From contig JAAYPG010000104.1 in NCBI GenBank assembly GCA_012519905.1, forward strand, positions 1 to 37,628: a stretch of DNA of 37,628 bases, written 5' to 3'. This DNA is from Clostridiales bacterium. Its GTDB lineage: Bacteria > Bacillota > Clostridia > Lachnospirales > Lachnospiraceae. Position 1 is the first letter of the stretch; each line of letters opens with the position of its first letter. The position numbers and the translations under genes are program-made. Below are positions 1 through 37,628 of the stretch, piece by piece. The notes under the pieces were generated by a model that was not told the origin of the DNA, did not search any database, and saw only the letters and a program-made list of their open reading frames with translations.

Positions 1-72
1 ATACCAGAAGCAGGAGGCATGGTTCTATCCATGGGCATACCAGAAGCAGGTGGCATGGTTCTATCCATAGGT
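1..72. repeat. 36-bp tandem repeat, two visible copies, in coding sequence
   Basis: Two adjacent 36-bp units (1-36 and 37-72) differ at three positions. They encode two copies of the 12-residue unit PMDRTMPPASGM on the minus strand. The repeat reaches the window edge, so the copy number is unknown. Confidence 0.85.
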
Positions 73-299
73 ACATTAGGACGGGGAGAGCTGCCTCTAC
101 TATTTGGTGTGGTGGGTGTGGTTCCCCTATTTAAAGGCTTTGTATTTGGAGGGGTGCCCCTATCCATAGGCATGCTGGTAGGTGGAGTAGTTGTATTCCG
201 TGGTGCTGTGCCAGTATTTGGACTTGTTGTTTCCCTATTCATCTGAGTGTTTACTTTACTGTCAGAATCTAATTTGGATGTAGGGTTTAAGTTTTGCAT
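1..299 (-). CDS. Proline/threonine-rich repeat protein, N-terminal part (runs off the left edge)
   Basis: Read on the minus strand, an open frame starts at the ATG complementary to 297-299 and stays open to base 1, so only about 99 N-terminal residues are visible. A good ribosome binding site (TTAGGAG) lies 8 bases before the start. The protein begins MQNLNPTSKLD and then becomes low-complexity, rich in Pro, Thr, Asn, Arg and Met, with PMDR boxes. The last visible part is a 12-residue unit (PMDRTMPPASGM) present twice as a 36-bp tandem repeat at 1-72. There is no signal peptide or membrane segment in the visible part. I do not recognise the family. Low-complexity proteins of this kind are common among surface and spore-coat proteins, but nothing seen proves that role. 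The opposite-strand frame over the same bases is a shadow. Confidence 0.62.
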   Translation of the reverse strand, partial: MQNLNPTSKLDSDSKVNTQMNRETTSPNTGTAPRNTTTPPTSMPMDRGTPPNTKPLNRGTTPTTPNSRGSSPRPNVPMDRTMPPASGMPMDRTMPPASG

Positions 300-435
300 T
301 TTATGTGCTCCTAAGCTTTTTATAATCAATATATGCAAACCCAATTTGATTGTGAAGTATGATAAAGTTATAAATAAATAATAATGCAAAAGGGACAAAA
401 GTGTTCTTCATAGTCTATCAAATGAAAAATAAGTA

Positions 436-444
436 TGATATAAT
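436..444 (+). promoter_or_regulatory. Extended -10 promoter candidate before the C39-like gene
   Basis: TG-n-TATAAT at 436-444 is an extended -10 element 37 bases before the TTG start at 481. No good -35 is visible, which is usual for extended -10 promoters. The site lies in the 180-bp divergent gap shared with the proline-rich gene. AT-rich DNA gives chance matches, so the call is tentative. Confidence 0.45.
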
Positions 445-480
445 CACAATAATAAATCTATAAAAAGGAAGGAAATTCTT

Positions 481-3057
481 TTGTTAAAGCAAATATATCG
501 TATAATTATTTTAATAATAATTTTTATAGCTTCTCTTTATTATTTTAGTAAAGATATAAAGGAAGTGGTATTTGATATAGATAACACTACAACCATGGAG
601 GAGACAACATTTCCTTTAGTCACATTGAGGACCGAAGGAAGAAATATCAACCTTCTTCGCGGTTATAGTAGTAACCTAGATGCTAACTCTATCAGAGAAG
701 CTTTATTACCTATTGGCTCTGATCAGACATATGAGTTGATTATAGATCAGAAAGATTATGATATTAAGAAATTAAATTTTGAACTTCGTGAGTTTAGCCA
801 AAATGAATTAATTGAAAAAGGATCGGTCAGCGTATTTGATGAAGATGGTAATCAAAAAGTGGCTAGGATAAACCTTGATTCAGCACTTATCAAGGATAGG
901 GAGTATGCTGTAAAAATCACTTTGATAACCAGTGAAAGCAAAAAGATGTATTTTTACCATCGTATCAAGAAGCATGATACTACAAATCTAGTGGATAAGC
1001 TGGATTTTGTTATGGAATTTCATCATGCGATTAAGGATAAAGATAAGGCTGAGGATTATAAGAGATATCTTGAACCTGATGGAAAAAAGGATAATACTAG
1101 CTTGGCCAAGGTAGATATTCATTCTAGTTTTGATTTAATAACCTGGGGAAACCTGAAGCCCGAGTTCATAACCAATGTAATTCCCACTGTGGTGGAAAAC
1201 TATACAGATATGGGCTCTATTGTACTGGATTATATAGTAAGAGCCAATGTATCGGGTATACCGGAATTATATAGGGTTAAGGAATATTATAGAATTAGAT
1301 ACTCGTCTGACAGAATGTATCTACTAAATTATGAAAGACGTATGGAAGCGCTATTTGATATAGACCTGGCCAGTGTATCTAAGAGTCAATTAAAGCTGGG
1401 AATTACTAATGATCCGACCACAGAGCATTTATCAAGTCCTGATAAGATGAAGTTTGCATTTGTAAGAAGCAAAGAGCTTTGGTATTATAGTCTTGATGAA
1501 AATGAAATTGTCAAAGTTTTTTCTTTCCGTCAGGAGGATACGGACTATATAAGAGATATATATGATCAGCATGATATTAAGATACTCAATATGGATGCTG
1601 AGGGCAATCTGGACTTCATGGTATACGGATATATGAACCGTGGACAGTATGAGGGTAGGGTAGCCCTAGTTATGTATGAGTATATACAGTCACAAGGCCG
1701 TATTGAGGAAAAGGTATATATACCTTTGGATGAGCCATATCAGACCCTGAAGGAAAATCTAGGAGCTTTTGCTTATGTTAATTCCTTGGATGTATTTTAT
1801 TTTCATATTTACAATAGTATATATTCATATGATTTAATAACAAGACAGATTACAGAGCTGGCAGATAATACCCGAAAGGAAGATATAGTTGTTTTTTATG
1901 ATGAAGGATATGTAGCCTGGCAGGAAAGCTCTAACCCTTGGGAAGCAAATAATATAATGATTATGGATATTGAGACCGGGGAAATACAGATGGTTCATGC
2001 TGAAACAGGGTATAAAATACTACTATTGGATAAGATAGACTCGAATCTAATATATGGTTATGTATCTGAGGACGATATTACTGTCCAGATAGATGGAGCA
2101 ATAATATCTCCTATGAGTAGAATTGAAATAGCCTCTACTGAAATGAATGTTATTAAGCCATACTATAGGGAAGGTTATTTTATAACTGGACTAGAAGTAA
2201 AGGACAATACTATTGAATTGTTCAGAGCAACTGAGCAGATAATTGATGGCAGGAAGATATTTACCGCATCAACCAATGACTATATTATGAATCATAGTGT
2301 TGCTAAGACACCATATCTAAGTATAACAACAAGGATTACAGAGGATGCATTAACAGAGTACTATTTACAGCTTCCATCAGGGTTTGTAATGGAGGAAGTT
2401 CCAGAAAAGCTTATTACAGTAAATACAGTTATCTCTGAGGATCCCACATTACGATTAAGTAAAAATAAGCACAATATTATGAAGGAAGATGCATCTAAAA
2501 CTAATTATAATATGTATTATGCTTATATTCAGGGTGAGCTTGAGGGTTCATATTATGAGGCGGCAGAGGCAATTGCAATAGCAGATAATGGTGTTGGAGT
2601 AGTCTTAGATAGCTCATTTAAGCTTGTTTGGGAACGGGGTATAAAGGCCAATAGATATGTTATATCTCGGTTTGAGGATTTGGAGTTATCAGCCACAGAT
2701 AGCACAATAGATGGCTGCATAAGGTTATTGGCCAAATATTTAGGTAAAAATCTTGACAAGATTTCATTTGACTTGGAAAAAACATCTGCTTATGAAATTC
2801 TTATCAATCATTTAGATGTCCAGCCTATAAGCTTAACAGGTGTTACATTAGATCAGGTCTTGTATCATGTATCTATGGGAAGGCCGGTAATTGCTATTAC
2901 AGGGCATAGGGATGCTGTATTGATTTATGGCTTTGATGCTTATAATATATTTATGATAGATCCGAAGCAAGGAAAGACAATAAGGATGGGCATACAAGAT
3001 AGTACACAGTTGTTTGAAAAGACAGGAAATGTATTCATTTCCTATCTATCTCAATAA
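481..3057 (+). CDS. Membrane-anchored exported protein with C-terminal C39-like (papain-fold) domain
   Basis: The start is TTG, supported by AAGGAAGG about 8 bases upstream. Residues about 5-23 form one hydrophobic N-terminal segment, so the 858-aa protein is probably anchored with its bulk outside the cell. The middle (about 40-640) has many Tyr/Asp-rich strands of the kind seen in beta-propeller or repeat folds, but I recognise no named domain there. The C-terminal 120 residues resemble the C39-like peptidase fold: a Gly-Cys pair before an LAKYLGKN helix (Cys746), a GH motif (His809) followed by a hydrophobic strand and GFD, and an Asp-Pro (Asp827). That order, Cys, His, Asp, is the C39 triad order. 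The Cys context is weak, so activity is uncertain. The M29 aminopeptidase starts 26 bp downstream, which suggests one transcript. Function unknown. Confidence 0.7.
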   Translation: MLKQIYRIIILIIIFIASLYYFSKDIKEVVFDIDNTTTMEETTFPLVTLRTEGRNINLLRGYSSNLDANSIREALLPIGSDQTYELIIDQKDYDIKKLNFELREFSQNELIEKGSVSVFDEDGNQKVARINLDSALIKDREYAVKITLITSESKKMYFYHRIKKHDTTNLVDKLDFVMEFHHAIKDKDKAEDYKRYLEPDGKKDNTSLAKVDIHSSFDLITWGNLKPEFITNVIPTVVENYTDMGSIVLDYIVRANVSGIPELYRVKEYYRIRYSSDRMYLLNYERRMEALFDIDLASVSKSQLKLGITNDPTTEHLSSPDKMKFAFVRSKELWYYSLDENEIVKVFSFRQEDTDYIRDIYDQHDIKILNMDAEGNLDFMVYGYMNRGQYEGRVALVMYEYIQSQGRIEEKVYIPLDEPYQTLKENLGAFAYVNSLDVFYFHIYNSIYSYDLITRQITELADNTRKEDIVVFYDEGYVAWQESSNPWEANNIMIMDIETGEIQMVHAETGYKILLLDKIDSNLIYGYVSEDDITVQIDGAIISPMSRIEIASTEMNVIKPYYREGYFITGLEVKDNTIELFRATEQIIDGRKIFTASTNDYIMNHSVAKTPYLSITTRITEDALTEYYLQLPSGFVMEEVPEKLITVNTVISEDPTLRLSKNKHNIMKEDASKTNYNMYYAYIQGELEGSYYEAAEAIAIADNGVGVVLDSSFKLVWERGIKANRYVISRFEDLELSATDSTIDGCIRLLAKYLGKNLDKISFDLEKTSAYEILINHLDVQPISLTGVTLDQVLYHVSMGRPVIAITGHRDAVLIYGFDAYNIFMIDPKQGKTIRMGIQDSTQLFEKTGNVFISYLSQ

Positions 3058-3083
3058 ACACAATAAAAAAGGAGACGACATAT

Positions 3084-4202
3084 ATGGATGAAAGAATTAA
3101 AACACTAGCAAAAAACCTTGTGAATTATTCTATGGCTGTAAAAGAAGGAGATAAGGTTTATGTGCATTATATTGGAGAAGCAACAGAGGATTTAGCAAGA
3201 CAGCTTGTTAAGGAGGTGTATAAGGCGAAAGGCATACCATTCGTTCATTATACTAATCCAAGATTATTAAGAGAAGTATTACTTAACTGTTCTGAGGAGC
3301 AAATGTCATTGATGGCTAAAGTAGATGCTTCTGAAATGGATCAGATGGATTGCTACGTGGCAGTAAGAGGCTCAGATAATATTACAGAAAATGCGGATGT
3401 ACCACAGGATAAAATGAAGATATACGAAACCTATTATCAAACTCCTGTTCATCACGATATTCGTGTTAAGAAAACCAGATGGGTTGTTCTACGTTACCCC
3501 AATGCATCCATGTCCCAGCTTGCTAATATGAGCCAGGAGGCATTTGAGGATTTCTACTTTAAGGTATGTAATCTCGATTATGGTAAAATGAATGATGCCA
3601 TGAAGAACTTAGTGGAATATATGAATCGTACTGATAAAGTAAGGATAGTAGGGCCAGGCACAGATTTAAGCTTCTCTATTAAAAATATTCCAGCAATTCC
3701 TTGCGCAGGCTTAAGAAATATTCCTGATGGAGAGGTGTTTACAGCGCCTGTAAGGGATAGTGTTAATGGAACCCTGACCTACAATACTCCAGCAGTATTC
3801 CAGGGATTCACATTCGAGAATATATCCTTCCGCTTTGAAAACGGTAAGATTGTTGAGGCAACTTCAAATGATACCGATAGGTTAAATGATGTATTAAATA
3901 CAGATGAAGGCGCACGCTATATAGGAGAGTTTGCTATAGGAGTAAATCCTTATATACTAAAGCCTATGAAGGATACACTATTTGATGAGAAAATCATGGG
4001 CTCTTTCCACTTCACTCCAGGTAACTGCTATGAGGAGGAAGCTCCGAATGGTAATAGCTCAGCTATCCATTGGGATTTAGTCTGCATACAGACACCTGAA
4101 TATGGCGGTGGTGAGATTTATTTTGATGATGTATTAATTCGTAAAGATGGTAGATTTGTTGTTAAGGAATTGGAATGCTTGAATCCTGAGAATTTAGTAT
4201 AA
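3084..4202 (+). CDS. M29-family aminopeptidase (AmpS/AmpT type)
   Basis: This 372-aa protein is a metallo-aminopeptidase of family M29, cytoplasmic exopeptidases that trim N-terminal residues from peptides and carry two metal ions. Residues that fit the family's metal ligands and active-site Tyr are visible in the C-terminal half: Glu217 in PDGEVF, Glu282 in YIGEFA, His309 in GSFHF, Tyr316, and His329 and Asp331 in the HWD motif. Length is a little short of the usual 400-410 residues, as in several Clostridia members. The start has an AAAAGGAG site in front. The gene follows the C39-like protein by 26 bp, and a glycosyltransferase follows after 62 bp. No secretion signal is visible. The family is secure; the natural substrate is not known. 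Confidence 0.9.
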   Translation: MDERIKTLAKNLVNYSMAVKEGDKVYVHYIGEATEDLARQLVKEVYKAKGIPFVHYTNPRLLREVLLNCSEEQMSLMAKVDASEMDQMDCYVAVRGSDNITENADVPQDKMKIYETYYQTPVHHDIRVKKTRWVVLRYPNASMSQLANMSQEAFEDFYFKVCNLDYGKMNDAMKNLVEYMNRTDKVRIVGPGTDLSFSIKNIPAIPCAGLRNIPDGEVFTAPVRDSVNGTLTYNTPAVFQGFTFENISFRFENGKIVEATSNDTDRLNDVLNTDEGARYIGEFAIGVNPYILKPMKDTLFDEKIMGSFHFTPGNCYEEEAPNGNSSAIHWDLVCIQTPEYGGGEIYFDDVLIRKDGRFVVKELECLNPENLV

Positions 4203-4264
4203 GAGGGGTAGAGAGAAATATTATTATTCATATGCTGCCAATGGCAGCGGAATGAGAGGTTATT

Positions 4265-5281
4265 ATGAAACTATTGTCTGTAGCAGTACCCTGCTATAAT
4301 TCGGCTGCTTATATGAACCGTGCGATTGAGACCCTTTTATCCGGTGGCGATAATATGGAAATCATCATTGTAAATGACGGTTCCAAGGATGATACAGAGA
4401 AAATTGGCTTGGAATATCAAAAGAAGTATCCAGATATTGTCCGTGTAATCAGCCAGGAAAATGGTGGCCATGGTGAGGCTGTAAATACTGGTCTAGCCAA
4501 CGCTACAGGTCTATATTTTAAGGTAGTAGATAGCGATGACTGGGTAAGCGAAAAAGCGCTAAGTGAAGTTATTAAGAAGCTTAAGGAATTGATTGCAGAT
4601 GGCAATAGCCCAGATTTGTTTCTGGCCAATTATGTATACGAGAAGGTTGGTGCTAAGCGTAAAAAGGTAATTAATTATAAGTGGGCTCTACCAAAGAACC
4701 AAATATTTACCTGGGATGACATTATGCATTTTAGGCAGAGTCAGAATATTCTTATGCACTCCGCTATCTATCGTACCAAGTTATTAAAGGATTGTGGATT
4801 AAAGTTACCCAAGCACACCTTCTATGTGGATAACATATTTGTTTATCAGCCTCTTCCTTTTGTAAAGACGCTTTATTATATGGATGTGAACCTTTACAGG
4901 TATTTTATTGGAAGGTCAGACCAATCTGTTAATGAGAAAGTGATGATTAGCAGAATAGATCAACAGATAAAAGTTACTAAAATAATGATGGAATCCCATA
5001 ATCTTTTACAGATAAGATGTAAGAAGCTAAGAAATTATATGATAAAATATCTTTCAATGATGATGGTTATCTGCTCTGTGTTTTTAATTAAGGAGGGCAG
5101 TGATGAAAGCATTGCAAAAAAAGAGGAGCTTTGGAATCATCTTAAAGGCTATAACAAATGGCTTTATAAGAGGGTAAGATCTCATATATTAGGCCGTTCC
5201 ATGAACCTTCCTGGTAAATTTGGTAGAAGAATAGTGGAAGTTGGCTATGACGTAGCAAGAAAGATATACGGATTTAACTAG
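4265..5281 (+). CDS. Family 2 glycosyltransferase (GT-A fold)
   Basis: The 338-aa protein opens with the GT2 signature: VAVPCYNSAAYM, then IIIVNDGSKDDT, then GHGEAVNTGL, and the metal/nucleotide-sugar-binding VDSDDW near residue 95. The last 150 residues carry an acceptor-side region rich in aromatic and basic residues, with a short hydrophobic stretch near 260-275 that may touch the membrane. GT2 enzymes move a sugar from a nucleotide sugar to a lipid or polysaccharide acceptor; donor and acceptor cannot be read here. A GAGAGG site precedes the ATG. The gap to the upstream aminopeptidase contains a small hairpin (6-bp arms, 4234-4248) without a T tract. A bidirectional terminator follows the gene. 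Confidence 0.87.
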   Translation: MKLLSVAVPCYNSAAYMNRAIETLLSGGDNMEIIIVNDGSKDDTEKIGLEYQKKYPDIVRVISQENGGHGEAVNTGLANATGLYFKVVDSDDWVSEKALSEVIKKLKELIADGNSPDLFLANYVYEKVGAKRKKVINYKWALPKNQIFTWDDIMHFRQSQNILMHSAIYRTKLLKDCGLKLPKHTFYVDNIFVYQPLPFVKTLYYMDVNLYRYFIGRSDQSVNEKVMISRIDQQIKVTKIMMESHNLLQIRCKKLRNYMIKYLSMMMVICSVFLIKEGSDESIAKKEELWNHLKGYNKWLYKRVRSHILGRSMNLPGKFGRRIVEVGYDVARKIYGFN

Positions 5282-5358
5282 AATTAGTTTTGTCATCTAT
5301 AGATCGTGCAAAGAAAATATTAGAGGCCTTAAAGGAAGAACGAGGGCAACATTAAGCT

Positions 5359-5399
5359 ATAGCCATTACCTGATAGGTAATGGCTATGGTTTATTTTTT
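5359..5399. terminator. Bidirectional intrinsic terminator between converging genes
   Basis: A perfect 13-bp stem (5359-5371 with 5375-5387) with a 3-base loop is followed by a T-rich run to 5399. It separates the plus-strand glycosyltransferase from the minus-strand PAP2 gene that ends at 5402. The A-rich sequence on the other side is shorter, so termination is probably stronger on the plus strand. Confidence 0.85.
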
Positions 5400-5401
5400 C
5401 A

Positions 5402-6085
5402 TTAGATTTTTGAAAGTTCTTGATCTGTTTTCTTTAATACTCTGCTGTAATCTGGTATATATACGAAAGCGTACATAATTATACTTAGTATGATTCCCCC
5501 AAAGACATCCAGAATGGAATGCTGCTTTAAGAATACAGTTGACATGCAGATTAGGACGGTCAATATAAAAGTAGATATCTGTAACCACTTTATATTTTTT
5601 AAACGCTCGCTTTTTCGTATGGCGATCATAGCACCAATAGAATTATATACATGAATACTTGGAAATACATTTGTGGCTGTATCGAATTTATATAGCCTTC
5701 CTATTATACGGGTAAATATATTGCTTCTTCCAAGGCTGTTAAGATCCACTCGTAAATAGTGGCCGTTTGGCCATATGGTGTATATTATCAGGCATATTGT
5801 CATTCCGATAAAAAGAAAGGCACAGCACTTGTAGAAATCCTGTTTAGATGTCAGGAAAAAATATGCTACAGTTATGAAAATAAATATAAACCAAATGAAA
5901 TATGGAATGGCAAAAATCTCCATAAAGGGAATGTATTTATCTAGCCTTGAATGCACTGGTGTAAATACTGTTGTTACAGTGCGTTCTAGATAAGTAAACC
6001 AAATCATATAGAAAAAAAAGTAAACAAGGATAAAACCATGCTTATATTTGTTATACATATGTATTAACCTATCCTTGTATTTCAT
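5402..6085 (-). CDS. PAP2-superfamily membrane phosphatase
   Basis: The 227-aa protein is mostly hydrophobic with about five or six membrane spans. The PAP2 (type 2 phosphatidic acid phosphatase) motifs are visible: FPSIHVYNS, the PSGH-like motif, near residue 140, and a later STVFLKQHSILDVFGG matching SRxxxxxHxxxD, with the conserved His and Asp seven and eleven residues after its Thr. The usual Arg of SR is replaced by Thr in this reading. Members remove or transfer phosphate groups on lipids such as phosphatidate, undecaprenyl pyrophosphate or inositol lipids; which applies here cannot be told. The ATG is preceded by GAGGT on the minus strand. The gene stands alone, converging on the glycosyltransferase with a shared terminator. 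Confidence 0.8.
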   Translation of the reverse strand: MKYKDRLIHMYNKYKHGFILVYFFFYMIWFTYLERTVTTVFTPVHSRLDKYIPFMEIFAIPYFIWFIFIFITVAYFFLTSKQDFYKCCAFLFIGMTICLIIYTIWPNGHYLRVDLNSLGRSNIFTRIIGRLYKFDTATNVFPSIHVYNSIGAMIAIRKSERLKNIKWLQISTFILTVLICMSTVFLKQHSILDVFGGIILSIIMYAFVYIPDYSRVLKKTDQELSKI

Positions 6086-6128
6086 GTTGATACCTCATTT
6101 CGAATTTAAGTCATTATCAATTGCTTGC

Positions 6129-6296
6129 GCAGATTAGGGGCCCCCACCCTGGACGCTCTGATTACGCAGATTAGGTTATAGGTTCAGCTTTGCTGAACCT
6201 ATTCACGTTACACTTATCCAAGGTAATCACCACGTATTATTATGACACAAAGTTCGTGTCATATTAATATGTGCTAATTTCCTTGGACTAATCTGC
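6129..6296. repeat. Inverted-repeat element with three-way-junction folding potential
   Basis: GCAGATTAGG occurs at 6129-6138 and again at 6166-6175, and its reverse complement CTAATCTGC is at 6288-6296, closing a 131-bp unit. Inside are a perfect 11-bp hairpin with a TTT loop (6178-6202) and a long imperfect inverted repeat with about 30-bp arms around a 7-base loop (6218-6286). It lies in the 470-bp gene-free gap between the PAP2 gene and deoB. No open frame worth calling overlaps it. It could be a MITE-like repeat or a structured RNA. Confidence 0.6.
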
Positions 6297-6434
6297 TTAT
6301 CGTGGACATTATAGCATATGTTTATTTGCTTCACAATACACATAAAATTACATTAATCAAATCTTAAGAATTAATTTATATCTTATAAAAACATTATATG
6401 AGTGGTATATATATTAAAGACAAGTAAATGATAA

Positions 6435-6463
6435 TGGACAGCTTATAATAAAAAACTTATAAT
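6435..6463 (+). promoter_or_regulatory. Sigma-A-type promoter of deoB
   Basis: TGGACA (6435-6440), then 17 bases, then TATAAT (6458-6463). This is one mismatch from the vegetative consensus at optimal spacing. The start codon of deoB lies 92 bases after the -10 box. Together with the element at 6129-6296 it accounts for what I can see in the gap 6086-6555. Confidence 0.7.
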
Positions 6464-6555
6464 ATACTTAATATATGCAAAATGGTAATATGTAGTGGAT
6501 TTTAATTTCTTTTATATTGATACTAGGTTATAAATCCTAATAAGGAGGAAAAAAT

Positions 6556-7734
6556 ATGAAGAGAGTATTTTTAGTTGTTTTGGATAGTGTAGGTATCGGT
6601 GAGCTTCCCGATGCTAAGGATTATAATGATGAGGGTAGCCATACCCTATATGCAACTTCAAAAAGCGAGTATTTTAATATGCCTAATATGAAAAAACTAG
6701 GCCTATTTAATATTGATGGGGTAAGTGACAAGTTCCCTGATTCTGAACTTGAGGATGTGTTTGTTGGAAGTATTGCCAGGCTTGCTGAAATGTCTAAGGG
6801 AAAGGATACTACCACAGGACACTGGGAAATTGCAGGTATTATATCCAAGGAGCCATTTCCCACATATCCCAATGGTTTTCCCAAGGAACTTATAGATGAA
6901 TTTGAGAAAAGGACTGGAAGAAAGGTTATATGTAATTTACCATTTTCAGGTACGGAGGTAATTCTGCAATATGGTAGAGAGCATATAGAAACAGGGGCAC
7001 TTATTGTATACACCTCTGCAGACAGTGTATTTCAGATTGCCGCCCATGAGGATGTAGTGCCTATTAAGGAGCTTTATAGGTATTGTGAAATAGCCAGAGA
7101 ACTTCTCCGCGATGAGCATGGTGTGGGCCGTGTTATAGCAAGGCCCTTCATAGGCTCTTATCCTGATTATGTTAGAACATCTAATCGTCACGATTATTCC
7201 CTTGCACCGGGATTAACCATGCTTGATCAAATATCAGATGCAGGCTTGGATGTTCTTGGGGTAGGTAAGATTTATGATATTTTTGCTGGTAAGGGTGTTA
7301 CAGATTCAGTACGGACCACAAATAATGATGAGGGCGTAGAGAGGCTAATTGAGAGAATGAATAAAGATTTTACAGGGCTCTGCTTTGTGAATCTGGTGGA
7401 TTTTGATATGGTTTATGGTCATCGAAATGATATAGATGGTTATGCAAAGGCATTAAGCAGGTTCGATGAGCAGCTTCCCAGAATCATAGATGCCTTAAGA
7501 GATGAGGATATTCTTATAATAACAGCTGACCACGGTTGTGATCCCTCTACCCCATCTACAGATCACTCAAGGGAATATGTTCCCATGATTGCATACGGAA
7601 AACAGATTAAGAAGGGCAATAATATAGGTACAAGGGATAGCTTTTCTGATATAGCAGCTACGGTTTTAGAATATCTTGATATTAAGCAACAGGTAGCAGG
7701 AAAATCCTTTTTACAAGACATATTAGAAGGATAG
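6556..7734 (+). CDS. deoB: Phosphopentomutase
   Basis: DeoB interconverts ribose-1-phosphate (or deoxyribose-1-phosphate) and the 5-phosphate, linking nucleoside breakdown to the pentose phosphate pathway. It acts in the cytoplasm and is a manganese enzyme of the alkaline phosphatase superfamily. The 392-aa length is typical. Visible motifs are the N-terminal metal site with Asp10 in LDSVGIGELPD, the TTGHWE motif with the phospho-accepting Thr at about 86, and the C-terminal metal-binding TADHGCDPSTPSTDHSRE with Asp325 and His326. The start has TAAGGAGG about 8 bases upstream. No purine nucleoside phosphorylase or cytidine deaminase gene lies beside it in this window. The glycosylase gene follows after 67 bp. 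Confidence 0.96.
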   Translation: MKRVFLVVLDSVGIGELPDAKDYNDEGSHTLYATSKSEYFNMPNMKKLGLFNIDGVSDKFPDSELEDVFVGSIARLAEMSKGKDTTTGHWEIAGIISKEPFPTYPNGFPKELIDEFEKRTGRKVICNLPFSGTEVILQYGREHIETGALIVYTSADSVFQIAAHEDVVPIKELYRYCEIARELLRDEHGVGRVIARPFIGSYPDYVRTSNRHDYSLAPGLTMLDQISDAGLDVLGVGKIYDIFAGKGVTDSVRTTNNDEGVERLIERMNKDFTGLCFVNLVDFDMVYGHRNDIDGYAKALSRFDEQLPRIIDALRDEDILIITADHGCDPSTPSTDHSREYVPMIAYGKQIKKGNNIGTRDSFSDIAATVLEYLDIKQQVAGKSFLQDILEG

Positions 7735-7801
7735 AAGATCTATAAAATGAGTAATAAAGCTATGATAAAGGACTTGTTTGCACAATAATGAGGGAGGGGC
7801 T

Positions 7802-8287
7802 ATGACTAAAAGATTGATTCATCCGGTACCTCCAATATTTGATAAAGACTCACAAATACTTATACTGGGATCGTTTCCCTCTGTTAAATCTAGAGAGGGT
7901 GAGTTCTTTTATCATCATCCCCAAAATCGCTTTTGGAGGCTTATAAGTGAGATTTATAATGAAAAGCTGCCTGAAACTATAGATGAGAAAAGACAGCTTC
8001 TTATAAGTAACAATATTGCATTATGGGATGTAGTACAAAGCTGTGAGATAATCGGATCTGCTGATAGTAGTATTAGGAATGTAATTCCGAATGATATTTC
8101 TCCGATTTTGAGTAAGGCAAATATTCGAAGGATTTATGCCAATGGAGGGACAGCTTATAGACTATATAAGAGATATATCTATAAGGATATTGGTAGAGAG
8201 ATTATACTTTTGCCATCTACAAGTCCCGCTAATGCCTCGTATTCCTTAGAAAGGCTTATAGAGGCATGGAGAGAAATTATACTATAA
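7802..8287 (+). CDS. Hypoxanthine/uracil-type DNA glycosylase (MUG-like UDG superfamily)
   Basis: The protein matches the family annotated as DNA-deoxyinosine glycosylase, which removes deaminated bases from DNA. Signatures seen are ILILGSFPSVKSREGEFFYHHPQNRFW near the N-terminus (split here: ILILGSFPSVKS, then the YHHPQNRFW box) and STSPANA near the C-terminus, the equivalents of UDG active-site motifs 1 and 2. I place the start at the ATG at 7802, giving 161 aa, because GAGGGAGG sits immediately upstream. An alternative in-frame TTG at 7778 would add eight residues with no homology-like content. The gene lies in a same-strand run between deoB and dtd, a set of quality-control and salvage functions. 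The exact base preference is inferred from the family. Confidence 0.82.
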   Translation: MTKRLIHPVPPIFDKDSQILILGSFPSVKSREGEFFYHHPQNRFWRLISEIYNEKLPETIDEKRQLLISNNIALWDVVQSCEIIGSADSSIRNVIPNDISPILSKANIRRIYANGGTAYRLYKRYIYKDIGREIILLPSTSPANASYSLERLIEAWREIIL

Positions 8288-8366
8288 TAGATGAGTGCTC
8301 ATGCTATGAGCTGAGTGCAATTATGAAAGTATTAGTAGGCTAATTAATATATGAGAGGACAAGTTT

Positions 8367-8819
8367 ATGAGAATTGTAATACAAAGGGTATTGGAAGCAA
8401 AGGTTGAGGTAAACGGAAGGGTTACAGGAGAAATAGGCAAGGGTCTTTTAATATTTCTTGGAGTAGGCAAGGAAGATGATAGGATGATTGCTGACCGTTA
8501 TATTGATAAGATACTTAAGCTTCGTATATTTGCTGATGACATGGGTAAAACAAATTTATCTCTTAAGGATGTTCAGGGTGAGATTCTGCTTGTATCCCAG
8601 TTTACCTTATATGCTGATTGCAGAAAGGGAAATAGGCCTGACTTTATAAAAGCAGGCCCAGTTCAAAAGGCTGTAGAGCTTTATGAGTATTTTTTGGAGC
8701 AGCTTAAGGAAAAAGTAGAAAAGGTAGAAAGTGGTGAATTTGGAGCAGATATGAAGGTATCTCTGGTTAATGACGGTCCATTTACTATCATATTAGATGA
8801 GGATATAATAAAGAACTAA
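8367..8819 (+). CDS. dtd: D-aminoacyl-tRNA deacylase
   Basis: Dtd hydrolyses D-amino acids (and glycine wrongly attached to tRNA-Ala) from tRNA, protecting translation. The 150-aa length is exactly typical. Both family motifs are present: SQFTLYAD near residue 79, which supplies the catalytic-site Thr, and the C-terminal cross-dimer motif NDGPFT near residue 137, the equivalent of the Gly-cisPro element. It begins MRIVIQRV as most members do, with a GAGAGG site upstream. It follows the glycosylase by 79 bp and probably shares its transcript. In many Firmicutes dtd follows relA; no relA is nearby here. Confidence 0.95.
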
Positions 8820-8969
8820 TATATTTTTAATGAAATTTTAAAGTATTTTATGGAATAAACATATAAAATAGTATTGTGAAATTCCATTAAATATAATATA
8901 TTTGGATAAAATGGGCTTCGCTTGATGTTTAGTATAAATCAACTAACTAAAGGATAGGTGGGATGATAT

Positions 8970-9746
8970 ATGATTAAAATTAAGGAGTTAACCAAGATCT
9001 ACAAATTGACAAAAAAACAGATGATGGAGAAAAAGACTAAGAAGAACATGATGAAGGCTGTAGATAACCTAAGTTTAAGGGCTAAGTCAGGTGAAATCTA
9101 TGGACTACTTGGGCCTAATGGAGCAGGAAAGACAACCGCTCTTCGCTGTACTGCCACATTATTAAAGCCTACCAATGGAGAAATTAGTGTAATGGGCTAT
9201 GATACAGTAAAGGATTCTGAGGATGTAAGAAAGAGAATAGGGTTTTTAACTAATGAGATTAAGCTTGATCCTCAGTTCTCTCCCAAGTATATGTTTAGTT
9301 TTTTCGGAAGGCTTCACGGCTTGGATGACAAGACCATTGAGGAAAGAAGAGAGAAGTTATTTGATTATTTTGGCATTAAGGATTTTGAAGATAAGAAGAT
9401 TGATGAGCTCTCCTCAGGAATGAAACAGAAGGCTTCTATAGCAGTAAGCCTTGTACATAATCCGGAGGTTATAATATTTGATGAGCCGACAAATGGTCTA
9501 GACATTGTCACTGCTAGGAGTGTAACTGATTATCTGAGACTTTTGAGGGATGAGGGTAAGACGGTAATCATATCTACGCATATTATGACAGAGGCAGAGA
9601 AGTTATGTGATAGGATTGGTATTATCATTAATGGGGTTCTTGTGATGGAAGGAACATTAAGCGAGATACTGGAAGAGACCAAGACTAAGGACCTTGAGGA
9701 TGCGTTTTTTGAGTTGTACAAAAAGCATAGTAAGGAGGAGGAGTAA
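8970..9746 (+). CDS. ABC exporter ATP-binding subunit, NatA-like
   Basis: The 258-aa protein is an ABC ATPase. Walker A is GPNGAGKTT (Lys54), the signature is LSSGMKQ (147-153), and Walker B ends in FDEPTNGLD (Asp171, Glu172). A basic stretch KKQMMEKKTKKNMMK near residues 15-29 precedes the nucleotide-binding core, a feature seen in NatA-like proteins. It energises the permease encoded one base downstream. NatAB complexes export sodium in Bacillus; for homologues in Clostridia the substrate is often unknown, so I give no gene symbol. A gap of 150 bp separates it from dtd, so it may have its own promoter. Confidence 0.85.
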   Translation: MIKIKELTKIYKLTKKQMMEKKTKKNMMKAVDNLSLRAKSGEIYGLLGPNGAGKTTALRCTATLLKPTNGEISVMGYDTVKDSEDVRKRIGFLTNEIKLDPQFSPKYMFSFFGRLHGLDDKTIEERREKLFDYFGIKDFEDKKIDELSSGMKQKASIAVSLVHNPEVIIFDEPTNGLDIVTARSVTDYLRLLRDEGKTVIISTHIMTEAEKLCDRIGIIINGVLVMEGTLSEILEETKTKDLEDAFFELYKKHSKEEE

Positions 9747-9747
9747 G

Positions 9748-10965
9748 ATGGAAGGAACAAAGAATATAATTAAAAAAGAATTAACCAGGGTATTTACTGA
9801 TAAGAAGCTGGTTATAAGCCTATTTATTCTTCCTGGTGTTCTTATTATGGTTATGTATAGTATTATGGGTGGACTTATTTCTGATCTAGAGAAGGATATT
9901 GAGGCTCATATTCCTAGTGTGTATATTCAAAATGCGCCAGAGAATCTTGAAACTACAATAGATGCCCTTGATTATATAGCCGATATTACATACTTGAATT
10001 TAGCGGACTCTACTGATTATATTAAAGATGGAATCCTTAAGGGAGATGTTGATCTATTAGTAGTATTTGATGAAGAATTTACTGGGACAATTCAAAGCTA
10101 TAAAGAAATCGGAGATCCCATACCCGAGATTAGAACATTTTATAACCCTTCAGAGGATTATTCCAATGCCGCCAGAAATAATTTTACTGCAACAGTGCTA
10201 TATACCTATCAGCAATCATTGCTTGCAGAAAGATTGGGGAATATAGAGCAACTACAGGTATTTTATATTGATAGAGATCCTGATGCGGGGGTAATTGTTG
10301 ATGAGAGTAAAGCCAGTGGCAAGTTTTTAGCAATGCTCTTACCGTTTTTGATAAATATAATGTTATTTCAGGGAGCCATGGGACTTGGCATGGATTCCAT
10401 AACAGGTGAAAAGGAAAGGGGTACCCTTGCCAGTATGCTTCTTTCACCGATTAAGCGCAGTGAGATTGTATTTGGCAAGCTGGTATCCCTAGGAATATTA
10501 ACGAGTATATCTGCGGTCATATATACTATATCAGTTGTTATTGGGATCCAAAGATTAGGTGGTGGATCAATGGGAATGATGACCAGTATAAAATTCACAC
10601 CTCTTCAGATAGTTCAATTATTTGTAATGCTAATTGTATTAGTATATCTCTATGTGGCTATGGTGGCCTTAGTGGCTGTCTATGCTAGGACCCAGAAGGA
10701 GGCGGGTACCTATGTAACTCCTCTATATATTTTAGTTATGCTTGGAAGTATTATGACCATGTTCTCAAGTGGTGGGGATAAGGCTATACAGTATTATGCT
10801 ATACCTATTTATAATGGATCTATAGCCATGCAGGATTTATTGGTCGGTGAGTTGTCTATGTTGAACTTTGGAGTGACCGTAGGAACACTAGCTCTTATTG
10901 CTTTATTAATCACTACATTAATTACAAAAGCCTTTAACAGTGAAAGAGTTATGTTTAATGCATAA
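9748..10965 (+). CDS. ABC exporter permease subunit, NatB-like (ABC-2 type)
   Basis: I start this gene at the ATG at 9748, one base after the stop of the ATPase gene, because AAGGAGGAGGAG ends just before it. The longer frame from 9694 overlaps the ATPase coding region and adds an implausible basic tail. The resulting 405-aa protein has one N-terminal membrane span (about 24-44), a large extracytoplasmic domain (about 45-195), then five or so spans. A GEKERGTLASMLLSPIKRSEI segment between spans (about 230-250) is the cytoplasmic coupling region characteristic of ABC-2 permeases, seen here as GEKERGTL. It pairs with the upstream ATPase and an intrinsic terminator follows, so the two genes form the distal part of the unit. 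Confidence 0.85.
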   Translation: MEGTKNIIKKELTRVFTDKKLVISLFILPGVLIMVMYSIMGGLISDLEKDIEAHIPSVYIQNAPENLETTIDALDYIADITYLNLADSTDYIKDGILKGDVDLLVVFDEEFTGTIQSYKEIGDPIPEIRTFYNPSEDYSNAARNNFTATVLYTYQQSLLAERLGNIEQLQVFYIDRDPDAGVIVDESKASGKFLAMLLPFLINIMLFQGAMGLGMDSITGEKERGTLASMLLSPIKRSEIVFGKLVSLGILTSISAVIYTISVVIGIQRLGGGSMGMMTSIKFTPLQIVQLFVMLIVLVYLYVAMVALVAVYARTQKEAGTYVTPLYILVMLGSIMTMFSSGGDKAIQYYAIPIYNGSIAMQDLLVGELSMLNFGVTVGTLALIALLITTLITKAFNSERVMFNA

Positions 10966-11007
10966 TACTTAGTAGTTAGACCATATTTGATAAAAGACAA
11001 TAAATAC

Positions 11008-11054
11008 GGTATGTCATGATGATAGTTATATCAGTCCATGACATACCTTTTTTT
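11008..11054 (+). terminator. Intrinsic terminator after the NatAB-like pair
   Basis: An 11-bp perfect stem (GGTATGTCATG at 11008-11018 with its complement at 11037-11047) is followed directly by seven T. It ends the transporter transcript 43 bases after the stop codon. Confidence 0.88.
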
Positions 11055-11105
11055 AATAGAAGTTAAAATCACAGGTACATACTTTACTATTTTCACAATA
11101 TATAT

Positions 11106-11177
11106 ATTATAGGAACGAAAAGCGTGTTCCTATAATCAGAAAGGCTATTATAGGAACGAAAAGCGTGTCCTTATAAT
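11106..11177. repeat. Paired palindromes upstream of the csp genes
   Basis: Two 31-base near-identical units at 11106-11136 and 11147-11177 start 41 bp apart. The first is a perfect palindrome with 11-bp arms (ATTATAGGAAC and its complement) around a 9-base loop. The second keeps the same 5' arm and loop but has changes in the 3' arm that leave one G-T and one A-C pair. A half copy (CGTGTTCC) follows at 11178-11185. The pair lies 33 bases before the first csp start codon, where an operator or a leader RNA structure would be. Confidence 0.8.
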
Positions 11178-11209
11178 CGTGTTCCAAAATACTAGAACGA
11201 GGTGTAATA

Positions 11210-12916
11210 ATGACTTCTGAGGAAAGAGAGAGAATCATTAGTGAGGATTATGCAGATTTAATTATTGAATATAATGGGGATACAAGTGTATTTGAACAGT
11301 TTCCTGAAAGAACAGTGCAAATTATTAATATACAGTTTGCTTTTGTTCATGTGCCTGTCAGCTTTATAACACAGGATATAGTATATAGATTGGGCTATAG
11401 TGTTATGCCAACCTGTTTTGGCATAATAAGTGAGTCTAGCTTAGAAGCGTCAGGAGTTTTTCAGATACGTAACATCCCTATCTTTAACCTACGAGGACAG
11501 GGGGTAATTATAGGTATTATAGATACAGGGGTGGATTATACCAACCCGATTTTTCAGTATGCAGATAATACAACAAGAATAGTATCCATCTGGGACCAAA
11601 CAATAGTAAGTGATAATTCTCCAGTAGGTCAGGCATATGGGACAGAATACTCTAGACAGCAGATAAATGAGGCACTTCAGAATGAGGATCCTTTATCTGT
11701 AGTTCCCAGTACAGATACAAATGGTCATGGTACTATGGTTGCGGGAATAGCTGGGGGTAATGAGGTGGCTGAAGCTGGCTTTTCTGGAGTTGCTCCTGAT
11801 GTAGAATTTGCAGTGGTTAAACTTAAGCCTGCCAAGCAATATTTAAGGGATTTTTTCTATATTTTAGATAGTGCAGTTTGCTTTCAAGAAACTGATATAT
11901 TGCTAGGTATAATATATCTATATGAATTATCAATTAGACTTGGCCGCCCTATGGTTATATGTATAGCTGTTGGTAGCTCTCAGGGGGCCCATGATGGATT
12001 AGGTACCTTAAGCACTTATGTATCTGGCATATCTTCTATTCCTAATATGGGGGTAGTCATAGCTGCTGGTAATGAGGGTAATGAGAGACGTCATTATAGT
12101 GGAAGGATTAATGAACTTACAGGCTATGACACAGTGGAGATTAACGTGGCTGAAAATGAACCAGGATTCTCTATGGAGATATGGGGTTCAGCACCTGATA
12201 TGTATTCTATTGATATTTTAACACCTTCAGGCGAATATATTCCAAGAATAGCAGCAGGAAGAGATGAACATAGAGTTATAACCTTTATATTTGAACCAAC
12301 TATTATTTATGTTGATTATCAAATGGTGGAGTCGCAAAGTGGTGAGCAGCTGATTCTTGTTAGATTTGAGAATCCAAGCCCAGGAATATGGCGTATTAAT
12401 GTGTATGAAAGAGGAGGACTTAATCTGGGCTTTAATATATGGCTACCTATGGAGGGATTTATCTCTGATAATACATATTTTATTCGCTCTGATCCATATA
12501 CTACTATTCTGACCTTGGGAAATGCCATAAATCCTTTAACTGTGACAGCCTATAATGACGAGGACGACAGCCTATATCAAAATGCTAGCCGAGGTTTTAC
12601 AAGAATTCAAAGAGTTAAGCCTGATGTGGCTGCTCCAGGGGTAAATGTCCTTGGTCCTACCCTTGATAAAAGTTTTGTCACCTATACAGGAACCAGTGTT
12701 TCTGCTGCGCATACAGCCGGTCTAGCAGCCATGATTTATGAATGGGGTATAGTAAGAGGTAACTTACCTGCCATGAGTACTATAGAATTAAAAAATCTAA
12801 TAATAAGAGGAGCCAAAAGGGACATAAATGTTGAATATCCTAATCGTGACTGGGGATATGGAATAATTGATATATTTAGTGTTTTTGATGCCCTCCGTCA
12901 GGGAATTAGGCTATAA
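11210..12916 (+). CDS. Csp-type subtilisin-like serine protease (family S8), first of two
   Basis: The 568-aa protein has the architecture of the clostridial Csp germination proteases: a short N-terminal prodomain (about 1-80, with LIIEYNGD and a FVHVP strand), a subtilase core, and an inserted jelly-roll-like region between the catalytic His and Ser (about 310-440). The full triad is present: Asp105 in IIDTGVDY, His173 in NGHGT, Ser496 in GTSVSAAH. In Clostridium perfringens CspB-type proteases cleave pro-SleC so that the spore cortex can be degraded. There is no N-terminal signal peptide, as expected for a protein packed into spores from the mother cell. A GAGGTG site precedes the ATG. The second csp gene follows after 48 bp. 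Family assignment is strong; the specific cspA/B/C name is not assigned. Confidence 0.86.
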   Translation: MTSEERERIISEDYADLIIEYNGDTSVFEQFPERTVQIINIQFAFVHVPVSFITQDIVYRLGYSVMPTCFGIISESSLEASGVFQIRNIPIFNLRGQGVIIGIIDTGVDYTNPIFQYADNTTRIVSIWDQTIVSDNSPVGQAYGTEYSRQQINEALQNEDPLSVVPSTDTNGHGTMVAGIAGGNEVAEAGFSGVAPDVEFAVVKLKPAKQYLRDFFYILDSAVCFQETDILLGIIYLYELSIRLGRPMVICIAVGSSQGAHDGLGTLSTYVSGISSIPNMGVVIAAGNEGNERRHYSGRINELTGYDTVEINVAENEPGFSMEIWGSAPDMYSIDILTPSGEYIPRIAAGRDEHRVITFIFEPTIIYVDYQMVESQSGEQLILVRFENPSPGIWRINVYERGGLNLGFNIWLPMEGFISDNTYFIRSDPYTTILTLGNAINPLTVTAYNDEDDSLYQNASRGFTRIQRVKPDVAAPGVNVLGPTLDKSFVTYTGTSVSAAHTAGLAAMIYEWGIVRGNLPAMSTIELKNLIIRGAKRDINVEYPNRDWGYGIIDIFSVFDALRQGIRL

Positions 12917-12964
12917 GAGCTTATTAGGAGTAAAGCTTATATGAAGTGGTGAAAGGAGTATCCG

Positions 12965-14668
12965 ATGGTAGGAGAGGATAGAGAGAGGATTATTGGAGAC
13001 GATTATTTTGATTTAATTATAGAATATAGATCTAATCCCCAGGTTATAGAGCAGTTTGAAAACGCTACTCTTCATATTATAAATGAATATTATGCGGTTC
13101 TTCATGTGCCGATAGAGCAATTTATGAATGTCCTTCCCAATATTAGGTACGCAGAAGTTCCTTTGCTATTTGGTTTGACTGATGAAGTAAGTCTTAATGC
13201 TTCACGGGTTCTTAATCTAAGAACTACTTCTTCATTTAATCTAAGAGGTGAGGGAGTTCTTATAGCTATTATTGATACCGGAATAGACTACACGAATCCT
13301 ATATTTCGTAAGCCTGATGGTACGACTAAGATAACTTCTATCTGGGATCAAACTATTGAAACAGGGCCATCTCCAGAGGATGCGAATTTCGGTACTATAT
13401 ATACCAGTAGCCAAATAAATCAAGCCCTTATTGCAGATGATCCTTTATCAGTTGTACCAAGTGTAGATGAAAATGGCCATGGAACCATGCTTGCTGGAAT
13501 AGCCGCCGGTAATGATGTGGAGGCGGAGAATTTTTATGGAGTAGCACCAGATAGTGAACTGGTTATAGTTAAGCTTAGACAAGCTAAGCAAGGGGTTAGA
13601 GAATTCTTAATGGTACCTGATAATGTAGTATGCTTTCAGGAAAACCATGTTATCTGGGCTTTGTTATACTGCACTTCTGTTGCTAGACAGCTAAATAGAC
13701 CCCTTGTAATATGCCTTGGAATAGGAAGCTCGCAGGGAGGACATACAGGACGTTCTCCAATTAGTGTTATTATAAATGGTATTGCTGATCTACCCAACAC
13801 AGGAGTTGTGATATCTGCGGGAAATGAGGGCAATATGGGTAGACATTATTATGGTGCTATAGATCCTGATATAGGAAGCAATACCGTTGAATTTAATGTA
13901 GGAGAAGATGATAAGGGTTTTACCATGGAATTATGGGGGAATCCTCCTGGTATATACTCAATAGATATTTTATCACCAGCAGGAGAGTACATTCCAATAA
14001 CACCCCCAAGTTTAAGGGTTGGAAGAGTTATTACGTTTATATTTGAGAATACGGTTATATATTTAAATTATCAATTAATTGAATCCCAGACGGGAGATCA
14101 GCTTATACTTATACGATTTAAGAATGCATCTCCTGGTATATGGAGATTTAATGTATATGGACAAGGGGATTTGGCTACAGGATTTCATATATGGTTACCT
14201 ATGGGAAATTTTATAACACGGGAAACATATTTTATCCAGCCAAATATTTACACTACAGTTTTGGCTCCTGGCACCTCTCTACTTCCCATTACCGTTACTA
14301 CTTACAATCCAGTTAATAATAATCTCTATGTTAATTCAAGCAGAGGCTATACCCGTAATAACGTTATAAAGCCGGAGATTGCAGCTCCAGGAGTAAATTA
14401 TATTGCGCCAACTCTTAATCATAGCTTTGGGACTTTTACAGGCACGTCAATTTCTGCAGCTCATACAGCTGGTGTAGTCGCTCTCATACTTGAATGGGGA
14501 ACTGTAAGGGGAAATGATCCTGGTATGGATACAGGTGTTATTAAGAATCATTTGATTCGAGGAGCCAAAAGAAGGCAAAATATAGTTTACCCTAATAGGG
14601 ACTGGGGCTATGGAATATTAGATGTTTTAAATGTTTTTGAAAATATGAGAGCTGATATAGGAGTTTAA
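12965..14668 (+). CDS. Csp-type subtilisin-like serine protease (family S8), second of two
   Basis: This 567-aa paralogue aligns with the preceding protein over its entire length (for example shared DPLSVVPS, SSQGGH/SSQGAH, SAGNEGN/AAGNEGN and PNRDWGYGI). It also keeps a full catalytic triad: Asp104 in IIDTGIDY, His172 in NGHGT, Ser495 in GTSISAAH. It differs in that respect from Clostridioides difficile, where CspA and CspC are catalytically dead partners. AAAGGAG lies 6 bases before the ATG. Both genes are probably on one transcript, which ends before spoVT. Sequence divergence between the two is considerable, so the duplication is not recent. The likely role is germination proteolysis; I infer this from the family and the neighbouring sporulation genes. 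Confidence 0.86.
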   Translation: MVGEDRERIIGDDYFDLIIEYRSNPQVIEQFENATLHIINEYYAVLHVPIEQFMNVLPNIRYAEVPLLFGLTDEVSLNASRVLNLRTTSSFNLRGEGVLIAIIDTGIDYTNPIFRKPDGTTKITSIWDQTIETGPSPEDANFGTIYTSSQINQALIADDPLSVVPSVDENGHGTMLAGIAAGNDVEAENFYGVAPDSELVIVKLRQAKQGVREFLMVPDNVVCFQENHVIWALLYCTSVARQLNRPLVICLGIGSSQGGHTGRSPISVIINGIADLPNTGVVISAGNEGNMGRHYYGAIDPDIGSNTVEFNVGEDDKGFTMELWGNPPGIYSIDILSPAGEYIPITPPSLRVGRVITFIFENTVIYLNYQLIESQTGDQLILIRFKNASPGIWRFNVYGQGDLATGFHIWLPMGNFITRETYFIQPNIYTTVLAPGTSLLPITVTTYNPVNNNLYVNSSRGYTRNNVIKPEIAAPGVNYIAPTLNHSFGTFTGTSISAAHTAGVVALILEWGTVRGNDPGMDTGVIKNHLIRGAKRRQNIVYPNRDWGYGILDVLNVFENMRADIGV

Positions 14669-14789
14669 ATTCTTTAAATAAAAACCATATTAAATGTATA
14701 AACTTTCCCATTTTACAAACAATATTAATAGATGCAATCTTTCTAGCAAAAACTAATAATATCTAATCATAAAATGGAGGAAGATATAT

Positions 14790-15338
14790 ATGAAAGCAAC
14801 CGGTATTGTAAGAAGAATAGATGATCTTGGTCGTGTAGTAGTGCCTAAAGAAATTAGACGTACATTGAGAATTCGCGAAGGTGATCCTTTGGAGATATTT
14901 ACTGACAGGGAGGGAGAAATAATCCTTAAGAAATATTCGCCGATTGGTGAGCTTGGACAATTTGCAAAGCAATATGTAGATTCCTTGGCTCAAACCACAG
15001 GCCATATAGTTGCCATAACAGATAAGGATCAGTTTATAGCAGCGGCAGGACCTACAAAAAAGGATCTATTATCAAAAAGTATTAGTCGTGAATTAGAAGA
15101 GATTATTAATGAAAGGGAAAGCGTAATCGCATCAAGCGATGATAAGAAGTATATAAGGATAACTAATGAGGACGATAGTGAATTTACCTATCAGGTAATC
15201 AGCCCAATAATAAGTGAAGGAGATGCTATAGGTTCAGTTATAATACTGACAAAGGATTCTAAGGTGAAATTTGGAGAGATGGAGGATAAGCTGGCTAGTA
15301 CAGCATCGGCCTTCTTAGGGCGTCAGATGGAACAATAA
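14790..15338 (+). CDS. spoVT: Stage V sporulation protein T, transcriptional regulator
   Basis: SpoVT is a forespore regulator that modulates sigma-G-dependent genes. The 182-aa protein has the expected two parts: an AbrB-type swapped-hairpin DNA-binding domain (residues 1-50, MKATGIVRRIDDLGRVVVPK, then REGDPLEIF) and a C-terminal GAF-like sensory domain (about 56-178). A GGAGG site stands 9 bases before the ATG. It begins the sporulation block and is followed by its own terminator, so it is probably monocistronic. In B. subtilis it lies between mfd and yabM-mazG; mfd would be expected upstream, but here the csp pair is found instead. I could not identify a convincing sigma-G promoter in the 120-bp gap before it. 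Confidence 0.96.
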   Translation: MKATGIVRRIDDLGRVVVPKEIRRTLRIREGDPLEIFTDREGEIILKKYSPIGELGQFAKQYVDSLAQTTGHIVAITDKDQFIAAAGPTKKDLLSKSISRELEEIINERESVIASSDDKKYIRITNEDDSEFTYQVISPIISEGDAIGSVIILTKDSKVKFGEMEDKLASTASAFLGRQMEQ

Positions 15339-15372
15339 CCCCTGATCTTATATTGAATAAATAAATACAAGC

Positions 15373-15407
15373 AAGCGGAAGAAAAAATATATTCTTTCGC
15401 TTCTTTA
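15373..15407 (+). terminator. Intrinsic terminator after spoVT
   Basis: An 11-bp stem with one G-T pair (15373-15383 with 15392-15402) is followed by a short T-containing tail. It lies 35 bases after the spoVT stop codon. The tail is weak. Confidence 0.65.
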
Positions 15408-15413
15408 AATTAA

Positions 15414-15422
15414 TGGTATAAT
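15414..15422 (+). promoter_or_regulatory. Extended -10 promoter before mazG
   Basis: TGGTATAAT (15414-15422) is an extended -10 element just after the spoVT terminator and 58 bases before the mazG start. TTTCGC 17 bases earlier is a poor -35. Confidence 0.55.
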
Positions 15423-15480
15423 TTACATATATGCTCTATGTGTATTAATAAAATCTTGTTGCTTAGAAAGGGAGATTCAT

Positions 15481-16251
15481 ATGGATACAGCCTATAGCTT
15501 TGATGAGTTTATGGATATTATTAGAAGGTTAAGAGGTAAGGATGGTTGTCCTTGGGATAGAGAGCAGACACATGAAAGTCTAAGGCAGTGTCTACTAGAG
15601 GAAAGCTATGAAGTAATAGAGGCTATTAATAATAAGGATAGGGACAATCTGTGTGAGGAACTTGGAGATGTACTGCTTCAGGTGGCCATGCATAGTGTAA
15701 TAGCAGAGGAAGAAAATAAATTCGCAATATCAGATGTGATTGCAGAGGTAAGTAAGAAGATGATAAGACGTCATCCCCATGTATTTGGTGATACTCAAGC
15801 CGAAACATCTGATCAGGTTTTAAAGAACTGGGAGGACATAAAAAGCATGGAAAGGGATAATGCTGATCCCAGATATGAGCTCAAAAAAATCCCTAAGGCT
15901 TTACCGGCAAATATTAGAGCAGAAAAGACACAGAAAAAAGCTGTCAAATATGGACTGGAACTTGGTAGTAGTGACAGTGCTATAAGCGATATTATTAAGG
16001 GGCTAGAGAAACTTAATAATGCAGTAAAGATAGGGGAAAAGACCCTCATATTTGATGAATTTGGCTATCTGCTCTTTCATATGATCAAATTATCGCTGGT
16101 TTTACAGATAAATGCAGAAAATTCCTTGACAAACGCTACTAATAAGTTTATAAATAGACTTATAGATATGCTTTGCCTAAATGATGGAAAAGGCTATAAT
16201 CTATGCGATATCGCCTCGGCTGATTATGAAGCTTGTGGCGATGAAAAATAA
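15481..16251 (+). CDS. mazG: MazG nucleoside triphosphate pyrophosphohydrolase
   Basis: MazG hydrolyses (deoxy)nucleoside triphosphates to monophosphates and pyrophosphate, clearing aberrant nucleotides. The 256-aa protein has the classical start (LRGKDGCPWDREQTHESL) and the metal-binding EExxxE...ExxD pattern: LLEESYEVIEAI followed by EELGDVLLQV, near residues 38-65. A weaker second MazG repeat (ELGSSDSAISDIIKGLEKL onward, about 160-235) makes up the C-terminal half. AAAGGGAG precedes the ATG. In B. subtilis the homologue (yabN) carries an extra N-terminal methylase domain, absent here. hup follows by 28 bp and is probably co-transcribed. Confidence 0.94.
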   Translation: MDTAYSFDEFMDIIRRLRGKDGCPWDREQTHESLRQCLLEESYEVIEAINNKDRDNLCEELGDVLLQVAMHSVIAEEENKFAISDVIAEVSKKMIRRHPHVFGDTQAETSDQVLKNWEDIKSMERDNADPRYELKKIPKALPANIRAEKTQKKAVKYGLELGSSDSAISDIIKGLEKLNNAVKIGEKTLIFDEFGYLLFHMIKLSLVLQINAENSLTNATNKFINRLIDMLCLNDGKGYNLCDIASADYEACGDEK

Positions 16252-16279
16252 ATAAACACTTTAGAGGAGGAGCGAATCC

Positions 16280-16555
16280 ATGAACAAAGCAGAATTAGTT
16301 GCAGCGATTGCAGAAAAAACCGAATTTTCAAAAAAAGATTCAGAAAAGGCTTTAAAGGCTTTCATTGATGTAGTAACCGAGGAATTAAAAAAAGGTGGTA
16401 AGGTACAATTAGTAGGTTTTGGAACATTCGATGTAGTTGACAGACCCGCTAGAACCGGAAGAAATCCTTTGACAAATGAGCCAATGAAGATTGCTGCTTC
16501 TAAGGCACCTAAGTTCAAAGCAGGTAAGGCTTTAAAGGACGTTATTAACGCATAG
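16280..16555 (+). CDS. hup: HU family DNA-binding protein
   Basis: HU is a small histone-like protein that binds and bends DNA as a dimer. The 91-aa protein starts MNKAELVAAIAEK and shows the family signature GFGTFDVVDRPARTGRNPLT, with the beta-arm tip Arg-Asn-Pro at about residues 61-63. Its length is standard. It has the strongest ribosome binding site of the block (GAGGAGGAG), as expected for an abundant protein. It lies between mazG and rqcP, a position not found in B. subtilis but, to my knowledge, common in Clostridia. A stem-loop follows. Confidence 0.97.
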   Translation: MNKAELVAAIAEKTEFSKKDSEKALKAFIDVVTEELKKGGKVQLVGFGTFDVVDRPARTGRNPLTNEPMKIAASKAPKFKAGKALKDVINA

Positions 16556-16580
16556 TTATATTTGATTTAATTAACGAAAG

Positions 16581-16638
16581 AGGCTGTTTTAAATTCCGTA
16601 ACTCTCAGGGGGGTGTAAGGTATTTAAAGCAGCCTTTT
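16581..16638 (+). terminator. Long-loop terminator or attenuator between hup and rqcP
   Basis: A 14-bp stem with one G-T pair (16581-16594 with 16622-16635) encloses a 27-base G-rich loop and ends in a run of four T. The loop is unusually long for a terminator. It could separate abundant hup message from weaker read-through into rqcP. Confidence 0.65.
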
Positions 16639-16663
16639 ATCAAGATAAGGAATGGAGAAAAAA

Positions 16664-16903
16664 ATGAGACTGGATAAATTCTTGAAAGTATCAAGATTGA
16701 TAAAGAGAAGGACTATAGCTAATGAAGCATGCGATGCTGGCCGGGTAATGATAAATGGCAAGACGGCAAAGGCAGGGACAGAGGTTAAGATAGGAGATAT
16801 AATAGAGATAGGATTTGGTAGTAAATCGGTTAAGGTAGAGGTTCTTAATATACAGGAGACTGTCAAAAAGGATGATGCAAAGGAATTAATTAAGTATCTT
16901 TAA
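16664..16903 (+). CDS. rqcP: RqcP, S4-domain ribosome-quality-control protein
   Basis: RqcP (YabO, Hsp15 family) stabilises peptidyl-tRNA on obstructed 50S subunits during the alanine-tailing rescue pathway with RqcH. The protein consists almost wholly of an S4 RNA-binding domain: MRLDKFLKVSRLIKRRT, then EACDAGRVMINGKTAK, then GDIIEI. I choose the ATG at 16664, giving 79 aa, because GGAG lies 6 bases upstream and most homologues start MRLDKFLK. The ATG at 16652 has no usable spacing. Its position just before yabP is the same as in B. subtilis. Confidence 0.92.
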   Translation: MRLDKFLKVSRLIKRRTIANEACDAGRVMINGKTAKAGTEVKIGDIIEIGFGSKSVKVEVLNIQETVKKDDAKELIKYL

Positions 16904-17003
16904 TTATCATTAAGAGAAAGGTCAGCTCATATACTTAAAAAGGTAAGTCTTGATTTTTTTAGATCAAGCTATCTATATGTATTAAATATGAGGAGGCTTT
17001 TCC

Positions 17004-17291
17004 ATGGATGAAAGACAACAGGTTTTAAAGGGACATAAATTAAATATTATTGCTAGAAGAACTGCTACGATTACCGGTGTTAATGATGTATTGTCTTTTG
17101 ATGCCGGAGAGGTACTACTGCAGACTGAACAGGGTGTATTAATGATTAGAGGTAGTGAGCTTCATGTAAATCGTCTGACACTTGAAAAGGGAGAGGTAGA
17201 TATAGACGGGCGAATTGATAGCCTCACCTACTCAGATACAACAAATCACGGCAAATCCGGAGAATCCTTATTCGGCAGGCTTTTTAAGTAG
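17004..17291 (+). CDS. yabP: Sporulation protein YabP
   Basis: YabP is a small mother-cell sporulation protein required at a late stage in B. subtilis, in the same operon as yabQ. The 95-aa sequence has the family's pattern: HKLNIIARRTATITGV, VLSFDAGEVLLQTEQGVL and LHVNRLTLEKGEVDIDGRI. GAGGAGG precedes the ATG. A 100-bp gap separates it from rqcP, so a sporulation promoter could lie there, but I cannot see a convincing sigma-E box. yabQ begins 9 bases after the stop codon, so the two are almost certainly translated from one message. Confidence 0.95.
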   Translation: MDERQQVLKGHKLNIIARRTATITGVNDVLSFDAGEVLLQTEQGVLMIRGSELHVNRLTLEKGEVDIDGRIDSLTYSDTTNHGKSGESLFGRLFK

Positions 17292-17300
17292 GAGGCCTAT

Positions 17301-17828
17301 ATGAATCAAGGAATAACTATTGAGCTTCAGTTTTTTCTAATCTCTATACTATGGGGAGCGTTAGTGCTTTTAGCTTATGATCAGCTAAGAATTTTAAGAA
17401 GGATTATTCGGCATAACACATTTTTTGTGGCAGTCCAGGATTTGATATTTTGGGTTTTGGCCAGTGTATTTATATTTGCTATGATTTATGTTGAGAATAG
17501 CGGGACCATACGTGGATTTTCTGTTATGGGTATGGTAATTGGAATGGTTATCTATCATTACATATTAAGCGATTTGATTGTAATGCTAATAAGTCGTATG
17601 ATCCTTCTAATCATACGACCATTTTCAATTGCTATTGCTTATATCTGTAAGGGAATAAGGTATCTTAAGTCTAAAATAAAAAAATTATGCATTAGGATAC
17701 AAAGTCGATTGAAAAGTAAGGTTAAATCAGCTAAAATATCATTAAGTAAGCAAAGACAAAAAAGAAAGGCTAAGGCAGATATAAAACAAGAAAAAAGACG
17801 AGTCAGTAAGCGTTCAAAAAAAGAGTGA
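17301..17828 (+). CDS. yabQ: Spore cortex biosynthesis protein YabQ
   Basis: YabQ is a membrane protein needed for spore cortex formation; in B. subtilis it localises to the membranes around the forespore. The 175-aa protein has three or four hydrophobic segments in residues 8-112 (for example FFLISILWGALVLLAYD and LIFWVLASVFIFAMIYV), followed by a very basic C-terminal tail (about 120-175, rich in Lys and Arg) facing the cytoplasm. TAGGAGGC precedes the ATG. The gene is placed between yabP and the divIC-like gene as in B. subtilis. Confidence 0.92.
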   Translation: MNQGITIELQFFLISILWGALVLLAYDQLRILRRIIRHNTFFVAVQDLIFWVLASVFIFAMIYVENSGTIRGFSVMGMVIGMVIYHYILSDLIVMLISRMILLIIRPFSIAIAYICKGIRYLKSKIKKLCIRIQSRLKSKVKSAKISLSKQRQKRKAKADIKQEKRRVSKRSKKE

Positions 17829-17908
17829 AAGAAAATAAAAGAAAAAGTTCCAAAAAGAATATCAGACCCATCAAATAAGATATAAATATTTAAATGAGGA
17901 GTGACATA

Positions 17909-18199
17909 ATGAGTAGAAGAAACAAAAAGGGGACAGGCACTGGCATAATTGTATTTGTCGTTCTGTGTATCTTTGGTATCGTGGCTTTCGGTAAGATTAA
18001 GCTTGAGGATAAGAAGAGGCAGCTTGATATTACTATGAAGAACCTTGAAGCTCAGATTAATAAGGAGAAGGAAAGGGCTACTGATATTAGGAATCTTGAA
18101 GCCTATGTACAAACTAAGAAGTATATAGAGCAGATAGCAAGAGAGAAATTGGGACTGGTTTATGAGTATGAAATAATTTTTAAAGAAGAAAATGAATAG
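17909..18199 (+). CDS. DivIC/FtsB-like septum formation initiator
   Basis: The protein is a small bitopic division protein of the DivIC/FtsB family, which bridges FtsL and DivIB in the divisome. With the ATG at 17909, supported by GAGGAG 6 bases upstream, it has 96 aa. The in-frame ATG at 17894 lacks a site. Residues about 10-27 form the single membrane span (IIVFVVLCIFGIVAF), about 30-75 a coiled coil (LEDKKRQLDITMKNLEAQ onward), and the tail carries the family motif IEQIAREKLGLV. Order yabQ-divIC-tRNA-Met-spoIIE is that of B. subtilis, except that yabR is missing here. Confidence 0.85.
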   Translation: MSRRNKKGTGTGIIVFVVLCIFGIVAFGKIKLEDKKRQLDITMKNLEAQINKEKERATDIRNLEAYVQTKKYIEQIAREKLGLVYEYEIIFKEENE

Positions 18200-18222
18200 A
18201 GTAAAAAAATATAATTTTACCA

Positions 18223-18251
18223 TTGACATTTGTTTATAAAGCATATATAAT
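18223..18251 (+). promoter_or_regulatory. Consensus sigma-A promoter of the tRNA gene
   Basis: TTGACA (18223-18228), 17 bases, TATAAT (18246-18251). This is a perfect vegetative promoter placing the transcription start about 9-10 bases before the mature tRNA. Confidence 0.92.
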
Positions 18252-18266
18252 AAACATCGTGACTTC

Positions 18267-18340
18267 GGCGAAGTAGCTCAGTTGGCGAGAGCATGCGGTT
18301 CATACCCGCAGTGTCGGCGGTTCAAATCCGTCCTTCGCTA
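18267..18340 (+). tRNA. tRNA-Met (anticodon CAT), elongator type
   Basis: The 74 bases fold into a full cloverleaf: acceptor GGCGAAG with CTTCGCT (first pair G-T) and discriminator A, D stem GCTC/GAGC, anticodon stem TGCGG/CCGCA around a TTCATAC loop, T arm with TTCAAAT. It is not the initiator, which has three G-C pairs in the anticodon stem and a first-pair mismatch. The loop sequence fits elongator Met better than the lysidine-modified Ile tRNA, which usually has CTCATAA. CCA is not encoded, and seven T follow at once. A tRNA-Met gene just before spoIIE is also found in B. subtilis. Confidence 0.93.
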
Positions 18341-18385
18341 TTTTTTTATGCCTAAATGATACAGGGCAGTTTAAGACTTTATAAG

Positions 18386-18430
18386 AGCACCAGTATTTCC
18401 TTGTTTTAAGGAATGCTGGTGCTTTTTTTT
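18386..18430 (+). terminator. Intrinsic terminator after tRNA-Met
   Basis: A long stem (AGCACCAG with its complement, extended inward by TTCCTT/AAGGAA, with one bulge) is followed by eight T. It lies 46 bases beyond the tRNA and insulates spoIIE from the strong tRNA promoter. Confidence 0.88.
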
Positions 18431-18557
18431 AATGTTTAACCAGCCTATTTAAAATCTATTTTAATACCCTATAGGGCAATATCCTAGTTAGGTTTTCTTA
18501 GTATCTTAAATTAAATGAGGCTCCTACATTCGATACTATCAGTCTTTTGATGGTGTT

Positions 18558-18625
18558 CTTGTCAAAAAGTTTTTCTGTGGCAATGTTTTATTTTGACAAA
18601 CATTTTATTTGACAGTGCCTATAAT
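18558..18625 (+). promoter_or_regulatory. Spo0A-type promoter of spoIIE: 21-bp-spaced -35/-10 with 0A-box-like sites
   Basis: TTGACA (18593-18598) and TATAAT (18620-18625) are perfect boxes but separated by 21 bp, too far for unaided sigma-A RNA polymerase. The B. subtilis spoIIE promoter is known for the same 21-bp spacing and for activation by phosphorylated Spo0A. Three sites resembling the 0A box (TTTGTCRAA) are present: CTTGTCAAA at 18558-18566, a perfect box on the minus strand at 18592-18600 overlapping the -35, and TGTCAAA on the minus strand at 18608-18614 in the spacer. The rest of the gap 18431-18716 shows nothing else that I can name. Confidence 0.8.
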
Positions 18626-18716
18626 AGAGCGACATACAGCATTAGCTTAATTACTGATCATAATAATCAGGTTAGTTAAATGTGCAGCCATAGTAAACAA
18701 AAAGGAGCGAAGCAAA

Positions 18717-21005
18717 ATGAAAGGTATTAACAAAAGGGCAATTTTTATCTATCTAATGGGATTAGTCATAGCTAGGGCGTCCTTCTTAGGAATCAATCCA
18801 TTGGCCATTGGATATTTTATGGGGGCTTATTTGGAAGGGGTTAGTCCTGGCTTGCTTTTTATAACTATCTTGTCAGGAGCAGGTTCGGTTATGTCACCAA
18901 CTATGGTGTTGAAATACCTACTTACTATGATTAGTTCAGTTGTATTGCTAGAATCACCCCCTTTAAAGAAAAGGGATTTACCCAAAAAGGTCTATTATTA
19001 TATACCAGCTGTTTTACTAGGAATATTCGCTATGATGGATGTAGCCGCCAGTGGATGGAAGATTGATTTTGCTGTAATGGCAGTATTGGAAGCTATAATA
19101 GCATATGTTTCAGGTATGATATTTAATATGGGGATTGGCTTTATTGTTAAACAACCTAAAGGAACTAAAATGACCAATGAGGAAATGATTAGCCTAAGCT
19201 TAATGGTCGCAGTGATTATATATGGGATGCCAAATATAAGTAGTCTATATCTAGCCCCTATGGAAACTGTAGTATATTTTGTAATAATGCTCTTTACCTA
19301 TAAGTATGGTGCCGGTCAGGGGGCAGTAACAGGGGCGGTATCTGGTTTTGCATTGAGTCTGCGGGGGGCCCCTCTTAATGGAATAGCCATGCTTACTATG
19401 TTGGGAATTGTACCGGCCCTATTTCGGGGGTTGGGGAGGATACCCACGGCAGCAGTTTTTTCCTTGACGATTGGTATTGTAAGTATGGTCTATGAGGAGT
19501 TGGCAATATCAATAAAGGATTTGGCGGCACTAAGCTCTGCCCTACTAATATTTTTATTACTACCAAAGAGTATAATTTATAGGGTGGACCAAGATAAGGA
19601 TGGTATGGAAACCAATCTTTTATCAGCAGACAACTTAAAGAAGTTAGCCAGTACAAGAATGAGGCTGTTCTCAGATTCTTTTTTAAAATTGTCTAAGACC
19701 TTAGAAACCATTACAGAAAGACAGGCTAAGATAAAGCAGAAAGAAATTGATTTGATCTTCCAGGATATATCGGAAAGGCTTTGTAAGAGTTGTAAGAATT
19801 GCAGCTTCTGCTGGGAGGCCCATTTTAAAGAGGCCTATCAGGCTACCTGTGATTTATTTGAGGTGGCAGAAAAGAAAGGATATATTGAAAGTAAGGATGT
19901 TCCTGAGTTTTTTTTAGATTTTTGCACCTGTTCAGATGAACTGGTTATGGAGACAAATAGAGGGTTTGAAATTGCTAAGTTAAATAATATATGGAGCAAT
20001 AGGCTAGCTGAGAGTAGGGAAGTAATAGCTGGGCAGCTTAAGGAGGTTTCGACTGCCATTCATTCACTTACCGGTGATATATACGGAGCGGCCAGGGTGA
20101 TGAGGAATCAAGAGAGCAGAATAATTAGAAGGCTTAGGGCGCAGCACATTGATGTGAGAAATGTTACTATACTTGAGAGGACAGACAAGCGGAAGGAGCT
20201 GGTGCTAAATGCTTCAGTGGGTAGGAATCGGTGTATAACCACCAAGGAGGCAGCCCAGTGGATATCAGAAGCTTTGGGATTAAAGTTTGTGGTATCAGGG
20301 GCTTCAAAGTCTGTATTTTCTAAAAAACATGATGAATACATATTTGTGGAGGATACTAAGTTCAAGGTCTTGACCGGAGTGGCACGGGCTATGAAGGATA
20401 GTATATCCGGCGATAATTTTTCGCTAATGAGACTGGAAAGCGGTGAGGAGGTAATTGCCCTAGCTGATGGTATGGGTACAGGCAAGGAGGCAGCAGATGA
20501 AAGTGAAACAGTTTTGGCATTGCTAGAGCAGCTTTTAGAGGCTGGATTTAAGACGGAGACAGCTGTTAGACTTATTAATTCTAATCTTGTCCTTAAGGCA
20601 GATAAACAGACATTTTCAACTATTGATATCGGAACTATCAATCTTTGTACCGGTAGGTGTGAGTTTGTTAAGCTAGGGGCGGCGTCCACATTTATTAAGA
20701 GAGGGAATTGGGTAGAAACAATCAGTTCCACTACCCTACCGATTGGTATGTTTAAGGCGGTAGATTATGATTCTGTGACAAAGAAGCTATATGAGGGGGA
20801 CATAATAATCATGGTTACAGACGGTGTTCTTGATTGTCTTGCGACTGAGGATAAGGAAGCATATATGGAGAAGATTATAATAGATATTAAGAGTAATAAT
20901 CCACAGGATATTGCAAATCGTATCCTTGACCATGCCTTATCTCAAAGAAATTATGTTCCAATGGACGATATGACAGTAATAACAGCAGGAATCTGGTTAA
21001 AATAG
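18717..21005 (+). CDS. spoIIE: Stage II sporulation protein E, PP2C phosphatase
   Basis: SpoIIE dephosphorylates SpoIIAA in the forespore, which releases sigma-F, and it also takes part in polar septum formation. The 762-aa protein has the expected layout: about ten membrane spans (residues 1-285), a central regulatory/FtsZ-binding region (about 300-540, including a Cys cluster CKSCKNCSFCWEAHF), and a C-terminal PP2C domain (about 550-760). Metal-binding Asp584 in LADGMGTGKEA and Asp702 in VTDGVLD are visible. AAAGGAG precedes the ATG. The promoter at 18593-18625 carries Spo0A-box-like sites. tilS begins 92 bp downstream; yabS and yabT, present in B. subtilis, are absent. Confidence 0.96.
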   Translation: MKGINKRAIFIYLMGLVIARASFLGINPLAIGYFMGAYLEGVSPGLLFITILSGAGSVMSPTMVLKYLLTMISSVVLLESPPLKKRDLPKKVYYYIPAVLLGIFAMMDVAASGWKIDFAVMAVLEAIIAYVSGMIFNMGIGFIVKQPKGTKMTNEEMISLSLMVAVIIYGMPNISSLYLAPMETVVYFVIMLFTYKYGAGQGAVTGAVSGFALSLRGAPLNGIAMLTMLGIVPALFRGLGRIPTAAVFSLTIGIVSMVYEELAISIKDLAALSSALLIFLLLPKSIIYRVDQDKDGMETNLLSADNLKKLASTRMRLFSDSFLKLSKTLETITERQAKIKQKEIDLIFQDISERLCKSCKNCSFCWEAHFKEAYQATCDLFEVAEKKGYIESKDVPEFFLDFCTCSDELVMETNRGFEIAKLNNIWSNRLAESREVIAGQLKEVSTAIHSLTGDIYGAARVMRNQESRIIRRLRAQHIDVRNVTILERTDKRKELVLNASVGRNRCITTKEAAQWISEALGLKFVVSGASKSVFSKKHDEYIFVEDTKFKVLTGVARAMKDSISGDNFSLMRLESGEEVIALADGMGTGKEAADESETVLALLEQLLEAGFKTETAVRLINSNLVLKADKQTFSTIDIGTINLCTGRCEFVKLGAASTFIKRGNWVETISSTTLPIGMFKAVDYDSVTKKLYEGDIIIMVTDGVLDCLATEDKEAYMEKIIIDIKSNNPQDIANRILDHALSQRNYVPMDDMTVITAGIWLK

Positions 21006-21097
21006 AGTAAGAGGAAAATAGCATTGAAATTTCATAGGGAAAGGATTAGAATACAAGTGATACTGTGAACTGATAAACTCAAGAAATAAAGGATATT

Positions 21098-22552
21098 ATG
21101 ATAAAAAAGGTATCTAACTATATAAAAGAACATAACTTAATTAAAGATGGAGACAGAGTCCTCGTTGGTATATCTGGTGGAGCAGATTCTGTATGTCTTT
21201 TGCATATATTATCTACTCTGTATGAAGATACCGACGTGGAATTTTTTACGGTGCATGTTCATCATGGCATCAGGGATGAGGAAGCGGATAGAGATGAGGC
21301 TTTTGTAAAAGCCTTATGCCAGGAACTTAAGATTGGTTATAGTGCCTATCATTATGATGTAATATCTCTGGCAAAAAGCGAGGGGCTTTCTGAGGAGGAG
21401 GCGGGACGCAAGGTTCGCTATGAGGCCTTTATAAAAGCGTCAAGGGTATTTAGGTGTAATAAGGTTGCAATTGCACATAATAAAAATGATAATGCTGAAA
21501 CAGTTCTTTTTAATATGTTTAGGGGAAGTGCAATAAAAGGGTTGACCGGTATAGATTCTATTATTACAATGAAAACGGATGAGGGTAGTATTACTATAAT
21601 TCGTCCGCTTTTATCTGTAAGTAGAGAAGAAATTGAAGCCTATTTGGAAGAACATAATATACCCTATCAAGATGATTCCACTAATTTTAGTAACCTGTAT
21701 ACCAGGAATAAGATTAGAAACCAGCTGTTAAGCTATGCCAAGGATGAAATTAATAAAAATGTTATAGATAATATTACTAATGCATCAGGCCATATTAGTG
21801 AAGCATATGATTTTATTGAACAGTCTATTAAGGGGCGATATGAAACTATAGTCACTAAAAATGGTGCATCATTTGAATATGATAACAATGTTATAGAGCA
21901 GGAGCATATAGTAATTCAAAAGGGCATAGTAAGAAAGATACTGGGAGAGCTAGCAGGTAGCTTAAAGGATATTGAAGCTAAGCATGTGGAGGCTGTTCTA
22001 TCGCTTTCTAAGAAGCAGGTTGGTAAAATGATACATCTTCCCTATGGTATGATAGCTTTTAGGGAATATGACAAAATCAGGGTATACATTGCATCTGATA
22101 AGACCAAAAATAACCAGCCAAGCATACATGAGGCAGAGATACTGAAGGATATATTAATACCTGGCAGAACAGACATAGATGAATCTAGTCTATATTTAGA
22201 GACTGAAGTCTTTGATTTTAAAATAAAGCGCTCATTTCCTAAAAATAGTTGTATGAAATGGTTTGATTATGATAAAATAGAAAATACTCTTAAACTAAGG
22301 ACAAGAAAACCAGGGGATTACCTGCAGATAGACAGTCAGGGTGGAAGAAAGAAGCTTAAGGATTATTTTATAGATTTAAAAATCCCCAAGAATGAGAGAG
22401 ACAGATTGCTACTGGTTGCTGATGGAAATCATATTATATGGATAATGGGATATGGCAATAGGATAAGTGAGAAATATAAAATCAGCGACAATACAAAGCG
22501 AATACTATCTATGATATTAATAAATGCAAAGGAGAAGAATAATGACAGATAA
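21098..22552 (+). CDS. tilS: tRNA(Ile)-lysidine synthase
   Basis: TilS attaches lysine to cytidine 34 of the CAU-anticodon tRNA-Ile, changing both its charging and decoding; it is essential. The 484-aa protein has the PP-loop ATP pyrophosphatase motif SGGADS at residues 26-31, the HHGIRDEEADRDE and LAKSEGLSEEEAGRKVRYE sequences of the catalytic domain, and a GYGNRISEKYKI C-terminal substrate-binding region typical of the long form. The ATG follows AAAGGATATT. It overlaps hpt by 11 bases, so the two are translationally coupled, as is typical of this conserved tilS-hpt-ftsH order. Confidence 0.95.
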   Translation: MIKKVSNYIKEHNLIKDGDRVLVGISGGADSVCLLHILSTLYEDTDVEFFTVHVHHGIRDEEADRDEAFVKALCQELKIGYSAYHYDVISLAKSEGLSEEEAGRKVRYEAFIKASRVFRCNKVAIAHNKNDNAETVLFNMFRGSAIKGLTGIDSIITMKTDEGSITIIRPLLSVSREEIEAYLEEHNIPYQDDSTNFSNLYTRNKIRNQLLSYAKDEINKNVIDNITNASGHISEAYDFIEQSIKGRYETIVTKNGASFEYDNNVIEQEHIVIQKGIVRKILGELAGSLKDIEAKHVEAVLSLSKKQVGKMIHLPYGMIAFREYDKIRVYIASDKTKNNQPSIHEAEILKDILIPGRTDIDESSLYLETEVFDFKIKRSFPKNSCMKWFDYDKIENTLKLRTRKPGDYLQIDSQGGRKKLKDYFIDLKIPKNERDRLLLVADGNHIIWIMGYGNRISEKYKISDNTKRILSMILINAKEKNNDR

Positions 22553-23057
22553 TATTAAGGTTTTAATATCTGAAGAGCAGGTTAATGAAAGAATTATTGA
22601 GTTGGCAGAGCAGATTAGTAAGGATTATGAGGGAAAAAGTGTACATCTTGTCTGTATTCTAAAGGGCAGCGTATTTTTCTGCTGTGATTTAGCTAAAAGA
22701 ATATCCCTACCAGTTACCATGGATTTTATGTCGGTATCTAGCTATGGTGATGAGAAGGTTAGTTCGGGAAGGGTTAAAATAGTGAAGGATCTTGATGAAT
22801 CCATACAAGACAAGGAAGTTATTATTATAGAGGACATAATTGATTCTGGAAGAACGCTTGCATATTTGAATGAGCTTTTAGCCAGCAGATCGCCGGCCAG
22901 CTTGACTATCTGTACCTTGCTTGATAAGCCAGAGCGCAGGGTAACTGATGTGGATGTAAAATATGTTGGCTTTGAGATACCAGATGAGTTTGTTGTGGGA
23001 TATGGTTTAGACTATCAGCAAAAATATAGAAATCTACCGTTTGTTGGAGTGGTATAA
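22542..23057 (+). CDS. hpt: Hypoxanthine phosphoribosyltransferase
   Basis: Hpt salvages hypoxanthine and guanine to IMP and GMP using PRPP. I start at the ATG at 22542, giving 171 aa, because AAAGGAG lies 7 bases upstream inside tilS; the in-frame ATG at 22524 has no site. The PRPP-binding loop is VIIIEDIIDSGRTL (about 96-109), and the N-terminal LVCILKGSVFF and C-terminal VVGYGLDY motifs are standard. It overlaps the tilS end by 11 bases. The Hpt-FtsH neighbourhood is conserved in Firmicutes. Confidence 0.95.
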   Translation: MTDNIKVLISEEQVNERIIELAEQISKDYEGKSVHLVCILKGSVFFCCDLAKRISLPVTMDFMSVSSYGDEKVSSGRVKIVKDLDESIQDKEVIIIEDIIDSGRTLAYLNELLASRSPASLTICTLLDKPERRVTDVDVKYVGFEIPDEFVVGYGLDYQQKYRNLPFVGVV

Positions 23058-23076
23058 AGCTAAAGAATATATTTTA

Positions 23077-23139
23077 TTGTGACATAAAATAATGTCGCAA
23101 TAAACATATTATTTAGCATGAAATAATCCGTTTATTGCG
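23077..23139 (+). promoter_or_regulatory. Overlapping alternative hairpins in the ftsH leader
   Basis: One hairpin pairs 23077-23085 with 23092-23100 (8 of 9 bp, loop of 6). A larger one pairs CGCAATAAAC at 23096-23105 with its complement at 23130-23139, enclosing a 7-bp inner stem. They share CGCAA at 23096-23100 and so cannot form together. No T run follows, so neither is an ordinary terminator. Confidence 0.5.
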
Positions 23140-23166
23140 GAAATATACTTAGTAGGAGGTTGTTAG

Positions 23167-25005
23167 GTGAGGAAACAAATGAAGGGATACGGCTTTTATT
23201 TAGTCATTCTAGCTATAATATTTTTTACGGTTTTCCTATCCGATAGTTTTGAAATAAATAATCAGAATGCATATAACCGTACCAACTTTATTCAAGATGT
23301 AGAAGCAGGTAGGGTTAGTTATGTTGATATATATCCTAATCAGGAACTGTATTCGGGAGAGGTAAGGGTAAGATTTACAGATCAGGAGCAGAGGGCAAGC
23401 TTCGATGCATTGGATGTAAGAGAAATAGAGAGTATTTTATATGAATCAGAAATAAATTACACTACTCATAAAATATCAAAGCCTAACTGGTTTCTATCTA
23501 CAGTTCTACCATATATTCTCATTTTTATAGTGGTTATTGCGTTGTTTTCATTTCTATCAAATCAGGCGTCTGTGGGTGGTGGCAATAGCAAGGTCATGAA
23601 TTTTGGAAAAAGCCGGGCTAAGATGACCACTGAGGATAATAAGAAGACGACTTTCAAGAATGTAGCAGGACTTGATGAAGAAAAGGATGAACTTAAGGAA
23701 ATTGTTGATTTTCTAAAATCCCCCAAGAAATATATACAGGTGGGAGCTAGAATCCCAAAAGGAGTTCTTCTTGTAGGCCCCCCAGGAACAGGTAAGACTT
23801 TATTGGCGAAAGCAGTAGCTGGAGAGGCTGGGGTTCCGTTTTTCTCTATATCTGGTTCTGATTTCGTGGAAATGTTTGTTGGTGTGGGAGCATCCAGAGT
23901 AAGAGATTTATTTGAGGATGCAAAAAAGAACTCACCATGTATAGTATTTATTGATGAGATAGATGCGGTAGCAAGACGTAGAGGTACTGGAATGGGTGGC
24001 GGACATGATGAAAGAGAACAGACCTTAAATCAGCTGCTTGTGGAAATGGATGGTTTTGGTGTAAATGAAGGCATAATTGTAATGGCGGCCACTAACAGGG
24101 TGGATATATTAGATCCTGCCATACTCAGACCAGGACGTTTTGATAGAAAGGTTTCAGTGGGACGTCCCGATGTAAAAGGTAGGGAAGAAATTCTGAAAGT
24201 ACATTCAAAAGGCAAGCCCTTAGGTGATGACGTGGATTTAAAGCAGATTGCTCAGACTACAGCTGGATTTACAGGGGCGGATTTGGAAAATCTGATGAAT
24301 GAGTCAGCTATTGGAGCGGCAAGAGATAATAGAAACTTTATAAATAGTGAGGATATTAAGAAGGCATTTATAAAAGTTGGGATTGGTACTGAGAAAAAGA
24401 GCAAGGTTATCAGTGATAAAGAAAAGCGTATTACAGCCTATCATGAGGCCGGCCATGCGATACTCTTCCACCTACTACCAGATGTGGGACCTGTATATAC
24501 AGTATCGATAATACCTACCGGAGGTGGGGCGGCTGGTTATACTATGCCCTTACCTGAAAAGGATGAAATGTTCCATACTAAGGGAAGAATGCTTCAGGAG
24601 ATTATTGTGGGTCTGGCTGGAAGAGCCGCCGAGGAGCTTGTTCTTGATGATGTAACTACAGGGGCTTCTCAGGACATCAAGGTGGCAACAAAGACCGCCA
24701 GGGCTATGATTACTCGCTATGGTTTTTCTGAAGAAATAGGAATGGTTAATTATGAGCAGGATGAGGATGAAGTCTTTATCGGCAGAGACTGGGGACACAC
24801 CAGAAGTGTAAGTGATAATGTAGCTAATAAGATAGATGAGGAAGTTCGTAATATTATAGATGAGTGTTATCAGGAAGCAAAGAGAATTCTAATTGAGAAT
24901 AGAGATAAACTCGATGCCTGTGCAGATCTATTAATTCAAAAGGAACGTATTAATAGGGATGAGTTTGAAGCTTTATTTGAGACTGAAGCACAGGTCGATT
25001 TGTAG
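23167..25005 (+). CDS. ftsH: ATP-dependent zinc metalloprotease FtsH
   Basis: FtsH is a hexameric membrane AAA+ protease that removes misfolded or regulatory proteins. In spore formers it is needed for Spo0A activation. The 612-aa protein has two N-terminal spans (about 7-24 and 113-131) flanking an outside domain, then an AAA module with Walker A GPPGTGKT (204-211), Walker [10 protein letters not shown], and the second region of homology with RPGRFDRK. The M41 peptidase zinc site is HEAGH (His426, Glu427, His430). Translation starts at GTG, which is chosen because AGGAGG lies exactly 7 bases upstream; the internal ATG four codons later lacks such spacing. It is the last gene of the conserved sporulation block. 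Confidence 0.96.
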
Positions 25006-25065
25006 AAAATGACGAAAAATAACATCGATTTTTGTAAAGTTTGTGCAGACTTATAATAGTTCACA

Positions 25066-25173
25066 TGCTATACTATATGAGTAAACCCCAATACATTATA
25101 TAGTTTTTTGCTACACCCCCATAAGTAACAAAATACCTTCTCCAAAAAAGGACAGTCGTAACTGTCCTTTTTT
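25066..25173 (+). ncRNA. Candidate small RNA or ftsH trailer with C-rich stretches
   Basis: The 315-bp gap after ftsH holds no coding frame of note. An extended -10 (TGCTATACT, 25066-25074) is followed by about 70 bases with two C runs (25086-25089 and 25116-25120) in an otherwise unstructured AT-rich context, then a strong terminator ending at 25173. That is the layout of an intergenic small RNA with C-rich seeds, as in the RsaE/RoxS group, but no homology is claimed. It may be only the 3' end of the ftsH message. Confidence 0.35.
25144..25173. terminator. Intrinsic terminator downstream of ftsH
   Basis: A perfect 12-bp stem, AAAAAAGGACAG at 25144-25155 with its complement at 25162-25173, encloses a 6-base loop. 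The T run forms the 3' arm. Because the 5' arm is A-rich it could also work on the minus strand. Confidence 0.9.
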
Positions 25174-25320
25174 ACTGTATTACTTTAAGTGCTTTTTACA
25201 AGTAAATGTACTTTATGGTATATAAAATTATTAAAGATAATCTGAAAAAATATGAGCATATTAGAGTATTATTAAGATTCTATAAATATCTTCAGCATCG
25301 AGAGAAGGAAAGGAATATAT

Positions 25321-25749
25321 ATGCTTTTACGTTATAATAATTTCCTAAAATATATCCTACTATTCTTAATAGGTGGCTTTGCTTATGGAGGGATTGAGAT
25401 TATTTTTAGAGGTTACTCACATATATCTATGATGATTGCCGGAGGAATCTGCTTTATATTAATAGGATTAATCAATGAGGTTTTTCCTGACGATATTGCT
25501 TTTATAAAGCAGATGGCCATATCCGCAATAATTATTACAGTAGTTGAATTTATAACTGGTCTTATAGTTAATGTATGGCTTGGTCTTAAGGTTTGGGATT
25601 ATTCTGAGCTAAGGTTTAATTTTATGGGGCAAATATCTATGCTTTACACTTTAATATGGTTCCTTCTATCTCCCTTAGCCATTATAATGGATGACTATAT
25701 TAGATATTATATATTGGGAGAGGAAAGGCCTAAATATAAGATGTACTAA
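25321..25749 (+). CDS. Membrane protein of the putative ABC permease CmpB-like family
   Basis: The 142-aa protein has four membrane spans, at about 9-25, 34-51, 63-84 and 108-124. The sequence VWDYSELRFNFMGQISMLYTLIWFLLS is seen in part as WDYSELRFNFMGQI, which is the hallmark of the family annotated as putative ABC transporter permease type IV (CmpB-like, PF06541). Despite the family name no transported substrate is known, and there is no ABC ATPase beside it. AAGGAAAGG precedes the ATG. It stands alone between the ftsH terminator and the converging folT-like gene, with only 10 bp between their ends. Confidence 0.72.
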   Translation: MLLRYNNFLKYILLFLIGGFAYGGIEIIFRGYSHISMMIAGGICFILIGLINEVFPDDIAFIKQMAISAIIITVVEFITGLIVNVWLGLKVWDYSELRFNFMGQISMLYTLIWFLLSPLAIIMDDYIRYYILGEERPKYKMY

Positions 25750-25759
25750 AGTTCTGTTA

Positions 25760-26320
25760 TCAGCTATAATCATCCTTAACAATTTTTATTATTCCTGTTA
25801 CATTTGCAGTTTTAAGTAGCAAATATAAGAGGGTGACCTCTACTGGAAGAAGAATTAGTGCCTTGAGGGCTCTTATTGGTAGTAGAGCAATAAAGCTGTT
25901 GCCGTATAATATTGTCAACCAGAAGGTATTCAAAATAAGGCTTATGGCTACTAGATGTACGAGCTTGGCTATAATTATTCTCGTAAGACTTATAGGTTTT
26001 TTGTATAGAATCATACCGTATATGACCCCAGTTAGTATTGCACTTAATGTAAAACCAAAGAAAAAGGGGCCTGTTGGCTTAATAATAAATGTTAATATAT
26101 CTAATGCAGCGCCATAGATGGCACCTACCACAGGTCCAAAGAGATAGTATGCGAATTCATTTGGTAGAAAATTAAAGGTGATCTTAATTGTTTCTGTAGG
26201 CATATAAGTGAAATAGCCTAGAACAATAGAAATTGCAGCTAGCAGGCCAAGTACTGCAATGCATATTACTTTCTTAAGTTCATTATATGATGAGCGAAAG
26301 AGGCTCAAATTTTTGCGCAT
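25760..26320 (-). CDS. ECF transporter S component, folate-type (FolT-like)
   Basis: S components are substrate-binding membrane proteins that borrow a shared EcfT/EcfA energising module. This 186-aa protein has six hydrophobic segments and the folate-type features: IKITFNFLPNEFAYYLFGPVVGAIYGA followed by PTGPFFFGFTLSAILTGVIYG (seen here as GPFFFGFTLSAILTGVIYG). An AAGGAGG site lies 7 bases before the ATG on the minus strand. The 102-bp gap to the divergent radical SAM gene has no tetrahydrofolate riboswitch that I can recognise and is too short for one plus a promoter. No ecfA or ecfT gene is in the window. The folate preference is inferred from family resemblance. Confidence 0.75.
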   Translation of the reverse strand: MRKNLSLFRSSYNELKKVICIAVLGLLAAISIVLGYFTYMPTETIKITFNFLPNEFAYYLFGPVVGAIYGAALDILTFIIKPTGPFFFGFTLSAILTGVIYGMILYKKPISLTRIIIAKLVHLVAISLILNTFWLTILYGNSFIALLPIRALKALILLPVEVTLLYLLLKTANVTGIIKIVKDDYS

Positions 26321-26361
26321 ATAAAATCCTCCTTAAGTATACTAGATATTACAATGGAAAA

Positions 26362-26384
26362 ATTATATCATACTATGATACAAT
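26362..26384. promoter_or_regulatory. Divergent promoter region, folT-like gene and radical SAM gene
   Basis: Two extended -10 elements face away from each other: TGATATAAT on the minus strand (26362-26370), 41 bases before the folT-like start, and TGATACAAT on the plus strand (26376-26384), 38 bases before the radical SAM start. The -35 regions would overlap the opposing element, so the two promoters may compete. Confidence 0.5.
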
Positions 26385-26422
26385 ATGTGTAACAAAAATA
26401 AAAAAAAGGAATTAAGATAACA

Positions 26423-28165
26423 ATGAAGATATTACTAGTGTCTGTTGATGCAAAATTTATTCATACTAACCTTGCAGTTCATAGTCTAACATCATATTCA
26501 GATAAATACAAGGAAAATATTCATATAGCCCAATATTCAATAAACCATACCAAGGAGGAGATATTAAGGGGAATATACCTTCATGGTGCTGATATCGTTG
26601 CATTCTCATGCTATATTTGGAATATAGATATGATAGTAAGTATAATTGAAAGCTTAAAAAAAGTACAACCCCAGGTTAAGATATGGTTTGGTGGGCCTGA
26701 GGTATCTTATAATCCCAAGGATTGTTTATTAAAATATAAGGACTTAGATGGTATAGTTATTGGAGAAGGTGAACAAACCTTTTATGAACTTATAGAGTAT
26801 TATCTTGAGTGCGGTAAGGAAATGGAGGATATACGGGGCCTTGCCTTTAAGAAGAGTGCGAGGAGAGAGGTCATCGGCAACAGTAATGAAGATTCCATAA
26901 TCCAAACACAAGCACGGGAAGCTATATCTTTAGATGAAATCCCCTTTGCATATTCTGATATAGAAAGTCAAAGAAATAAGATAATATATTATGAGAGTAG
27001 TCGCGGATGTCCATATACATGTAGCTATTGCCTATCATCAGCACATAGGGGTGTAAGATTAAGGAATCTAGATCTTGTAAAAAAAGAATTGAAGATATTG
27101 CTTGATCATAATGTACCACAGATAAAATTTGTTGATAGAACATTTAATTGTAATAAAGAGCATGCTATGGAGATATGGAGATTTATTAAGGAGCATGACA
27201 ACGGTATAACAAATTTCCATTTTGAGATTACAGCTGATTTGTTAACTGATGAAGAACTAAACATTTTAAAAAACTTAAGACCAGGCCTTGTTCAGTTTGA
27301 AATCGGGGTTCAGACCACAAATCCAGTTACTATGGACGCTATCAGAAGAAAGGTAGACTTTAATAAGCTGGCTGAACGTGTAAGGCAAATTAAAAGTGGC
27401 AACAATATTCATCAGCACCTGGATCTTATTGCAGGGCTACCCTGGGAGGACTATTCTTCTTTTGAGAAATCATTCCAGGATGTATACAAGCTTAAGCCCG
27501 ACCAACTTCAGCTTGGCTTTCTAAAGGTTCTTAAGGGCTCTATGATGGAAGAGGAATGTAAGCAACATGGGATTGTCTATAATAATGAACCTCCCTATGA
27601 GGTGCTTTACACAAATCATCTATCCTACGATGAAATAATAGAGCTAAAGGGCATCTGTAGTATGGTGGAGGTATATTATAATAGTGGCCAATTTGCCTAT
27701 ACCATGGAATATTTGGAGCATTATTTTGATAGCCCTATGAAGCTGTATGCTTCCCTTTATCATTATTATGAGGAGAGGGGCCTTTATAGTCTGGCTCATT
27801 CAAGGGTTAGACGATATGAGATTTTATTAGACTATTACAATGAAAGACTAGCAGGTGAATACGAAAAAGATAGAAATGCATTTAAGGAAATTCTTCTGTA
27901 TGACTTGTGCTTAAGAGAGGCATTAAGAAACAGACCTGATTATATAGGTGAGCCTATACCTTATAAAAGCTATAGACTAATAATTGATAAGTATAGGCTT
28001 AATAAATCTAGGATTCATCTTGAGAAATTTAAATATGATGTGGTAGAATCGGCTAAACAAGGTAAAGCTATTGAGAAAGAAGCTATAATTTTATTTGATT
28101 ATGATAGCAGAGATCCTATAACTAATTCAGCTAGAGTTCAAGTTATAAAAGATTTCTCGTTATAG
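26423..28165 (+). CDS. Radical SAM protein with B12-binding-like N-terminal domain and DUF4080
   Basis: The 580-aa protein has three parts: an N-terminal Rossmann-like domain of the B12-binding type (about 1-135, with a FGGPEVSYNP segment), a radical SAM barrel with the cluster motif CPYTCSYC (Cys196, Cys200, Cys203), and a C-terminal DUF4080 region (about 400-575). Radical SAM proteins of this class use S-adenosylmethionine and an iron-sulfur cluster; the substrate of the DUF4080 group is not known. The DxHxxG motif that ligates cobalamin from below is not present in the N-terminal domain, so a base-off cobalamin ligand is lacking. nth follows by 82 bp. Confidence 0.82.
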   Translation: MKILLVSVDAKFIHTNLAVHSLTSYSDKYKENIHIAQYSINHTKEEILRGIYLHGADIVAFSCYIWNIDMIVSIIESLKKVQPQVKIWFGGPEVSYNPKDCLLKYKDLDGIVIGEGEQTFYELIEYYLECGKEMEDIRGLAFKKSARREVIGNSNEDSIIQTQAREAISLDEIPFAYSDIESQRNKIIYYESSRGCPYTCSYCLSSAHRGVRLRNLDLVKKELKILLDHNVPQIKFVDRTFNCNKEHAMEIWRFIKEHDNGITNFHFEITADLLTDEELNILKNLRPGLVQFEIGVQTTNPVTMDAIRRKVDFNKLAERVRQIKSGNNIHQHLDLIAGLPWEDYSSFEKSFQDVYKLKPDQLQLGFLKVLKGSMMEEECKQHGIVYNNEPPYEVLYTNHLSYDEIIELKGICSMVEVYYNSGQFAYTMEYLEHYFDSPMKLYASLYHYYEERGLYSLAHSRVRRYEILLDYYNERLAGEYEKDRNAFKEILLYDLCLREALRNRPDYIGEPIPYKSYRLIIDKYRLNKSRIHLEKFKYDVVESAKQGKAIEKEAIILFDYDSRDPITNSARVQVIKDFSL

Positions 28166-28247
28166 TATTTAAATTAACTATAAAATAAAAAATCCCTGCT
28201 TTATTAAAGAGATGGGGTATGCCGGCTAATAATATGAGGAAAAGTAT

Positions 28248-28922
28248 ATGACGAATATTCGAATATCAAAAAAAGAAAAGGAGAAAATCCATAATATAAT
28301 AGAGGCACTTAACAGAGAGTACGGTACAGAGAATCGGTGCTTTCTAGATCACGAAACACCCTGGCAACTACTAATAGCCACTATATTAAGTGCTCAGTGT
28401 ACAGATGAGAGGGTGAATCAGGTTACAGCAAAGCTCTTTGTTAAATATCCCAGTCTTGAGGATTTTGCATATGCAGATATTAAAGAACTGGAAAAGGATA
28501 TTCACTCCACAGGCTTTTACAGGAATAAGGCAAAGAACATTATTGCCTGCGCCCTTAGGCTGATAACCGATTATGGTGGTGAGGTTCCTAGAGATATTGA
28601 GGATTTAGTAAGTCTTGCAGGTGTTGGAAGAAAAACTGCCAATGTAATTCGAGGTAACATCTACAATGAACCAAGTATTGTAGTAGATACACATGTAAAA
28701 AGAGTATCCAATCGTCTCGGTATCACCAAGGAAGAGGATCCGGTAAAGATAGAATTTGATTTAATGAAGAAGCTCCCAATGGAGCAGTGGATACCATATA
28801 ATATACAGATTATTACCCATGGAAGAAGTATTTGTAGTGCAAGAAGTCCCAAGTGCGAGCAGTGTTTTTTGAGAGATTACTGTACATATGGGAAGCAGTT
28901 ATATAAGGATAAAAGAAAATAA
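28248..28922 (+). CDS. nth: Endonuclease III, DNA glycosylase/AP lyase
   Basis: Nth excises oxidised pyrimidines and cleaves the abasic site in base excision repair. The 224-aa protein has the HhH-GPD fold: LSAQCTDERVNQVT, the helix-hairpin-helix GVGRKTANVI with the catalytic Lys129, and Asp147 in VVDTHVKRVSNRLG. The iron-sulfur loop is complete at Cys196-X6-Cys203-X2-Cys206-X5-Cys212. A GAGGAAAAG stretch lies before the ATG. It probably shares a transcript with the radical SAM gene upstream. Confidence 0.95.
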   Translation: MTNIRISKKEKEKIHNIIEALNREYGTENRCFLDHETPWQLLIATILSAQCTDERVNQVTAKLFVKYPSLEDFAYADIKELEKDIHSTGFYRNKAKNIIACALRLITDYGGEVPRDIEDLVSLAGVGRKTANVIRGNIYNEPSIVVDTHVKRVSNRLGITKEEDPVKIEFDLMKKLPMEQWIPYNIQIITHGRSICSARSPKCEQCFLRDYCTYGKQLYKDKRK

Positions 28923-29016
28923 AACAAAATGAAGAATTACCCTTGAATGATAGGATAAAATAAATTAGAATATATAACATAGTTTATGGTATAATCAAAA
29001 ATTACAAAGCTGCATC

Positions 29017-29631
29017 CTACTTGGATCCTATAATTTCTTCTAATTTCAGCATTAGGGAGTCTTTGTCCCTGATGGATGAAGAAGAAATCTTATCAATAAG
29101 TAGGTTGAGTTTATCAGATAAGCCTTGCTCCTTATATATTTTGGCCAGTAGTTCAAAAGATTTATGGACATCTGTTCCACATTCTAGGGCGGTTTCTAAT
29201 ACATTAAGAGCATCCTGGTGGTAGCCTTTTTTATATAAGAGTTCAGCCCATTTATGTAGGACTGATACCAAAACAGTATAATTGTTGTCATATTCAATAA
29301 GCGCATTTATATTAGATACACCGTATTTTAACTTTAAATCAGTATTTGAATAACCGCTTAAATTGAGTATTTTTTTATGAGAATGTGAAAGAATAATATC
29401 ACGATATGAATTAATAGTTTGGTCTGGATTATCATCCAAAGGTAACCTGTCAAAAGGAATAGATATATAGTTTAAGCTAGATATATCTCCTCTGCGGGTC
29501 TGGTTTGCCAGGGTTTCCTTTTTCAAGAATTCATCCTTTTTCTTTCTAGATAGCCTATTGGTCTTGCCTATCTCATAATTCAACCAAACAACAAATATAA
29601 GAAGTAAACTTATTGAAACAAATTGAACCAC
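29017..29631 (-). CDS. Membrane-anchored TPR-like protein of unknown function
   Basis: The 204-aa protein has one hydrophobic N-terminal segment (about 2-17), a basic stretch (NRLSRKKKDEF), a variable middle, and C-terminal helices with tetratricopeptide-like spacing (about 125-185: LHKWAELLYKKGYHQDALN, then CGTDVHKSFELLAKIYKEQ). It probably faces the cytoplasm from a membrane anchor and acts as a scaffold, but nothing more specific can be read. The start is GTG; a stop codon lies two codons upstream, so no longer start exists, and the ribosome binding site is poor (AAAGG 13 bases away). It is convergent with nth and divergent from the small membrane peptide. Confidence 0.7.
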   Translation of the reverse strand: MVQFVSISLLLIFVVWLNYEIGKTNRLSRKKKDEFLKKETLANQTRRGDISSLNYISIPFDRLPLDDNPDQTINSYRDIILSHSHKKILNLSGYSNTDLKLKYGVSNINALIEYDNNYTVLVSVLHKWAELLYKKGYHQDALNVLETALECGTDVHKSFELLAKIYKEQGLSDKLNLLIDKISSSSIRDKDSLMLKLEEIIGSK

Positions 29632-29693
29632 AGGTTATACACGACCTTTCCATATATGTCTAAATAAAATGTAAAAAAGAAGAAGGTGAAAAC

Positions 29694-29801
29694 ATGATTA
29701 ATTGGCATAACAAGAGAACTAAAAAAATCATATCAACAATTATAATTATACTTGTTGTTCTTTCAATGACTGTGCCGACAATACTAAGTATATTTAATTA
29801 A
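29694..29801 (+). CDS. Small single-span membrane peptide (35 aa)
   Basis: A 35-codon frame starts at ATG 29694 with AGAAGGTG 6-8 bases upstream. It encodes a basic, hydrophilic N-terminus (MINWHNKRTKKI) and one membrane span (about 13-33, STIIIILVVLSMTVPTILS), then stops after IFN. The layout resembles the small Prli42-type stressosome anchor proteins of Firmicutes, which also have a Lys-rich start and one span, but the resemblance is only general. It stands between the divergent TPR-like gene and the vanW-family leader, with no partner in its transcript. Confidence 0.6.
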   Translation: MINWHNKRTKKIISTIIIILVVLSMTVPTILSIFN

Positions 29802-29843
29802 TATACATAATTCAATATGAATTGTCAATGAAGCAAGATTTTC

Positions 29844-29871
29844 TTGAATCTTCTTGAGATTGTGTTACAAT
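29844..29871 (+). promoter_or_regulatory. Sigma-A-like promoter of the vanW-family operon with TTCTTGA direct repeat
   Basis: TTGAAT (29844-29849), 16 bases, TACAAT (29866-29871). TTCTTGA occurs at 29841-29847 and again at 29851-29857, a direct repeat with a 10-bp period overlapping the -35. OmpR-family regulators often bind such repeats. The leader would be about 145 bases long and includes both 50-bp repeats. Confidence 0.55.
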
Positions 29872-29910
29872 AGGGGAACATAATTAATATAGAATGATTC
29901 TAACAAAAAA

Positions 29911-30010
29911 GTGAGGAGAAATCCTCCGTTGTCAGTAGATTTAAAAAAATAATATAATGAGTGAGGATAAATCCTCCGTTGTTAGTAATGTTAAAAAAAT
30001 AATATATTGA
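29911..30010 (+). repeat. Two 50-bp tandem repeats with hairpin and anti-Shine-Dalgarno arm in the vanW leader
   Basis: Units 29911-29960 and 29961-30010 are near-identical. Each holds a GAGGA/TCCTC hairpin (29913-29926 and 29963-29976) followed by CGTTGT and an AT-rich part. The sequence next to the second unit (GAGGAGGATT, from 30009) resembles the start of a third, truncated unit and is the ribosome binding site of the next gene. AATCCTCC at 29970-29977 is fully complementary to GGAGGATT at 30011-30018 in that site. The same hairpin with CGTTGT occurs before the response regulator at the right end. Confidence 0.85.
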
Positions 30011-30021
30011 GGAGGATTAGT

Positions 30022-31575
30022 ATGGAAAGGCGCGTGACACATTACTACGCACTAATAATTTTGACCATTTCCTTTGTGTTATTTGGAAATGACTTATGTG
30101 TATATGCGGCCAATAGCAATACCATAACTAAGGGTGTTTTTATAGACGAGGTTGATGTTAGCGGCTTGACAGCTAAAGAGGCCGAGAATAAAGTTAATGA
30201 ATTTGTTAACGAGCTGAGAGAAAGAGAAATATCAATCAGGGTAGGCGAAAACACTGTAACAGCTAAGCTTGGAGATTTAGGTTATGAACATAAGATAAAT
30301 GATGTCATAGATAAAGCGTTTGAGCTTGGAACTACTGGCAACTTAATTAAAAGATATAAGGATTTAAAGGATATTGCCCAAGGGGGTATTAGTTATCCTA
30401 TTGAATTTACGATAAATAGTAATCATATTAGAGAGTTTGTATCCACTAAGGCATCAGAGTTTAATGTCGAGCCAGTAAATGCTACTGTATCACGGAGTAA
30501 TGGTAAAATGATCTATACAGATCATATCCTGGGCAGAAGAGTAGACGTAGAGACTACAGTTTCAGATATAGTAGATACAATATTAAATTCCTGGAATAGA
30601 AATGATATCGTGTTGGATGCACATATGGAGGATGTTGCCCCTATATATACTAGGGATGTGGTTGAGCTATGTAATACTCTGTTGGGTAGTTTTAGTACTG
30701 AGTACGCGGATTCTGCTGAAGGGCGGGCCGCAAATCTTGCCAATGGGGCGAGGCTAATCAATAATGCTCTTATTTATCCCGGAGAGGTATTTTCTGCTTA
30801 TGAATATCTGGCGCCTTTTAACGGGAAAAACGGTTATTATGTAGCTGGGGCATATTCTAAGGGTAAGGTTATTGATAGTGTAGGTGGAGGAGCATGTCAG
30901 GTTACCACCACTTTGTATAATGCAGTCTTAAAGGCGGAATTGGAGATAGTAGAGCGACAGGCTCATTCTATGACCATAAGCTATGTAGATTTGTCTAGAG
31001 ATGCAGCCATAGCAGGTACCTATAAGGACTTAAAATTTAGGAATAACACTGACGTTCCTATCTTAATACAGGCATATACAAAGGGTCGCAAGATCACATT
31101 TAATATATGGGGACATGAAACAAGAGATGTTGACAATAGAAGAATTGAGTTCGAGACTAGAGTATTATCTGAGACGCCACCACCTGCTGATGTGATTGAA
31201 GAAGATCCAACAAAACCTGTAACCTATAGAAAGGTTACACAGTCAGCTCATACAGGATATAAGGCTGAACTATATAAGGTGATATATGAAAATGGTGTAG
31301 AAGTGGGCCGGACTCTTATAAATAAAAGTAATTATATACCTGCTCCTAGATATATTACTGTTGGAACCAAAGAGGTTGAAACTGTCCCTAACATTCCTGA
31401 AGGTTCTGATATAGAAGATGATGCTAATAATGAGCAGAAAGTTGGCAGCAATTTGGAAGATAATCAAGAAGATTTAAGTATACAAGAAGATAATTTGACG
31501 AATCCTGATGAGCAAGTCCAAGGGGACATCTATTGGGATTCAGAATGGGATGAGGAAGGTCCGGAGGATGATTAA
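30022..31575 (+). CDS. VanW-family protein with G5 domain
   Basis: I start at ATG 30022 (GAGGAGGA 5 bases upstream), giving 517 aa; the TTG at 30007 lies before the binding site itself. An N-terminal hydrophobic segment (about 8-28) ends in a signal-like YAANS. Then come a putative peptidoglycan-binding 4 domain (about 35-200), the VanW domain with GGGACQVTTTLYNA (Cys292) and the HSMTISYVDLSRDAAI segment, a G5 domain (about 385-455), and a very acidic, probably disordered tail of about 60 residues. The protein is expected at the cell surface, bound to the wall. VanW proteins have no proven reaction; they occur with some vancomycin resistance clusters, but no resistance gene is here. It starts an operon with the AIR-synthase-like gene 24 bp downstream. 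Confidence 0.85.
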   Translation: MERRVTHYYALIILTISFVLFGNDLCVYAANSNTITKGVFIDEVDVSGLTAKEAENKVNEFVNELREREISIRVGENTVTAKLGDLGYEHKINDVIDKAFELGTTGNLIKRYKDLKDIAQGGISYPIEFTINSNHIREFVSTKASEFNVEPVNATVSRSNGKMIYTDHILGRRVDVETTVSDIVDTILNSWNRNDIVLDAHMEDVAPIYTRDVVELCNTLLGSFSTEYADSAEGRAANLANGARLINNALIYPGEVFSAYEYLAPFNGKNGYYVAGAYSKGKVIDSVGGGACQVTTTLYNAVLKAELEIVERQAHSMTISYVDLSRDAAIAGTYKDLKFRNNTDVPILIQAYTKGRKITFNIWGHETRDVDNRRIEFETRVLSETPPPADVIEEDPTKPVTYRKVTQSAHTGYKAELYKVIYENGVEVGRTLINKSNYIPAPRYITVGTKEVETVPNIPEGSDIEDDANNEQKVGSNLEDNQEDLSIQEDNLTNPDEQVQGDIYWDSEWDEEGPEDD

Positions 31576-31599
31576 GCTTTTATTTTTGGGAGGTATCTT

Positions 31600-32583
31600 A
31601 TGAAGGTGGGGAAGATACCTGAGACAATCCTAAAAAGATCTGTTTTAAAACAAATCAAGCATAGAAGAGAAGAAGTACTGGTAGGTCCAGCTATTGGAGA
31701 GGACTGCAGTATAATTGGTCTTGATGGTGATGAGGTATTTGTGATGTCTACAGATCCTATTACCGGAACAGTACAGGATATTGGGACTCTTGCTGTTCAT
31801 ATAACAGCAAACGATATAGCTTCAAGCGGAGCAGAGGTAATAGGTATAATGCTTTCAATATTATTACCTGAGGACACTTCTGAAGCCGAGCTTAAGAATA
31901 TGATGTCTGAGGTGGATAAGGTCTGTGAACAGCTGAGTATAGAGGTGCTTGGTGGACATACAGAGGTTACAAGAGCAGTAAATCAACCTATTGTTACTGT
32001 GACTGGTATCGGAAAGATGAAGAAGTCTGATATGGTTAAAACATCAGGATCTAAGGTCGGACACGAGATTGTTATGACTAAATGGGCAGGGCTAGAGGGT
32101 ACTGCTATCTTAGCAAAAGCTAAGGAGCAGGAGCTACTGACTAAGTACTCGGCGGATTTTATTAAGGAAGCTCAAAAAATGCTTAACTATATTTCAGTTG
32201 TTCCTGAGTCTAAGATTGCTATGAAGGTAGGGGTTACCTCCATGCATGATGTTACAGAGGGTGGTATATTCGGAGCCCTATGGGAAATAGGAGCTGCTGG
32301 AGGGGTTGGCCTTGAGGTGAATTTACAGAAAATACAGTTAAGGCAGGAGACAGTAGAAATCTGTGAGTTTTTTGACCTTAATCCATATATGCTTATATCA
32401 AGTGGATGTATGCTAATTGTTACTGATAGTGCAAATTTATTAGTTGACAGGTTGAGAGCGGAAGGGATAGCGGCTGCTGTAATCGGACGTATAACAGAAG
32501 GCAATGATAGAATTGTTATAAACGGTGATGAAATAAGATATCTAGAGCCACCAAAGACCGATGAATTATATAAGGCCATGTAG
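31600..32583 (+). CDS. AIR-synthase-related protein (PurM/HypE-like fold)
   Basis: The 327-aa protein belongs to the ATP-binding PurM/HypE/ThiL/SelD superfamily: GPAIGEDCSII near residue 30, ITANDIASSGAEVIGIMLSILLP in the middle (N-terminal domain glycine-rich loop), LGGHTEVT, and SMHDVTEGGIFGALWEI (start of the C-terminal domain). Members phosphorylate or activate carboxylate or carbamoyl groups, but this clade has no assigned substrate. HypE's C-terminal acceptor Cys is absent; the protein ends in YKAM. It is the second gene of the vanW operon, and no hydrogenase maturation genes are nearby, which speaks against HypE itself. Confidence 0.78.
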   Translation: MKVGKIPETILKRSVLKQIKHRREEVLVGPAIGEDCSIIGLDGDEVFVMSTDPITGTVQDIGTLAVHITANDIASSGAEVIGIMLSILLPEDTSEAELKNMMSEVDKVCEQLSIEVLGGHTEVTRAVNQPIVTVTGIGKMKKSDMVKTSGSKVGHEIVMTKWAGLEGTAILAKAKEQELLTKYSADFIKEAQKMLNYISVVPESKIAMKVGVTSMHDVTEGGIFGALWEIGAAGGVGLEVNLQKIQLRQETVEICEFFDLNPYMLISSGCMLIVTDSANLLVDRLRAEGIAAAVIGRITEGNDRIVINGDEIRYLEPPKTDELYKAM

Positions 32584-32657
32584 ACTAATATTATGTTGAA
32601 GTATTATATGTCGCCGATGAAAGTGCCATAAAAATGTCACAGGAAGGAGAGGGGAAC

Positions 32658-33140
32658 ATGAGAGAGAAGATACTAGCAGCTATTGATAAGAATAGTAGAT
32701 TGTCTGCAACAGATTTGGCTATGATGCTTGGAACTAATGAGGAAGAGGTTGCTACAATTCTAAAAGACCTAGAAGATGAGCATATTATATGTGGATATCC
32801 CACCTTGATAAATTGGGATAAGGTTAAGTGTGAAAGGGTTACAGCTCTAATAGAAGTGAAGGTTACCCCCCAAAGAGGATTAGGATTTGATAAGATAGCA
32901 GAGAGAATCTATCAATTTGATGAAGTTCAATCAGTATATCTTATGTCTGGTGGATTTGACCTTACAGTTATAATTGAAGGTAAGACTATGAGGGAGGTCG
33001 CTAATTTTGTAGCGGCTAAGCTGGCACCTATGGATGCGATTCAAAGTACGGCTACACATTTCGTATTAAAAAAATATAAAGAGCATGGTCTGCCTCTTGT
33101 ACAGATTAAGCAGGATGAAAGGATGTTGATTAGCCCTTGA
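32658..33140 (+). CDS. Lrp/AsnC-family transcriptional regulator
   Basis: The start at ATG 32658, giving 160 aa, follows AGGAAGGAGAGG; an earlier in-frame ATG at 32634 has no site. The N-terminal winged helix-turn-helix is at about 1-50 (ILAAIDKNSRLSATDLAMML), and the C-terminal RAM domain, which binds amino acids and forms octamers, is at about 60-150 (EVQSVYLMSGGFDLTVIIEG). Lrp-type proteins sense amino acids and control their metabolism. The gene overlaps the following aminotransferase by the TTGA tetranucleotide, so the two are translated together; the regulator likely responds to a substrate or product of that enzyme. This pair is common in Firmicutes. Confidence 0.9.
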   Translation: MREKILAAIDKNSRLSATDLAMMLGTNEEEVATILKDLEDEHIICGYPTLINWDKVKCERVTALIEVKVTPQRGLGFDKIAERIYQFDEVQSVYLMSGGFDLTVIIEGKTMREVANFVAAKLAPMDAIQSTATHFVLKKYKEHGLPLVQIKQDERMLISP

Positions 33141-34303
33141 GAGATCCATTATCAAAAAATGTAGTTAATATCAAACCATCAGGTATAAGAAAATTCTTTG
33201 ATATAGTTAGTGAGATGAAAGACGCCATATCCCTTGGAGTGGGCGAGCCGGATTTTGACACCCCTTGGCATATTAGAGAGGAAGGGATCTATTCGCTTGA
33301 GAAGGGTAGAACCTTTTATACGTCAAATTCAGGACTTAAGGAATTAAAGATCGAAATATGTAACTATCTACATAGGAGATTTGACTTACAGTATAATTAT
33401 GAAAGTGAGACTCTTGTAACTGTAGGAGGAAGTGAAGCTATTGATCTGGCTCTTCGTGCTATGATTGATCCTGGTGATGAGGTTCTTATACCTCAGCCAT
33501 GCTATGTATCATATCATCCTTGTACTATACTTGCAGGAGGAGTACCTGTAGTAATAGAGCTTAAGGGTGAAAATGACTTTAAGTTAACTAGGGAGGAGCT
33601 AATATCTGCTATTACAGACAAAACAAAGATATTATTTCTAGCATTTCCAAACAATCCTACTGGAGCTGTCATGGATTATGATGATCTTAAGGCTATTGTA
33701 GATATAATAATAGAGAAGGATCTGTATGTAATATCTGATGAGATATATTCAGAGCTATCCTATGGTAAGAAGCATGTATCCATAGCTTCTTTTCCTGGAA
33801 TGAAAGAGCGTACTATTGTAATCAATGGCTTTTCAAAATCCTATGCTATGACTGGCTGGAGGCTAGGATATGCTACTGGCCCGGCTAATATTATTGAGCA
33901 AATGACCAAGATACATCAGTTTGCAATAATGTGTGCCCCTACTACTAGTCAATATGCTGCAATTGAAGCATTAAAAAATGGGGACTCTGATGTAGAGATG
34001 ATGAAAGATGCATATGATAAGCGCAGGAGGTTTCTTGTGCAGTCATTTAATAATATGGGACTTACATGCTTTGAACCCTATGGAGCCTTCTATGTATTCC
34101 CAAGCATTAAAAGCTTAAATATGACATCAGATGAATTTGCTACGCAGCTTCTTATGGAGGAAAAGGTTGCTGTTGTTCCTGGAACCGCATTTGGAGCTTG
34201 TGGAGAGGGATATTTGAGGATATCCTATGCTTATTCCATAGATAATCTTAAGATAGCTATGGAGAGAATTGAAAGATTTGTAAAAAAACACCAAACAAGC
34301 TAG
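33137..34303 (+). CDS. PLP-dependent class I aminotransferase
   Basis: The 388-aa protein is a fold-type I aminotransferase. Signatures: GVGEPDFDTPWHI, YTSNSGLKELK, AFPNNPTGAV, ISDEIYSELSY, and NGFSKSYAMTGWRLGY with the pyridoxal phosphate Lys234. It is closest in look to aspartate/aromatic aminotransferases of the AspC/PatA kind, with substrate undetermined. The TTG start overlaps the regulator's stop codon (TTGA); no separate binding site is needed for coupled translation, and none is seen at proper distance. A 94-bp gap with an independent AGGAGG leads to cheX. Confidence 0.92.
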   Translation: MRDPLSKNVVNIKPSGIRKFFDIVSEMKDAISLGVGEPDFDTPWHIREEGIYSLEKGRTFYTSNSGLKELKIEICNYLHRRFDLQYNYESETLVTVGGSEAIDLALRAMIDPGDEVLIPQPCYVSYHPCTILAGGVPVVIELKGENDFKLTREELISAITDKTKILFLAFPNNPTGAVMDYDDLKAIVDIIIEKDLYVISDEIYSELSYGKKHVSIASFPGMKERTIVINGFSKSYAMTGWRLGYATGPANIIEQMTKIHQFAIMCAPTTSQYAAIEALKNGDSDVEMMKDAYDKRRRFLVQSFNNMGLTCFEPYGAFYVFPSIKSLNMTSDEFATQLLMEEKVAVVPGTAFGACGEGYLRISYAYSIDNLKIAMERIERFVKKHQTS

Positions 34304-34397
34304 TGTGTATTATGCTACACTATGTTATAGCTTATAACTTAAGTGAATGTAATAAACTAAGGATTAGCTTTTTGGGATACTTAGGAGGTATACTAGA

Positions 34398-34869
34398 ATG
34401 GCTACAATTAATGTGGATCATATCAATCCTTTTTTTAATAGCATCTTCAAAAATATTTAAAGAAATGTGCTTTATAGATTCCAAGATTGGAAAGCCTTAT
34501 ATAAGGGAACCTATTTTCCTGGATAATACTATACTGATTATCATAGGCTTTACAGGAAAAATGAAGGGGCAAGTGATGATAGCCTTTGAACAAGAGATTG
34601 CTTTAGATATTGCATCGAAGATGATAATGATGCCCGTCACCGAGATGGATGAATTCGCCAAGAGTGCTATTAGTGAACTGGGAAATATGATCTTAGGAAA
34701 TGCTGCTACTATCTTTTCGACTCAAGGAATTGCTATAGATATAACACCGCCTACTGTAGGAACTGGTACTATGTCATTTACCTATTCCCATACTAGAAAT
34801 ATATGCATTCCTTTCATATATGAAGAAGATAAAAAGATAGAAATCAATATAGCAATTAAAGGTGATTGA
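34398..34869 (+). pseudogene. cheX: CheX-type chemotaxis phosphatase gene with a one-base frameshift in a T7 run
   Basis: The ATG at 34398 has an AGGAGG site 9 bases upstream and opens MATINVDHINPF, the usual CheX start. That frame stops at 34458-34460. The rest of CheX lies in the next frame (FKEMCFID, GFTGKMKGQVM, then SAISELGNMILGNAATIFSTQG with the active-site Glu and Asn). Removing one T from the run of seven at 34430-34436 restores a 156-aa CheX, MATINVDHINPFLIASSKIF and onward, with the length of known CheX proteins. The longer frame from 34303 is an artefact that reads the leader out of frame. CheX dephosphorylates CheY-P. The base could be a sequencing error, a real mutation, or a slippage switch. 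No other che gene is in the window. Confidence 0.8.
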
Positions 34870-34871
34870 TC

Positions 34872-35372
34872 TTGAACATTATATTACTAGAGCCGGAAAT
34901 TCCCGCAAATACCGGTAATATTGGAAGGACCTGTGTGGCTACAGGTACCAGACTACACTTAATTGAGCCAATGGGATTTCGTATAAATGATAAACAGATA
35001 AAAAGAGCTGGCCTTGATTACTGGGATGATTTAGACCTAACTGTCTATGATAACTACGATGATTTTTTAGTGAAAAACAATTATCCTAAGATATATATGG
35101 CTACAACAAAGGCAGCCAAGACTTATAGTGAGGTTAGCTATGAGCCTGACTGCTATATAATGTTTGGAAAAGAGAGTGCTGGAATACCAGAGGAGTTATT
35201 GCTTACTAACAAGGAGAATTGTATCCGTATACCGATGGTTAAGGAGATAAGATCATTAAATCTTGGCAACAGCGCGGCAATCATTTTATATGAAGCTCTA
35301 AGACAGAATAATTTTAAAGGCATGAATACTATAGGCAGTCTTCATCATCATAAGTGGAATGAAGTGTATTAA
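34872..35372 (+). CDS. trmL: tRNA (cytidine(34)-2'-O)-methyltransferase
   Basis: TrmL methylates the ribose of the wobble base of leucine tRNAs. It is a SPOUT-fold enzyme with a trefoil knot. The 166-aa form starts at TTG 34872 (MNIILLEPEIPANTGNIGRTC in the family, here MNIILLEPEIPANTGNIG) with AAAGGTGA 9 bases upstream; a TTG at 34866 adds two residues but lies too near the site. Later motifs are FGKESAGIPEELL and RSLNLGNSAAIILYEALRQ, the cofactor-binding knot. The gene is 2 bases after the cheX stop and ends before a terminator. Confidence 0.92.
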   Translation: MNIILLEPEIPANTGNIGRTCVATGTRLHLIEPMGFRINDKQIKRAGLDYWDDLDLTVYDNYDDFLVKNNYPKIYMATTKAAKTYSEVSYEPDCYIMFGKESAGIPEELLLTNKENCIRIPMVKEIRSLNLGNSAAIILYEALRQNNFKGMNTIGSLHHHKWNEVY

Positions 35373-35379
35373 ATTGAAA

Positions 35380-35410
35380 GGGTTAATAATAGTTTATTAG
35401 CTCTTTTTTT
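35380..35410. terminator. Intrinsic terminator between trmL and the histidine kinase gene
   Basis: A 10-bp stem with two G-T pairs (35380-35389 with 35394-35403) and a TAGT loop is followed by seven T. It ends the vanW-to-trmL transcript. The kinase gene on the other strand ends at 35409. Confidence 0.75.
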
Positions 35411-36818
35411 ATTCTGCGGATTTTGATAGGGAAAATATAAATTCTGTACCCACTCCCTCTGTACTAATAACGTTGATATTTTCATTATGTGATTGAATTA
35501 TTTCCTTTGATATAGATAGACCAAGGCCGGTACCCTTCTTATCTCGGCCTCTGGATACATCTGTCTTATAGAAACGATCCCATATCTTTTTAACAGAATC
35601 CTTTGATATTCCTATACCATAATCCTTAACTGATACAAATATTTTCTCGCCTCTTTCTTCGGTTGACACCTTGATTTGTGAATTGTTATGGCTAAATTTT
35701 ATAGCATTATCTATAAGATTATACAGTACTTGTTGTATTTTTCCGATGTCGGCATCCACATAGGTTTCATTAGCAAAGAAAACAAGGTTAAGTGTAATCT
35801 TTTTATTTCTGCAAGCTCCCTCAAAGCTCTCAGCTGTCTTCTTTATAATTGGGTTGATATCAAAGGACACGATATCAAGTAAGGAGCTTCGGTTATCGAA
35901 TCTATTTAACTCCAATAGACCAGAAGTTAATTTGTTCAATCTTTCTGTTTCGTCAACAATTATATTAAGATACTTATCCTGCATATCAGATGGAATGGTC
36001 CCATCCATGATAGCTTCCGCATAGCCCTTAATTGAGGTTAAGGGAGATCTAAAATCATGGGAGATGTTAGCAACGAACTTCTTCTGATAATCATCCAGCT
36101 TACTGATTTCTTCCGCCATATATGAAAGAGCTGCACTTAGATCCCTGTATTCACTAAGTCCTTTAATATTTAGCTTATATCCATAATTCCCTGAGCTATA
36201 CTCCATGGCGGCCTGCATGAGATTCTTCAGAGGCTTAGCCGTTATATAGTATATATAAAGGAATATTGCCAGTGATAAAGGGAAGAAGAAAAGAAAGCAT
36301 ATATTTACAATATCGAGATATATAATAGTCCTATCCTCAATTTCGCTCATAGGAGAATGGAGAACAATATAACCTCTAAGCTGGAAATTATAATCAATTC
36401 TATGAATTATACTTAACATGGGCTCATATAGCAAACCATTAAGTATAATGTTTTCATGCATATTTTCATTTAAAAAATTGGGATCAATATCATTAATGTT
36501 TACATTATTTGATGACAATAGATTAGAGGAATCAGCCACAATTTTTCCATCCCGATTCACAATCCATACACGGATATTTAGATAATTATCAATGGAGTTA
36601 AATTGAGAGGCAATGTCATCCATAGGGCTGTTCTCTTCAAATAAATTTCCCTTGTATACATTGGCTATTAATGAAGCTTCTTTATATAAAAGATTAACTT
36701 GATCCCTTTTTAGTTTATCTTTCAGCAGAGACATACCATAGGTGTTTAGAAATACAAATACAGCCACAACTGAAATTAGAAAACATATTATTAGTCTAGA
36801 CCATAAGGTTTTTCTCAT
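35409..36818 (-). CDS. Sensor histidine kinase
   Basis: The 469-aa protein is a classical membrane sensor kinase. Order: membrane span 1 (about 7-29), an extracytoplasmic sensing domain of about 135 residues (PAS/dCache-like look, with IRVWIVNRDGKIVADSS), span 2 (about 168-193), HAMP linker, HisKA with phosphorylated His254 in ISHDFRSPL, and HATPase with NLIDNAIKFS, DYGIGIS and KGTGLGLSI. It phosphorylates the response regulator encoded 36 bp upstream in the same operon. The signal is unknown. Its ATG follows a GGGGGATA stretch on the minus strand. Convergent with trmL. Confidence 0.93.
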   Translation of the reverse strand: MRKTLWSRLIICFLISVVAVFVFLNTYGMSLLKDKLKRDQVNLLYKEASLIANVYKGNLFEENSPMDDIASQFNSIDNYLNIRVWIVNRDGKIVADSSNLLSSNNVNINDIDPNFLNENMHENIILNGLLYEPMLSIIHRIDYNFQLRGYIVLHSPMSEIEDRTIIYLDIVNICFLFFFPLSLAIFLYIYYITAKPLKNLMQAAMEYSSGNYGYKLNIKGLSEYRDLSAALSYMAEEISKLDDYQKKFVANISHDFRSPLTSIKGYAEAIMDGTIPSDMQDKYLNIIVDETERLNKLTSGLLELNRFDNRSSLLDIVSFDINPIIKKTAESFEGACRNKKITLNLVFFANETYVDADIGKIQQVLYNLIDNAIKFSHNNSQIKVSTEERGEKIFVSVKDYGIGISKDSVKKIWDRFYKTDVSRGRDKKGTGLGLSISKEIIQSHNENINVISTEGVGTEFIFSLSKSAE

Positions 36819-36854
36819 AGTATCCCCCTGCCTTTCCTGATATTTTCTATTGCC

Positions 36855-37571
36855 TTATTTTCTGAGGTTTCGCACCTCGAATTTATAGCCTATTCCCCAT
36901 ACAGTAGAAAGGCTCCATGCATTATGGTCCTTTATCTTTTCTCTAAGCCTTTTAATATGTACATCAACTGTTCTTGTGTCACCATAATATTCATAGCCCC
37001 AGATATGATCAAGAAGCTGCTCTCTTGTAAAGACCTGATTGGGATTAGAAGCTAGAAAATAAAATAGCTCTAGCTCCTTAGGTGGCATATCTATATTTTT
37101 GCCATAATATTGTACGGAGTAGTTACTAATGTTAATAATCAAATCAGGATATTTAACGTATTCACCGGTAAGCTTTTCGCCTTCTTCTTCATCGACGGTG
37201 GGATTAAAACGTCTTAGTACAGCCCGAACTCTTGCTACCAACTCCTTGGAATCAAAGGGCTTTATGACATAATCATCTGCTCCTAGCTCTAGGCCAAGAA
37301 CCTTATCAAAGATTTCGCCCTTGGCTGATAGCATTATAATAGGCACCTTAGATACTTTGCGTATCTCACGGCATACCTCATACCCATCAATACCCGGTAA
37401 CATAAGATCCAATAATATTAGGTCTGGTCTATAGGATTCAAATTCCCTAATAGCTGCCTCTCCATCATGTACAATCTTTGTATCAAAGCATTCCTTAGTA
37501 AGATATAGGGAGATGAGCTCCGCTATATTCACATCATCATCAACAATAAGTATTTTCTGCTTAGAAATCAT
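36855..37571 (-). CDS. OmpR/PhoB-family response regulator
   Basis: The 238-aa protein has an N-terminal receiver domain (acidic pocket Asp11-Asp13, phospho-acceptor Asp55 in LLDLMLPG, Lys in VIKPFD) and a C-terminal winged helix DNA-binding domain (about 140-236, with PPKELELFYFLASNPNQVFTREQLLDHIWG seen as ELELFYFLASNP then DHIWGYEY, and RTVDVHIKRLREKI). AGGAGG lies 6 bases before the ATG. It is the first gene of the operon with the kinase. Its leader contains the same hairpin plus CGTTGT found before the vanW-family gene, with the SD-complementary arm 32 bases away. The operon's promoter is beyond the right edge. Confidence 0.95.
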   Translation of the reverse strand: MISKQKILIVDDDVNIAELISLYLTKECFDTKIVHDGEAAIREFESYRPDLILLDLMLPGIDGYEVCREIRKVSKVPIIMLSAKGEIFDKVLGLELGADDYVIKPFDSKELVARVRAVLRRFNPTVDEEEGEKLTGEYVKYPDLIINISNYSVQYYGKNIDMPPKELELFYFLASNPNQVFTREQLLDHIWGYEYYGDTRTVDVHIKRLREKIKDHNAWSLSTVWGIGYKFEVRNLRK

Positions 37572-37573
37572 CC

Positions 37574-37628
37574 AAACCTCCTAGATAAATAATAAAGTAT
37601 TGTATCAAACAACGGAGGTTTTACCTCC
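37574..37628 (-). promoter_or_regulatory. Response regulator leader: hairpin with anti-Shine-Dalgarno arm
   Basis: On the minus strand GGAGGT-AAA-ACCTCC forms a perfect 6-bp hairpin (complement of 37614-37628), followed by CGTTGT. AAACCTCC (complement of 37614-37621) is also fully complementary to GGAGGTTT (complement of 37574-37581), the gene's own ribosome binding site 32 bases downstream. The two pairings exclude each other. The window ends at the hairpin's first base. Confidence 0.7.

Follow-up and report, generated by a model that had tools for sequence, protein, structure and literature searches.

Tandem leader repeats with an arm complementary to the Shine–Dalgarno sequence of the following gene form a dispersed family in Herbinix

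The window analysed here, a 37,628-nt stretch of DNA from a Lachnospiraceae genome, carries two direct repeats in front of a gene for a VanW-like protein. An earlier note on this DNA read the repeats as an undescribed translational switch, in which the 3′ arm of a small hairpin can pair with, and close, the Shine–Dalgarno (SD) sequence of the gene. The locus raises the question of whether these repeats act on a ribosome binding site as RNA, act on transcription as DNA, or have spread without regulating anything.

The repeats in front of vanW and their family

The relevant features of the window are:

29910–29959, + strand: unit 1 of the tandem array, a direct repeat, 88% identical to unit 2
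29960–30009, + strand: unit 2 of the tandem array, a direct repeat; covariance model match at 29963–30021, 61.7 bits
29913–29917, + strand: 5′ arm of unit 1, GAGGA, an upstream SD copy (from the sequence)
29920–29927, + strand: anti-SD arm of unit 1, AATCCTCC, also a full complement of the gene SD (from the sequence)
29963–29967, + strand: 5′ arm of unit 2, GAGGA (from the sequence and family composition)
29970–29977, + strand: anti-SD arm of unit 2, AATCCTCC (from family-wide covariation with the gene SD)
29977–29996, + strand: conserved CGTTRTAWGTWRTNAAAA-like motif after the arm (from column composition, 155 elements)
30011–30018, + strand: gene SD, GGAGGATT, exact complement of the anti-SD arm (from the sequence and covarying positions)
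30022–31575, + strand: VanW-like protein gene (reading frame; Pfam PF12229, PF04294 and PF07501)
29844–29871, + strand: predicted vanW promoter, TTGAAT-N16-TACAAT, upstream of the repeats (consensus match)
37571–37628, − strand: second family element, in the leader of a response-regulator gene (covariance model, 55.6 bits, E 2.5e-13)

Direct reading and repeat finders agree to the base with the two 50-nt repeats that the earlier note had described, each with a GAGGA/TCCTC hairpin followed by CGTTGT. Specifically, residues 29913–29917 pair with 29922–29926 in unit 1, and residues 29963–29967 pair with 29972–29976 in unit 2. The sequence likewise bears out that the arm at 29970–29977 is fully complementary to the SD at 30011–30018, and that the SD region resembles the start of a third repeat: TRF assigns 2.2 copies to the array and ends them at 30017, inside the SD. 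The CGTTRTAWGTWRTNAAAA-like motif is positioned in the loop of the long-range hairpin. The 5′ arm reads TGAGGA in the window and GGAGG in most family members. The ATG start codon at 30022 lies shortly 3′ of the SD, and the open reading frame extends, in the reading-frame list, to an upstream TTG at 30007. The putative product has peptidoglycan-binding, VanW and G5 domains (Pfam PG_binding_4, VanW and G5). A TG precedes the −10 element of the predicted promoter. Upstream of that promoter, an open reading frame of 35 codons at 29694–29801, read by eye, looks like the gene of a small conserved membrane protein; similar short open reading frames are visible by eye in the leaders of several relatives.

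The second element of the window precedes a gene at 36858–37571 (− strand) with Response_reg and Trans_reg_C domains (Pfam), and is truncated by the end of the contig. Contig C153 of the same genome opens with a unit (L031) that shares the spacer of this element, and the two contigs are therefore probably joined through an array.

The window repeats are one copy of a large family of leader elements that stand in front of dozens of unrelated genes. In the genome of the window (G000; 2,591,608 bases in 197 contigs), the pattern GGAGG-N2-8-CCTCCGT occurs at 56 places and the reversed pattern at 0, so the count is far above chance; at least 2 of the 56 places (contigs C72 and C77) resemble chance matches within genes. 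Each unit comprises an upstream SD copy (A) and an anti-SD arm (B), which is followed by a conserved CGTTRTAWGTWRTNAAAA motif and, some 31 nt on from the arm, by the gene SD (C) and the start codon. The consensus of 155 elements reads GGAGG, 5–6 nt (for example TAAAA or ATAAAT), CCTCC, GTTRTAWGTWRTNAAAA, an AT-rich stretch, a single adenine, GGAGG and the start codon; 5′ of the first arm, conservation drops. CGT and GGAGG are 29–31 nt apart in 142 of 159 elements, and the unit period is 47–50 nt in 76 of 83. Single units account for 89 of the 159 arrays, and the spacers of adjacent units are nearly identical (median 0.93, 80 pairs).

The element set was derived from 202 collected arrays, of which 43 were excluded because GGAGG, a start and an open reading frame were not found within 75 nt, leaving 159; later counts (155, 152 and 139) lose further rows to spacer length or context. 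Reading of the 43 excluded arrays identifies 22 as cut by contig ends or masked letters, 10 as chance gene matches or second readings of palindromes, and 11 as genuine elements whose SD is a variant, whose next unit has decayed or whose start the script missed. Most of the 159 elements belong to genomes G000, G008, G013, G014 and G032, and further Herbinix genomes contribute one each; the set from G032, which has about 108 pattern places, is incomplete, and counts from it are lower bounds. Elements are located within about 60 nt of the ends of nine contigs of G000 (C7, C21, C41, C48, C117, C124, C141, C153 and C167), and tandem arrays seem to break the assembly, so that true unit numbers may be underestimated.

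The main search pattern required GAGG and CCTCC, so that the core pairing is enforced by the search, while positions 6–8 are free. A looser search of 778 kb from two genomes used CGTT[AG], the spacing, GGAGG and an open reading frame, and required neither A nor B (beyond the last C base of the arm). This search returned 24 places, and their sequences carry both the anti-SD arm and the 5′ arm at 23, the remaining place, at a response-regulator-like gene, having neither; four other 5-mers used as a control gave 7 places together. A, B and C thus occur together.

An SD copy in every unit found (partly through the search pattern, the loose search being the check without that requirement), and two to four units in 70 of 159 arrays, would also fit a translation enhancer or standby site, in which upstream SD copies load or hold 30S subunits and the anti-SD arm merely spaces or protects. 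We consider this explanation unlikely, as the anti-SD arm follows the gene SD beyond the core (see below).

Covariation between the anti-SD arm and the gene SD

Pairing of the anti-SD arm with the gene SD is well supported by covariation (159 elements). In particular, Watson–Crick pairs are present in 150 elements at position 6 (shuffled mean 78, maximum 105), in 150 at position 7 (mean 104, maximum 116) and in 141 at position 8 (mean 128, maximum 137). Pairing of the same arm with the local 5′ arm is found at position 6 in 133 elements (shuffled mean 73, maximum 93), and at position 7 in 63 (mean 65), which is no covariation. When one element is taken per orthologue group, with groups defined crudely by at least 6 shared 4-mers in the first 60 residues, the arm–SD counts at positions 6–8 are 91, 92 and 87 of 98 (shuffled maxima 67, 78 and 84), and the local hairpin is paired in 85 of 98 at position 6 and 39 of 98 at position 7 (mean 42). 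Mutual information across 39 columns ranks the arm–SD pair B6–C6 first, B7–C7 second and the local pair at position 6 third. Where local and long pairing are in conflict, elements keep the long one in 21 of 26 cases (position 6) and in 89 of 93 (position 7). Arm–SD pairing at position 6 is broken in 8 of 155 elements; the vanW element of G032 (L352) has a mismatch at this position.

An alignment of 66 rows (A1; the window and 65 of 88 listed references) has 94.7% of the cells of the eight-pair helix paired. Its covariation score, to which, as to the covariance model R1, some rows contribute that are internal array units with the next copy rather than the gene's SD downstream, is 0.186, whereas shuffled partners give 0.052 and slid ones no more than 0.073. 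Of five measures, two do not rise above the shuffles, namely pairs with a change in both strands and further pair types.

In upstream units, the arm agrees with the gene SD in 69 of 80 cases at position 7 and 72 of 80 at position 8, and with the next SD copy in 28 and 3 of 80, a comparison that is not independent because the units are copies of each other. This preference argues against the standby site, as does the covariation between arm and gene SD at the two positions.

Some orthologous leaders have undergone compensatory changes. Of 40 gene groups with elements in at least two places, 16 contain a paired change on both sides at one of positions 6–8. At position 6, 21 orthologue pairs have changed on both sides and kept the pairing, versus 6 one-sided changes; at position 7, the corresponding numbers are 7 and 5, with 1 unpaired change on both sides; and at position 8 they are 5 and 11. 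The strand complementary to the SD is thus conserved by compensatory change, as in an SD-sequestering RNA, weakly so at position 8. Specifically, in the leaders of GH94-type genes in G013 (L342) and G032 (L347), whose spacers are 90% similar, the arm–SD pair changes between A-T and T-A, and the 5′ arm is GGAGGT in both despite this change. Similar compensation is present in the serS pair L032/L302 (81%) and in the pair L260/L349 (73%), in front of a gene named serC-like by eye. Spacers exceed the 95th percentile of unrelated ones in 4 of 28 compensated and 13 of 50 uncompensated pairs, and because so few compensated pairs do so, the remaining ones may be separate arrivals. The triple, in which the 5′ arm is also paired in both members, holds in 8 of the 21 pairs at position 6, so the local hairpin is favoured too, less strictly than the arm–SD pairing.

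The search of the genome and its relatives, the covariance model and the arm–SD covariation test that the earlier note had proposed have in this way yielded a large family and strong covariation, with compensatory changes in some orthologous leaders, in support of the arm–SD pairing. Homologous leaders that keep CGTTGT with no compensatory change in the SD, which the earlier note had named as evidence against a switch, were looked for, and the opposite was found.

Position in leaders and computed folds

Promoter prediction and gene context support a location of the elements in transcribed leaders, as expected for an SD-sequestering RNA. Among 20 vanW leaders from the genus, 19 have a promoter-like TTG[ACT]...TA[CA]AAT; in the remaining one, the reading frame could not be located. 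This site lies upstream of the repeats, and the prediction does not bear out a transcription start below them, the other finding that would have spoken against a switch. Most vanW leaders have no element. The distance from the promoter to a conserved codon is 289, 310 and 306 in the carriers G000, G008 and G032, and 206–226 in most vanW leaders without an element; longer distances are found also in G004 (264), G003 (251), G009 (293) and G013 (366, partly masked).

Across 139 elements, 46 start at most 40 nt after the stop of an upstream same-strand open reading frame of at least 100 aa; the distance is 41–100 nt for 17, 101–200 nt for 20 and 201–400 nt for 10, and 46 have no such frame within 400 nt. 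In the serS leader of G032, a T-box (Rfam RF00230; L514, 2105–2302, − strand) is located upstream of the element at 1949–2008, with a decayed unit, recognized by eye, between the two. The serS leader of G000 (L513), whose contig begins just upstream, has by eye a T-box end and a terminator, and gives no Rfam match. Among 11 serS leaders read by eye, 3 have the element, 1 has a decayed form and 7 have none. At the Rfam gathering score, the window returns a tRNA only, and six element loci return two T-box matches only.

These positions bear on the DNA operator that the earlier note had held to be the main alternative. Unit 1 of the window does contain TTGTCA-N18-TATAAT, an 11 of 12 match to promoter hexamers, but this is not a property of the family: at least 9 of 12 hexamer positions match in 5 of 98 units, as in shuffled spacers (mean 5.1). 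Copies close behind upstream stops, and a copy after a T-box, are not where operators or promoters would be expected, and an operator gives no ground for covariation with the SD. We regard an operator repeat, or a promoter built into the repeat, as very improbable.

In the energy model, the two alternative folds are nearly equal. Across 152 elements, the median is −10.5 kcal/mol for the arm–SD hairpin (8 bp in 100 elements) and −9.3 kcal/mol for the local hairpin (6 bp in 118), and at 37 °C the predicted probability exceeds 0.5 for the local fold in 93 elements and for the long fold in 53. With a slightly shorter downstream context, the mean probability of the long fold is 0.40 at 37 °C and 0.55 at 55 °C. 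For the last unit of the window folded alone, the predicted arm–SD pairing is 0.91 or 0.65, depending on the length folded; for both units together, it is 0.27 for the arm of unit 2, with the arm of unit 1 taking the SD at 0.38. For the whole window leader at 37 °C, arm–SD pairing is 0.10, arm–SD pairing from unit 1 is 0.08, local pairing is 0.58 and the SD is open at 0.36; the fold of this leader has a z-score of −2.5 relative to shuffles, 4 of 200 of which are as good. The calculations make a two-state device plausible; for the window, the state predicted to prevail depends on the length folded.

An RNA thermometer was considered as well. Mean SD openness in the energy model (152 elements) is 0.35 at 20 °C, 0.32 at 37 °C, 0.28 at 55 and 60 °C and 0.34 at 75 °C; fold populations shift slowly with temperature, SD openness barely changes and no sharp response is predicted, and on the energy model this candidate was tentatively set aside.

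The reading that we favour, and hold to be on balance the probable one, is that of an mRNA leader element, dispersed and amplified in tandem, in which three parts would compete and thereby act on translation: the upstream SD copy (A), the anti-SD arm (B) and the gene's own SD (C) about 31 nt on. In the on state, a small hairpin of 6 bp between A and B would leave C free. In the off state, B would pair with C in an 8-bp hairpin, whose loop of about 33 nt would hold the conserved motif. Because the two folds are close in predicted energy, the ribosome site would be partly closed, and a factor or the occupancy by 30S subunits could tip the element either way. We infer that B–C pairing lowers translation, that A serves as the release arm and that the balance is regulated; an effect on translation would follow from what is established about SD hiding. 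Of the translational switch originally proposed, the arm–SD pairing is retained and the restriction to vanW is not, since the repeat family stands in front of unrelated genes throughout the genome.

Downstream genes, distribution and known systems

Thirty genes of G000 with an element were scanned, 20 against NCBIfam and 10 against Pfam; the assignments are best matches, several of them below the curated cut-off. They comprise dGTPase, L-arabinose isomerase, HisS, SerS, CysS, a MetG-like protein, FlgC, FliE, DegV, a Xer-type recombinase, an S41 protease, IspF, PurM, MurD, PyrF, a flavorubredoxin-like protein, ABC and MFS transporters, response regulators, rubrerythrin, cytidine deaminase, HIT, GH94 and VanW; L020, L021 and L288 have no domain match in these scans. 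Inspection reveals no functional theme among the 30 genes beyond four aminoacyl-tRNA synthetases, and a missing theme is unusual for a regulon. As triggers, we favour free 30S subunits that would bind A, or a protein that would bind the conserved loop. An antisense sRNA to the motif was rejected: with one complement pattern (at most 3 mismatches), there are 51 + 61 places versus 103 + 98 for the reversed control, which is no enrichment.

The carriers belong to the genus Herbinix (Lachnospiraceae). A stricter pattern with CGTTRT matches 38 times in G000, 49 in G008, 59 in G013, 17 in G014 and 65 in G032, and at most 4 times in each of the rest; any match occurs in 13 of 61 genomes, all in one genus of 28, and the reversed control gives 7 matches over the 61 genomes, so single matches mean little. 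The covariance model R1 (59 positions) returns 57, 76, 82, 30 and 111 matches in the same five genomes, all lower bounds because 150 candidates were scored per genome. At least 30 matches are present in these five of 34 genus genomes, and at least one match at E up to 0.001 in 27 of 34. The next highest counts are in G029 (17) and G023 (10), with weaker best scores, followed by G012 and G003 (7 each), and may be chance matches or reflect forms that are older or divergent. G006 lacks any match at E 0.001. The family is rare or absent in the other genomes of Herbinix. In an order sample, R1 matches occur in 2 of 392 genomes, both of Herbinix, and in a phylum sample in 2 of 398, the second with a single match at E 7e-5 (G499); these two scans applied stricter filters and scored 14 and 13 candidates per genome, respectively, so that weak or few copies can be missed.

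The pattern is present in at least 120 stretches of viral contigs. The 80 viral loci listed have one pattern match each, and the 14 of them scored with the model give none better than E 0.2. From a collection of genome contigs, 24 of 117 stretches were scored, and only L052, from a Herbinix metagenome-assembled genome, and L070, whose contig has the same length as G032:C68, are better than E 0.2. On these scored stretches, carriage by phage or plasmid was tentatively set aside.

The distribution, the empty orthologous leaders and the near-identical tandem units also suggest a dispersing repeat. At the extreme, the family would be a selfish or neutral repeat that enters at ribosome binding sites and amplifies in tandem with no regulation, the complementarity being a by-product of copying (inverted copying of the local SD, or terminal inverted repeats), and each copy being tolerated because it leaves a working SD beside the start codon. 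The restriction of high copy number to five genomes of one genus, the absence by eye from 7 of 11 serS leaders and most vanW leaders, the near identity of neighbouring spacers and the lack of a functional theme would all be expected of such a repeat. However, the apparently inherited element L342/L347 has undergone a compensatory change with spacer similarity of 90% and its 5′ arm kept; pairing persists though many orthologue spacers are no more alike than unrelated ones; and the spacing is 29–31 nt in 142 of 159 elements. We find a purely selfish repeat rather doubtful. Origin by spread and function by pairing are compatible views, and the leader element acting on translation could have arisen by such spread. 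In a more far-reaching version, which we put forward tentatively and as short of probable, a lineage within Herbinix would have spread one mobile leader element over dozens of genes, with each anti-SD arm tuned to the SD of its host gene, as a sensorless genome-wide switch on a global signal; the signal would be free 30S subunits or one RNA-binding protein at the CGTTRTAWGTWRTNAAAA loop.

SD-hiding leaders have been described for individual genes, mostly together with a sensor. In attenuators of the ermC and cat type and in riboswitch expression platforms, alternative pairing frees or hides the SD, and each is a single leader that senses through a leader peptide or an aptamer. The Herbinix elements share the alternative pairing of the SD and differ in standing before dozens of genes, with copies matched to each gene's own SD; no sensor was identified in them, leader peptides not having been searched systematically. 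BOX elements of Streptococcus pneumoniae and REP/BIME elements are short, stem-forming and modular, with tandem internal units and many copies; to our knowledge, neither kind has a fixed place at the SD in the sense direction, and they are not known to covary with the SD of a neighbouring gene. The Herbinix elements are likewise short, modular and tandem, but are fixed at the SD in sense orientation and covary with it. The T-box (RF00230) is also a cis-acting leader, but is a separate structure, with the Herbinix element lying between it and the gene. The TAACTGA direct repeats of marine Beggiatoaceae are heptamers that bear little likeness to an SD and overlap the place where the ribosome is expected to bind; about 10% of the TAACTGA regions also have an SD (MacGregor 2015, PMC4679880). 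Unlike the Herbinix elements, they are not known to have an anti-SD arm or pairing partner, and the Herbinix unit differs from, and does not belong with, these heptamer arrays.

Literature searches (Herbinix, anti-SD, dispersed or tandem repeat, leader pairing) did not find the element; they covered mostly non-subscription literature and are weak evidence of absence. As far as these searches show, SD sequestration as a working principle is known, and the repeat family, the matching of each arm to its own SD and the genome-wide reach are undescribed. Several related species carry the same SD/anti-SD/SD device in front of genes for synthetases, purine synthesis, the cell wall, flagella and transport, and the genome sequences themselves reveal its covariation. 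Should the device control translation, it would amount to a natural experiment on the conversion of a dispersed repeat into a global layer of translational control; should it have no such role, it would be a repeat directed at ribosome binding sites, likewise new to us.

Decayed units are present at L515 2769–2847 (serS of G014), at L197 3061–3118 (vanW of G008), and in L239 and L368. They carry, for example, CTCC, CTCT or CCTCCC where CCTCCGT is expected, and their sequences suggest turnover of the element family.
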